Assembly (NCBI GenBank): GCA_025057595.1
Contig: JANXBK010000012.1
Location: 1-45,031, forward strand
Direction of reading: 5' to 3'
From: Thermodesulfovibrio sp.
GTDB lineage: Bacteria; Nitrospirota; Thermodesulfovibrionia; Thermodesulfovibrionales; Thermodesulfovibrionaceae
Length of the DNA stretch: 45,031 nucleotides
The notes under the pieces were generated by a model. The model made no database searches and had not been told where the DNA came from. It saw nothing but the letters and a program-made list of their open reading frames with translations. Made by a program: the position numbers and the translations under genes. How positions within the stretch are numbered: the stretch's first letter is position 1; each line of letters starts with the position of its first letter. Of this stretch, positions 1 to 45,031 are shown in pieces.

Positions 1-77
1 TCTCTTAATTGAACTGGAAGCATAACTCTTCCCTTTTGGTCAATATTGTGGTAATATTTTCCTATGAAGGATATCAT
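1..77 (-). CDS. mraZ: MraZ, N-terminal part (runs off left edge)
   Basis: This is the first 25 codons of a gene read leftwards out of the window. The translation begins MISFIGKYYHNIDQKGR and continues VMLPVQLR, which fits the start of MraZ (family form: F-x-G-x-Y-x-H-x-L/I-D-x-K-G-R-x-x-x-P-x-x-x-R), the AbrB-fold DNA-binding repressor that heads the division and cell wall (dcw) cluster. The rest of the gene and any mraW/ftsL neighbours lie outside. Upstream sits a three-repeat operator of the type MraZ binds, which independently supports the identity. There is no clear Shine-Dalgarno; a -10-like TATAAA lies 6 bases before the ATG. Only the N-terminal domain is visible. Confidence 0.85.
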   Translation of the reverse strand, partial: MISFIGKYYHNIDQKGRVMLPVQLR

Positions 78-103
78 TTCCACTTTATACCACTATTTAC
101 CAC
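78..103 (-). promoter_or_regulatory. MraZ operator (three GTGG repeats) over the mraZ -10
   Basis: On the minus strand GTGGTA, GTGGTA and GTGGAA occur at 103-98, 93-88 and 83-78, exactly 10 bases apart, ending at the mraZ ATG. Known MraZ sites are three or four short G-rich repeats at 10-base spacing upstream of mraZ, so this is probably the autoregulatory site. A -10-like TATAAA (89-84) lies between the second and third repeats, so bound MraZ would cover the promoter. bioF starts 43 bases beyond the operator in the other direction, and its promoter may be affected. Confidence 0.8.
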
Positions 104-145
104 CAATAATAAATAAAAGAGAGAATTTTGTCAAGAGGAAATTTT

Positions 146-1321
146 ATGTCTGAAAAAATTTTTGAAATTTTTGAAAAAAAGATTGAAGAGTTAAAAGAAA
201 AACTCCTTTATCGTTCAATTAGAGACGCTGAGGCTTTAGAAAATATGAAAATAACTATAAATGGCAAAGTCTATATTAATTTTGCCTCAAATGATTATCT
301 TGGATTAAGTAAGCATCCCCTTGTAATAGAAGCAGCAAAAAATGCATTAGAGCTTTTTGGTGTAGGATCTTGTGCTTCAAGACTTTTAAGTGGAGGAACT
401 ATCTTACATAGAAAAGTTGAAGAACTACTTTGTGAGTTTAAAGATGTAGAAGCCTCTCTAATTTTAAATTCAGGCTATACCGCAAACATCTCTCTAATAC
501 CTGCTTTAGCAGATGAAGGAGACATCATTTTGAGTGATGAGCTAAATCATGCAAGTATAATAGATGGTTGTAGACTTAGTAAAGCTAAAAAGTTTATTTA
601 TAAACATGGAGATACTGAAGAAATAGAAAAAATATTAAAGAAAATATCTTGTAAAGGAAAAAAGTTAATAGTAACCGACACTGTATTTAGTATGGATGGA
701 GATATAGCACCTTTATATGAACTTTATGAACTATGTAAAAACTATGAGGCTTTACTCTATATTGATGATGCTCACGGAACAGGTGTTTTAGGAGATGGTT
801 ATGGAGCACTAAAACATTTTGGTTTAAAGCCTGACAGTTTTGTTATTCAGATGGGCACTTTTTCTAAAGCAGTTGGAGCATTTGGTGCTTTTGTAGGCGG
901 AAGTAAGACCTTAATAAATTGGTTTGTAAACACAGCAAGAGCTTTAATTTTCTCAACAGCTTTGCCAACATCAGTTATCGCAGCTGCCTATGTTTCATTA
1001 AAAATTATTAGAGAAAACAAAAATCTTACAAAAAAACTTTGGGAAAATACAGAGAAAGTAAGAGAGACTATAAGAAAGTTAGAACTTCAAACTACAAAGT
1101 CTCAAACTCCTATAGTCCCAATACTTTTTGAAAGTATTCAAAAAACTCAGAAAGCATCAGAAATTTTAAGCTCCTTTGGTATATATGCTCCGGTAATAAG
1201 ACCTCCAACTGTTAAAATACCAAGAATAAGACTTTCTATCAGTGCTGCTCATAAAAATGAGGAGATTGAAAGACTTTCAGAAGCTCTTATCCACCTCTCC
1301 CAACAACTTCACCAAGTTTAA
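146..1321 (+). CDS. bioF: 8-amino-7-oxononanoate synthase
   Basis: A 391-residue PLP enzyme of the alpha-oxoamine synthase family, which condenses pimeloyl-ACP or pimeloyl-CoA with alanine in biotin synthesis. Visible motifs are the substrate region NFASNDYLGLSKHP, GSCASRLLSGG, the PLP-ring Asp in DDAHGTGVLG, and GTFSKAVGAFGAFVGG, whose Lys forms the internal aldimine. Length and motif order are complete. I chose the ATG at 146 because AAGAGGA sits 5-6 bases before it; an upstream TTG at 128 has no such site. It is divergent from mraZ and overlaps the 3' end of pilC by 35 bases tail to tail. No other bio gene is in the window. A 2-amino-3-ketobutyrate ligase (Kbl) is the nearest alternative, but the N-terminal pattern favours BioF. 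Confidence 0.88.
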   Translation: MSEKIFEIFEKKIEELKEKLLYRSIRDAEALENMKITINGKVYINFASNDYLGLSKHPLVIEAAKNALELFGVGSCASRLLSGGTILHRKVEELLCEFKDVEASLILNSGYTANISLIPALADEGDIILSDELNHASIIDGCRLSKAKKFIYKHGDTEEIEKILKKISCKGKKLIVTDTVFSMDGDIAPLYELYELCKNYEALLYIDDAHGTGVLGDGYGALKHFGLKPDSFVIQMGTFSKAVGAFGAFVGGSKTLINWFVNTARALIFSTALPTSVIAAAYVSLKIIRENKNLTKKLWENTEKVRETIRKLELQTTKSQTPIVPILFESIQKTQKASEILSSFGIYAPVIRPPTVKIPRIRLSISAAHKNEEIERLSEALIHLSQQLHQV

Positions 1322-2501
1322 ATATTGGTAAATAAAGAGAGATTACTATATATCCTATTGTTACGCCAAGAAATACAATCATTGCAGGCTCAAGCATATT
1401 CATAAGATTCGCCACAGCAGCATCAACCTCCTCATCATAAAAATCTGCAACTTTATTAAGCATCTCATCTGTACCACCGGTGGATTCTCCAACACTAACC
1501 ATTTGAACAAATATAGGTGGAAAAAGTGTTGGTTTCATCTTTAATGTATCTGTTAAGGATTTGCCTTCAGTTATTAAATTCCGCATCTGCATAACAACAT
1601 CCTCTATTACTTTATTTCCTGAAGCTTTTGCAGAAATCTCCATAGCATTTAGAATTGGAACACCGCTACCAAGAAGCGTTCCTAAAGTTCTTGCAAACTT
1701 AGACAGAGAAGATTTAAGTAAAATCTTCCCTATAAGTGGAATCTTTAACAAAATAGTATCTATGATTTTCTTACCTTGAGGTGTGCGTCTAAATAGCCTT
1801 ATAAACACAAAAAAGCCTATAACTCCTCCAATAATATATAAAGCTGAAGATGCCATAAAATTACTTAATCCGATAGTAATTCTCGTTGGAAGGGGTAAAT
1901 CCATACCCATCTCACCAAAAAGTTTGGCAAAAGTTGGAATAACAAATATCATTATTACTGCTACTACTATTACTGCTACACCGATTACTATTGAAGGATA
2001 TATCATTGCACTTATAATTTTTCTTTTAAGTTTTATAATTTTTTCTAAATAATCTGCTAATCTATGTAGGACTTTTTCAAGAATTCCTCCTTCCTCACCC
2101 GCTCTAACCATATTTATATATAGAGAGCTAAAAACTTTTGGATGTTTCTTCATTGCATCTGCTAATGAAGAGCCTTTCTCTATATCATTTCTCATTTGAG
2201 TAAGAACTTTTCTAAAAGATCTTCTCTTTATTTGAGAAATTAAAGCATCAATAGCTTGAACTACAGGTACACCCGAAGAAAAAAGTGTAGCAAATTGGCG
2301 AGTAAAAAATAAAATGTCTTTTTGAGGAACTCTCCATCTAAGAGTAAAGCCTGCTTTTTCTTTTTTCTCTCTTACATAATTTGGAATTATTCCTCTTTTT
2401 CGTAAAGCTAATATAAGATCACCTTCGCTTTCTGCCTCTGTTTCTCCTCTTACTACTAAACCTTCCTCTGTTCTGCCTCTCCATACATAAATGGCAGGCA
2501 T
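1287..2501 (-). CDS. pilC: Type IV pilus / type II secretion inner-membrane protein PilC (GspF family)
   Basis: A 404-residue polytopic protein with two copies of the T2SS-F domain (about residues 65-190 and 270-395). The first carries FFTRQFATLFSSGVPVVQAI and the second SKFARTLGTLLGSGVPIL, the typical paired signature. Long hydrophobic segments near 165-190, 215-235 and 370-390 are membrane helices. The family forms the inner-membrane platform that couples the assembly ATPase to pilin. The ATG at 2501 has GAGG 8 bases upstream. It stands 19 bases after sdhD with no other pilus gene nearby, so it is an orphan platform gene probably cotranscribed with the sdh operon. Its last 35 bases overlap bioF on the other strand. 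Confidence 0.88.
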   Translation of the reverse strand: MPAIYVWRGRTEEGLVVRGETEAESEGDLILALRKRGIIPNYVREKKEKAGFTLRWRVPQKDILFFTRQFATLFSSGVPVVQAIDALISQIKRRSFRKVLTQMRNDIEKGSSLADAMKKHPKVFSSLYINMVRAGEEGGILEKVLHRLADYLEKIIKLKRKIISAMIYPSIVIGVAVIVVAVIMIFVIPTFAKLFGEMGMDLPLPTRITIGLSNFMASSALYIIGGVIGFFVFIRLFRRTPQGKKIIDTILLKIPLIGKILLKSSLSKFARTLGTLLGSGVPILNAMEISAKASGNKVIEDVVMQMRNLITEGKSLTDTLKMKPTLFPPIFVQMVSVGESTGGTDEMLNKVADFYDEEVDAAVANLMNMLEPAMIVFLGVTIGYIVISLYLPIFKLGEVVGRGG

Positions 2502-2520
2502 CTTTAAACCTCACTCGTTT

Positions 2521-2832
2521 TTAAAAAAATACAATTTTTACACCAAAAAATGCAAGTATCAATGGAATAAAATAAACCAGAGTTGATAAAACTCGCTTTA
2601 AACTACTATCTTTTATATATTCAACTACCAAACCATGAAGACCGTAGAAACCATGATATAAAGAAGAAAAAAGAAAAACTATGTTAAAAATTTGCCAACT
2701 TGGCTCAGAAAGTCTTTTTATAACTGTCTCATAACTATAATTATCAGGTATAATATGCATAGTGTAAAAGTGATAGAGTAAACCAAAAAAAAGTAAGACT
2801 CCTGTCACTCTATGAAGTAGCCAGCTCCACAT
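2521..2832 (-). CDS. sdhD: Succinate dehydrogenase/fumarate reductase membrane anchor SdhD
   Basis: A 103-residue protein with three hydrophobic helices, starting with the anchor motif LLHRVTGVLLFFGLLYHFY. The segment SSLYHGFYGLHGLVVEYI places His60 where SdhD proteins carry a heme b ligand (His66 is the alternative). With SdhC it would form a two-subunit anchor of the E. coli type rather than the single five-helix type. The start lies directly after the sdhC stop, and AAGGAGG inside the sdhC end serves as ribosome site. The C/D assignment is by order and helix pattern; the names could be exchanged. Confidence 0.8.
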   Translation of the reverse strand: MWSWLLHRVTGVLLFFGLLYHFYTMHIIPDNYSYETVIKRLSEPSWQIFNIVFLFSSLYHGFYGLHGLVVEYIKDSSLKRVLSTLVYFIPLILAFFGVKIVFF

Positions 2833-3177
2833 CTATAAAGCCTCCTTAATAAAATAAAAAGCTCCTATACTCCAAAGCAAAGCTACTAAACTAGCCATGA
2901 GATAAGTAATAGATTTTTGATATTTTGTTGATACTCCTAACTCAAAAAGAGTAATTCTTAAACCAGCAAAGGCATGTTTTAAAACTACTGCAAGTAGTAT
3001 TAACTCACTGATTTTTACTGCTGGATTTTTCATCAAAGCCATAATTTCATTGTAAGATTGAGGATCTTTAAGATGACTTAAAACATATATATGAGCTATA
3101 AGATAAAAAGTGAGAATTACTCCTGTAATTCTATGAATAAGCCATGTCAAAGAGCCTGTACTCCAACGATATCTCAT
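2833..3177 (-). CDS. sdhC: Succinate dehydrogenase/fumarate reductase cytochrome b subunit SdhC
   Basis: A 114-residue anchor protein with three predicted membrane helices. The N-terminus RWSTGSLTWLIHRITGVIL has the S-x-x-x-x-I-H-R-x-T-G motif that lines the quinone site, and LKHAFAGLRITLFELG places His68 as the likely heme b ligand. It follows sdhB after one base and precedes sdhD directly, so all four subunits are translated from one mRNA. The sequence does not show whether the enzyme works mainly as succinate dehydrogenase or fumarate reductase. Confidence 0.85.
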   Translation of the reverse strand: MRYRWSTGSLTWLIHRITGVILTFYLIAHIYVLSHLKDPQSYNEIMALMKNPAVKISELILLAVVLKHAFAGLRITLFELGVSTKYQKSITYLMASLVALLWSIGAFYFIKEAL

Positions 3178-3178
3178 T

Positions 3179-3892
3179 TTATCCTCCTGTAAATCCTTTT
3201 TTTACTGCAAATCTTTTAAGCTTAAGTATATGTTTTGTAATATCTATCTCTTTTGGACATACTTCAATACAGTTAAAAACTGAATGACATCTCCACAATC
3301 CGTGTTCTCCTGTTATAGCCTCAAGTCTCTGCTCAGTTGCTCTATCTCGGCTATCAAAAAGAAATCTGTATGCTTTAAGAAGAGCTGAAGGACCAAGGTA
3401 ATTTTTATCAGCCCAAAAAATAGGACATGAAGTAGTACAACTTCCACACATAACACATGTTATAGATTCAAGAATTCTTTCTTGCTCCTTTGGCAACTGA
3501 AGTCTTTCCCTTTCAGGTGGAGGTTCATCATTTATTAGGTAGGGTAAAACCCTATCATTTTTCTCAAAAAATAAAGTCATATCAACTACTAAATCTTTTA
3601 TAACCGGTAAAGATGGAAGTGGTTCGATCTCAACTAATTCAGTAAGATCTTTAACTAAAGTTTGACATGCAAGTCTATTCTTCCCGTTAATCTTCATAGC
3701 ACAGGAACCACACACACCATGAGCACAAGATTTTCTAAAAGTAAGTGTACCATCTATGCTCTCTTTAATCTTTATAAGTCCATCTAATACTCTCTCCATA
3801 CTATTAAGTTTAATTCTGAATTCATCCCATCTTATTAAAGGAGTTTTATCTGGTAAGAATCTCTTAATTTTGAAAGTGTAGAATCTTTCCAT
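3179..3892 (-). CDS. sdhB: Succinate dehydrogenase/fumarate reductase iron-sulfur subunit
   Basis: A 237-residue subunit carrying all three expected clusters. The [2Fe-2S] ligands are Cys56, 61, 64 and 76 (CAHGVCGSC, then LAC). The C-terminal half has CVMCGSCTTSCP (Cys146, 149, 152, 156) and CHSVFNCIEVCP (Cys202, 208, 212), which supply the [4Fe-4S] and [3Fe-4S] centres. Length is normal for the family. The start ATG shares one base with the sdhA stop codon (TAATG), a sign of translational coupling. It passes electrons between the FAD subunit and the quinone site in SdhC/SdhD. Confidence 0.94.
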   Translation of the reverse strand: MERFYTFKIKRFLPDKTPLIRWDEFRIKLNSMERVLDGLIKIKESIDGTLTFRKSCAHGVCGSCAMKINGKNRLACQTLVKDLTELVEIEPLPSLPVIKDLVVDMTLFFEKNDRVLPYLINDEPPPERERLQLPKEQERILESITCVMCGSCTTSCPIFWADKNYLGPSALLKAYRFLFDSRDRATEQRLEAITGEHGLWRCHSVFNCIEVCPKEIDITKHILKLKRFAVKKGFTGG

Positions 3893-5625
3893 TAATATTT
3901 CCTCTCCTCTAATTTAAATCTTGTTATTCTAACAGGTTTATATTTAAACTCAATATCTTTTTCAGTTAAAAACGCAAATGTATGTTTAAGCCAGTTTTCA
4001 TCATCCCTTTCTGGATAGTCCTCTCTATAATGAGCACCTCTGCTTTCAGTCCTCTGTAGAGCACTTAATGCAATAACCTCAGATAAGGTTAGCATATGTC
4101 CCAGCTCAACAGCTTCAAGAAGCTCTGTATTAAATATCTGTGATTTATCACTAATTGTAAGCTCCTTATATCTTTCTTTTAAAATTTTAATCTCCTCTAA
4201 AAGCTCTTTAAGTCCTTCCTCTGTTCTAAAAACTGAGCATTTATCCATCATAGAGGACTGAAGCTTTTTTCTAATTGAAGCAACTGTCTCTTTTCCCTTA
4301 TTATTCCTTATCATCTCAATACAATCTATATTTATTTTGATTCTTTCTTTCTTTACTTTTCCCCTTTCGATAGATTTAAGAACACTACCTACTGCCTTCC
4401 CAGCTCTTCTACCAAAAACTACAGTATCAAGAAGAGAGTTACAACCAAGTCTGTTAGCTCCATGAACAGAAACACAAGCACACTCTCCAGCAGCATAAAG
4501 CCCTTCAACTACAGAGCCATCCACATCTCTTAAAACTCTTCCATCATTGTCTGTGGGAATGCCGCCCATTGCATAGTGAGCTGTAGGCACAACAGGGATT
4601 GGGGACTCTGAAGGATCTATTCCCATATATATTTTACAAAAAGTTGTAATTTCAGGAAGTCTCTCCTGTAAAATTTTTTTGTCTATGTGTCTGAGATCAA
4701 GATAAACGTATTCTTTCCCATTTATACCTCTACCCTCTCTTATTTCAGTAAGAATTGCACGAGATACCATATCTCTGGGTGCAAGATCCTTTATAGTAGG
4801 AGCATACCGCTCCATAAATCTCTCTCCTTTACCATTGATTAAAACTCCTCCTTCACCTCTTGCACCCTCTGTTATTAGTATCCCGAGTCCATAAAGCCCT
4901 GTAGGATGAAATTGGAAAAACTCCATATCCTCAAGAGGAATTCCTTGTCGGAAAAGGATACTTAGACATTCACCTGTTGTGGCATATGCATTAGATGTAA
5001 CCTTAAAGAGTTTTCCATATCCACCACTTGCCACAATAACTGCCTTTGCTTCAAATACATGAATTGAGCCATTCTTTATGTTAAGAGCTATAACTCCTTG
5101 AACTTTATTATTTTCAATTACAATATCTAAAACTTGAAACTCTTGAAAAAATTTTACTCCTTTAAGCTGACATTGCTCATAAAGAGCAAAAAGCACTGCA
5201 TGGCCTGTCCTGTCTGCTGAGTAACAGGCTCTACGAACAGGTGCTGCTCCAAAATCTCTTGTATGTCCACCAAATCTTCTTTGAGCAATCTTACCTTCTG
5301 GAGTTCGTGAAAAAGGCACTCCCATATGCTCAAGCTCAATAATAGTTGGGATAGCATCATAGCACATGATTTCAATTGCATCTTGATCACCTAAGAAGTC
5401 ACTACCTTTTACAGTATCATAGGTATGCCACTCTGGGTTGTCTTCTTCTTCATTTCCTAAAGCAGCTCCAATTCCTCCTTGAGCTGCTGTTGAATGGGAA
5501 CGAGTTGGATAGAGTTTACTTAGCACAGCAACTGTTCCATAATTCACACTCTCAATTGCGGCTCTACAGCCTGCAAGTCCTGAACCAATGACAACTGTAT
5601 CAAAGTAGTGCGTGGTGATATCCAT
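3892..5625 (-). CDS. sdhA: Succinate dehydrogenase/fumarate reductase flavoprotein subunit
   Basis: A 577-residue flavoprotein that interconverts succinate and fumarate. The N-terminus has the dinucleotide-binding VVIGSGLAGCRAA; RSHSTAAQGGIGAALGN contains His44, the usual site of covalent FAD attachment. Further family blocks are RFGGHTRDFG, GEGGVLINGKGERFMERY, RDMVSRAI and HGANRLGCNSLLD. No residue of the active site looks missing. GGAGG lies 6-7 bases before the ATG. The gene heads sdhABCD and is divergent from the malic enzyme gene with 77 bases between the two start codons, which fits shared control of C4-dicarboxylate flow. Confidence 0.94.
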   Translation of the reverse strand: MDITTHYFDTVVIGSGLAGCRAAIESVNYGTVAVLSKLYPTRSHSTAAQGGIGAALGNEEEDNPEWHTYDTVKGSDFLGDQDAIEIMCYDAIPTIIELEHMGVPFSRTPEGKIAQRRFGGHTRDFGAAPVRRACYSADRTGHAVLFALYEQCQLKGVKFFQEFQVLDIVIENNKVQGVIALNIKNGSIHVFEAKAVIVASGGYGKLFKVTSNAYATTGECLSILFRQGIPLEDMEFFQFHPTGLYGLGILITEGARGEGGVLINGKGERFMERYAPTIKDLAPRDMVSRAILTEIREGRGINGKEYVYLDLRHIDKKILQERLPEITTFCKIYMGIDPSESPIPVVPTAHYAMGGIPTDNDGRVLRDVDGSVVEGLYAAGECACVSVHGANRLGCNSLLDTVVFGRRAGKAVGSVLKSIERGKVKKERIKINIDCIEMIRNNKGKETVASIRKKLQSSMMDKCSVFRTEEGLKELLEEIKILKERYKELTISDKSQIFNTELLEAVELGHMLTLSEVIALSALQRTESRGAHYREDYPERDDENWLKHTFAFLTEKDIEFKYKPVRITRFKLEERKY

Positions 5626-5641
5626 TCTATCCTCCTAATTG

Positions 5642-5669
5642 TTGAAAAAACTATTTTATTTTGTATAAT
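5642..5669 (+). promoter_or_regulatory. Malic enzyme promoter (extended -10)
   Basis: TTGAAA (5642-5647), a 16-base spacer and TATAAT (5664-5669), with TG immediately before the hexamer. This would start transcription near 5676, some 27 bases before the malic enzyme ATG at 5703, leaving room for its GAGGTG ribosome site. The match was made by eye. Confidence 0.6.
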
Positions 5670-5686
5670 TTATATCACTATGTCAA
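5658..5686 (-). promoter_or_regulatory. Possible sdhABCD promoter, overlapping the divergent one
   Basis: On the minus strand a perfect TTGACA (5686-5681) is followed after 17 bases by CAAAAT (5663-5658), a weak -10. Transcription would begin near 5650, 25 bases before sdhA. The element interleaves with the malic enzyme -10, so the two polymerases could not occupy both sites at once. The weak -10 makes this less certain than the opposite promoter. Confidence 0.4.
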
Positions 5687-5702
5687 GTCTGAGGTGGTGA
5701 AA

Positions 5703-7106
5703 ATGGGCTATGTACCTAGTCCAAGTTATAGTATAACAGTAAGATTAGAAATTGAAAATAAAATAGGAATGTTTGCAAAAATAGCCTCAGCAATTAGTGG
5801 TGCTGGTGGAGATTTAGGAGCGATTGATATTGTAAAAGTTGAAAAAGGAAAAATTATAAGAGATGTAACAATAAATGCAAGAGATGAGGAACATGAAAAG
5901 AAAATTATAAAAGCACTCAAACACATAGAAGGTGTAAAAATTTTAAGAGTTATGGATAGAACTTTTCTTGTTCATGAGGGAGGTAAAATTGGGATTTATA
6001 ATCGAATAAATATAAAAGGGAGGGAGGACCTCTCAAGAGTTTATACTCCTGGAGTAGCGAGAGTATGTCTTGATATTTATAAAAACCCAGAACATATATA
6101 TAGATATACAATAAAAGGCAATACTGTTGCTGTTATAACTGATGGGACAGCGGTTTTAGGACTAGGAAATATCGGACCAGATGCAGCAATGCCAGTTATG
6201 GAAGGAAAATGTATGCTGTTTAAAGAATTTGGAGGAGTTGATGCTTTCCCAATAGCTATAAAAACCACCGATGTAAATGAATTAGTTGAAATAATCAAGA
6301 AAATATCAACTCCCTTTGGAGGAATAAATCTTGAAGATATTGCTGCACCAAGATGTTTTGAAATAGAGCGAAGGCTTAGAGAAGAGCTTGACATTCCAGT
6401 GATTCATGATGATCAACATGGAACAGCAATAGTAGTACTTGCTGCGTTAATAAATGTAGGAAGAGTTTTAAAGAAAGATATAAGAGATTTTAAAATAGTT
6501 ATCTCAGGAGCTGGTGCTGCTGGAACAGCTACAGCTTATATGCTTCTTGATTACGGTATAAAAGACATAACAGTATGCGATAAAGCAGGAGTGTTATATG
6601 AAGATAGAAGTGAGGATATGGATCCCTACAAAGCTGAGCTTGCAAAAAGGACAAATCCGAGAAAAATTAAAGGTAAACTGAGTGACGCTCTCAAAGAAGC
6701 TGATGTATTTATAGGACTTTCTGCACCTAATATTCTAAAGCCAGAAGATATTGAAAAAATGGCAAAAGACAGAGTAGTATTTGCACTTGCCAATCCAGAC
6801 CCAGAGATAGCACCTGAAGTTGCGATACCACTTGTAAGAATAATGGCAACTGGAAGATCAGATTATCCAAATCAAATAAATAATGTTCTCGCTTTTCCTG
6901 GATTATTTAAAGGTCTACTTGAAGTAAGAGCAAAAGGAGTTGACAAGGAGATATTTTTTGCAGCTGCCAACGCTATAGCAAACATAATTAAAGATGAAGA
7001 ACTTAATGAAGACTATATTATACCAAGTATATTTAATAGGAAAGTTGCACAAGCAGTTTCTCAAGCAGTGGCTGAAAAGGCTAAAAAGCTAAAGTTAGCA
7101 AGATAG
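5703..7106 (+). CDS. NAD(P)-dependent malic enzyme with N-terminal ACT domain
   Basis: A 467-residue protein that oxidatively decarboxylates malate to pyruvate. Residues about 8-85 form an ACT regulatory domain (SITVRLEIENKIGMFAKIAS, then a Gly-rich turn), and residues from about 90 form the short bacterial malic enzyme: SRVYTPGVARVC, VAVITDGTAVLGLGNIGP, the acidic VIHDDQHGTAIV, and a Rossmann domain starting IVISGAGAAGTATA. An ACT domain suggests allosteric control by an amino acid or similar ligand. I place the start at the ATG with GAGGTG 6 bases upstream; a TTG at 5661 lies inside the promoter and is rejected. It stands alone between the sdh operon and the TRAP operon and likely works with SDH in C4 metabolism. 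Confidence 0.9.
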   Translation: MGYVPSPSYSITVRLEIENKIGMFAKIASAISGAGGDLGAIDIVKVEKGKIIRDVTINARDEEHEKKIIKALKHIEGVKILRVMDRTFLVHEGGKIGIYNRINIKGREDLSRVYTPGVARVCLDIYKNPEHIYRYTIKGNTVAVITDGTAVLGLGNIGPDAAMPVMEGKCMLFKEFGGVDAFPIAIKTTDVNELVEIIKKISTPFGGINLEDIAAPRCFEIERRLREELDIPVIHDDQHGTAIVVLAALINVGRVLKKDIRDFKIVISGAGAAGTATAYMLLDYGIKDITVCDKAGVLYEDRSEDMDPYKAELAKRTNPRKIKGKLSDALKEADVFIGLSAPNILKPEDIEKMAKDRVVFALANPDPEIAPEVAIPLVRIMATGRSDYPNQINNVLAFPGLFKGLLEVRAKGVDKEIFFAAANAIANIIKDEELNEDYIIPSIFNRKVAQAVSQAVAEKAKKLKLAR

Positions 7107-7109
7107 ATG

Positions 7110-7139
7110 TTGACTTTATTTTTATTTTTTTAATAATAT
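7110..7139 (+). promoter_or_regulatory. TRAP operon promoter
   Basis: TTGACT (7110-7115), an 18-base spacer and TAATAT (7134-7139) directly follow the malic enzyme stop codon. Transcription would begin near 7146, ahead of a strong GAGGAGGTGG ribosome site. The 18-base spacer matches the other strong promoters in this window. Confidence 0.5.
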
Positions 7140-7168
7140 CATTAAAACTCTAAATGAGGAGGTGGAGT

Positions 7169-8179
7169 ATGAGCCGTAAAATTTTTCTTCTTTTAAGTTT
7201 TATTTTATGCTTTATTTTTATACTTGTCTTTACAGAAAGCTCTGATGCCCAGAAAAAGTTTTATATCAAGTGGGGTGCAACATCTGTTCGTTCAGGGCTG
7301 TATGCTAATACTGTCGCAATGGCAAAAGCAGTTAACAAAGCCTATCCTGGCGAGATTGAGGTTACAGTTGTTGAAACAGGAGGATTTCTTGAGAATCTTT
7401 CAAGGCTTCAAAGAAAAGCAATTCATATCGGACCAGCTGATGCAGCAGCAGGATATGCAAACTACTTAGGAATAATTGATTATCAAGGTAAAACTAATCC
7501 TAATCTTAGAACTCTTTGGGGTGGATATATTACTCCAATCCATATAGTAGTCTCTGAAAAAAGTGGAGTAAGGGATGTTAAAGGATTAAGTGGAATTGAC
7601 TTTGCAATGAACCCAGGGACTACATCAGGTAGAGTTATAGAGCTCTTTTTTAAAGCTCTAAATATTACTCCTAACTATAAAATGATGGGAATTGGAGCAA
7701 GTGTAGATGCTATGAAATCAGGTGTTGTAAAAGGCTGGTACAAAGCAGGGTATAAGGACTCAGCAATCTTAGATCTTGAGGCAAATATGGATATAAGAAT
7801 ACTTCCTGTAACTAAGGAAATGGTTGATCAATTTAATAAAATTTATCCAGGACAGGGACTTATGATGGAAATTCCTGCAGGTTTATTTAAAAGTGTTAAA
7901 AACCCCCAACTTAGCTTAGCTTATGTAGTTACAGATTTTGTTGATAAGGATGTACCAGAAGATGTAGTTTTTAAGATCGTAAAAGCAGTATGGGAAAACA
8001 GAAAGGAGATTGTTGGCTCTCTTGCAACCCTTAAGGAAGGAAATTTTGAAGATATGTTTGGAATGGCAGTCAAGTATGTTAATGTTCCTTTACATCCTGG
8101 CGCTGTTAAATTTTACAGAGATGTATTAAAGATGAAAATTCCTGATAAACTCATTCCACCTGAGATGAAAAAGAAATAG
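7169..8179 (+). CDS. TAXI-family TRAP transporter solute receptor
   Basis: A 336-residue secreted receptor. The first 24 or so residues (MSRKIFLLLSFILCFIFILV, then a polar stretch ending DAQ) are a signal peptide. The mature part begins IKWGATSVRSGLY and has the family blocks TVVETGGFLENL, GPADAAAGY, NPGTTSGRVIE and MKSGVVKGWY. TAXI receptors bind organic acids or amino acids such as glutamate or 2-oxoglutarate in the periplasm and hand them to an ion-driven permease; the ligand here cannot be read from sequence. The start at 7169 has AGGAGG 5-9 bases upstream, better than the in-frame ATG at 7154, which overlaps that site. It is followed by a small Ig-like gene and the permease in one operon. 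Confidence 0.88.
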   Translation: MSRKIFLLLSFILCFIFILVFTESSDAQKKFYIKWGATSVRSGLYANTVAMAKAVNKAYPGEIEVTVVETGGFLENLSRLQRKAIHIGPADAAAGYANYLGIIDYQGKTNPNLRTLWGGYITPIHIVVSEKSGVRDVKGLSGIDFAMNPGTTSGRVIELFFKALNITPNYKMMGIGASVDAMKSGVVKGWYKAGYKDSAILDLEANMDIRILPVTKEMVDQFNKIYPGQGLMMEIPAGLFKSVKNPQLSLAYVVTDFVDKDVPEDVVFKIVKAVWENRKEIVGSLATLKEGNFEDMFGMAVKYVNVPLHPGAVKFYRDVLKMKIPDKLIPPEMKKK

Positions 8180-8188
8180 GAGGTCAAA

Positions 8189-8545
8189 ATGAAAGTAAAA
8201 CTACTATTAACAGGTATCTTAGTTTTTGCTTTTCCTCTTTTTGTCTTTGCTCAACCCCAAATAACAATAACGCCCTCATCTGGTGAGCCTGCTACTGTTA
8301 TCACAATAGAGGGCAAAGGCTTTAAACCAGATGAGGAGATTGATATTGTTATAATCCTTGATGAAGGTGAAAAAGTAGCATTAGGAACTGAAAAAGTTGA
8401 CGTAATAAAGGCTGATGCTAATGGTATTTTTTCAGTTAAATCTGGTATTCCAATTAATGCAAAGCCTGGTAAACATAAAATAGAAATTAAAGGAAACAAA
8501 GGGAGTCAATTAGAGACATCAATAGAGGTTATATCAAAGAAATAG
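8189..8545 (+). CDS. Small secreted Ig-like (IPT/TIG-type) protein of the TRAP operon
   Basis: A 118-residue protein with a clear signal peptide (MKVKLLLTGILVFAFPLFVF, cleavage likely at ALA-like FA/QP) and a single beta-rich domain. The mature part has ITPSSGEPATVITIEGKGF followed by a short DEEIDI strand and ends in GKHKIEIKGNKG, typical of IPT/TIG or other bacterial Ig-like folds. There is no lipobox and no membrane helix after the signal. An AGGAGGT site precedes it, 9 bases after the receptor gene, and the permease follows by 25 bases. The position suggests an accessory protein of the transporter, for example a receptor- or cargo-binding chaperone, but no function is established. Confidence 0.75.
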   Translation: MKVKLLLTGILVFAFPLFVFAQPQITITPSSGEPATVITIEGKGFKPDEEIDIVIILDEGEKVALGTEKVDVIKADANGIFSVKSGIPINAKPGKHKIEIKGNKGSQLETSIEVISKK

Positions 8546-8570
8546 TTTAATAGGAGGAAATAGACACAGA

Positions 8571-10526
8571 ATGCGAGAATTGAAGGGTTTATGGAGGCTA
8601 ATTCTCAATTTATTAGTAGCTCTTTGGGGAGTATTTATTATTTATACAGCATTACTTCACGCCCTGCATCCTCTTTTGCAGGGCGGAATATCTCTTTCAG
8701 TAGGACTTGCTATTGTATTTCTTGTATATCCCTTCTCAAAAAGGATGCTTAAATGGAATATTCCGAAGTTTTTTCAGTTTCTCCTCACAGGAACAAAAAA
8801 CTCTCCCTCTTTTATTGATCTTATATTTATTGTAATTAGTCTTATACCATGTATCTATATAATGATTCATTGGGAGGAAATTGTAAGAAATCCAGGAGTT
8901 TTTGAAACTTATCATCTTGTATTAGCTACTCTTTTAATTGTAGCTTTAATTGAAGGAACAAGAAGATCTCTTGGATTAACTGTTCCTATTCTTGTCTTAT
9001 TTTTTATTGTCTACACAGTTGCAGGGCCTCATATTCCAGGCAGATTTGGACATCCTGGATTTAACCTTACAGATATCCTCTATCAACTATACTTAATGAC
9101 AGAGGGAATATGGGGACTTCTTACTGATATGGCAAGTAGAATAATTGCACCTTTTATAATCTTTGGTCCTATACTTTTTGCAACAGGTGTAGGCTCAACA
9201 GTTATGGAGCTTTCAACATATCTTGGTGGAAAAATAAGAGGTGGGCCAGGACATGTAGCAGTAATCTCAAGCTCTCTTTTTGGTATGCTTAGTGGCTCCT
9301 CTGTAGCAAATGCCGCGACAACAGGTTCATTTACAATACCTCTTATGAAAAAATTCGGTTTCTCAAGAGAATTTGCCTCTGCAGTTGAAGCAGCAGCATC
9401 CTCTGGAGGACAAATTATGCCACCAATTATGGGAGCAGGCTGCTTCATAATGGCTGAGTTTCTTAACATTCCCTATGCCCATATAATGATTGCAGGATTA
9501 ATACCAGCTGTGATATATTTCGCAGGTATTGCAGCAGGAGTTTGGATCGAAGCAGGAAGAACAGGAATGGGAAAGCTTCCTAAAGAATTAATGCCGGAAT
9601 TAAAAAGAGTTTTAAAACCGAGTAGAATTCTTAATTTTATCCTTCCCATAGGTACTCTTGGTGTATTACTATTTATGTTTTTCCCTGCACAGATATGTGC
9701 TGCATGGGCAATTGTTGTATCTGTAGTCTACTTTACATTTTTTGGAGGACCGCTCAAAGGTAAAGAGATCTGGAACAGAATAAAAGCAATCTGGGGAGGA
9801 CTTTTTGAAGGAGTTGTGAAAGCACTTGCATGGCTTATGATAATGATGGCATGTGTACAGATTGCAGTTAGCCTAATATCTCTTACAGGTTTTGGGGTAA
9901 AGGTATCAGAACTAATTATAGAAATCTCTGGTTACAATGTCTATCTCGCACTCATCGCCACAATGCTTACTGCAATAATTCTTGGAATGGGAATGACAAC
10001 AACCGCAGCATATGTTATTGCTGCCGCAGTTTTAGTTCCTGCCTTACAGCAAATGGGAGTTAATCCTCTTGCTGCTCATTTATTTATTTTTTACTTTGCT
10101 ATCAAATCTGGTTTAACACCACCTGTGTGCATAACTGTTTATACAACTACTGCAATAGCAGGAGGAAACTGGATTAAAGCTGCCTGGAACTCAATGAAAC
10201 TTGGAATCGGTGGATATATAATGCCTTTCTTCTTTATTTTTGTCCCAGCCTACTTAATGAAAGGTTCTGCATTAGAAATATTATTCATATTCATTGGAGC
10301 CTTTATTGCGATGTTTGCTATTGAAGCTGGAGTATTAGGCTACTGGACAAAACCAGCAACACCTTTAGAAAGAATTTTTTATATAACTGGCGGATTACTT
10401 ATGATGGCACCCGGGTATTGGACATTTGTTGGAATAGCTATATTTTTAATCGGACTCATTTTAGAAAGATTTGATGTACAGATACCAATAATAGCAAAAA
10501 GACCAGTTCAAATCATGAGAAAATAG
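8571..10526 (+). CDS. TRAP transporter fused permease (DctQM type)
   Basis: A 651-residue integral membrane protein with about 15-18 hydrophobic helices. The first 130 or so residues correspond to the small four-helix DctQ subunit and the rest to the large DctM channel, the usual fused arrangement of TAXI systems. Family blocks include MLSGSSVANAATTGSFTIPL, EAAASSGGQIMPPIMGAG, and in the second half LGMGMTTTAAYVIAAA and KSGLTPPVCITVYTTTAIAG, the two pseudo-symmetric ion and substrate loops. It takes up the solute delivered by the receptor using an ion gradient. The ATG lies 13 bases from AGGAGG, a rather long gap with no better start. A strong hairpin terminator overlaps its stop codon. Confidence 0.9.
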   Translation: MRELKGLWRLILNLLVALWGVFIIYTALLHALHPLLQGGISLSVGLAIVFLVYPFSKRMLKWNIPKFFQFLLTGTKNSPSFIDLIFIVISLIPCIYIMIHWEEIVRNPGVFETYHLVLATLLIVALIEGTRRSLGLTVPILVLFFIVYTVAGPHIPGRFGHPGFNLTDILYQLYLMTEGIWGLLTDMASRIIAPFIIFGPILFATGVGSTVMELSTYLGGKIRGGPGHVAVISSSLFGMLSGSSVANAATTGSFTIPLMKKFGFSREFASAVEAAASSGGQIMPPIMGAGCFIMAEFLNIPYAHIMIAGLIPAVIYFAGIAAGVWIEAGRTGMGKLPKELMPELKRVLKPSRILNFILPIGTLGVLLFMFFPAQICAAWAIVVSVVYFTFFGGPLKGKEIWNRIKAIWGGLFEGVVKALAWLMIMMACVQIAVSLISLTGFGVKVSELIIEISGYNVYLALIATMLTAIILGMGMTTTAAYVIAAAVLVPALQQMGVNPLAAHLFIFYFAIKSGLTPPVCITVYTTTAIAGGNWIKAAWNSMKLGIGGYIMPFFFIFVPAYLMKGSALEILFIFIGAFIAMFAIEAGVLGYWTKPATPLERIFYITGGLLMMAPGYWTFVGIAIFLIGLILERFDVQIPIIAKRPVQIMRK

Positions 10527-10553
10527 CCTCAGGAACTACCTGAGGCTTTTATT
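10526..10553 (+). terminator. Rho-independent terminator of the TRAP operon
   Basis: GCCTCAGG (10526-10533), loop AACTA, CCTGAGGC (10539-10546), then TTTTATTTTTTT. The stem is perfect over 8 pairs and starts at the last base of the permease stop codon. The left arm contains the stop codon of the convergent hydrolase gene, whose last five codons also lie in the structure. On the minus strand the hairpin is followed by only a broken T-run, so it works mainly for the plus strand. Confidence 0.85.
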
Positions 10554-11131
10554 TTTTTAATTTCTTCAAAACCAATCCAATGTGGCTTTTTAACAACATA
10601 TGTCTTAGCAAATGGGTAGGTATCCTTTAAATCTTCTAAGGCTTTTATTGGCAATATTTTATCATATAATCCTTGAATAAAAACAAGATTATCTACTTTA
10701 TGATTTGTATTTATAACCTCAGAAAAAATAAGAAACTCAAGTCCATCAATTAGCTTTTGATAGTTTATTTGCTGTGGAAAACACTGACTACATCCAGCAT
10801 TGATAAGAAAATTTTTTAAAACAATCTCTGGGTCTGTTTTTATTTTTTGAATCATTTTTTTTATAAGTTTTGAATCTATATAGTTTGTAAATTTTTTAAA
10901 ACCTGCAATAATTATCATCTCTTTAAATCTCTCAGAGAAAAAACCAAGATTCTTTAAAATAATATGTCCACCTGTGGACCAGCCAACTACAATCTCACCT
11001 GATTTGTTTTCTAAAAAATCTAAAATTCCTTTCTCATTAAAATCAATAAATGGATTAATGAAATACCACTCTTCAGGTATATCTCCTAAAGCCTCTTTAA
11101 AGCCTGCCCAACCTGAGATAAAAAGTTTCAC
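10529..11131 (-). CDS. Small alpha/beta hydrolase
   Basis: A 200-residue protein with the core of an alpha/beta hydrolase. The nucleophile elbow is GWSTGG (Ser52), the acid is likely Asp157 in GLYDKILP, and the base is His184 in KKPHWIGF, so the Ser-Asp-His triad is complete and in order. There is no signal peptide. It starts with GTG sharing one base with the stop codon of the UspA gene (TAGTG) and is the third gene of the LCIB-like operon. It resembles the short BioG/BioH-type esterases that release pimeloyl chains, and bioF is in the same window, but bioF is 9 kb away on another transcript; the substrate is unknown. Its 3' end lies inside the TRAP terminator. Confidence 0.7.
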   Translation of the reverse strand: MKLFISGWAGFKEALGDIPEEWYFINPFIDFNEKGILDFLENKSGEIVVGWSTGGHIILKNLGFFSERFKEMIIIAGFKKFTNYIDSKLIKKMIQKIKTDPEIVLKNFLINAGCSQCFPQQINYQKLIDGLEFLIFSEVINTNHKVDNLVFIQGLYDKILPIKALEDLKDTYPFAKTYVVKKPHWIGFEEIKKIKASGSS

Positions 11132-12069
11132 TACTGATTAATAATAGCTACAGTTTGCTCAAAACAGTGATTCAAAACTGCTGCGCTTACACTACCAAAC
11201 ACTAGATCTTTAATAGCTGAACGTCCTTTTCTTCCCATTATAACAAGATCATACCCGAATTCTTGTATCTCTCTGATAATCTCTTCCTTTGGAAAACCAA
11301 CTTTACTTTTTGTTTCAATCAAATCTAAGGATACTCCCGTATTTATAAATCTTCTTTTTGCATCCATTAAAATCTCTTCTGCCTCTGTCTCTGGATCAAT
11401 TCCTTGTTTAGTTCTCTCAAGATAATGTGATACATTTATTACTCTTAAAATCACTATCTTTTCTAAAGCTTTAAGATATTTTGCCAAAAACACGCCATGT
11501 TCAACTGCTTTCATAGAGTACTCTGAACCATCAACAGGAATAAGGATACGATAAATTAAACTGTCTTCTTTTTGTCCAATTAGATATATATTCTTATTTA
11601 GAAGCCCATAAAGAACCTTTTCAGAAACACTACCAAAAATTATCTTTCTAAATTTTGTCATGGCTCTCCGTGCCATCATCACGGTATTTACATTCTCTTT
11701 TTCTGCTATTTCTATTATTTTATTTCCTGGATCTCCTATCTCTACAATATTTCTAACATTACTCAATGAAAATTTATCAGTTATTTCTGTCTTATATCTA
11801 TCAAGAAATGGTATTATAAAATTTTTAGTATACTCTTGAATAATTTTATCAGCGAACTCTCTGTCCTGAAGCATCATTGCTCTGAAGTCTATATTTTTCA
11901 GTTTTTCAGTAATTTCATCAAAAGTAACTATATTAAGAAGAATAAGCTCAATATCTCTTTCATAAAGAGAATTTATTAAAGAACCGACAAATTTAACTGC
12001 TTTTTTTGAATTTTTAGTCTTATCAACAGGAAGGAGTATTTTTTTAAAACAGTTTTCATAATATCTCAA
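11131..12069 (-). CDS. Tandem universal stress protein (two UspA domains)
   Basis: A 312-residue cytosolic protein made of two UspA domains (about 1-155 and 165-312). The second ends in MGRKGRSAIKDLVFGSVS, an exact G-x2-G-x9-G-S ATP-binding motif; the first has the degenerate ARRAMTKFRKIIFGSVS, so probably only one half binds nucleotide. The reading frame begins with TTG at 12069, overlapping the LCIB-like gene by 14 bases; no in-frame ATG is better placed. UspA proteins sense stress or energy state through ATP or AMP. Its position between a candidate carbonic anhydrase and a hydrolase, just after the Mrp operon, hints at control of ion or carbon balance, which is inference. Confidence 0.85.
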   Translation of the reverse strand: MRYYENCFKKILLPVDKTKNSKKAVKFVGSLINSLYERDIELILLNIVTFDEITEKLKNIDFRAMMLQDREFADKIIQEYTKNFIIPFLDRYKTEITDKFSLSNVRNIVEIGDPGNKIIEIAEKENVNTVMMARRAMTKFRKIIFGSVSEKVLYGLLNKNIYLIGQKEDSLIYRILIPVDGSEYSMKAVEHGVFLAKYLKALEKIVILRVINVSHYLERTKQGIDPETEAEEILMDAKRRFINTGVSLDLIETKSKVGFPKEEIIREIQEFGYDLVIMGRKGRSAIKDLVFGSVSAAVLNHCFEQTVAIINQ

Positions 12070-12754
12070 TTTTTCTTATCTCCGCCTCTTCGAAAACAAT
12101 AAATTCCTCAGGTATTATGTAATTTCTGTTGAGATAATGAACTTGAATGCCTGAAATCAGAGCATACTCAATTTTGTCTGATTTAACGAATCCTTGCATG
12201 AGAGATTCAATATCTTTTACTGTGGCTCTTAAAGATATTTTAGTTAATTCCAAAAGATTTGGAAGGTTGCTAAGATTTATCTCTGAAAGAAGTCTTTTTT
12301 TAAGGTAATTCTGTTCCTCATCAGCTACATCAGAATAACTCACTGTTTTTTTTGAAAGTTCATTGAGAAAAAAAATTAAAGCTCCACAGGCATTTGAATC
12401 AATAATTCCTTTTCTACTGCATTTACCTAATATACCGTTTTCATCAACTCCTATGTGGGAAAATACATAAAAAACACATCTTCTTGCTCCATTAAAATCT
12501 GGAGCATGACTGAGAAAAGCTTTAAGTCCTGTGATACCAGCTGTATAAAGTCCACCAAGACTTGAAAAATTAAAAACTTCACCCCAAATGTTTTTTATCT
12601 GAACTAAAGCAGTTTGACAGAGTTCATCTCTACATAAACATGCTGAAGCAATAGAGTTAGCAGAAGTAAAATTGTACTTCTTCAAAATATCATAAGTGCT
12701 ATTAATAAAAGCTGTCTCTTCCAAGTATCTACCAAAAATCTCTTTAACAACCAT
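12056..12754 (-). CDS. LCIB/LCIC-like protein, candidate beta-type carbonic anhydrase
   Basis: A 232-residue soluble protein. Three blocks resemble the LCIB/LCIC family, a divergent branch of the beta-carbonic anhydrase fold known from algal CO2 concentration: CLCRDELCQ (Cys41, Asp43), FSSLGGLYTAGITGLKAFLSH, and FSHIGVDENGILGKCSRKG followed by SNACGALI (His100, Cys123). Cys41, His100 and Cys123 could bind zinc. If the family pattern is Cys-x-Asp-Glu-x-x-Arg, the Arg is Gln47 here, which would break the Asp-Arg pair and question catalysis. The recognition is from memory and the match is partial. The gene begins its own transcription unit with an extended -10 only 8 bases from the ATG and overlaps the UspA gene by 14 bases. 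The Mrp operon ends 37 bases upstream. Confidence 0.5.
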   Translation of the reverse strand: MVVKEIFGRYLEETAFINSTYDILKKYNFTSANSIASACLCRDELCQTALVQIKNIWGEVFNFSSLGGLYTAGITGLKAFLSHAPDFNGARRCVFYVFSHIGVDENGILGKCSRKGIIDSNACGALIFFLNELSKKTVSYSDVADEEQNYLKKRLLSEINLSNLPNLLELTKISLRATVKDIESLMQGFVKSDKIEYALISGIQVHYLNRNYIIPEEFIVFEEAEIRKIEIL

Positions 12755-12762
12755 GACATTTA

Positions 12763-12771
12763 ATTATAACA
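12763..12771 (-). promoter_or_regulatory. Extended -10 of the LCIB-like operon
   Basis: On the minus strand TGTTATAAT (12771-12763) is an exact extended -10 (TG-N-TATAAT). Eight bases separate it from the ATG at 12754 and no Shine-Dalgarno is present, so the transcript probably starts at or within two bases of the start codon. No good -35 is visible, as usual for extended -10 promoters. Confidence 0.6.
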
Positions 12772-12791
12772 TATCTTGGCTTTTCATCATC

Positions 12792-14588
12792 CTACGCTAA
12801 TGAGTAATAGATAATTAGATAAACAAGCAGAAAGAAAATTGCCCATAATACCAAAATTCCTAATGGCATAGGAGCATTAGGATCACCTGGATACATCTTT
12901 TTTTCTGCTTTAAGTCTTTCTCTGATTTCTTCTCTCTTTTCCGGAATAGAAAATGCAAGTAATAAGGAGTCTCTTATAATTTTTATCGCTAAAATCGGAT
13001 TTTTTACTAACCAACCTAAAAATGTTGGAATTTTATCAAAAACAACTCTATTAATTGCTGAGCTTACAGTAGCACCAGGTTTATTTATAAACCATATAAA
13101 AATCTCTGCACCTTTTCGATAGAGCCAGTCTGTATCGAGATTTATAGCTCTAATTTCGGAAGGATAAAGCCCTGAAAGTAAGAGTAAGATAAATGCTAAA
13201 GCAGAAAAACAAAGCAACTGCAGATGATCAACTACATGCGTAGCTGTATAAGGTATATAATCTACAGAATAAGGTAGAATACTATATAGTGGATCTGGAA
13301 ATACACCAATACTAATACAGAAAAAAGCCGCGATACCCATAGCTAAAAGCATATTAACAGGAGGCTCTTTTGTTCTTATACCTGAGTCGCGACAGAAGAA
13401 GGCAAAATATGGAATTTTGATACCTGAGTGATGAAAAACACCTGCAGAGGCAAAGAGTAATCCGAACCAAGTAATTGCCATTCCCTCAACTGCTGCAGCA
13501 GAGACAATCATGGATTTACTTACAAAACCACTCGTAAGAGGAAATCCTGATATAGATGCAGCTCCTATGATGCAAAAAACTGTGGTAAGAGGCATTGTTT
13601 TGTAAAGTCCTCCTAAATCTGTAGCATTTATTTTGCCTGTCTGATGTAAAACTGCTCCCATAGACATAAAAAGTAATGCCTTATATAGAATATGACAGAA
13701 TGCATGAGCAACTGCGCCATTTATAGACAAAGCAGTTCCTATTCCAACTCCTGTAACCATAAATCCTACTTGATTTATCAAACTGTAAGAGAGGACTCTT
13801 CTTAGATTATTTTCAATAACAGCATAAAATATAGGAAAAGCAGTCATTACAACTCCAATCCATATCAAAATTTCACTGCCTGCAAAAGCACGAGTCAAGA
13901 CATACACTGCGGTCTTAGTTGTAAAAGCACTTAAAAAAACTGTACCTGAAAAGGTAGACTCTGGATAAGCATCAGGTAGCCACGCATGTAGTATGGGAAA
14001 TGCTGCATTTACTCCAAAACCAATTAGTATAAAATATGAGCCAACACTATTTAGTCCAACATATCTAAATTCAGAAGAACCTGTACTGTGCAGATACATC
14101 ATAATTCCTATGAGAAGACATAAACCACCAAAGAGATGAACAGCAAGATATCTCATTCCTGCTTTATAGGAGTTTTTAGTTTTCCCTGTCCATATAAGAT
14201 AGGTTGCGGCAAGAGCCATAATTTCCCAGAATATAAAGAGTGTGATAAAATCTCCAGCAAAAACAGCTCCTAAAGCACTTCCTGAATAAATCATAGCTGC
14301 AACATGTTGAGAATCATCCCTAACATGAAGAGCATATAAATTACCAATAAATGTAACTATTGCAAAAATATAGCCAAAAGCAAGACTTAATTTATCAATC
14401 TTAAGTAAGACCAATTCGTAGTTCAAAAAATATATAATCCAGTAAGTTCCCTCTTTAAGAAGTAAAATATTTATAAAAGTAGCAACAGGAATAAGTAGAA
14501 GATAAGCTAATTTTAAACTGCCTCTAATAAAAGGAATTAGACACGCACCTAAAATAAGAATAAAGAAAGGAGGGATTGGCTCAATCAT
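12792..14588 (-). CDS. Mrp/Mbh-type antiporter subunit, third ND5/MrpD-like protein with C-terminal extension
   Basis: A 598-residue membrane protein of the NuoL/NuoM/MrpD family. The proton-path acid is Glu122 (FIFWEIMALAATYLIW), Lys225 lies in SAFTTKTAVYVLTR, and Lys303 with His295/His299 in AVAHAFCHILYKALLF. In the broken helix before LHAWLPDAYPE the two sister subunits have Lys225, but here the equivalent residue is Asn194, as seems usual for the NAAFP-type subfamily. After residue 470 come INLDTDWLYRKG, a long amphipathic stretch and a final membrane helix, resembling the lateral arm of NuoL or MrpA. It overlaps the 85-residue gene by 8 bases and is the last gene of the Mrp operon. Confidence 0.85.
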   Translation of the reverse strand: MIEPIPPFFILILGACLIPFIRGSLKLAYLLLIPVATFINILLLKEGTYWIIYFLNYELVLLKIDKLSLAFGYIFAIVTFIGNLYALHVRDDSQHVAAMIYSGSALGAVFAGDFITLFIFWEIMALAATYLIWTGKTKNSYKAGMRYLAVHLFGGLCLLIGIMMYLHSTGSSEFRYVGLNSVGSYFILIGFGVNAAFPILHAWLPDAYPESTFSGTVFLSAFTTKTAVYVLTRAFAGSEILIWIGVVMTAFPIFYAVIENNLRRVLSYSLINQVGFMVTGVGIGTALSINGAVAHAFCHILYKALLFMSMGAVLHQTGKINATDLGGLYKTMPLTTVFCIIGAASISGFPLTSGFVSKSMIVSAAAVEGMAITWFGLLFASAGVFHHSGIKIPYFAFFCRDSGIRTKEPPVNMLLAMGIAAFFCISIGVFPDPLYSILPYSVDYIPYTATHVVDHLQLLCFSALAFILLLLSGLYPSEIRAINLDTDWLYRKGAEIFIWFINKPGATVSSAINRVVFDKIPTFLGWLVKNPILAIKIIRDSLLLAFSIPEKREEIRERLKAEKKMYPGDPNAPMPLGILVLWAIFFLLVYLIIYYSLA

Positions 14589-14838
14589 AATAGTTTTCTT
14601 TCCTTTTTACGATTGGTCTAAGTATATGTTTTGCCACTAATACTAGGAAAACACAGGCTACAAATCCAAAAGCTCCGTAGAAGGAATAAAACTCTTCCCA
14701 CTTAAAGTGGGGATGCTTAGGAATTAAAAAATCTAAAATAATCAATATTATCAGAAAAAGATAGAAATATAGAATTAATTTATTTACATTTCTTGGATTG
14801 TCAAAAAAATATCTTTTTTTATCTTTATGTCTTCCCAT
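14581..14838 (-). CDS. Small two-helix membrane protein of the Mrp operon
   Basis: An 85-residue protein with a basic N-terminus (GRHKDKKRYFFDNPRNVNK), a hydrophobic helix at about 21-40, a short loop with HPHFKWEEFYSFYGAFGF and a second helix at about 52-70. I do not recognise a named family. An AAAGGAG site lies within the end of the upstream 43-residue gene, and the downstream antiporter gene overlaps by 8 bases, so it is clearly part of the operon. A structural role at the interface of the third ND5-like subunit is a guess. Confidence 0.7.
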   Translation of the reverse strand: MGRHKDKKRYFFDNPRNVNKLILYFYLFLIILIILDFLIPKHPHFKWEEFYSFYGAFGFVACVFLVLVAKHILRPIVKRKENYYD

Positions 14839-14844
14839 TATTTT

Positions 14845-14976
14845 TCAAACTCCTTTAAATATTATATAAGCAAGATAGAAACCTAAAATGGCAAGCACTA
14901 TATAGAATACTTTTCTATAACCTGGTTTAGGCTTATGTTTTAGTTCAACTGTCTTGTAATAGGACTCTCTTTTCAT
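14845..14976 (-). CDS. Very small single-helix membrane protein (43 residues)
   Basis: ATG at 14976 to TGA at 14845 encodes 43 residues: a basic, Tyr-rich head (MKRESYYKTVELKHKPKPGY) and one hydrophobic helix of about 17 residues (VFYIVLAILGFYLAYII), ending FKGV. The ATG follows the stop codon of the second MrpD-like gene without a gap, and GGAGG stands 7 bases before it. It fills almost all of the 138-base gap between its neighbours. Signal, spacing and composition support a real gene, probably an accessory subunit. I know no named family for it. Confidence 0.65.
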   Translation of the reverse strand: MKRESYYKTVELKHKPKPGYRKVFYIVLAILGFYLAYIIFKGV

Positions 14977-16476
14977 TTAGTTGCCTCCTTTCACACCAAA
15001 TACAATAATTTTTATAATCTCAAGAAAAAAGAAAGGATAGAAAAACATTAAAACGGTTGCTATCGCAGTAAGTATTAAGGGAAATAGCACAAATATGGGA
15101 GCCTCTCTTATTTCTCTTTTATTATCTCCAAAGGAAATGTGGTATTTTTGTTTTTTCATGAAAGCTGCATATACAATTGGCATAAAATAACAAGCATTAA
15201 GAATTGTACTTACTGCCAAAACTCCCAAAACAAAAAGTTGTTTTGCTTCTAATGCTCCAAAAATAAGATACCATTTACTAATAAATCCTGCAAGAGGCGG
15301 AACGCCAATCATTGACAAAGCAGCCAGTGTAAATGATGCCATTGTAAAAGGCATTTGCCTTCCTATCCCATCAAGCTCACTCACTTTTGTCTTATGAGTT
15401 ACTACATATATCGCTCCTGCTGTAAAAAAGAGTGTAATCTTACCAAAAGCATGAGTTACAATATGCATTATACTTCCTGTAATACTTGAAGGAGTAAGAA
15501 GAGCAACTCCGACAACTATATAGGAAAGTTGGCTTACTGTCGAATAAGCAAGCCTTAGTTTCAGATCATCTTGTCTAAGCGCAATAACTGATGCAGCAAT
15601 TATAGTAAAAGAGGCTACTAATGCAAGAACTAATCCTAAGTTATAAGTTTTAAGAAGCTCTGAACCAAAAATATAGAGAACTACTCTTATTACCATAAAT
15701 ACTCCTGCTTTTACAACAGCTACTGCATGAAGTAAGGCACTTACAGGTGTTGGCGCAACCATTGCAGCAGGAAGCCAACTATGAAGAGGCATTATAGCTG
15801 CTTTAGTGATTCCTGCGATATAAAGAAAGAAAATGATCGTTATTAACTCATAAGAGATATCTTTGTTAAAGACTCCATGAGAAGAAAAATTAAGATTTCC
15901 GGTGATACTGTAAGTTATAACAATAGCTGTAAGTTGAAAGGCTATTGATGTACCAAGCAAGTAAGTTAAGTATTTCCTTGCTCCCTTTTTTGCTTCCTCA
16001 GTTTCTTTGTGGGCAACAAGAGGAAAGGTGGAGACAGTTATGATTTCATAAAATACAAAGGCAGTGAACATATTAGCTGAGAAAGCCACACCAACAGTAG
16101 CAGAAAGAGCGATTGCAAAGTAGAAAAAATAACGAGTCTGTGCATGTTCATTAAGACCTCGCATATAGCCGATAGAATAAAAAGATGTAATAATCCATAG
16201 AAAAGATGCTGTTAAGGCAAAAAAAATACCTAAACCATCTACCTTAAACTTTATTATAAGCTCAGGAGTTATTTTAATTAATGTGTATTCAATTACTTTA
16301 CCATTTAGAATATCTGGTAACATCGAAGCTACTATTGAAAATTTAGCTAAAGATGTAAAAATAGACCATGCCTCCCTCAGATTTCTTGCTTTTTCTCCTG
16401 TGATAGCTATAAGTAGAGCTCCTAATGTAGAGACTGCTACTGCTAATAAAGGTTTTAGTGAAATCAGCGTTTCCAT
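14977..16476 (-). CDS. Mrp/Mbh-type antiporter subunit D (second copy)
   Basis: A 499-residue, 14-helix ND4/MrpD-like subunit. Glu144 in FVFYEIITVSTFPLV, Lys225 in AGITKAAIMPLHSWLP and Lys256 in LLHAVAVVKAGVF are the residues that form the proton path in NuoM and MrpD. All are in place, so it should be competent for ion translocation. It begins 2 bases after the first MrpD-like gene and is followed directly by the 43-residue gene. With its sister it shares the Glu144/Lys225/Lys256 numbering, pointing to an old duplication. Confidence 0.87.
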   Translation of the reverse strand: METLISLKPLLAVAVSTLGALLIAITGEKARNLREAWSIFTSLAKFSIVASMLPDILNGKVIEYTLIKITPELIIKFKVDGLGIFFALTASFLWIITSFYSIGYMRGLNEHAQTRYFFYFAIALSATVGVAFSANMFTAFVFYEIITVSTFPLVAHKETEEAKKGARKYLTYLLGTSIAFQLTAIVITYSITGNLNFSSHGVFNKDISYELITIIFFLYIAGITKAAIMPLHSWLPAAMVAPTPVSALLHAVAVVKAGVFMVIRVVLYIFGSELLKTYNLGLVLALVASFTIIAASVIALRQDDLKLRLAYSTVSQLSYIVVGVALLTPSSITGSIMHIVTHAFGKITLFFTAGAIYVVTHKTKVSELDGIGRQMPFTMASFTLAALSMIGVPPLAGFISKWYLIFGALEAKQLFVLGVLAVSTILNACYFMPIVYAAFMKKQKYHISFGDNKREIREAPIFVLFPLILTAIATVLMFFYPFFFLEIIKIIVFGVKGGN

Positions 16477-16478
16477 GT

Positions 16479-17960
16479 TTAAAATCCCTCTGGAACAGTA
16501 AACCTAATTAATGAAGAAATTATTCTTCCGCTGTAAAAGCCAATTATAAGAATTGTTAAAGCCATTATAGTTATAGGAATTATCATACTTAAAGGTAATT
16601 CTCTAAAATTATGTTTTGGTATTACTTCCTTTTTAGAAAAGTAAATTTTTTCAAGAAGCTTAAAAAATATAAAGGCATTTACTAAACTACTAAAAACTAA
16701 AGCAGCTACAGAAATCCACTGTTCTGCTTTAGTAGCACCTAAAATTAAGTACCACTTACTGAAAAAACCTCCAGTAGGAGGAATACCTATCATAGATAAT
16801 GCTGCTACAGTGAAAGCTGCCATAGTAATTGGCATGCTTTTGCCAAGTCCTTTAAAATCCTCCAAATTTCTTGAGCCAACTCTATAAAAGATCCCTCCTG
16901 CAATCATAAAAAGACATGCTATCATTATAGCGTCATTAAGTATATGTAAGACAGCACCTATAAATCCCTCTTTGTTACATAAACTAATACCAAGAACCAT
17001 ATAACCAACTTCTGCTATCAGTATGTAAGAAAGAGTTCTTTTAAAATCTGTCTGACCAATAGCAATTATGCTTCCAAAAAAAATAGCTACAGTTGCCCAC
17101 CAAATAAGAATGTTAGAAAGAGGTGTTATATCCGTTAAAAATCTAGGTTCAAAAAGTGTAAAGAAAATCCTAATCAAAACATATATGCCAACCTTACTCA
17201 TAGTTGCTGAGGCAAATGCGCTAACTGCGGAGGGAGCAAAAGTATATGAATCGGGAAGCCACCTATGCAGTGGGAAAAGAGCTATTTTTATTGCAATACC
17301 AACTACTACAAATGCTAATGCAGCGAGAGTAACCTTTGACTCATATAAGGAAGGAAGTAGTCGGCTAAGATCTGTGATATTGAGGGAGCCTGTAATGATA
17401 TAGATGTAACCTACTCCTAATAAATAAAAACAAGCTCCTACTGTTCCCATAATTATATAATTAAAACTTGCAAGAACTGATCGCCTCTCACCAATTGCTA
17501 TTAATGCATAACCTGCAAGTGAAGCTATCTCAAGGAATACATAGAGATTAAATATATCTCCGGTAATTGTTATGCCCAATAATCCTGTTACAAAAAGTAA
17601 ATAAGTAGAGTAGAAATAGGGTAGTCGTGCTTTTGTCAACTCCTTTTTTATACTCTCTTTAGAATATATGGCTATAATAAAACTGATTATAGAAATAATA
17701 ATAATCAAAAAAGCATTGAGATGATCTACAGTATATTCAATTCCCCAAGGAGGAGTCCATCCGCCAAGTTTATATCTTATAGTTCCAGAAGTAGTAACAA
17801 CAGATAGAATGTCAATAGAAAGAAGAGAGCACAATCCTAAGATGCCTACAAAGAAAGGATAACACAACGACCTTTTTAATAAACTTATAAATATATTAAC
17901 AATTGAAGCAATTAAGGGGGTAACAACAATTAAAATTGAGGAATGCTCCCATAGATTCAT
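16479..17960 (-). CDS. mrpD: Mrp/Mbh-type antiporter subunit D (first copy)
   Basis: A 493-residue, 14-helix ND5/MrpD-like membrane protein. The key residues are Glu144 (NLYVFLEIASLAGYALI), Lys225 (VGIAIKIALFPLHRWLPDSY) and Lys256 (ASATMSKVGIYVLIR). It overlaps mrpC by 4 bases and directly follows the BC part of the operon, the usual place of MrpD, so this copy is the best candidate for MrpD proper. The complex exchanges Na+ (or K+) for H+ at the inner membrane. Confidence 0.88.
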   Translation of the reverse strand: MNLWEHSSILIVVTPLIASIVNIFISLLKRSLCYPFFVGILGLCSLLSIDILSVVTTSGTIRYKLGGWTPPWGIEYTVDHLNAFLIIIISIISFIIAIYSKESIKKELTKARLPYFYSTYLLFVTGLLGITITGDIFNLYVFLEIASLAGYALIAIGERRSVLASFNYIIMGTVGACFYLLGVGYIYIITGSLNITDLSRLLPSLYESKVTLAALAFVVVGIAIKIALFPLHRWLPDSYTFAPSAVSAFASATMSKVGIYVLIRIFFTLFEPRFLTDITPLSNILIWWATVAIFFGSIIAIGQTDFKRTLSYILIAEVGYMVLGISLCNKEGFIGAVLHILNDAIMIACLFMIAGGIFYRVGSRNLEDFKGLGKSMPITMAAFTVAALSMIGIPPTGGFFSKWYLILGATKAEQWISVAALVFSSLVNAFIFFKLLEKIYFSKKEVIPKHNFRELPLSMIIPITIMALTILIIGFYSGRIISSLIRFTVPEGF

Positions 17961-18328
17961 TTTTTCTTTAATATTTCAATTATTTCATCTTCATCAAGAG
18001 TTTTATACTGGTTATAAAGCATCATAATAATAGCTAAGGCAACACCGAAGGTACTTACCATTACAACTATCGCAGTAAGCATCAAAACGTGTGGTAAAGG
18101 ATTTATATATTGTGATGGATTTATAACCTCCTGAGATTTTATTAAAATAGGTATCGTAGCATCCCTTTTATAAGCTATAGATATAAAAAACAGTATTATA
18201 GCAGTCTGAAAAATGTTCATTCCTACCACTTTTTTTACAAGATTTCTTTTAGCTATCATTGCATAAAAGCCAATCATCATTAGTGCTATATAAATCCAGT
18301 AATTATACTTACCGATAATTGTCTCCAT
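17957..18328 (-). CDS. mrpC: Mrp antiporter subunit C (NuoK-like)
   Basis: A 123-residue protein with three membrane helices, homologous to NuoK. Helix 2 region MIAKRNLVKKVVGMNIFQTA and helix 3 region PHVLMLTAIVVMVSTFGVAL are family blocks (LTAIVV being most typical). I start it at the ATG at 18328, which has GAGGTG 10 bases upstream and follows the mrpB stop by one base; an in-frame ATG at 18367 would add 13 residues inside mrpB and lacks a site. The C-terminus is charged and cytosolic. Confidence 0.88.
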   Translation of the reverse strand: METIIGKYNYWIYIALMMIGFYAMIAKRNLVKKVVGMNIFQTAIILFFISIAYKRDATIPILIKSQEVINPSQYINPLPHVLMLTAIVVMVSTFGVALAIIMMLYNQYKTLDEDEIIEILKKK

Positions 18329-18329
18329 A

Positions 18330-18785
18330 TTAAACTTCACCTCTTTCGTGTTTACCAAAAGTTGCAAGGTTGAGAAAAATAGAGACCATCACTGCCATAA
18401 CTGTAATACCAACACTTATCTCAATTCCAAGAGTTGCAAGAGCACGAACTTTAACTGGATCGGCAGGCAAAACTTTATGTAGAATGCCGTAATTAAGATA
18501 TTCAGCTCCCAAAATTATACAAATAAGTCCAACAAAAGCATAAATAAAAACACCAAAAGCAATCATAAATATATTCGTGTACTCAGAAAATCTTTTTTTC
18601 ATCCATTTTATATCATAGGCAATCACCATTAGTATAAATGATGCACCTAAAATACAGCCTCCCTGAAAACCTCCTCCAGGACTATAATGTCCATGAGTAA
18701 TAACATAAAGAGCAAAAAGTTGAATAAAAGGAATCATAATTCGGCAAACTGTTTGTATTATGAGATCGTCATACAGTCTTATCAT
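18330..18785 (-). CDS. mrpB: Mrp antiporter subunit B
   Basis: A 151-residue, four-helix protein with the MrpB signature ITHGHYSPGGGFQGGCILGA. That block and the following hydrophobic helices are characteristic of MnhB/MrpB and MbhF. The ATG at 18785 has GAGGAG 8 bases before it; a TTG at 18791 is less likely. It overlaps the end of the upstream MbhE-like gene by 17 bases, with an ATG inside the last codons of that gene, so translation is coupled. Confidence 0.88.
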   Translation of the reverse strand: MIRLYDDLIIQTVCRIMIPFIQLFALYVITHGHYSPGGGFQGGCILGASFILMVIAYDIKWMKKRFSEYTNIFMIAFGVFIYAFVGLICIILGAEYLNYGILHKVLPADPVKVRALATLGIEISVGITVMAVMVSIFLNLATFGKHERGEV

Positions 18786-19053
18786 CTTCAAATCTCCTCA
18801 AAAGTAAAATACATACAACCGCGGCTGTAAATATAACTGTTGTCTCTCCTAAAGTATCATATCCTCTGTAGTCTGCGAGAACTGAAGTAACCGCATTTGG
18901 AGTAGCTGTTTCCTCTAAGGTTTTCTCAATATAACGAGGTGATACATGTAGACTTGCCGGAGAGTTAGGATCTCCCCAGTTTGGCATCTCAAGAGTGCTG
19001 TAGATGAGTGTGGCACCCGTCATTATAACTATTATCAAAGCAAAAAGTTTCAA
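18769..19053 (-). CDS. MbhE-like subunit (C-terminal MrpA segment)
   Basis: A 94-residue protein with an N-terminal helix and a second helix near the C-terminus. Between them lie NAVTSVLADYRGYDTLGETT, the block found at the very C-terminus of MrpA and in MbhE of membrane hydrogenases. So the MrpA tail is a separate gene here. It overlaps the DUF4040 gene by 4 bases and mrpB by 17. Confidence 0.8.
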   Translation of the reverse strand: MKLFALIIVIMTGATLIYSTLEMPNWGDPNSPASLHVSPRYIEKTLEETATPNAVTSVLADYRGYDTLGETTVIFTAAVVCILLLRRFEDDKTV

Positions 19054-19295
19054 TCTTTTGTCCTCCTTGTTGTCTGATAGATAGCACCTATAAAAAATGC
19101 CGTGCTAATCCCAGCTCCTACTGCAGCTTCAGTAAATGCCACATCAACCGCACCCATTTCTGCCCAAAGAATACACATAAGAAAGCTATATGCACCTAAA
19201 AGTATAGCAGAACTCAGCAAATCTTTTACATGTATTGCTCCTACAGCACATATAAGAAGAATAGTTAGTATTAGTAGTTCAGTAATCCATATCAT
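19050..19295 (-). CDS. MbhD-like DUF4040 subunit (MrpA segment)
   Basis: An 81-residue, three-helix protein with GAVDVAFTEAAVGAGISTAF, the hallmark of DUF4040 (MbhD and the C-terminal region of MrpA, NuoJ-like). It precedes the MbhE-like gene with a 4-base ATGA overlap, and together they replace the C-terminal third of a full MrpA. The ND5-like part of MrpA is absent at this position. Confidence 0.82.
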   Translation of the reverse strand: MIWITELLILTILLICAVGAIHVKDLLSSAILLGAYSFLMCILWAEMGAVDVAFTEAAVGAGISTAFFIGAIYQTTRRTKD

Positions 19296-19639
19296 CTTTC
19301 TAAATCCTCCTTTCTTAAAGGAATTACACCACTGTCTAATCCTGCCTTTGTTATAGCATGAGTGGCTGTAGGATTAGCAAGAAATATAAAGAAAATAATA
19401 AAGAGAAGTTTTAGGGAAACAAGTATTGTACTAAAGGAAAAATCCTCCTTAAGTATATAAATCACTATTCCTAATAGAGTTAAAATTGCACCAAGAGTAT
19501 CTCCTTTACCCGTTGCTTGAAGTTTACAGTAAAAATCAGGGAACCTTAGAAGTCCAACAGTTGCTGTAAAGAAAAAGAATAAGCCTATTCCTACTATAAC
19601 ACCTACAATAATATTTAAAGCAAAATCAAAGTTTATCAT
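19292..19639 (-). CDS. mrpG: Mrp antiporter subunit G
   Basis: A 115-residue protein with three membrane helices and the MrpG/MnhG block VGLLRFPDFYCKLQATGKGDTLG. After the third helix comes NPTATHAITKAGLDSGVIP, which matches the family C-terminus (N-P-x-A-x-H-x-I-x-R/K-A). It overlaps mrpF and the DUF4040 gene by 4 bases each. No residue looks missing. Confidence 0.9.
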   Translation of the reverse strand: MINFDFALNIIVGVIVGIGLFFFFTATVGLLRFPDFYCKLQATGKGDTLGAILTLLGIVIYILKEDFSFSTILVSLKLLFIIFFIFLANPTATHAITKAGLDSGVIPLRKEDLER

Positions 19640-19944
19640 TTGCTTTCCTCCCTGTCTTTTAAAAATTTAGTTCCTGGCACAATACTTTTTCTTACTCTGA
19701 AAAACTTAGAAGCTGCTAATGTAGCTATAAAGTTAAGAAGGGCATAAGCAAGGGAGATATCAACAAACATCTCTACTCTTTTGTAATAAATTCCTAATAA
19801 GATAAGAATCAACGTAGTTTTGGTTCCAATAACTCCCACTGCTGCTATTCTATCCATAATTGTTGGACCAAATACTGCACGATAAAGACATAAAATGACC
19901 ATAATTATAAGAATTATTATTGTTAAAAGAAAGAAGTTTTCCAT
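19636..19944 (-). CDS. mrpF: Mrp antiporter subunit F
   Basis: A 102-residue protein with three helices and the family block LYRAVFGPTIMDRIAAVGVIG, followed by VDISLAYALLNFIATLAASKF. I start at the ATG at 19944, where AAGGAG stands 6 bases upstream and the mrpE stop lies two bases away. A longer frame to 20022 would sit entirely inside mrpE and adds 26 unrelated residues. Confidence 0.9.
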   Translation of the reverse strand: MENFFLLTIIILIIMVILCLYRAVFGPTIMDRIAAVGVIGTKTTLILILLGIYYKRVEMFVDISLAYALLNFIATLAASKFFRVRKSIVPGTKFLKDREESK

Positions 19945-19945
19945 C

Positions 19946-20443
19946 TTAACTCCTTTCAATATTTTCACCAAATATCCTACCAACCTTTTTTTCCATCTCT
20001 CCTGTAAGTAGGTCATCTGCAACTTTCTGGCTTATACAATGTATTACGAAAATATTATCCTTTGTAATATCCATTGTAATTGTTCCGGGTGTTAGAGTTA
20101 TTGAGTGAGCAAAGACAACCTTTGATATGTCTTTTTTTAATTTAGCTTTGTATTCAAGCACAAAGGGTTGTATTGGCATTTTTGGATGCAACGCTAGGTA
20201 GGCAACATGAATATTTGCAAGAATTATTTGATAAAATAGCCAAGGAATATATTTTATAAATCTTATTCCATCCCTAATATGAGACTTTGTGAATTTCTCA
20301 CTCTTGAAAATTAAATCTCCAGAGATCAATGTAATTATTAAACAAGAGATAACACCAAGAGCTAAATGAAAGACATCAAACATTCCTGAAAAAATACACC
20401 ATAGACTAAAAAGTATAAGGAAAGTAACTACTTTTTTATTCAT
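19946..20443 (-). CDS. mrpE: Mrp antiporter subunit E
   Basis: A 165-residue protein with two to three N-terminal helices and a cytosolic C-terminal domain holding the MrpE signature FAHSITLTPGTITMDI. It is the first gene of the Mrp operon (E-F-G-DUF4040-MbhE-B-C-D-D-small-small-D), the same order as the ion-translocating module of Mbh and Mbs complexes. AGGAGG stands 6-7 bases before the ATG. The 99 bases upstream contain several AT-rich -10-like hexamers but no convincing -35. Confidence 0.9.
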   Translation of the reverse strand: MNKKVVTFLILFSLWCIFSGMFDVFHLALGVISCLIITLISGDLIFKSEKFTKSHIRDGIRFIKYIPWLFYQIILANIHVAYLALHPKMPIQPFVLEYKAKLKKDISKVVFAHSITLTPGTITMDITKDNIFVIHCISQKVADDLLTGEMEKKVGRIFGENIERS

Positions 20444-20542
20444 AAATTACCTCCTACTTAAAAGATATAAAGACGAAAGTATAACTGCTACCTGAATATT
20501 ATAAATGATATTACCAAATCTTTTGTTTCAGGATAAGTTCAA

Positions 20543-21052
20543 TTAATAAAAATTTGACCGATTTTTTAACAGTTCCTCCGAGATTACATCAAATACTTCA
20601 ATTATTCTTACTAATCCTAAAAGTTTCTTCTTTTCCCTAATCACAGGCAATACAGCTAGATCGTAACTAATCATTAAGTAAGCAGCTTTTATAACAGGAT
20701 CTGAGGGCTCAACAAAATGTTTTGCAGGAACCATTATTTCACTTACAGGTTTGTGGATGATTTTTTTTATCTCTTGACTAAAAAAACTGTCCCAAACCAT
20801 GGGTTCCTCTTTATTGATTTCTATTGGCAAAGAGAGTTTCAGTTTCTTTAAAACATCTCTTGGTGTTACTGTTCCTAAAAGATTATACTTTTCATCAAAA
20901 ACAAGTACTACGAGAGGCTCTGTGTATTTTTGAGTTTGAATAAAGAAAGCCTTGATTACTTTAATAACCTGCTCAATATTAAACCAATAAGGAATATGTG
21001 GATATTCAAATATTTCAAACATTATATCTTTTACGAATTTTTTGTTTGACAT
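20543..21052 (-). CDS. CBS-domain pair protein
   Basis: A 169-residue cytosolic protein consisting of two CBS domains (about 5-75 and 95-165). The first has VVLVFDEKYNLLGTVTPRDV and the second IMVPAKHFVEPSDPVIKAAY with LAVLPVIREKKKLLGLVRI. CBS pairs bind adenine nucleotides and act as energy sensors. GGAGGT lies 5-6 bases before the ATG. It is upstream of mrpE in the same direction with a 99-base gap, so it may be cotranscribed with, or regulate, the antiporter; that link is inferred from position only. Confidence 0.82.
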   Translation of the reverse strand: MSNKKFVKDIMFEIFEYPHIPYWFNIEQVIKVIKAFFIQTQKYTEPLVVLVFDEKYNLLGTVTPRDVLKKLKLSLPIEINKEEPMVWDSFFSQEIKKIIHKPVSEIMVPAKHFVEPSDPVIKAAYLMISYDLAVLPVIREKKKLLGLVRIIEVFDVISEELLKNRSNFY

Positions 21053-21270
21053 TTCCGACCTCCAGAGAATAATTCATAAAACTTAATTTTTCTGATACCA
21101 CAATCTGTATTATAAGTAACATTTCTATCCAGCCATTCTAAACTCTGTATAAAATAGAAAGAATGTTTCCTTTCATCCTATAAATTGCGTTATTAATTAT
21201 ATTAAAAAATACCTGCAACTTTCTCAGTTTAACCAATCAAAGATAAATTTTGTTGTAATTTTTATTTACC

Positions 21271-21360
21271 CTATTTAAAATTATTTATTTTAATCATGCT
21301 ATCAGTTAACGCTACAGCTGGATCTTTATCTTTTCTTGCTTCAAAGACATTCTGCCCTAT
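21271..21360 (-). pseudogene. Possible remnant of an aldolase-family gene (C-terminal 29 residues)
   Basis: On the minus strand codons from 21360 read IGQNVFEARKDKDP followed by AVALTDSMIKINNFK and a TAG stop. The pattern G-x-N-V-F-x(n)-P-x-A-x-x-x-x-M/L recalls the C-terminus of class I DeoC/FbaB/LsrF-type aldolases (GRNVFQ...P..M..A). No start codon exists; the frame is closed by a TAG five codons upstream. Composition (varied residues, few runs) differs from the noise around it. The Arg of the phosphate-binding GRN is Gln here. It may be coincidence. Confidence 0.3.
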
Positions 21361-21386
21361 AAAACTTTTTTTAAACTAAATAGGCA

Positions 21387-21422
21387 TTGTAATAATTACA
21401 AGAATTTGAAATATTTCAAATT
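21387..21422. repeat. Two adjacent perfect palindromes
   Basis: TTGTAATAATTACAA (21387-21401, 15 bases, centre A) is followed one base later by a 20-base perfect palindrome, AATTTGAAAT joined to ATTTCAAATT (21403-21422). They lie 45 bases downstream of the UspA stop codon and 335 bases upstream of the CBS gene. They could be operator sites or a weak AT-only transcript end; there is no T-run typical of a terminator. Confidence 0.5.
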
Positions 21423-21466
21423 AGCAGTTTGTTAATTAATTTTTGGAAAGCTATAATTTATTGAAT

Positions 21467-22285
21467 TTATCTCTTTCTAACCACAAGTATTGGACAGGAT
21501 GCTAATGCAATAACTCTCTCTGTCACGCTTCCCATAAAAAATTTCTCTATGCCGGTTCTACCATATTTCCCCATAACTATCAATCCAGTAGCATTTTTAT
21601 TAGCTGTATCAACAATCATCTCAAATGGCTCTCCACGAGCAACTACTGTCTGAACCTTAACTCCTTCTCCTTTGGCTACTTCTTTAACTGTTCTAACTGC
21701 ATGTTCTGCATAGGGAACATTTTCGTCTCTCTTCGCAACAGAGATAACAATAAGAACACTACCAAATCTTTTTGCCATTCCTATTGCCTCAACAGCTGCT
21801 ATTTGACTGTAAATAGAACCATCTGTTGCTATTAATATCCTTTTAAAATTCAAAGTTGCATCAACTGGAACAACCAGCGTCTTACAGGGTGCGTTTCCAA
21901 TTACTTTTTTACCAACTGTACCGAGCATAAATCCCTTTTTGCCAAGAACGATTAAATCAACATTGTTTTTGATTGCCTCATCAATAATATATTTATATGG
22001 CTCAAATCCTACATAACTTATCGTTTCACATCTTATACTTGCTTTAGTTACTATTGCTTTTATCTCCTCAAGCGCTTGAACTGCTCTTTTTTCCAGAGTG
22101 TCTATAATTATTGCAACAAATTCAGCAGCAAAAATAGGAACCTCTGCTACACATACAACATAAACTTTACTTTTCCATAGCTTTGCAAACTCAACTGCCG
22201 CATAAGCTGCAAACTTAGCAGCTTTTGAACCATCAGTTGCTATCAATATTTTATCTATCTTTGTCAAAGAAGATATTTCTTTCAT
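21467..22285 (-). CDS. Tandem universal stress protein (two UspA domains)
   Basis: A 272-residue protein with two UspA domains (about 8-140 and 145-272). Both begin with the strand KILIATDGS / RILIATDGS. The second has MGKYGRTGIEKFFMGSVTER, a full G-x2-G-x9-G-S nucleotide motif; the first has LGKKGFMLGTVGKKVIGNAP, where the last motif is altered. It is a different paralogue from the gene at 11131-12069. The ATG has AGGA 12 bases upstream. A 57-codon frame lies just upstream in the same direction. Confidence 0.88.
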   Translation of the reverse strand: MKEISSLTKIDKILIATDGSKAAKFAAYAAVEFAKLWKSKVYVVCVAEVPIFAAEFVAIIIDTLEKRAVQALEEIKAIVTKASIRCETISYVGFEPYKYIIDEAIKNNVDLIVLGKKGFMLGTVGKKVIGNAPCKTLVVPVDATLNFKRILIATDGSIYSQIAAVEAIGMAKRFGSVLIVISVAKRDENVPYAEHAVRTVKEVAKGEGVKVQTVVARGEPFEMIVDTANKNATGLIVMGKYGRTGIEKFFMGSVTERVIALASCPILVVRKR

Positions 22286-22319
22286 TTATTGTTTTTTCCT
22301 ATAGACTTTACTATAGAGG

Positions 22320-22493
22320 TTAAGGCTTTTCGGATTTGTTTTTTTGTTTTAACACCGATCTCTTAGAGGAATCCTTTAAATTCTTTTTTTCTGCAACTTC
22401 TTTTTGTGTTCTCTGAAGCCTGTCAAATTCCTTTGGCTTTGAAAATGTTATAGAAATTAGTAAATCTTTTACTTTTTTCCATATTTTTCTCAT
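22320..22493 (-). CDS. Possible small basic protein (57 residues)
   Basis: ATG at 22493 to TAA at 22320 encodes 57 residues: MRKIWKKVKDLLISITFSKP, then a charged helix with EFDRLQRTQKEVAEKKNL and a Lys/Ser-rich tail. It lies 34 bases before the UspA gene on the same strand. No Shine-Dalgarno is visible and the Lys-rich composition could arise from AT-rich noise. The first half, with an amphipathic helix followed by a mixed charged helix, looks protein-like. I know no family for it with confidence. Confidence 0.35.
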   Translation of the reverse strand: MRKIWKKVKDLLISITFSKPKEFDRLQRTQKEVAEKKNLKDSSKRSVLKQKNKSEKP

Positions 22494-22608
22494 CGGTATT
22501 ATTTATTTACAAAAAGCATACCAAATAAGATAATAAGAAAAATAAATCAGAAGTAAAATAAAAATCTTTTGTTATTAATTTTAATTATTACCAAAAACAT
22601 AAAAATCT

Positions 22609-22625
22609 TGCAACTTTATGTTGCA
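22609..22625 (-). terminator. Weak hairpin terminator after the AEC transporter
   Basis: On the minus strand TGCAAC, loop ATAAA, GTTGCA forms a 6-pair stem 21 bases after the AEC stop codon and is followed by AGATTTTTATGTTTTT. Stem is short, so the call is tentative. Confidence 0.4.
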
Positions 22626-22646
22626 TTTAACATTTTTGTAGCAATT

Positions 22647-23570
22647 TTAGATTGTCAAAAAATTAACATAAAAATAATGCAATAAAAAGAAACCCACTGT
22701 TGTAAAAAAAATCATCTCAACTGATGTTCTTAAATCGGTTCCGAAAATTCTTGCAAAAATCATACTCATAAGCATTGTTGGCATGCCTGCCTGTATTATG
22801 CAGACATTATATGGAATATCTGAAAGCCCTGTAACAGTTGCAAAAAATAATCCCAGCAATGGTGATATTATTATTTTGACTGCAATTGCTGGAAGTAAAA
22901 GCATAAATCCATGAGAGGAGACTGTTTTAATTGAAACTCCAACAATCAGTAACATGAGATATGTAACATGACTTGATAGTTTCTTAAAAATGATTATTAA
23001 TTCATCTGGAAGATAAATGCCCATTTTTCTAAAAATTAGACCGACCAATAATCCCCAAATCGCAGGAATTCTTATAATAGTTGGAAATGAATCTTTAAAA
23101 CTGTAACTTTTTGCATATCCATACTTCATACATATTGCTACTGCAATGCTCCACACAAGAGGGGTGCTTGCAAAAAGATCGTAGGTAAGAGCATAACTTA
23201 TACCTTGCTCACCATAAAGCTTGGTTAAGACAGGCAAGCCTATATAAAGAACATTTCCAAAAGAGGAAGAGATTATAATTGAACCTAAAACCTCTGAACT
23301 GACAGAAAAAATTTTTCTATAAATGAATGAAGAAATTATTATACAACTAATAATCGTAAGAATTGCAACGAAAGAAACCTTGAAATGATTCAGTGTAAGC
23401 GGCATTGTATAGGTAGTTTTGAAGCAAATAATAGGAATGATATAGTAAAAAACAAAATAGTTTATTCTGTCACGGGTAGAATCAATTTTTTCAGTAGGGA
23501 TACCAACTGTTACAAGTAAAATCCTTAATAACAGTCCAATAAAAATAAAAAAGAAAGTATCAAGAATCAT
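22647..23570 (-). CDS. AEC-family transporter (auxin efflux carrier type)
   Basis: A 307-residue membrane protein with ten predicted helices in two inverted halves of five. The broken helices carry SSFGNVLYIGLPVLTKLYGE in the first half and IQAGMPTMLMSMIFARIFG in the second, the family's crossover motifs. Bacterial members export or import malate, malonate or other organic acids; the substrate here is unknown. The start is at 23570 with only a weak GAG site before it. Its first 11 bases overlap the end of a HEPN gene remnant, so the toxin fragment may have become its leader. Confidence 0.82.
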   Translation of the reverse strand: MILDTFFFIFIGLLLRILLVTVGIPTEKIDSTRDRINYFVFYYIIPIICFKTTYTMPLTLNHFKVSFVAILTIISCIIISSFIYRKIFSVSSEVLGSIIISSSFGNVLYIGLPVLTKLYGEQGISYALTYDLFASTPLVWSIAVAICMKYGYAKSYSFKDSFPTIIRIPAIWGLLVGLIFRKMGIYLPDELIIIFKKLSSHVTYLMLLIVGVSIKTVSSHGFMLLLPAIAVKIIISPLLGLFFATVTGLSDIPYNVCIIQAGMPTMLMSMIFARIFGTDLRTSVEMIFFTTVGFFLLHYFYVNFLTI

Positions 23571-23676
23571 TTATCTGCTCAAACTTGAATATAATCACAT
23601 CCCAATATATTACTGCATCATCAACTTTATCATATATATGAACAATTATATTTCTGACACCTCTTTCTGTGCATGT
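23560..23676 (-). pseudogene. HEPN toxin remnant (C-terminal part)
   Basis: A minus-strand frame closed by TAA just above 23676 reads TCTERGVRNIIVHIYDKV, then DDAVIYWDVIIFKFEQINDS and a stop at 23560. R-N-I-I-V-H-x-Y is the R-x4-H catalytic motif of HEPN RNase toxins, and V-D-x-x-x-Y-W/D follows as in the DUF86/MNT-partner group. There is no start codon and the N-terminal two thirds are missing. It overlaps the tail of the MNT frame, so a deletion has probably joined the two genes. Confidence 0.7.
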
Positions 23677-24127
23677 TTATATCTCTTTTTTACTTCATTC
23701 ATATAGTATGGAGCAAAATCATAGTATTCTCTGATTATTATATCTTGAAATTCTATTCTGTATTGCCTGAATTTCTTTGATTCATAAAGTAAAATTCCTT
23801 GAGATATGATTGAAAACAAAAGTAAAATTGAAGCAAATCTATCAGACATATTCACAATGCTAACATCTTTTTTATGCCTAAATTAAAAAGTGCTCCGAAG
23901 ACTAAGTCTTCTACTTGGGATATTAAAATTAAAATCTCATCTCTGCTAACATCTGGTGCAGGCAGTATAGCAATGTCTATATCACTGTCTTCTCTTAGCA
24001 TACTCCTAACTGCAGAGCCGTAAAGATAAACTCCAGCTAAATTAAATATTTTTTCCGACTTAAAGGCTTTATAGTTCTTTTGCGATATTTTGCATAAATA
24101 ATTATAACAGTTTTCTAATCTTTTAAT
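23646..24127 (-). pseudogene. MNT-type nucleotidyltransferase antitoxin, interrupted by a -1 frameshift
   Basis: Frame one (down to TGA at 23852) encodes RLENCYNYLCKI, then GVYLYGSAVRSMLREDSDID: an exact G-S-x10-D-x-D nucleotidyltransferase motif, followed by ILISQVEDLVFGALFNLGIKK. The family C-terminus (DVSIVNMSDRFASILLLF, then GILLYESKKFRQYR and IREYYDFAPYY) continues in the -1 frame, ending at 23646. The switch falls on an A-run reading A AAA AAG in frame (23873-23867). So it is either a one-base deletion in the run or a programmed -1 frameshift like that of dnaX. No ATG, GTG or TTG opens the frame; ATT at 24127 is the only plausible initiation codon. With the HEPN remnant downstream, decay is the simpler view. 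Confidence 0.75.
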
Positions 24128-24154
24128 TTTGTGTTAATTAAAGTAAAATTTAAT

Positions 24155-24655
24155 ATGGAACTTTTTAAAAAATTATTTGACTCGTTAAATCAAGAAAAAG
24201 TTGAGTATCTACTCTGTGGAGGTATTGCCGTTAATTTATACGGAATAGAGAGAACTACTGCAGATATAGATCTTGTATTAAGGCTTAGTGAGGAAAATTT
24301 AACAAGATTTGTGAGAGCTGCAAAAAAATTAGGATTGAAGCCAAAAATACCTGTTAAAATAGAGGAGTTAATCAGTCCAGAGAAAAGACAACAATGGAGA
24401 ATAGAGAAAAATATGAAAGTTTTTACTCTTTATGATGAAAAATCTCCATTCTTTGTGATAGATATATTAATTGAAGAACCTTTTAATTTTGTAGAAGTTT
24501 ACAAAAGAAGAAAGGAAATAAATCTTAGTGAAACAGTCATCCCTCTTGTTCCCATTGATGTTTTAATTAAGATGAAAGAGAAAACAGGTAGGCTTCAGGA
24601 TGAAGCCGATGCTTTTTATTTAAGAAAAATCATGGAGGAATGGAGGAATGGCTGA
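24155..24655 (+). CDS. Nucleotidyltransferase-fold protein (AbiEii/DUF6036-like)
   Basis: A 166-residue protein with the nucleotidyltransferase core LLCGGIAVNLYGIERTTADI followed by D-L-V-L, i.e. G-G-x-A and the paired acids of the active site. A later block, IDVLIKMKEKTGRLQDEAD, matches the C-terminal helix of this group (I-x-x-L-I-x-x-K-x-x-x-x-R-x-x-D-x-x-D). I start at the ATG at 24155; an upstream GTG at 24131 adds eight residues without a ribosome site. It overlaps the next gene by 8 bases. Such pairs are usually annotated as type IV-like toxin-antitoxin or accessory modules. The neighbouring wrecked MNT-HEPN module fits that kind of island. Confidence 0.75.
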   Translation: MELFKKLFDSLNQEKVEYLLCGGIAVNLYGIERTTADIDLVLRLSEENLTRFVRAAKKLGLKPKIPVKIEELISPEKRQQWRIEKNMKVFTLYDEKSPFFVIDILIEEPFNFVEVYKRRKEINLSETVIPLVPIDVLIKMKEKTGRLQDEADAFYLRKIMEEWRNG

Positions 24656-24857
24656 CTGGAAAAAGGAAGAACAGCCTCTTCTTTACTATAAGACAAAAGA
24701 GCAGATTGAAGAATACAGGAAAAAACCTGTGGAACTTAAACTAAGATGGCTTGAGGAACAGATGCAGTTTTTTTATTATGCAATGCCTGAAAAAGCAAAA
24801 ATAATAAGAGAAAAATTAATGCAAAAAAAGAAATATAGATTTAAAGATTTATCCTAA
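24648..24857 (+). CDS. Small partner protein of the nucleotidyltransferase
   Basis: A 69-residue, strongly helical, charged protein (EEYRKKPVELKLRWLEEQMQ and a second helix MPEKAKIIREKLMQKKK). GGAGG at 24640-24644 serves as ribosome site within the upstream gene, and the 8-base overlap points to coupled translation and a protein pair. I do not know a named family, though short helical proteins of this kind often accompany these nucleotidyltransferases. Its last 9 bases overlap hemG tail to tail. Confidence 0.65.
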   Translation: MADWKKEEQPLLYYKTKEQIEEYRKKPVELKLRWLEEQMQFFYYAMPEKAKIIREKLMQKKKYRFKDLS

Positions 24858-26201
24858 TACTATCTCTGAAAGTCTCAGAGAGTTTTCAATGCAGTCATTA
24901 ACACTTACTCCTCTGTATGCATTCCCAGTTAAATAAACTCCGGGGAATTTGGAGAGTATCTGCTCTATGCGATTAAGTTTTTCATCATGCCCTAATTCAT
25001 ATTGAGGAATTGCCTTTTCCCATCGGAAAATTCTTGTAAACTCTGGCTCACCTTTAATATCTAAGATGAACTTTAATTCTGAAAGGGCTGTATCAATAAG
25101 CTTTTCATCAGGCAGCATAGCAACTTCCGGCATTCTTCTTCCACCAATCATGCTTCTGAGCAAGACATATCCTTCAGGTGCTCGGTTAGGAAAAATACTT
25201 GAATCAAATAGTGTTCCGAGAATTTTTCTTTTCTCTCTATGGGGAATTAAAAAGCCATAGAGGGATGTTCCAAAACCTATTTGTTCTTTTTTAAACCCAA
25301 AAGCAACTACACTAAGGGGTGGATAGGGAATAGTCTTTAAGATATCAGATAATTCATTATTTAGCACCTTTAAAATTTCTGCTGATTCATAGGCGGGACA
25401 GGAAAGTATAACTTTTTCAGTTTCAACTACCTCACCACTGTCAAGATAGACAGTGTAATGTTTATTAACTTTATCTATACTTAAAACTTTTTTGCCCTTT
25501 ACAATCTTTGATGAAAGCAAATTTTCTAGAGTCTGGACAAACTCTGACATTCCTCCTTTAAAAGACATTAGCACTGCTGATGGTTGAGCTTTTACATTCT
25601 TTTTTTCTTTTTTTAGAGCAATAAAACCTCTTATAAGTCCTCCATATTTCTTTTCAAGCCAATAAACCTTCGGAAAACAACTTTTCATGCTCATCTTTGA
25701 AGGATCACCTGCATAAATTCCTGTTGACATAGCATCTATAAGTTTTTCATAAAACTCTCTTCCAACTCTACGAGTTACAAAGCTTTCCACAGATTCATCT
25801 TTATCTCCTCCCAAAGGTGGAATAAAATACTCTTTAAGCATTCTTAATCTTCCCGATAAAGAAAGCAGAGAAGAAAGGAAAAACCTTAAGGGATTTTCAG
25901 GAACTCTCTTTAACTTACCATCAATAAGAATATACCTCGCTTTTGAATGCTCACTTGCCTGAAGAGGAACAATACCAAGCTCATTTGCAAGCGTTATTGT
26001 TGCTGGTCTATTATTTAAGAATCCATTTACTCCACCTTCACATAAAAATCCATCTATACTTTCTGTAATTATTTTTCCGCCTACTCTTTTTTCTTCCTCA
26101 ATAATCTTTATGTCAATTTCAGGCTTCCTTTTAGTTACAAAGTAAGCAAATGAAAGCCCAGAAATCCCGCCACCTACTACAACTATTTCTGTGTTGCCCA
26201 T
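24849..26201 (-). CDS. hemG: HemY/HemG-type protoporphyrinogen (or coproporphyrinogen III) oxidase
   Basis: A 450-residue FAD enzyme. The N-terminus IVVVGGGISGLSFAYFVTKR binds FAD, followed by EEEKRVGGKIITE; the C-terminus has GVYLTGNAYRGVSVNDCIEN, the second FAD contact typical of this family. It oxidises protoporphyrinogen IX, or coproporphyrinogen III in the coproporphyrin pathway; sequence alone does not decide. The start overlaps the end of cobA-hemD by 19 bases, so it is the last gene of the tetrapyrrole operon. HemY-type enzymes usually use O2, which is odd if the host is a strict anaerobe; another electron acceptor is possible. Confidence 0.85.
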   Translation of the reverse strand: MGNTEIVVVGGGISGLSFAYFVTKRKPEIDIKIIEEEKRVGGKIITESIDGFLCEGGVNGFLNNRPATITLANELGIVPLQASEHSKARYILIDGKLKRVPENPLRFFLSSLLSLSGRLRMLKEYFIPPLGGDKDESVESFVTRRVGREFYEKLIDAMSTGIYAGDPSKMSMKSCFPKVYWLEKKYGGLIRGFIALKKEKKNVKAQPSAVLMSFKGGMSEFVQTLENLLSSKIVKGKKVLSIDKVNKHYTVYLDSGEVVETEKVILSCPAYESAEILKVLNNELSDILKTIPYPPLSVVAFGFKKEQIGFGTSLYGFLIPHREKRKILGTLFDSSIFPNRAPEGYVLLRSMIGGRRMPEVAMLPDEKLIDTALSELKFILDIKGEPEFTRIFRWEKAIPQYELGHDEKLNRIEQILSKFPGVYLTGNAYRGVSVNDCIENSLRLSEIVLG

Positions 26202-27709
26202 TTTATGATAGCCTCCACCATATTTTTTATTGTTGATTTTTCAGGTATTATGCTTACTTTGTAGCCTGCCTCCTCAATTGCTTTTGCTGTTGTTCTCCCT
26301 ATTGCTGCAATAACTACTTCTTTAAGCATCTGCCTTGCATCATCTTTGAGTATATCAAGTAAGTTATGAAAACTGGAGGGAGATGTAAACGTTGCTATTG
26401 TGATTTTACCTTCCCTTAAGAACTTGACAAGTCTTTTTCCATGCTCTGTAGGTTTAACATTTCTGTATGTAATAGGTGCATCCACTTTTATACCAAGTTT
26501 CTCCATCTCTTCAATAAATCCTTTTAGGGCAATATCTGAACGAAGATAAAGAATTTTTAAGGTATCTTTTTTTAGGTTAAAATTAGACATAGTCTCCTTA
26601 AGCACTTTTACCAAACCCTCTGAACTATACTCCTCTGGAAGTATATCTGGATTTATACCATAATTTTTCAAGCCTTTAGCTGTTTCTTTTCCAACGGCAC
26701 AGATTAAAATATCTTTTAAATCTCTTATGTCTTTTTCAAAACTTAAAAATCTATCAAAAAAGAATGTTACAGCTCTCGGGGATGGGAAAACAACTATTTG
26801 ATACTTTTTGATATTTTCAATAGCTTTATCCAACTCAGAAAAATCTTCTGCTGGTAAAAACTTTATTGTAGGAAAGACAAAGAGCTCTGCTCCAAGGTCT
26901 TCAAGTAAAAGATAATCATCTGTAAGCTGTCTTGTAATTAAAATTCTATGTCCATAGAGAGGCTTTTTCTCATACCAGAGTAGCTTCTGCCTGAGCTTTA
27001 CAACATCACCCACAATGAGAATAGCTGGTGGTGTAATTTTATGCTCTCTTGCAAGTTCTGAAATCTCTGAAATACTACCTTCTATAACCTTCTGCTCAGG
27101 TCTTGTTCCCCAACGGATAATTGCAGAGGGAGTGTCTGGTTTAAGCCCTTCCTGAATAAGTTTATTTGTTATTGTATCAAGATTTTTTACACACATAAGA
27201 AAAAGCATTGTCTCAGATGCATTGGAAGCTCTTATATGTGTGAAAATTCTTTCTTGCTTACTTAAGTCTTCATTTCCTGTAATTACAGTAAAGGCAGAGG
27301 CAATCTTTCTATGAGTAACAGGTATTCCAGCATAAGCAGGAACAGCGATTACTGAGCTTACTCCAGGTATGACTTCAAAATCAATTCCTTCTTCTGCAAG
27401 TGTTTCTGCTTCTTCTCCTCCTCTTCCAAAGATGAAAGGATCTCCACCTTTAAGTCTACATACTGTTTTCCCTTCTTTTGCTTTTTCAACTAAAACTTTG
27501 TTTATCTCTTCCTGAGTCATCTCATGATGTCCACCACGTTTACCTGCATAAATAAATTCTACGTTTTCTTTTGCATAGGTTAGTAGCCTCGGATTTATGT
27601 GAAAATCATAAACAATACAGTCAGCCTGTTGAATAGCTCTTATGCCCTTCAGAGTAATTAATCCTGCGTCTCCAGGACCTGCACCGACAAGATAAACTTT
27701 GCCTTTCAT
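26183..27709 (-). CDS. cobA-hemD: Fused uroporphyrinogen III methyltransferase (CobA) and uroporphyrinogen III synthase (HemD)
   Basis: A 508-residue two-domain enzyme. Residues 1-245 are SAM-dependent methyltransferase: VYLVGAGPGDAGLITLKG, CRLKGGDPFIFGRGGEE and VIPGVSSVIAVPAYAGIPVT are diagnostic. Residues about 255-505 are HemD, starting HRILITRQ and including FPSPRAVTFFF and a later FTSPSSFHNLLDIL. It turns hydroxymethylbilane into uroporphyrinogen III and then into precorrin-2, the precursor of siroheme, cobalamin and, in sulfate reducers, siroheme-derived heme. It follows hemC with no gap (ATG directly after the stop). Confidence 0.93.
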   Translation of the reverse strand: MKGKVYLVGAGPGDAGLITLKGIRAIQQADCIVYDFHINPRLLTYAKENVEFIYAGKRGGHHEMTQEEINKVLVEKAKEGKTVCRLKGGDPFIFGRGGEEAETLAEEGIDFEVIPGVSSVIAVPAYAGIPVTHRKIASAFTVITGNEDLSKQERIFTHIRASNASETMLFLMCVKNLDTITNKLIQEGLKPDTPSAIIRWGTRPEQKVIEGSISEISELAREHKITPPAILIVGDVVKLRQKLLWYEKKPLYGHRILITRQLTDDYLLLEDLGAELFVFPTIKFLPAEDFSELDKAIENIKKYQIVVFPSPRAVTFFFDRFLSFEKDIRDLKDILICAVGKETAKGLKNYGINPDILPEEYSSEGLVKVLKETMSNFNLKKDTLKILYLRSDIALKGFIEEMEKLGIKVDAPITYRNVKPTEHGKRLVKFLREGKITIATFTSPSSFHNLLDILKDDARQMLKEVVIAAIGRTTAKAIEEAGYKVSIIPEKSTIKNMVEAIIKWATQK

Positions 27710-28669
27710 TTATCTCTCCTTATAAATTTTTTCAATTATAATACTACCCCCTCTTTTAAGTAATTCTTCGGCAAGCTCTTTTGCTAATTTCTCTGCTTCG
27801 CTGAGAAAAGACTGATAGTTAATGTCAGAAAGTTTCATTTCTCTTTTTCCTTTTATTATCGAAATTTCACCATAGGGATCTCCTATCATGCCTACTACTT
27901 TAAAACTGCTATTTTCTATCTTTGCGTGGCAGGCAAGAGGAAGTTGACATCCTCCTCCTACAACTGAAAGAAATACCCTCTCTGTGTTTACACATAAAGC
28001 TGTCTCTGGATCATTAAGAGGTTTAACAAGCTCATTTATATAATCATCATCAATCCTTGTTTCGATACCAATCGCACCCTGACCTATTGCGGGAATAATT
28101 ATATCTTCAGAGATTACCTCAGTAACCATCCCTTCAAGTCCCATTCTTTTAAGCCCTGCTAAAGCGAGAATAATAGCATCAAATTTACCTTCATTAAGCT
28201 TTCTTATACGAGTATCAACATTACCTCTTAATGGCAATATATTCAAATCACTCCTTAAAGCTTTAATCTGAATAGCTCTTCTTAAACTACTTGTCCCCAC
28301 TGTCGCACCATAGGGAAGCTTTACAATAGAGACTCCTTTTTTACTTAAAAAAGCATCTTTTGGATCTTCTCTTTTACATATTGCAGATATGTGGAGTCCT
28401 GATGGAATCTCAGCAGGAACATCCTTCATACTATGCACAGCTATATCAACTCTTTTTGAAATTAAAGCCTCTTCAATTTCTTTAACAAAAAGACCTTTCC
28501 CACCAATTTTTGTAAGTGGGGTATCAAGAATTTTATCTCCTGTTGTTTTTATCTTTTCTATCTCAACTTTTAGCTCTGGATAAAGCTGTATAAGTCTGTC
28601 TCTTACCCAGTTTGCTTGCCACAAAGCAAGCTTACTTCCCCGAGTTCCAATAACTACCTTATTCCTCAT
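27710..28669 (-). CDS. hemC: Hydroxymethylbilane synthase (porphobilinogen deaminase)
   Basis: A 319-residue enzyme that joins four porphobilinogens. Family blocks: IGTRGSKLALWQANWV, KTTGDKILDTPLTKIGGKG, VHSMKDVP, GTSSLRRAIQI, LRGNVDTRIRKLNEGKFDA and GGGCQLPLACHA, whose Cys binds the dipyrromethane cofactor. I start at the ATG at 28669, inside the last codons of hemA (11-base overlap); an in-frame TTG at 28684 would lengthen the overlap. Its length is normal. Confidence 0.93.
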   Translation of the reverse strand: MRNKVVIGTRGSKLALWQANWVRDRLIQLYPELKVEIEKIKTTGDKILDTPLTKIGGKGLFVKEIEEALISKRVDIAVHSMKDVPAEIPSGLHISAICKREDPKDAFLSKKGVSIVKLPYGATVGTSSLRRAIQIKALRSDLNILPLRGNVDTRIRKLNEGKFDAIILALAGLKRMGLEGMVTEVISEDIIIPAIGQGAIGIETRIDDDYINELVKPLNDPETALCVNTERVFLSVVGGGCQLPLACHAKIENSSFKVVGMIGDPYGEISIIKGKREMKLSDINYQSFLSEAEKLAKELAEELLKRGGSIIIEKIYKER

Positions 28670-29930
28670 CGCTGTCAAGCCCAAAAAGCTTTTTTACTGC
28701 AAGAATCAATAACTCTCTTTCAGAACTATTATTTTTAAGTGCTACTGTAGGAGAATGCATTATTTTGTTAACTATACTTTGTGTTAAATAATCTATTGAG
28801 TTTAAAACCTCGGAAGGCAACTCTCTGAATTTATTTTTAAATTTTTCAAACTCCTCTTGTCTGATTTGTTCAGCTCTATTTCTTATAGAAACTATTACTG
28901 GTGTTGATTTCAAAGAATCTATCCAGTGAAGAAACTTCTCTGTCTCCTCATCAATGATTTTCAGTGCTTTTTCGGCTTCCTTCTTTCTTTCAAGAATGTT
29001 TGAATCAACCACATCTTGAAGATCATCAATATTGTAAAGATATACATTGTCAATCCTGTCACAGCCTGGGTCAATGTTTCTTGGAACAGAGATATCAATA
29101 AAAAATATAGGCTTGTATTTTCTTTGAGGCATGATCTCTCTGAGCATCTTTTCAGTTATTACATAGTGGGGAGCATTTGTTGAGCATAAAACAATATCAA
29201 TATTTTTAAGAGCCTCTTTTAAATTATCAAAAGGTATCGCAACTCCTTTAAATTCAGTGGCTAACTCTTTAGCTCTCTCATAAGTTCTATTTGTTACAAA
29301 AACTCTTTTGACTCCGCTGCCTATTAAATGCCTCATAGCAACTGAAGCCATCTCTCCAGCACCTACTAATAGAACAGATTTTTTAGAGAGATCTTCAAAT
29401 ACTTTTTTAATTAATCCAACAGCCGCATAACTTACTGAAACAGGATTTTCTCCTATTTTAGTTTCATTTCTTACTCTCTTAGCTACAAACAGTGCTTTAT
29501 TGACAAGATGATTAAAAATTATTGATGTACTCCTCTCAGACAAAGCTATTTCAAAAGAATCTTTTACTTGTCCTGTAATCTGTGGCTCTCCAACTATCAT
29601 TGAGTCAAGGCTTGATGTAACCTTAAATAGATGATAAACTGCATCTCTGTCAAAATAAATATATATAAATCTCTCGAATTCCTTCTTAGGAATTTGATGA
29701 AAATTAGATAGAAAATCCTTGACTTTTTCAATTAGTAATCCAGCATCTTCACCATAAACATAAACTTCAACTCTGTTGCAAGTTGAAAAAATTAGGCACT
29801 CTTTTATTAGCTCAATCTGAGATAAAACCTTAAGTCCCCTTCTTAAGGAGCTTTCATCTGCAAAAGCAAGTTTTTCTCTAATATCAACTGGAGCTGTCTT
29901 ATAATTAACTCCAACTAAAACTATGCTCAT
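28659..29930 (-). CDS. hemA: Glutamyl-tRNA reductase
   Basis: A 423-residue enzyme, first step of C5-pathway tetrapyrrole synthesis. FSTCNRVEVYVYG contains the catalytic Cys; GEPQITGQVKDSFEIA, VSYAAVGLIKK and VLLVGAGEMASVAMRHL (NADPH domain) follow, then a C-terminal dimerisation helix. The ATG has GGAG 7-8 bases before it and overlaps ccsA by 4 bases (ATGA). In this operon order ccsA-hemA-hemC-cobA/hemD it is the entry enzyme. Confidence 0.94.
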   Translation of the reverse strand: MSIVLVGVNYKTAPVDIREKLAFADESSLRRGLKVLSQIELIKECLIFSTCNRVEVYVYGEDAGLLIEKVKDFLSNFHQIPKKEFERFIYIYFDRDAVYHLFKVTSSLDSMIVGEPQITGQVKDSFEIALSERSTSIIFNHLVNKALFVAKRVRNETKIGENPVSVSYAAVGLIKKVFEDLSKKSVLLVGAGEMASVAMRHLIGSGVKRVFVTNRTYERAKELATEFKGVAIPFDNLKEALKNIDIVLCSTNAPHYVITEKMLREIMPQRKYKPIFFIDISVPRNIDPGCDRIDNVYLYNIDDLQDVVDSNILERKKEAEKALKIIDEETEKFLHWIDSLKSTPVIVSIRNRAEQIRQEEFEKFKNKFRELPSEVLNSIDYLTQSIVNKIMHSPTVALKNNSSERELLILAVKKLFGLDSDEE

Positions 29931-30733
29931 AATCTCCTATGAAAACTTTCAAAAAATAGATTTATACCAAAGAAGCTAAAAATAACCAAAAAGAAACCAA
30001 ATATTGTTAAATAAGCAGCTTTTTTCTTCCTCCAATCTCCTTTAACTCTTAAATAAAAAATAGAGAGATAGACAAACCATATAAACAAACTTCCTATTTC
30101 CTTAGGATCAAAGCTTAATCCAATTAAATTTAAATACTCAATGACTCCTATAGTTACACCAATAGAGTAAATTATAAATCCCCAGAAAATCAACAAGTAG
30201 CTGGCTTTGTCTAATATCTCTAAACTTGGAACCACTCTGTCAAATACCTTAAACTTCTTTGATTTAATTGATTTTTCCTGAAATATATATAAGATACTTA
30301 AGATAAAGGCTACAGAAAAAATAGCCACACCTAAGACTGCTAAAAGAGCATGAAAACCAATCAAAATATTTTTAAACTCCGGCTTTATATGTGGTACACC
30401 TCTTGAAAAAAAAGCACTTATGAAAGTTATTAAGAAAACGAGAATTATACTAAATTTTAGAATTTTAATTTTATAGAAACTATCAATTACTAATGCGACT
30501 CCTAAAATGCACCAAGAAAAGTATGCAGTGGCCTCATGCATTGAAAAAACAGGAGCTTGTCCTGATTTTATATACCTATAACAAAGATAGACTGTATGTA
30601 GTAAAAATCCAATTAAAGAAAGTATGTAAACAACCTTTTCAAATTCGCTCTTTTTTCTTAAAAGTTCTGCTAAGCCTAAGAGAAATCCTGAGAAATAAAG
30701 AGTTAGTGCAAGTTCAAAAAATAATGTTCCCAT
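29927..30733 (-). CDS. ccsA: CcsA/HemX-type cytochrome c assembly protein
   Basis: A 268-residue protein with eight predicted helices. SFDPKEIGSLFIWFVYLSIF corresponds to the W-D-P-K-E-x-W-S-L-x-x-W heme-handling motif, though the first Trp is Phe here; SMHEATAYFSW and the His in IGFHALLAVLG are candidate heme ligands. The family exports or attaches heme for c-type cytochromes, or in HemX controls HemA levels. Its place directly before hemA fits the HemX group. I start at the ATG whose A is the last base of the mobB stop codon (TGATG); an in-frame TTG at 30742 is weaker. Confidence 0.78.
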   Translation of the reverse strand: MGTLFFELALTLYFSGFLLGLAELLRKKSEFEKVVYILSLIGFLLHTVYLCYRYIKSGQAPVFSMHEATAYFSWCILGVALVIDSFYKIKILKFSIILVFLITFISAFFSRGVPHIKPEFKNILIGFHALLAVLGVAIFSVAFILSILYIFQEKSIKSKKFKVFDRVVPSLEILDKASYLLIFWGFIIYSIGVTIGVIEYLNLIGLSFDPKEIGSLFIWFVYLSIFYLRVKGDWRKKKAAYLTIFGFFLVIFSFFGINLFFESFHRRL

Positions 30734-31395
30734 CAGAAACAACCAAGCTCACACTTTATTATTTTTATCCCAAGTTCATTAGCAGCTTTACCAACTTCTA
30801 TATAAGAAATTAGTAATTCCTCAGCTATTTTTCTTGCCTCTGCACAACTAATTCTACTATTACTGCTTTTTTCCCTAAGAAGTTGATAGATCAATTTTCT
30901 TTTTTGGATAAACTCAATCTCCTTCATTATCTTTTCCATTGAATAATCCTCTTCAATGAGTATATCTGCCTTTTCAATAAGAGCTTTTGCAGATGATTTT
31001 ATACATTTATTATTTTTGCCTTTTAAAAAAATTATAATATCTGGTTGCATTAATCTCACTAAAGAGTTACCCTCAATGATAACTATATTAGTAGATAGAT
31101 TATTTACATACTCTTTAAGCTTAAAGACAATCTCTTGTAAATCTTCTTCTTTGGCTTTTACCCAGACTAAATAATCAGCTCCTGCTTTTTTCATTCTATT
31201 TGTATCTTTACCTATGTCTTCTAATTGGGGTTCTGTAATAATTGAAGAGTAAAGAGAAGTTTTTGTATACTTTACAGCGGTAATAGTAATTTTACTGTTT
31301 TGGCTTTTAATATACCTAATAAAATCCTCTACAAATGATGTCTTCCCTACACCACTTTTGCTTCCGCCTACACCTACAGATAAAGGCTTTTTCAT
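30733..31395 (-). CDS. mobB: MobB-like P-loop protein with C-terminal Cys-rich tail domain
   Basis: A 220-residue protein. Residues 1-150 are a MobB-type GTPase domain: VGVGGSKSGVGKTSFVEDF is the P-loop, TKTSLYSS and DTNRMKKAGADYLVWV follow, and VIIEGNSL is the Walker B region. MobB helps deliver molybdopterin guanine dinucleotide to enzymes. Residues about 168-220 form an extra domain, ISCAEARKIAEELLISYIEV then LGIKIIKCELGCF, which looks like a small helical unit ending in paired Cys. The gene starts the tetrapyrrole operon; its ATG is 7 bases from a near-consensus -10, so its mRNA is probably leaderless. Confidence 0.75.
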   Translation of the reverse strand: MKKPLSVGVGGSKSGVGKTSFVEDFIRYIKSQNSKITITAVKYTKTSLYSSIITEPQLEDIGKDTNRMKKAGADYLVWVKAKEEDLQEIVFKLKEYVNNLSTNIVIIEGNSLVRLMQPDIIIFLKGKNNKCIKSSAKALIEKADILIEEDYSMEKIMKEIEFIQKRKLIYQLLREKSSNSRISCAEARKIAEELLISYIEVGKAANELGIKIIKCELGCF

Positions 31396-31402
31396 ATTAA
31401 AA

Positions 31403-31432
31403 ATTATATGGAGCTACAAAGAGTTTCGTCAA
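31403..31432 (-). promoter_or_regulatory. Promoter of the mobB-ccsA-hem operon
   Basis: On the minus strand TTGACG (31432-31427), an 18-base spacer and TATAAT (31408-31403). The ATG of mobB begins 8 bases after the hexamer (7 between) with no Shine-Dalgarno, so transcription should start at or next to the start codon. The -35 lies 11-16 bases behind the stop codon of the sigma-54 regulator gene, so the two genes are separate units. Confidence 0.7.
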
Positions 31433-31442
31433 ATTTTTTCAA

Positions 31443-32732
31443 TTAAACGGCAATCTTGAATCTTTTCAGTATTCTTTGAAGTTGTTGTCTATGTATTCCT
31501 AAAAGCTCTGCTGCTTTTGAGATATTTCCTTTGCTTTTTTGTAAAGCCTGCCATATTAGTTCTTTTTCATAGCTTTCAATAGCCTCTTTTAAATTACTTG
31601 GAAATGTTGATTTTTTTGAAGAATGGGGTTTTAAAACATAAGAGGGAAGATCTTTTACTGTAATCTCAGAGGACTCTGTAAATGCGATTGCTCTTTCAAT
31701 AATATTTTCAAGTTCACGGACATTACCTGGGAAAGAGTAATTCATTAAAGATTCAAGAGCCTCTTCAGTGATTCCTTTTACTGATAGATCTTTTCTCTTA
31801 GAAGCATGTTTTTTAATAAAAAACTCTGTAAGAATTGGTATATCTTCTTTTCTATTTCTTAAAGGAGGAAGCTCTATATGAATTACATTGAGTCTATAGT
31901 ATAAATCTTCTCTAAATCTACCTTCTTTACAAGCTTTTATTAAATCTTGATTTGTTGCAGCTATGATTCTTACATCAACCTTTACAGGATGACTACCACC
32001 AATTTTTATAAACTCTCCCTCTTGAATCACTCTTAAAATCTTTGTCTGAAAAAGAGGCGAAACATCTCCGATCTCGTCAAAAAAAACAGTACCACCATGA
32101 GCCCATTCAATAAGACCCTTTTTAGTATATGTAGCGCCAGTAAAGGCTCCTCTTTCAAAACCAAAAAGTTCTGATTCAAGTAAAGTATCTGGTATAGCTG
32201 AACAGTTTATTACCACAAATTGATTGTTTTTTCTGTCACTTAAATTATGTATTGCTCTTGCAACAAGTTCCTTACCTGTTCCAGATTCTCCAGTTATAAG
32301 AACATTACTGTCAGTTAAAGCAGCCTTTTTTATACCACAACAGACTTCCTCCATTATTTTACTAATCCCTATCAAACCTGGTATCTCAACTTTTGGATAG
32401 TTTTTAAATTTCTCAAAAATACTTAAAATTTGATCATTCTTTAATGGTTTAATTAGAAAATCTGTTGCTCCCAATTTCATAGCTTCAACTGCCTTGTTAA
32501 TATCTGACTTTCCAAAAGCTATAACTGGCATGTACTGTTTAAGCTCATAAAGCCTTTTTTCCCAACCGTCTGAATCAATATCTAAAAAAGCGATATCATA
32601 GTAAGTAAAACTCTTAAAATCTCTACTACTTTGCGGTTTTTTAAAATTAATTCCTATCAGATCAAAAATACGATAAAGTTTATCTGCCTCATCAGAGACT
32701 ACAAGAATATTAAAGGATCTTAGAAAACTCAT
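31443..32732 (-). CDS. Sigma-54-dependent response regulator (NtrC family)
   Basis: A 429-residue three-domain activator. The receiver (1-115) has acids Asp14/Glu15, Asp51 as likely phosphate acceptor and Lys95 in FLIKP. The AAA+ domain (about 120-355) has Walker A GESGTGKE (148-155), the sigma-54 loop GAFTGA (195-200) and Walker B GGTVFFDEIG. The C-terminal Fis-type helix-turn-helix is NISKAAELLGIHRQQLQRIL. All elements look functional. No histidine kinase is nearby, so the input is unknown. The gene is divergent from mutS with 63 bases between the start codons; its ATG lacks a Shine-Dalgarno. Confidence 0.92.
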   Translation of the reverse strand: MSFLRSFNILVVSDEADKLYRIFDLIGINFKKPQSSRDFKSFTYYDIAFLDIDSDGWEKRLYELKQYMPVIAFGKSDINKAVEAMKLGATDFLIKPLKNDQILSIFEKFKNYPKVEIPGLIGISKIMEEVCCGIKKAALTDSNVLITGESGTGKELVARAIHNLSDRKNNQFVVINCSAIPDTLLESELFGFERGAFTGATYTKKGLIEWAHGGTVFFDEIGDVSPLFQTKILRVIQEGEFIKIGGSHPVKVDVRIIAATNQDLIKACKEGRFREDLYYRLNVIHIELPPLRNRKEDIPILTEFFIKKHASKRKDLSVKGITEEALESLMNYSFPGNVRELENIIERAIAFTESSEITVKDLPSYVLKPHSSKKSTFPSNLKEAIESYEKELIWQALQKSKGNISKAAELLGIHRQQLQRILKRFKIAV

Positions 32733-32741
32733 TGTATTTAA

Positions 32742-32789
32742 AAAATAAAATATTCAGTTTGCTAATGTCAATGAAAGTAGTTTTATAAT
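32742..32789. promoter_or_regulatory. Divergent promoters between the sigma-54 regulator and mutS
   Basis: Minus strand: TTGACA (32771-32766), an 18-base spacer and TATTTT (32747-32742), 9 bases before the regulator ATG. Plus strand: TATAAT (32784-32789), 6 bases before the mutS ATG, with a poor TTGCTA (32759-32764) at a 19-base spacing. The -35 regions interleave. Neither gene has a Shine-Dalgarno. Confidence 0.55.
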
Positions 32790-32795
32790 ATTTAA

Positions 32796-35351
32796 ATGAT
32801 ACAAAACCAGGAATTCACTCCTCTGATGCGTCAATACTTCAGTATAAAGGAACAATACAAAGATGTAATTGTCTTCTTCAGACTTGGCGATTTCTATGAG
32901 ATGTTTGGAGAGGATGCATTAGTTGCCTCTGAAATTCTTGGTATCACTCTTACATCAAGAGATAAAACAAAAGAAAATCCTATCCCTATGTGTGGAATAC
33001 CCTATTTTACAGCAGACTCATACATTGAGAAACTTCTTCGACAAGGATATAAAGTAGCCATATGTGAGCAGATAGGCGATTCAAAGTCATCTAAGGGAAT
33101 CATAGAAAGACAGGTAGTTAAAGTTCTCACTCCAGGAACATATGTCCCTGAAGGATTTAAAGAAAATGTTTATTTGATGAGCATTTATCCTTCAAAGGGT
33201 AAATATGGCTTTGCTTTAGCAGACATAAGTGTAGGTGAGTTTGTTTTGTATGAAACAGATAAAAATATAGTAGATGAGATATCAAGATTTGAGCCAAAGG
33301 AAGTAATCTTACCGGCAAGTTATAAAGACAACTTAAAATTTCAAGAGATTCCCTACTACAAAAGCTTTGTTGAAGATTGGAAATTTGATTACTTAACTTC
33401 CTATAAAATTTTACTGCAACACTTCAAAGTAACATCTCTTAAAGGTTTTGGAGTTGAAGAATATGAATTAGCTTTGACTGCAGCTGGAGTTCTAATTAGT
33501 TATCTTGAACAGTCGAGACAGTATATAGAGTTTAAAAAACTTAAAATTTTAAATCTATCTGATTTTATGCTTCTTGACTCTACAACTAAGAGAAACCTTG
33601 AAATTTTCTCTTCCTTAGATGGACAAAAAGAAGGCTCATTACTTTGGGTCTTAGATGAAACTTTAACACCAATGGGATTCAGATTTTTAAAGAATGCGTT
33701 GTCAACGCCTTTAGTAAAAAAAGAAGATATCCAAAAAAGGCTTGACTATGTTGATATTTTCTTTAAAAACTACACTACAAGAGAGAAATTAAGGGTTTTA
33801 CTAAAGGAGTTTCCTGATTTAGAAAGAATTGCCTCTAAAATAAACTCAAACACTGTTAATCCTAGAGAACTTAAAGCATTAAAGGAAGCTCTTAAAAAAA
33901 TTCCAGAAGTAATTAACACTCTTGCAATAATTGATTCACCACAAATTAATGAGATTTTAAAAAATCTATTTTCTCTTGAAAATATCGTTAAAATCATCGA
34001 AGAAGCCTTAGTAGAAAATCCTCCTATTTTTATAACAGAAGGTGGAATCTTCAGAAATGAATACAGCAGTGAGCTTGCTCAACTAAGAGATTTGCTTGCC
34101 TCAGGCAAAAAATATATAACTCAAATTGAAGCTCAAGAGAGAGCTAAAACAGGAATAAACTCACTTAAAATTGGCTACAACAGAGTTTTTGGCTACTACA
34201 TAGAGGTAACAAAACCAAATCTTCATCTAGTGCCATCCCACTATCAAAGAAAACAAACTTTATCAAATGCAGAAAGATTCATAACTGATGAGTTAAAGGA
34301 GCTTGAAGCAAAAATTCTTGGAGCCGAGGAGAGAATTAAAAATTTAGAACAAGAACTTTTCTATAATCTTATTGAGAAAATTAAACCAATTGTAGAAAAA
34401 ATTCTAAAAAATGCTGAAACATTAGGCTACATAGATTTTATATGCTCCCTAGCTACAGTTGCGGCTAAATATAAGTATGTAAAGCCTGAGATTTTAGATG
34501 AAGAAATTATTGAAATAAAGGAAGGAAGACATCCTGTAATTGAAAGATTAATACAAATCGGCAAACTACCAGAACAAAGATTTATACCAAATGATTTATC
34601 AATAGGAAGCGAAGATCAAAAAATAATAATTCTTACAGGACCAAATATGGCTGGAAAATCAACTTATATGAGACAGAATGCACTTGTTGTGCTAATGGCA
34701 CAGATTGGCTCATTTGTTCCAGCAAAAGAGGCAAAAATAGGTATCGTAGACAGAATCTTTACAAGAATTGGTGCATCTGACTATTTAGCAAAAGGACAAA
34801 GTACATTTATGGTTGAAATGATCGAAGTAGCAAATATTCTTAATAATGCTACTTCAAAAAGCCTAATAATTCTTGATGAAGTAGGAAGGGGTACAAGTAC
34901 CTTTGATGGAATAAGTATTGCATGGGCAGTAGTTGAATATATTGCTGAAAAGATAAAAGCAAGAACACTCTTTGCAACTCATTATCATGAACTTACTGAG
35001 CTTGCATTTTCTTTAGATTGTGTAAAAAACTACACTGTTGTTGTGAAAGAGTGGGGAGATGAGATAATATTTTTAAGAAAGATTGAAAAAGGTGGTGCTG
35101 ATCGTAGCTATGGAATTCAGGTAGCTCGTCTTGCAGGGCTTCCAAAGGAAGTTCTCGAAAGAGCAAGAAATATACTTTCAAAGCTTGAAAAAAGAGAGCT
35201 TCAAACAATCAAACCAAAGGCAAGACAGCTTGATTTATTCTTTGGAAATCCTATTATAGCAGAGCTTTCAAAAATTGATTTAGAGAGTCTTACACCTCAG
35301 AAGGCATTAAAAAAAATAATACAGCTTAAGGAGATGCTAAAAAATGATTAA
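32796..35351 (+). CDS. mutS: DNA mismatch repair protein MutS
   Basis: An 851-residue mismatch-binding ATPase of normal length. The N-terminal mismatch domain has the family QYFSIKEQYKDVI and RLGDFYEMFGEDA, where Phe-x-Glu (FYEMF) contacts the mismatch. The ATPase domain carries TGPNMAGKSTYMRQ (Walker A, about residues 613-626), SLIILDEVGRGTSTFDG (Walker B) and FATHYHELTEL. It heads mutS-coaE-ribF. A TATAAT lies just 6 bases before its ATG and there is no Shine-Dalgarno, suggesting a leaderless mRNA. Confidence 0.96.
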   Translation: MIQNQEFTPLMRQYFSIKEQYKDVIVFFRLGDFYEMFGEDALVASEILGITLTSRDKTKENPIPMCGIPYFTADSYIEKLLRQGYKVAICEQIGDSKSSKGIIERQVVKVLTPGTYVPEGFKENVYLMSIYPSKGKYGFALADISVGEFVLYETDKNIVDEISRFEPKEVILPASYKDNLKFQEIPYYKSFVEDWKFDYLTSYKILLQHFKVTSLKGFGVEEYELALTAAGVLISYLEQSRQYIEFKKLKILNLSDFMLLDSTTKRNLEIFSSLDGQKEGSLLWVLDETLTPMGFRFLKNALSTPLVKKEDIQKRLDYVDIFFKNYTTREKLRVLLKEFPDLERIASKINSNTVNPRELKALKEALKKIPEVINTLAIIDSPQINEILKNLFSLENIVKIIEEALVENPPIFITEGGIFRNEYSSELAQLRDLLASGKKYITQIEAQERAKTGINSLKIGYNRVFGYYIEVTKPNLHLVPSHYQRKQTLSNAERFITDELKELEAKILGAEERIKNLEQELFYNLIEKIKPIVEKILKNAETLGYIDFICSLATVAAKYKYVKPEILDEEIIEIKEGRHPVIERLIQIGKLPEQRFIPNDLSIGSEDQKIIILTGPNMAGKSTYMRQNALVVLMAQIGSFVPAKEAKIGIVDRIFTRIGASDYLAKGQSTFMVEMIEVANILNNATSKSLIILDEVGRGTSTFDGISIAWAVVEYIAEKIKARTLFATHYHELTELAFSLDCVKNYTVVVKEWGDEIIFLRKIEKGGADRSYGIQVARLAGLPKEVLERARNILSKLEKRELQTIKPKARQLDLFFGNPIIAELSKIDLESLTPQKALKKIIQLKEMLKND

Positions 35352-35955
35352 GGTGGGATTAACGGGAAACTATGGAATGGGTAAAACTACAGTGGCTGAA
35401 ATTTTTAGAAAACTTGGAGCTTATGTTATCAATACTGATGAAATAGTGAATGAACTTTTCCAGGACAAATCAGTTATATCAGAGATAAAGAGAGTCTTTG
35501 GTGAAAAAGTCATAAAAAACGGTGTTATAGACAAAAAATATATTGCAGACATAGTGTTTGAAAATCCTCTTATGAGAATTTATCTTGAAAATATCCTACA
35601 TCCTAAAGTATTTGAAAAAATTGATGAAATTATAGATAAAATACCTTCTCGTGGAGAACCTAAGATTGTCATAATTGAAGCTCCTATAATTTTTGAGAGA
35701 GGTTATCAGAATAGATTTGATATAATAGTAACTGTCTATACTTCAGAAGAAGTCGCAATTGAAAGACTAAAGAAAAAAGGAGTATCTGAGAAAGAGGTAT
35801 TAAGAAGACTTAAAAATCAATTTCCTGTAGAGATGAAAAAATCAAAATCTGATTTTGTAATTGACAACTCTGGAAGCATTGAGTATACAAGAAAACAAGT
35901 AGAAGATATATTCAATAAATTAGTAGCGATGGAGAGAAAGTATGCAGGTAATTGA
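35344..35955 (+). CDS. coaE: Dephospho-CoA kinase
   Basis: A 203-residue P-loop kinase that finishes coenzyme A synthesis. VGLTGNYGMGKTTVAEIF is the P-loop, GAYVINTDEIV binds substrate, and VVIEAPIIFERGYQNRFD-like text (IIEAPIIFERGYQNRFDIIV) with a lid RLKKKGVSEKEVLRRLKNQ follows. AAGGAG lies 10 bases upstream inside mutS, and the gene overlaps mutS by 8 bases and ribF by 14. Confidence 0.92.
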   Translation: MIKVGLTGNYGMGKTTVAEIFRKLGAYVINTDEIVNELFQDKSVISEIKRVFGEKVIKNGVIDKKYIADIVFENPLMRIYLENILHPKVFEKIDEIIDKIPSRGEPKIVIIEAPIIFERGYQNRFDIIVTVYTSEEVAIERLKKKGVSEKEVLRRLKNQFPVEMKKSKSDFVIDNSGSIEYTRKQVEDIFNKLVAMERKYAGN

Positions 35956-36892
35956 AGGAATCAAAAAGATTGAATTTCCAAATCCAGTAATTACCATAGG
36001 AAACTTTGATGGAGTTCATATTGGACATCAAAAAATTTTTGACTATATCAAAAGAAAAGCTAAGGAAATCTATGGAACTTCAGTAGTTGTAACCTTTGAG
36101 CCTCATCCAGTCAAAGTTCTTTATAAGGACCATCCTTTAAAACTTATAACAACCTCAAAAGATAAAATAAAACTTATCGAAAAATGCGGTATAGATCTTA
36201 TGATTTGCATACCCTTTACAGTTGAATTTTCAAAAATAGAAGCTCAGGACTTTGTCAAAGATATACTTATTGAAAAATTTAATGCAAAGTGGATAGTAGT
36301 GGGATACGACTATAGATTTGGTAAAGACAGAAAAGGAGACAAAGAGCTTCTTAAGAAACTTTCTAAACCTTTAAATTTTAAGTTAACTATTCTTAAAGCT
36401 TATAAAAAAGCCAAAAAAATTCTAAGTAGCACAGCTGTAAGAAATGCATTAATTGAGGGAAGAATCAGGGATGCTAATATTTTCTTGGGTAGAGCTTATC
36501 ATTTAGATGGTGAAGTTGTAAGAGGAGCTCAAAGAGGAGCAAGCCTTCTTGGATATCCGACAGCAAATATTTTACCAAAACAAGAAATAATACCGAAAGA
36601 AGGCGTTTATGTAGTAAAAGTTACTATACCAGAGAACAAAACTTACAGTGGTGTTGCAAACATTGGTAAAAATCCTACCTTTGGAGATAAAAATCTAAGT
36701 TATGAAGTTCATATAATTAACTTCAATGGCGACCTTCTTGGAAAGACAATTAGAGTCCATTTTATAGAAAGACTAAGAGACGAAAAGAAGTTTAACTCTC
36801 CTGAGGAACTTAAAAACGCTATTTCAGAAGATATTAAAAAAGCAAAGGAAATATTAAAGAGAGATAGAACAAAACTTTTTTTAGATTTTTAG
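35942..36892 (+). CDS. ribF: Bifunctional riboflavin kinase / FAD synthetase
   Basis: A 316-residue enzyme. The N-terminal nucleotidyltransferase domain (1-180) has ITIGNFDGVHIGHQKIFD with the H-x-G-H motif, VVTFEPHPVKVL and YDYRFGKDRKGD; STAVRNALIEGRI ends it. The C-terminal kinase domain (185-310) has GASLLGYPTANI and GVANIGKNPTFGD. It makes FMN and FAD from riboflavin, serving among others the flavoproteins of this window. It overlaps the end of priA by 12 bases tail to tail. Confidence 0.94.
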   Translation: MQVIEGIKKIEFPNPVITIGNFDGVHIGHQKIFDYIKRKAKEIYGTSVVVTFEPHPVKVLYKDHPLKLITTSKDKIKLIEKCGIDLMICIPFTVEFSKIEAQDFVKDILIEKFNAKWIVVGYDYRFGKDRKGDKELLKKLSKPLNFKLTILKAYKKAKKILSSTAVRNALIEGRIRDANIFLGRAYHLDGEVVRGAQRGASLLGYPTANILPKQEIIPKEGVYVVKVTIPENKTYSGVANIGKNPTFGDKNLSYEVHIINFNGDLLGKTIRVHFIERLRDEKKFNSPEELKNAISEDIKKAKEILKRDRTKLFLDF

Positions 36893-38740
36893 AGTAACTG
36901 GATCTACTTCTACACTAAAAGATATAGATTGAAAACTCTCTAACTCCGTTAAGGCTTCTTTAGTCTGCTTAATAAACTCTTTTTTGTTTTTGAATCTTAA
37001 AATAAATATATAAGTCCTATCAATCGGAGCTTTAAAGGGACCTAAAACTTCCTGAATATGATTTGAGAGAACTCTCTTTATTTCGTCAACTATAGCTGCA
37101 GAAACATTCTTCTTTGTCTTGACAGTTACTTTTACAAGTTTCGCAAAGGGCGGAAATCCTATCTGTCCTCTATGTCTTAACTCCTGCAGGTAAAAATCTT
37201 TAAAATTATAATCTCTAATAAACTTAAGGATTTTATTTTCAGGATTATTTGTTTGAATGAAAATAGTCCCATCCTGTTTTACCAGTTGTGTTATCAATAA
37301 AACTTTTCTGAAGGCTTCTTCAGTTGCTCTGTAATCTGGCAAAGATAAGAAAAAATCAAAATCAACTACAACTGCATATTTGAATTGAGGGGAAAAAGTT
37401 TTTTTTATCTTTGCTGTTTGAATAATTGAGATTCCCTGAATTTCCTCTGATGTTAAATCAAACTCTCTAAGTAACAAATCCTCTGAAGGAAAAATGCTCT
37501 TTATCTCCTCCAAAATCTTTTCAATACCGGTACCAATTGGATTTATATTTATACTCTTACAATAGGGGCACTCTGTAAATGTTTTCTTTTGTATTCCACA
37601 TCTAAAACACTCTAACGATAACCCTTTCTTTGAAAATATCATACTGTATCCACATTTGTCACATTTAACAGTTTGTCCACAATCAACACATCTTATAAGG
37701 CTATATCCACTTCTTGGAACAGTAATTAAGATTCCCTCTTTATAGTTAATTTTAATTGCAAGTAATACATCTGGATGGAAAACTTTTTTGTAAGGCTGCC
37801 TTAATATTCTTATCTGTGGATGAGCGATAATATCAAAATCACTAATGAACTCATATTTATTGCTCAAAACATTAAAATAAGATGTGGTTGAAGGCATCTG
37901 AGTAAGTAAAACTACAGGACATCTCTCAATAAAGGCTCTCATAATCGCTGCTTCTGTTGCATTGTATTTTGGAGTCTGCTCCTCCTTTAGAGGAAAACTT
38001 CCTTCTTCAGCAACCATTATTAAAGAAAGAGTTTTTAGTGGTGCAAATATAGCTGATCTTGTCCCAACAACTATTTTTGCTCTATTTTCCATAATTCTGT
38101 AAACTGAAGAGGTAATCTCTGAAGTTGACATCTCACTATGTAAAAGAACACTTCTTTCATTGTATATATCCGGTAATAAAGAAAAGGCTAAATTAGCATC
38201 CTTTATTTCAGGAAACATAAGTATTACAGTGTGTTCATCTTTTAATCTTTTTATTACTTCAGTCATTAATACTATCTCATAGTAGATGTTTGGACAGTGA
38301 ATTAAGATTGCTTTGTAGTTACCCAATGAGTTAATAATTTTTGATAATGTCTTATCATTTACTTTTAAATCTGAATGTAATCCCTTTTTTTCAATTCTTT
38401 CTCTTTTCTTACTTCTTACTCTTTTATTCTCTAAAAATTTCAATATTTCTTCGAAAAATGTAACCCTTAAAACTGAGCCGATCTCTGAAAAAGTATAATT
38501 ACTTAGCCATTTTAAAAACTCAATAAATCCCTCTGTATAGGCTTTTCCGATGACTTCTTTAATCTCCTTAATTTGAGTTATTCCCTCAGGCAAGCTTTCT
38601 CTTTTGCCTAATACAATACCATCATATATCCTATTTTTTAATGGTACTTTAACAACAAAACCTGCTAAATCTCTGTTTTCCTCATAGTAATAAGTTAAGG
38701 TTTTAAGCCTTAAAGGAATTGAGACATCGTAGTAGGGCAT
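36881..38740 (-). CDS. priA: PriA-like primosomal protein with lost helicase motifs
   Basis: A 619-residue protein, about 110 shorter than usual PriA. The 3'-DNA-binding N-terminal domain, the eight zinc-binding Cys (351, 354, 360, 363, 378, 381, 391, 394) and the C-terminal YPPF-like QIGFPPFAKLVKV region are all kept. But the ATPase is wrecked: Walker A (normally G-x-T-G-S-G-K-T-E) reads HCPNIYYEI at 148-156, motif II (D-E-E-H) reads AEEG at 244-247, the S-A-T-P motif reads TQMPSTTSY, and Q-V-A-G-R-A-G-R reads TQLVKQDG. GTRSAIFAP remains. It probably loads the replication restart machinery without unwinding. The ATG lies 5 bases from TATAAT, so it is likely leaderless. Confidence 0.88.
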   Translation of the reverse strand: MPYYDVSIPLRLKTLTYYYEENRDLAGFVVKVPLKNRIYDGIVLGKRESLPEGITQIKEIKEVIGKAYTEGFIEFLKWLSNYTFSEIGSVLRVTFFEEILKFLENKRVRSKKRERIEKKGLHSDLKVNDKTLSKIINSLGNYKAILIHCPNIYYEIVLMTEVIKRLKDEHTVILMFPEIKDANLAFSLLPDIYNERSVLLHSEMSTSEITSSVYRIMENRAKIVVGTRSAIFAPLKTLSLIMVAEEGSFPLKEEQTPKYNATEAAIMRAFIERCPVVLLTQMPSTTSYFNVLSNKYEFISDFDIIAHPQIRILRQPYKKVFHPDVLLAIKINYKEGILITVPRSGYSLIRCVDCGQTVKCDKCGYSMIFSKKGLSLECFRCGIQKKTFTECPYCKSININPIGTGIEKILEEIKSIFPSEDLLLREFDLTSEEIQGISIIQTAKIKKTFSPQFKYAVVVDFDFFLSLPDYRATEEAFRKVLLITQLVKQDGTIFIQTNNPENKILKFIRDYNFKDFYLQELRHRGQIGFPPFAKLVKVTVKTKKNVSAAIVDEIKRVLSNHIQEVLGPFKAPIDRTYIFILRFKNKKEFIKQTKEALTELESFQSISFSVEVDPVTLKI

Positions 38741-38745
38741 AAAAA

Positions 38746-38770
38746 ATTATAACTTTTTTTATGATATAAT
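38746..38770. promoter_or_regulatory. Two divergent -10 elements in a 36-base gap
   Basis: Minus strand TATAAT (38751-38746) stands 5 bases before the priA ATG; plus strand TATAAT (38765-38770) stands 6 bases before the TPR gene ATG. Only 36 bases separate the two start codons. No good -35 is visible for either, and any -35 would lie in the other gene's start region. Neither gene has a Shine-Dalgarno. Confidence 0.55.
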
Positions 38771-38776
38771 GTTTTA

Positions 38777-39229
38777 ATGTTTTATTTGCTATTAATGCTA
38801 ATAATAACAACTTTCATTATAAGCTGTAGTATTCCCCAAATTGTTTTAATTAAAGATCCATTAACTGCTGAAGAGCATCTTCAACTTGGACTTAGTTACG
38901 AAAAAAGAGGATTATTTACTGAAGCTGAAAGACATTATAAAGAAGCCTCTAAATCCGATGCAAGAGGATTTTTACTTTTAGGCAATCTATATTTAAATCA
39001 AGGTAAATATAAAGAAGCAGAGGAGTACTATAAAAAAGCAATTAATAAGGACGAAAAACTTGCTGATGCATACAACAACTTAGGATGGCTTTATTACTTA
39101 GAAAATAGAAACCTTGATAAAGCAGAAAAATTAGTAGAGAAAGCTATAGAGATTGAAAAAAATAATCCTGAAAAAATTAAAATTTATGAGGATACAATTG
39201 AAAAAATAAAAAATAAAAAAAGGAGGTAA
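38777..39229 (+). CDS. TPR-repeat lipoprotein
   Basis: A 150-residue protein with a lipoprotein signal (hydrophobic residues 2-15, then IISC, Cys17 as lipid anchor) and three TPR units from about residue 32 to 135 (e.g. AEEHLQLGLSYEKRGLFTEA, KYKEAEEYYKKAINKDEKLA, ADAYNNLGWLYYLENRNLDK). It is probably held at a membrane facing the periplasm as a protein-binding scaffold. The PA2779-like gene follows after 4 bases. In other bacteria PA2779-type genes sit beside a TPR-bearing peptidase, and this lipoprotein may be a reduced counterpart. Confidence 0.82.
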   Translation: MFYLLLMLIITTFIISCSIPQIVLIKDPLTAEEHLQLGLSYEKRGLFTEAERHYKEASKSDARGFLLLGNLYLNQGKYKEAEEYYKKAINKDEKLADAYNNLGWLYYLENRNLDKAEKLVEKAIEIEKNNPEKIKIYEDTIEKIKNKKRR

Positions 39230-39233
39230 GAGC

Positions 39234-39605
39234 ATGTTTAAAAGGATTATTGCTATTTATCTGTCTTTTGCAATCCTTATAATTGGATTTGCTCAATCAG
39301 TCTCAGCAGCACTTGTTCCCTCTGAAGTAACACTTAGTACAAAGACTCAAGATCTTGAAAAAATTCAAAAATTTCTTGAGATGAAAATTATTTCCCAGAG
39401 GCTTAAAGATTTTGGATACTCTGAAAAAGAAATTATAGACAGATTATCAAAACTTGATGATAATATGCTCCACAGTCTTGCTCTTAAGATTGATGAGTTA
39501 AAGGTTGCAGGCGATGCAGGTGCGGCTGTTATTCTAGCTTTAGTAATCATTGCTTTAGTACTTTTAATAATAAACTTAACAGGCCATAGAGTAGTAATAA
39601 AATAA
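39234..39605 (+). CDS. PA2779/DUF6627-like secreted or membrane protein
   Basis: A 123-residue protein with a signal peptide (cleavage near SVSA/AL), a conserved helical middle (EKIQKFLEMKIISQRLKDFG, YSEKEIIDRLSKLDDNMLHS) and a C-terminal membrane helix (AAVILALVIIALVLLIINL). The pattern E-x-x-x-x-x-L-x-x-K-x-x-x-x-R-L-x-x-x-G-x-x-x-x-E-x-x-x-R-L-x-x-L-x-D is typical of the PA2779 family of unknown function. AAGGAGGT stands 6 bases before the ATG. A hairpin terminator follows. Confidence 0.72.
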   Translation: MFKRIIAIYLSFAILIIGFAQSVSAALVPSEVTLSTKTQDLEKIQKFLEMKIISQRLKDFGYSEKEIIDRLSKLDDNMLHSLALKIDELKVAGDAGAAVILALVIIALVLLIINLTGHRVVIK

Positions 39606-39609
39606 TTTT

Positions 39610-39638
39610 AGCCAGGATTAAACTCCTGGCTTTATTTT
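39610..39638 (+). terminator. Rho-independent terminator after the PA2779-like gene
   Basis: AGCCAGGA (39610-39617), loop TTAAAC, TCCTGGCT (39624-39631), then TTATTTT. The stem is a perfect 8 pairs. The loop contains the stop codon of the convergent gene, just as the TRAP terminator holds the stop codon of its neighbour. Confidence 0.85.
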
Positions 39639-39956
39639 CATTATAAAATAGGCAAAGATTAGATAAATTAAAAGACCTGTGAAGAGAGACAGAGGTATTC
39701 CTAATTTTTTCCCTAAGAGAAGCACTGTAAACACATAACCAAGCCAAGGGAAAAGCATAATTAATAAGCCTTTGGCATACTCTAATACAGCTTTTTGCCC
39801 AGACTCATAATAAATCATTAAAAAAGTAATAAATGTTATAATTGGTAAGTTGGCAAAAAAGGCAGCTAAAAGACCTTTACCATGGGAAGCTAAGTAAGTA
39901 ACTACACTTACTACTATTCCTCCAATAAAAAAATAGAGAAAATATTTAATTTCCAT
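39618..39956 (-). CDS. Small four-helix membrane protein (DUF3147/GlpM-like)
   Basis: A 112-residue protein with four predicted helices. The stretch ASHGKGLLAAFFANLPIITF then YYESGQKAVLEYAKGL is reminiscent of DUF3147/GlpM-type proteins, whose function is not settled. No Shine-Dalgarno is obvious. Its 3' end lies in the terminator hairpin of the convergent operon. It stands alone before the tRNA gene on the other strand. Confidence 0.6.
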   Translation of the reverse strand: MEIKYFLYFFIGGIVVSVVTYLASHGKGLLAAFFANLPIITFITFLMIYYESGQKAVLEYAKGLLIMLFPWLGYVFTVLLLGKKLGIPLSLFTGLLIYLIFAYFIMKIKPGV

Positions 39957-40030
39957 AAGTTTTATTTTAAATCATTTAAAACTCTAATGTCTCAGATAAT
40001 TTAAATAAACAATATCCTCTTAATTCCTAC

Positions 40031-40060
40031 TTGACCAATAAAAATAAAAAATTTTATAAT
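40031..40060 (+). promoter_or_regulatory. tRNA-Val promoter
   Basis: TTGACC (40031-40036), an 18-base spacer and TATAAT (40055-40060). Transcription would start near 40067, about 7 bases before the mature tRNA. This is one of the clearest promoters in the window. Confidence 0.7.
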
Positions 40061-40073
40061 TTTTAAAAATTAT

Positions 40074-40145
40074 AGGCGCGTAGCTCAGTGGGAGAGCGCT
40101 TCCTTGACGCGGAAGAGGTCGTGGGTTCGATCCCCTCCGCGCCTA
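40074..40145 (+). tRNA. tRNA-Val (anticodon GAC)
   Basis: A 72-base cloverleaf. Acceptor AGGCGCG (40074-40080) pairs fully with CGCGCCT; the D arm is GCTC-AGTGGGA-GAGC; the anticodon arm is CTTCC-TTGACGC-GGAAG, giving anticodon GAC; the T arm is GTGGG-TTCGATC-CCCTC; discriminator base A. CCA is not encoded. The T stem has one U-U mismatch (position 50 with 64), the only irregular pair. A clear promoter lies 14 bases upstream. The 3' side is followed by a broken integrase gene, so the tRNA has served as an integration site. Confidence 0.93.
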
Positions 40146-40213
40146 TTGAAAAATCAAGGGTTTACAAAACCATCAAAAATGACTGTGATCAAAGTGTGAC
40201 CAAGTTAGTATTT

Positions 40214-40426
40214 TCAAGGTTTTGTAAGATATACAATTATCTTTTTGCAATTGATCTTTAGTGATGTTGAGTTGCTGGAAGTTATTTTGTTTTTGGTATT
40301 GTGACCAAGTTTAAGTTCTAAGAGTTTGACTACTTCTTTTTGGGCTTATGACAAGTAAGCATATTTAAAGTCATTTTTAAACTTGTGTCTAAGAAATCCT
40401 AAGGTTTTTAAGTCTACATAAGCCAT
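40214..40426 (-). pseudogene. Tyrosine recombinase (integrase) C-terminal remnant
   Basis: On the minus strand ATG at 40426 reads MAYVDLKTLGFLRHKF then KNDFKYAYLS, an in-frame TAA, and AQKEVVKLLELKLGHNTKNK, to TGA at 40214. This follows the integrase pattern G-V-D-L-K-T-L-x-x-L-x-H-K-x-x-x-x-x-x-Y-A-H-L-S-P-x-x-x-x-x-A-V-x-x-L; even the asparagine-glycine expected before VDL appears in a neighbouring frame upstream. The catalytic His and Tyr context is damaged (GH to RH, Y-A-H to Y-A-Y), and there is a stop and at least one frameshift. It reads toward tRNA-Val and ends 68 bases from it, as in elements inserted at tRNA 3' ends. The rest of the 323-base gap has a repeated TGTGACCAAGTT (40195, 40300) and an inverted pair (40162-40171 with 40218-40227). 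Confidence 0.65.
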
Positions 40427-40468
40427 TATAATTTAACTTATGAGAGTGTGTTAGTTGTAACTTAAGGG

Positions 40469-42025
40469 TTAAAGTAACTTAGCTGGATAATAATCTCCAT
40501 GTCCAGGCAAGATAAGTAATCCTTTATTACTTTTCTTAAGTTTTTCATTTATCTCTTTACTAAGCTCTGTAAGAAGTTGCATTTCTTTGCGAAATATTCT
40601 TGAATCAGCATTTGTGCTTGTTATTAAAAACTTTGGGATATTCAATAAACTCTTTTCTTCCTCATTAAGACTTGGTATATAAAGAAGATAATCTGCTGTA
40701 AAAAATAAACCAGCAGATTCAGACAAAAAGAATACTTGCCCAGGAATATGACCACCAAGGCTTTCAATTACTTTGAATGTAAGATTACCAATATCAAAGG
40801 AGTCAATTACTGTAAAATCTTTTATTTTTTCATTAAACCGATTTTCAAAGGATTTTAAGTTTTTTGGAAATTTGCATTGTGTGAAAGTGTTTACTAAAAC
40901 TGTAAAATACTTATTTAACTCGGTTAAAGGTGTGTTTGCTCCAAAAGCACGATTTTCATTTTCTATTATTCCCTTTGAGTCCTTATGCATAAAAACTTCA
41001 GTACCAAATTCTTCCTCAAAGTATCCACTTAATCCTGCATGATCAGCATCTGCATGGGATATATATATTTTTTCGATTTTTGAAGGTTCTATTCCGTTTT
41101 CTTTAAGCATTTTTTTTACATCTTCATAATAAATTCCGTAGCTACCATCAATCATTATATAGGAACTATTTTGCTGAAATATATAAACATTTCCACCTGT
41201 AGGAAGCTTAAAGCAGTGAAGAAGTATATCCCCGAAAGGAAGAGGCGGAAGTTTCTTATAACAAAAGTTTTCTTTTATTTTTTTTGTTGAAGATATTGCA
41301 AAAGTAAGAATATTTCCAAATACTTCTCCTGCTTCAAGATTTTTACCTGCTTCTTTATTGAATTTTATCAAAGTTTCAGATAAATATTTTGAAGTATTAA
41401 CAAGTTTTTTTAAGTTATCAATTTCTTGCTCATTTAATATTCTACGAAGCTTGAAGAAAAACCTCTCCATGAGATTAAGCCCGATAATTCTGTTTGTTTT
41501 TTCTTCATCTGTTCCTGAATACTCAAGACTGTAATGATATCCTTCTTCATTCATTTTTTGAAGTAAATTTTTAATCTGTTCAGTATCTTTCACATAAAAA
41601 GCAATATCTGCTTTATTTTCTGAAATTAGCTCGTTATATATCATGTAAATAACATTTGCATCAAAACTTTTAAGTATCCATGCAAATTTTGCGAGGCTAC
41701 CAGGTTTATTTTCAAGATATACTGATATTTTAAGAATGTTATTTATGTTTGTAATTTGTAAATCTTCTTCATAAATCTCGTCAAAGTATCCTTCTTTAGT
41801 GAGATTTTTATAAAGCGTAATAAATGCCTCTTTTTTACTACATTTTCCTTCTATTAAAACTCTGTTTGGATGCTCAGACCGATTGTAATAAAAGTAGATT
41901 ATGTTAATTTGATTTTGTGCAAACACACTTGCTATTTTTGCAAGAGAGCCCGGTTTATCTGGAATAAAAATCTTTGTTTTACATATAAAAGATTCTTTTT
42001 CAAGTAATTGCCAGAGCTGAAACAT
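40469..42025 (-). CDS. ACT-ACT-metallo-beta-lactamase fusion protein
   Basis: A 518-residue soluble protein. Residues about 14-85 (KTKIFIPDKPGSLAKIASVF) and 95-170 (KISVYLENKPGSLAKFAWIL) are two ACT domains with the D/N-K-P-G-S-L-A ligand turn. Residues about 255-518 are a metallo-beta-lactamase-fold hydrolase: metal motif H-A-D-A-D-H (324-329), then ESLGGHIPGQVFF, FTADYLL and the terminal LILPGHGDYY. The usual H-x-H-x-D-H is H-x-D-x-D-H here, which occurs in several MBL subfamilies. ACT domains suggest an amino acid-controlled hydrolase or dioxygen/thiol enzyme; the substrate is unknown. A TTGACA promoter lies right before the ATG with no Shine-Dalgarno, so the mRNA is likely leaderless. Confidence 0.85.
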   Translation of the reverse strand: MFQLWQLLEKESFICKTKIFIPDKPGSLAKIASVFAQNQINIIYFYYNRSEHPNRVLIEGKCSKKEAFITLYKNLTKEGYFDEIYEEDLQITNINNILKISVYLENKPGSLAKFAWILKSFDANVIYMIYNELISENKADIAFYVKDTEQIKNLLQKMNEEGYHYSLEYSGTDEEKTNRIIGLNLMERFFFKLRRILNEQEIDNLKKLVNTSKYLSETLIKFNKEAGKNLEAGEVFGNILTFAISSTKKIKENFCYKKLPPLPFGDILLHCFKLPTGGNVYIFQQNSSYIMIDGSYGIYYEDVKKMLKENGIEPSKIEKIYISHADADHAGLSGYFEEEFGTEVFMHKDSKGIIENENRAFGANTPLTELNKYFTVLVNTFTQCKFPKNLKSFENRFNEKIKDFTVIDSFDIGNLTFKVIESLGGHIPGQVFFLSESAGLFFTADYLLYIPSLNEEEKSLLNIPKFLITSTNADSRIFRKEMQLLTELSKEINEKLKKSNKGLLILPGHGDYYPAKLL

Positions 42026-42033
42026 TAAGATAA

Positions 42034-42063
42034 ATACTAGATAATTTATTCTGTCTTTGTCAA
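42034..42063 (-). promoter_or_regulatory. Promoter of the ACT-ACT-MBL gene
   Basis: On the minus strand TTGACA (42063-42058), an 18-base spacer and TAGTAT (42039-42034). The ATG begins after 8 further bases, so transcription should start at the ATG itself. Confidence 0.65.
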
Positions 42064-42170
42064 ATAAAATCTTGTATTTATTTTTTATGAAGCTTGAAAG
42101 GATATTGCTGAATTAAAGTTATTGAATCTGCCCATTACAAAGACAAAAAATTGTTTATCTTAGTATGCTA

Positions 42171-44012
42171 CTATGAAAAATACCTCAAATTATATTTATC
42201 AAACAGAAGTTTTTGAAGTTCCTCTATTTTTCTAAAAATATCCCTAAGTAACTCTCTTTCTGTCTTAGAAAGCTCCTTTGGATTTATATAATTGTCTGGA
42301 GGAAGGTGGTTTCTTATTTTCTTAGCTTGTGACTTAAGTCTTAAAGTCATTAAAAACCTATAGCTTTCCTCCAGATCTCTTGCAAAATCAGATGTAAAAA
42401 TAGAGATCTCTCTTAGATTTCTGATTCTTTCAAAAGTGTTTGTATTTCTTACTTCATTATGAAGAGATAAGACTCTTACACCTTGCGTTATGGGAAAAAT
42501 CCCATACTTTTTAATATCAATCTCACCCTTGTGTTTCCCCTTTTTTTCGGTCTGTAATTTACCAAAGAAACCAATGGGAGGTCTAAATTTTACAGCCTCT
42601 GATGCAAGAAATGGTAAGAAATGTTTTGATGTTTTAATCTTATTGAAAATAAACTGCCAAAGTTCATCTATAAGAGCCTCTTTACCAAAAACATTCCTGA
42701 AATCAAAGAATATGCTAATATTTAATACATTTTCAGGTTTTGGATTTTCCATCCATTTAGTAATTTCCTTAAACCATTCTTCTTTTGTCCGCCTCCAGTA
42801 TGGATTGCTAATCATAACATTTCCCGGACAGGGTGGAAAGCCGATATTAAGTAGATATTCAATGTACTTTTCTGAGAATTTTTCAAAATATTCTTTATTA
42901 TTAGAGTTGCCTTCAAAAATCAAAGCATTGTCTTGATCTGTTTTAAGGCTTTGTTCTCTTCTGCCCTCTGAACCAATAACCATGATCGCATATTCACAAG
43001 GTGGCAAACCAATTTCCTCTTCAACTATTTGAGCAACCCTTATCATAAAACGATCATTAAGCTCAGCGATATACTTACCTACATATTCAGAATCCAAACC
43101 AGACATTACTCCCTCAATAACACTTTCACTTACAAGGCTATAAAGATAGGAAAGCTCCTCTATTGTTTTTGCTCTGTCAATCTCTTTAATAAGAAACAAT
43201 ATATTTTTGCTTTCATGGGATATAACAACTCTGTCATCAAGAATACCCCATATAGCACCTGACTCTTTTATGACTAACTTTCTTATACCATGTTTTGCCA
43301 TAACTAAAAGAGCATTAAACAAGGGTTCAGAGGCATCCATTGTGATTATTGGAAAGGTTGCTATATCCTTAGCTTGAACTTTACTTGGATCAAGTTCTTT
43401 TGCGAGAACTTTTTTTATTATATCCCTTTCTGTGATTATTCCGATTTCACCATCCTTTTGTACAAGACAGAAAGTTGAGTCGTTTTCAACCATTGTTTTA
43501 GATGTATCCGTTATACTTAAGTCGCCTCGGATTAAAATAGGTTCTTTGATTTTAATATCTCTTATTCTGACATCTAAAAGTCTTTCCATCTGAAAGGAAC
43601 TTGTTAGTTTAGGAATTTTATGAACTCTTTTTGCCAGCTCCTTTGTAAAAAATCTAGCAAAGTCACTATATTTGTTGATTAAATCTATGAATTTTTCCTT
43701 TTTAACCTGTAGGATTTTTGTATTTTCTTCAACTACTCTTGCAGTTGATGCAGGAGGTAAATCACTCACTAAAGATACATAACCAAATGTGTCACCTCTT
43801 TTTAAATGGGCAATTAGTTGTGAGTTTTTTTCAAGAAAAACTTCGCCATTCAATATGATATAAAGAAAATCTAAAGGTTCACTGTTTTCTCTGAAAAGTA
43901 TTTCTCCCTTTTTAAAAATTTTTAATTCTGAAGTTAATACAATCTCATCAATTTCTTTTTCGGGAAGACTATCAAAAGGATAGGTTTGCTTTATTATATC
44001 CTTTATTTCCAT
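42171..44012 (-). CDS. cNMP-CBS-DUF294 regulatory nucleotidyltransferase-like protein
   Basis: A 613-residue soluble protein. An N-terminal cyclic-nucleotide-binding-like domain (about 10-130; GEVFLEKNSQLIAHLKRGDT) is followed by two CBS domains (about 150-270), then DUF294 with the GlnD-like active site VIGSEGRREQSLKTDQDNAL (about 345-365) and its C-terminal domain. Such proteins are nearly always next to acetate-type sodium:solute symporters and are thought to control them. The gene ends the symporter operon here, 3 bases after the YggT-like gene. All the domain signatures are present. Confidence 0.9.
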   Translation of the reverse strand: MEIKDIIKQTYPFDSLPEKEIDEIVLTSELKIFKKGEILFRENSEPLDFLYIILNGEVFLEKNSQLIAHLKRGDTFGYVSLVSDLPPASTARVVEENTKILQVKKEKFIDLINKYSDFARFFTKELAKRVHKIPKLTSSFQMERLLDVRIRDIKIKEPILIRGDLSITDTSKTMVENDSTFCLVQKDGEIGIITERDIIKKVLAKELDPSKVQAKDIATFPIITMDASEPLFNALLVMAKHGIRKLVIKESGAIWGILDDRVVISHESKNILFLIKEIDRAKTIEELSYLYSLVSESVIEGVMSGLDSEYVGKYIAELNDRFMIRVAQIVEEEIGLPPCEYAIMVIGSEGRREQSLKTDQDNALIFEGNSNNKEYFEKFSEKYIEYLLNIGFPPCPGNVMISNPYWRRTKEEWFKEITKWMENPKPENVLNISIFFDFRNVFGKEALIDELWQFIFNKIKTSKHFLPFLASEAVKFRPPIGFFGKLQTEKKGKHKGEIDIKKYGIFPITQGVRVLSLHNEVRNTNTFERIRNLREISIFTSDFARDLEESYRFLMTLRLKSQAKKIRNHLPPDNYINPKELSKTERELLRDIFRKIEELQKLLFDKYNLRYFS

Positions 44013-44015
44013 TAA

Positions 44016-44249
44016 TTAAAGATATTTTACAACTAAAATACGAAGTATTACTATAGTAATAACTATAAATATTGTTGTTCCCTTTGGGAAAATTTTTCTG
44101 CCAACTTTATAAAGTGGCTCAGTTACCTTCACAAATAGTGAGTATATGGGATTTTTTATGTCTTTTGTAAAGAGAGATATAATGGCTCGTCCTATGACGA
44201 GCCACATTATAAAAGAGAGAGTATAGTTAAGAAAGATTTTAAATGTCAT
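44016..44249 (-). CDS. YggT-like small membrane protein
   Basis: A 77-residue protein with two helices. The segment IMWLVIGRAIISLFTKDIKN followed by PIYSLFVKVTEPLYKVGRKI matches the YggT pattern (R-x-I-x-S-x-F-x-x-D-x-x-N-P-x-x-x-x-x-x-x-x-T-E-P-x-x-x-x-x-R-x-x-x-P). YggT proteins are linked to osmotic or potassium balance. It overlaps the symporter gene by 4 bases (ATGA), so it belongs to the same operon. Confidence 0.7.
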   Translation of the reverse strand: MTFKIFLNYTLSFIMWLVIGRAIISLFTKDIKNPIYSLFVKVTEPLYKVGRKIFPKGTTIFIVITIVILRILVVKYL

Positions 44250-45031
44250 TCTTCCGCTCCAGCTCTAACAGCACCTTTAGGATATCTAATATTATCCACA
44301 AATTCCTGCAATTCCTTAGTAGGTGCAGGTGTAAGCCTTGATACTATCAGTGCTACAATAACATTAGCAGGAAGCCCAAATATACCAGCTGCAATGGTTT
44401 TTATGCCAAACCAATCAACACCATAGAATCTACTTCCAATTATGTAGTATGCTGTTACTATCAATCCCACTATCATACCCGATACTGCACCAGCCTTGTT
44501 CATTCTTTTGTCCCAAATTCCCAAGACTATAGCAGGGAAAAATGTGGCAGCAGCAAGAGAGAATGCCCATGCAACAAGTTCAACTATTATAGCCAGTTTA
44601 AAGCTTGCCACATATGCTCCAATAGCAGCCACTACAAGTAAAAGTGCCTTTCCAATCTTAACTCTTGTGGAGGGAGAGAGATTTGGATTAATTATTTTAT
44701 AGTAAAGGTCATGGGATATAGCATTAGACATTGTTATTAGTAGTCCATCCGCTGTTGAAAGGGCTGCAGCAAGTCCTCCTGCAGCAACCAAACCTGCTAC
44801 AACATAGGGTAATCCAGCAATCTCTGGTGTTGCAAGCACAACAGCATCTGCCTTGATTATTATTTCAGAGAACTGAATTATACCATCACCGTTTATATCC
44901 TTTATAGATATTAAACCAACAGCTGCCCATTTGGAAACCCATGCTGGCAAAGCAGCAAATGCCTGTCCAACTATGTTTGTTAAAACCTCACTTCTTGCAA
45001 AAGCAGCATAGGCTGGTGCTGTAAAGTAAAG
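44246..45031 (-). CDS. Sodium:solute symporter, C-terminal part (cut by right edge)
   Basis: 262 codons are in the window; the N-terminal half lies outside. The sequence opens LYFTAPAYAAFARSEVLTNI and includes LPAWVSKWAAVGLI, AGGLAAALSTADGLLITMSN and four or five more helices, matching the acetate/VC_2705-type symporter group. Between two helices is DINGDGIIQFSE, a perfect EF-hand loop (acids at 1, 3, 5, 12 and Gly at 6), likely periplasmic and binding Ca2+. With the YggT-like and DUF294 genes it forms one operon. An internal ATG at 44950 is not the true start, since the frame runs on to the window edge. Confidence 0.88.
   Translation of the reverse strand, partial: LYFTAPAYAAFARSEVLTNIVGQAFAALPAWVSKWAAVGLISIKDINGDGIIQFSEIIIKADAVVLATPEIAGLPYVVAGLVAAGGLAAALSTADGLLITMSNAISHDLYYKIINPNLSPSTRVKIGKALLLVVAAIGAYVASFKLAIIVELVAWAFSLAAATFFPAIVLGIWDKRMNKAGAVSGMIVGLIVTAYYIIGSRFYGVDWFGIKTIAAGIFGLPANVIVALIVSRLTPAPTKELQEFVDNIRYPKGAVRAGAEE

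Follow-up and report, generated by a model that had tools for sequence, protein, structure and literature searches.

LCIB and LCIC of Chlamydomonas (CrLCIB and CrLCIC; PF18599) look like carbonic anhydrases yet are reported to have no carbonic anhydrase activity in vitro (PMC8825250, citing Jin 2016), and this discrepancy is still an open question. That paper also describes CrLCIB as required for CO2 uptake in vivo, reports that algal LCIB and LCIC interact with the bestrophin BST3, and notes that PtLCIB4 was mutated (S47R) and crystallized. PtLCIB3 and PtLCIB4 are reported to be active (PMC9614477). In the DAB1 and DAB2 systems (DabA-DabB), a protein with a carbonic anhydrase fold is encoded next to an ND5-family membrane protein; DabA (PF10070) itself has a beta-carbonic anhydrase fold with a degenerate site and low basal activity, and DabB2 lacks antiporter ion-pair motifs (PMC13144422). 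There is also precedent for Mrp antiporter genes being clustered with inorganic-carbon genes, in "Candidatus Nitrospira alkalitolerans" and Aphanothece, in which the partner is the bicarbonate importer BicA, a Na+/HCO3- symporter (PMC7784846).

The stretch of DNA analyzed here (45,031 nucleotides of Thermodesulfovibrio sp. contig JANXBK010000012.1, assembly GCA_025057595.1; referred to below as the window) likewise has Mrp genes clustered with an inorganic-carbon gene, but the partner is a carbonic-anhydrase-like protein of the LCIB type. The features of the locus are as follows.

10525..10547, no strand: bidirectional terminator closing the Mrp-LCIB operon and the convergent TRAP operon
10529..11131, minus strand: small alpha/beta hydrolase with a GWSTGG elbow, BioH-like (weak; Abhydrolase_1 17.5 bits, below cut-off; bioH 24.6 bits)
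11131..12069, minus strand: tandem universal stress protein (Usp) with two Usp domains (PF00582 134 bits, two stretches)
12056..12754, minus strand: LCIB_C_CA family protein, 232 aa (PF18599, AlphaFold2 model, structure matches)
12792..14588, minus strand: third ND5-like subunit, ND5c, PRK12668 type (NF009310 742 bits; alignments)
14581..14838, minus strand: 85-aa membrane protein that accompanies ND5c in the Mrp loci seen
14839..14976, minus strand: putative 43-aa single-span membrane protein between ND5b and the 85-aa gene (translation)
14977..16476, minus strand: ND5-like subunit ND5b (PF00361 186 bits)
16479..17960, minus strand: MrpD-like ND5 subunit ND5a (PF00361 212.7 bits)
17957..18367, minus strand: MrpC-like subunit (open reading frame and synteny)
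18330..18791, minus strand: MrpB-like subunit (open reading frame and synteny)
18769..19053, minus strand: MbhE-like subunit (PF20501 45 bits)
19050..19295, minus strand: DUF4040-like subunit (open reading frame and synteny)
19292..19639, minus strand: MrpG-like subunit (open reading frame and synteny)
19636..20022, minus strand: MrpF-like subunit, real start probably further in (open reading frame and synteny)
19946..20443, minus strand: MrpE subunit (PF01899 119 bits)
20543..21052, minus strand: CBS-domain protein, first gene of the operon (PF00571 43.7 bits; synteny)

The LCIB, Usp, and hydrolase genes were found on the minus strand exactly where the preliminary description had placed them, and the 37-base gap that it gave between LCIB and the upstream ND5c gene was also exact (12755-12791). 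The Usp gene overlaps LCIB by 14 bases. Approximately 16 genes are co-directional, in the order CBS, MrpE, F, G, DUF4040, MbhE, B, C, three ND5-like genes with two small membrane proteins, LCIB, Usp, and hydrolase, so that E, F, G, B, C, and D of a complete Mrp antiporter occur in one operon (MNHE, MbhE, and PF00361 were called by profile and F, G, B, and C by position and synteny). The interval between the ND5c and LCIB genes showed no terminator-like site. Thus, LCIB, the third gene from the end of the run that starts at the CBS gene (21052), is probably a late gene of the Mrp operon, carried on a single CBS-to-hydrolase transcript. The preliminary description was right about the neighbors of LCIB but not in making LCIB the head of an operon with them. 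Its Usp call was supported by two PF00582 domains, whereas its hydrolase call corresponded to a weak match below the cut-off. The hydrolase family is conserved in the genus; bioF is present in the same genome (128-1321), and the window hydrolase may have no connection with LCIB and be a pimeloyl-ACP esterase instead.

Membership of the window protein in the LCIB family, which the preliminary description had proposed, was confirmed by both profile search and structure comparison. The protein matched PF18599 only, over its full length (162.7 bits against a cut-off of 25; profile positions 5-221 of 223). A whole-genome search detected a single copy in the window genome (E value, 4.8e-48), and the same search detected none in 14 control genomes. 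The AlphaFold2 model (pLDDT 91.8) matched six LCIB-family entries in all, including PtLCIB4, CrLCIB, 6kfs, and CrLCIC with Z scores of 25-26 (26 for PtLCIB4 and CrLCIB), compared to 11-13 for classical beta-carbonic anhydrases. Unlike the Chlamydomonas proteins, to which it is ∼30% identical, the window LCIB is bacterial, is encoded in a transporter operon, and has no chloroplast or pyrenoid context, and a gene for an LCIC partner was not found. PF00484 beta-carbonic anhydrases were not found in any of the 12 genomes of the genus that were searched, and LCIB would therefore be the sole beta-type carbonic anhydrase detected in the genus. No plasmid-borne relatives were found, and a scan of GTDB contigs with the single LCIB protein, in which the pattern method itself was limiting, returned only one relative.

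Residues C41, D43, H83, H100, R114, and C123 were invariant in 48 of 48 homologues, CrLCIB, CrLCIC, and 9vzj included. By analogy with the beta-carbonic anhydrase pattern, C41, H100, and C123 are putative zinc ligands. R114 is a candidate partner of Asp43. At the sequence level, the window protein retains the conserved Cys/Asp...His...Cys metal site (C41, D43, H100, and C123). Metal-site residues and fold are shared with PtLCIB4 and other active diatom-type LCIBs, as is H83 (H88 in PtLCIB4). The preliminary description had regarded Gln47 as a missing arginine that might indicate a binding rather than a catalytic role. However, position 47 is occupied by Q, T, L, H, R, or C among the homologues and is also Gln in CrLCIB and CrLCIC; Gln47 therefore says little, and its interpretation as a lost catalytic Arg was rejected. 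Arg42 is the more informative residue with respect to activity. Active LCIBs of the PtLCIB4 type have a small residue after the first metal Cys, whereas the window protein has Arg, as do CrLCIB and CrLCIC. This position is Ser in PtLCIB4 (Ser47, the residue changed in S47R), Cys in 9vzj, and Ser, Cys, or Ala in active diatom-type LCIBs, which often have Arg at position 47. Arg42 was found in all of the Nitrospirota LCIBs compared except a bestrophin-linked pair with Ala (G110 and G297), the only proteins among the loci considered here that resemble the active diatom type at this position. The window site is thus of a type without demonstrated activity, and catalysis may be absent or conditional.

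LCIB neighborhoods were surveyed in 396 Nitrospirota genomes, one per species. PF18599 matched in 61 genomes, with ∼46 of the matches above 100 bits. The most common arrangement was GntR, CBS, DASS (PF00939), LCIB, and a CitMHS-family permease that was either NhaD-like (TIGR00775 378 bits; NF038006 over the cut-off) or MamN/ArsB-like. A gene of a cation/H+ antiporter family was located no more than two genes from LCIB in at least 31 of 48 Nitrospirota loci, which are related and phylogenetically non-independent (NhaD or MamN-like CitMHS, ∼20; Mrp, 8; CAX, 3). Chance adjacency would be rare because these families have few members per genome in the genus. A Mrp operon adjoins LCIB in five genomes of the genus (the window, L077, L074, L076, and L002, which is Thermodesulfovibrio sp. 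SKW4) and, in reverse order with MrpE next to LCIB, in three genomes of another family (L047, L058, and L063). Thus, the co-occurrence with Mrp, on which the preliminary description had staked its reading, extends beyond the window genome and the genus. In three Nitrospira-like genomes, a Ca2+/H+ exchanger gene directly precedes LCIB (L049:8489-10288, L050, and L053), and the one such exchanger that was scanned exceeded the cut-off for TIGR00378. L050 also has a second gene of the Na/Ca exchanger family upstream of this pair. A bestrophin gene (PF25539) overlaps the start of the Ala42-type LCIB of G110 (L033:8551-10367), a bacterial gene pair that recalls the algal partnership of LCIB/LCIC with BST3. 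The partnership looks like one of LCIB with a Na+-cycling transporter rather than specifically with ND5. No report of a linkage between LCIB and transporters was found in the literature searched, a body that excludes most subscription papers.

Within the genus, 4 of 12 genomes carried the Mrp marker MNHE, and these were precisely the ones in which LCIB adjoins ND5c; contig breaks split the Mrp-LCIB operon in two genomes, G096 and G207. Five Mrp-less genomes with LCIB have the arrangement DASS, LCIB, and MamN-like permease, and both LCIB and Mrp are absent from three genomes. A CBS homologue is the first gene of the DASS-LCIB operons as well, and an orthologue of the Usp gene lies immediately downstream of LCIB or is separated from it by one gene in the Mrp- and DASS-type loci alike. 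In the tree, every LCIB of the genus falls into a single clade (100/99), inside which the Mrp-linked proteins are nested (98/95). A single orthologous LCIB has thus kept its partnership with a transporter while the transporter itself was exchanged. The Mrp-linked LCIBs of the other family branch separately, so Mrp was recruited to LCIB at least twice. Between species, LCIB and CBS in the Mrp context are 45-64% and 42-63% identical, respectively, compared to 75-93% for most Mrp subunits; in the DASS context they are 68-91% and 85-93% identical. The rapid divergence in the Mrp context may reflect relaxation or adaptation, and the metal-site residues are unchanged even in these fast-diverging LCIBs. 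When the window was compared to L077 (G075), the block of 85-aa gene, ND5c, LCIB, Usp, and hydrolase (10529-14838) was 53-66% identical, versus 78-93% for the Mrp subunits upstream and 86-90% for the TRAP/malic enzyme genes beyond. In a separate case, the LCIB of G196 (L072:9693-10403) is only ∼69% identical to its DASS-linked congeners, and the DASS of that genome is 90-97% identical to theirs.

We consider it a reasonable working model, held with moderate confidence, that LCIB is a CO2/HCO3- converter in a Na+-cycling transport module that serves inorganic-carbon and pH homeostasis. The window protein would be a soluble, zinc-dependent protein of beta-carbonic anhydrase fold that converts CO2 to HCO3-/H+ and back in the cytoplasm beside a Na+/H+ antiporter, with which it may be in physical contact. 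What the data show is the family, the fold, the invariance of the metal-site residues, the recurrence of the linkage, and the exchange of partners around one orthologous LCIB; metal binding, catalysis, and HCO3- as the DASS substrate are proposed on that basis. In most relatives, the module would consist of a CBS sensor, DASS as a Na+-coupled anion importer, LCIB, and an NhaD/MamN-like exporter of Na+ or another cation; HCO3- entering with Na+ and H+ brought in by the antiporter could meet at LCIB to yield CO2, or, if the flux ran in the other direction, CO2 could be trapped as HCO3- while Na+ was recycled. In the lineage of the window, a complete Mrp antiporter would have replaced the permeases and LCIB would have become the distal part of its operon, supplying or consuming H+ and bicarbonate at the cytoplasmic side of the antiporter. 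The recurrent pairing of LCIB with sodium, calcium, and anion transporters suggests a shared CO2/pH-handling module, proposed here from sequence data. Arg42, as in the CrLCIB/LCIC type that is inactive in vitro, speaks against a converter, as does the presence of Mrp operons with ND5c in many genomes without LCIB. Furthermore, symport of HCO3- cannot be general, because G075, which is 99% complete, has Mrp-LCIB but no DASS.

The same Arg42, and the crystallized S47R variant of PtLCIB4 (PMC8825250), would also fit a non-catalytic sensor of CO2/HCO3- (or zinc) that regulates the antiporter together with the nucleotide-binding CBS and Usp proteins. The CBS and Usp genes that flank LCIB in both the Mrp and DASS arrangements, and the rapid divergence of LCIB relative to most Mrp subunits, are consistent with such a role. 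Nevertheless, a sensor has no obvious need for a complete beta-carbonic anhydrase site, and all of the residues taken to bind metal, together with the catalytic Asp and H83, are invariant even in the fast-evolving LCIBs. In vivo, CO2 uptake depends on CrLCIB (PMC8825250), which has these same residues. A sensor role seems unlikely but is a live alternative.

It is an equally live and equally unlikely alternative, in our estimation, that the linkage is incidental to inorganic carbon, with DASS/NhaD or Mrp serving sulfate or dicarboxylate uptake and Na+ balance while LCIB is a housekeeping carbonic anhydrase. This explanation draws on dsrA, for which each of the 28 class-level genomes with LCIB or DASS that were tested gave a match (26 over the cut-off, as in the window genome). 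Because the LCIB/DASS genomes are by this marker those of sulfate reducers, the LCIB-linked DASS could carry sulfate, and sulfate is a rival to bicarbonate, itself a hypothesis, as the substrate of these proteins; in sulfate-reducing organisms, DASS is one candidate for the carrier of sulfate (PMC5840216). Two genomes with DASS directly before Mrp but no detected LCIB, and the TRAP/malic enzyme operon that converges on the LCIB-side end of the window operon, point the same way. However, the two SNT-type substrate motifs of DASS Na+/dicarboxylate symporters are replaced in the LCIB-linked DASS: in every copy covering the motifs, AHT and MNV take the place of the SNT and SNV of VcINDY. The survey of Thermodesulfovibrio yellowstonii in PMC5840216 listed no DASS, with CysP and TSUP candidates instead, and LCIB lies beside CAX and bestrophin in the Nitrospira-like genomes G253 and G110, which lack convincing dsrA.

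DASS of the AHT/MNV type precedes LCIB at 25 loci and was found in 31 genomes (≥64% identity), 26 of which have an LCIB above 100 bits, compared to ∼3.6 expected. These proteins (L056:8167-9678 and orthologues) may represent a new substrate specificity, and their linkage to LCIB makes the subfamily a candidate for inorganic-carbon transport. In G207 and G096, a DASS gene is still located directly before MrpE, of a different subtype in G207; none was present at this position in the window genome or G075. Neither DASS nor CitMHS was found anywhere in the window genome (72% complete) or in G075.

The preliminary description had likened the locus to the DAB/DAC bicarbonate pumps, as an analogous but unrelated pairing. 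The shared trait is an ND5-family partner (PF00361) encoded next door, and "unrelated" was too strong given the beta-carbonic anhydrase fold of DabA, but otherwise the analogy is weak. In this locus, the ND5 partner is one part of an entire Mrp complex, and LCIB is not DabA. The LCIB model aligns over its full length with soluble LCIBs and lacks the transmembrane finger of DabA, a helical element that reaches into the ND5 subunit. ND5c retains E122, K225, K303, and K358, and the TM7 lysine of MrpD is replaced by N194 (alignments). Asn, Cys, Ser, or Thr occupied the TM7 position in all ND5c relatives examined, and the ND5c family occurred in 68 of 396 Nitrospirota genomes, most of which lack LCIB; this trait is thus independent of LCIB. 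A vectorial carbonic anhydrase in which LCIB docks on the ND5-like subunit and an ion gradient drives one-way CO2 hydration is quite improbable. In its favor are the adjacency of ND5c and LCIB in the genus, their joint divergence together with the 85-aa, Usp, and hydrolase genes, the loss of the TM7 lysine reminiscent of DabB2, and CrLCIB-type sites that may resemble the degenerate site of DabA. Against it are the family-wide nature of the TM7 change, an LCIB in the other family that adjoins MrpE rather than ND5c, the lack of a DabA (PF10070) match in the 72%-complete window genome, the lack of a transmembrane finger, and the pairing of the same LCIB clade with permeases unrelated to ND5.

Energy coupling of the DAB kind is possible, with no specific support. 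It would be a long shot that LCIB and a Mrp ND5-like subunit constitute a second machine, of independent origin, for one-way CO2 hydration driven by Na+ or H+, and that "inactive" LCIBs of the Arg42 type, the algal ones included, need an ion-transporting membrane partner for activity. Bacterial Arg42-type LCIBs beside Na+/H+ antiporters, a Ca2+/H+ exchanger, and atypical DASS nonetheless offer small systems in which a requirement for a membrane partner can be tested.

The window genome contains a second PRK12668-type ND5 gene (L093, G000:C11, 7010-13216), with equivalents in other genomes of the genus. Its interpretation as part of a second Mrp operon was rejected, as the cluster has no matches to Mrp E, F, G, B, or C and is found throughout the genus. 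The cluster, which includes three more ND5-like genes, might encode a variant of complex I that has additional proton-pumping subunits. Elsewhere in the window, the gene at 40469-42025 encodes an unusual pairing in one protein of N-terminal ACT domain(s) with a metallo-beta-lactamase (ODP-like) domain.
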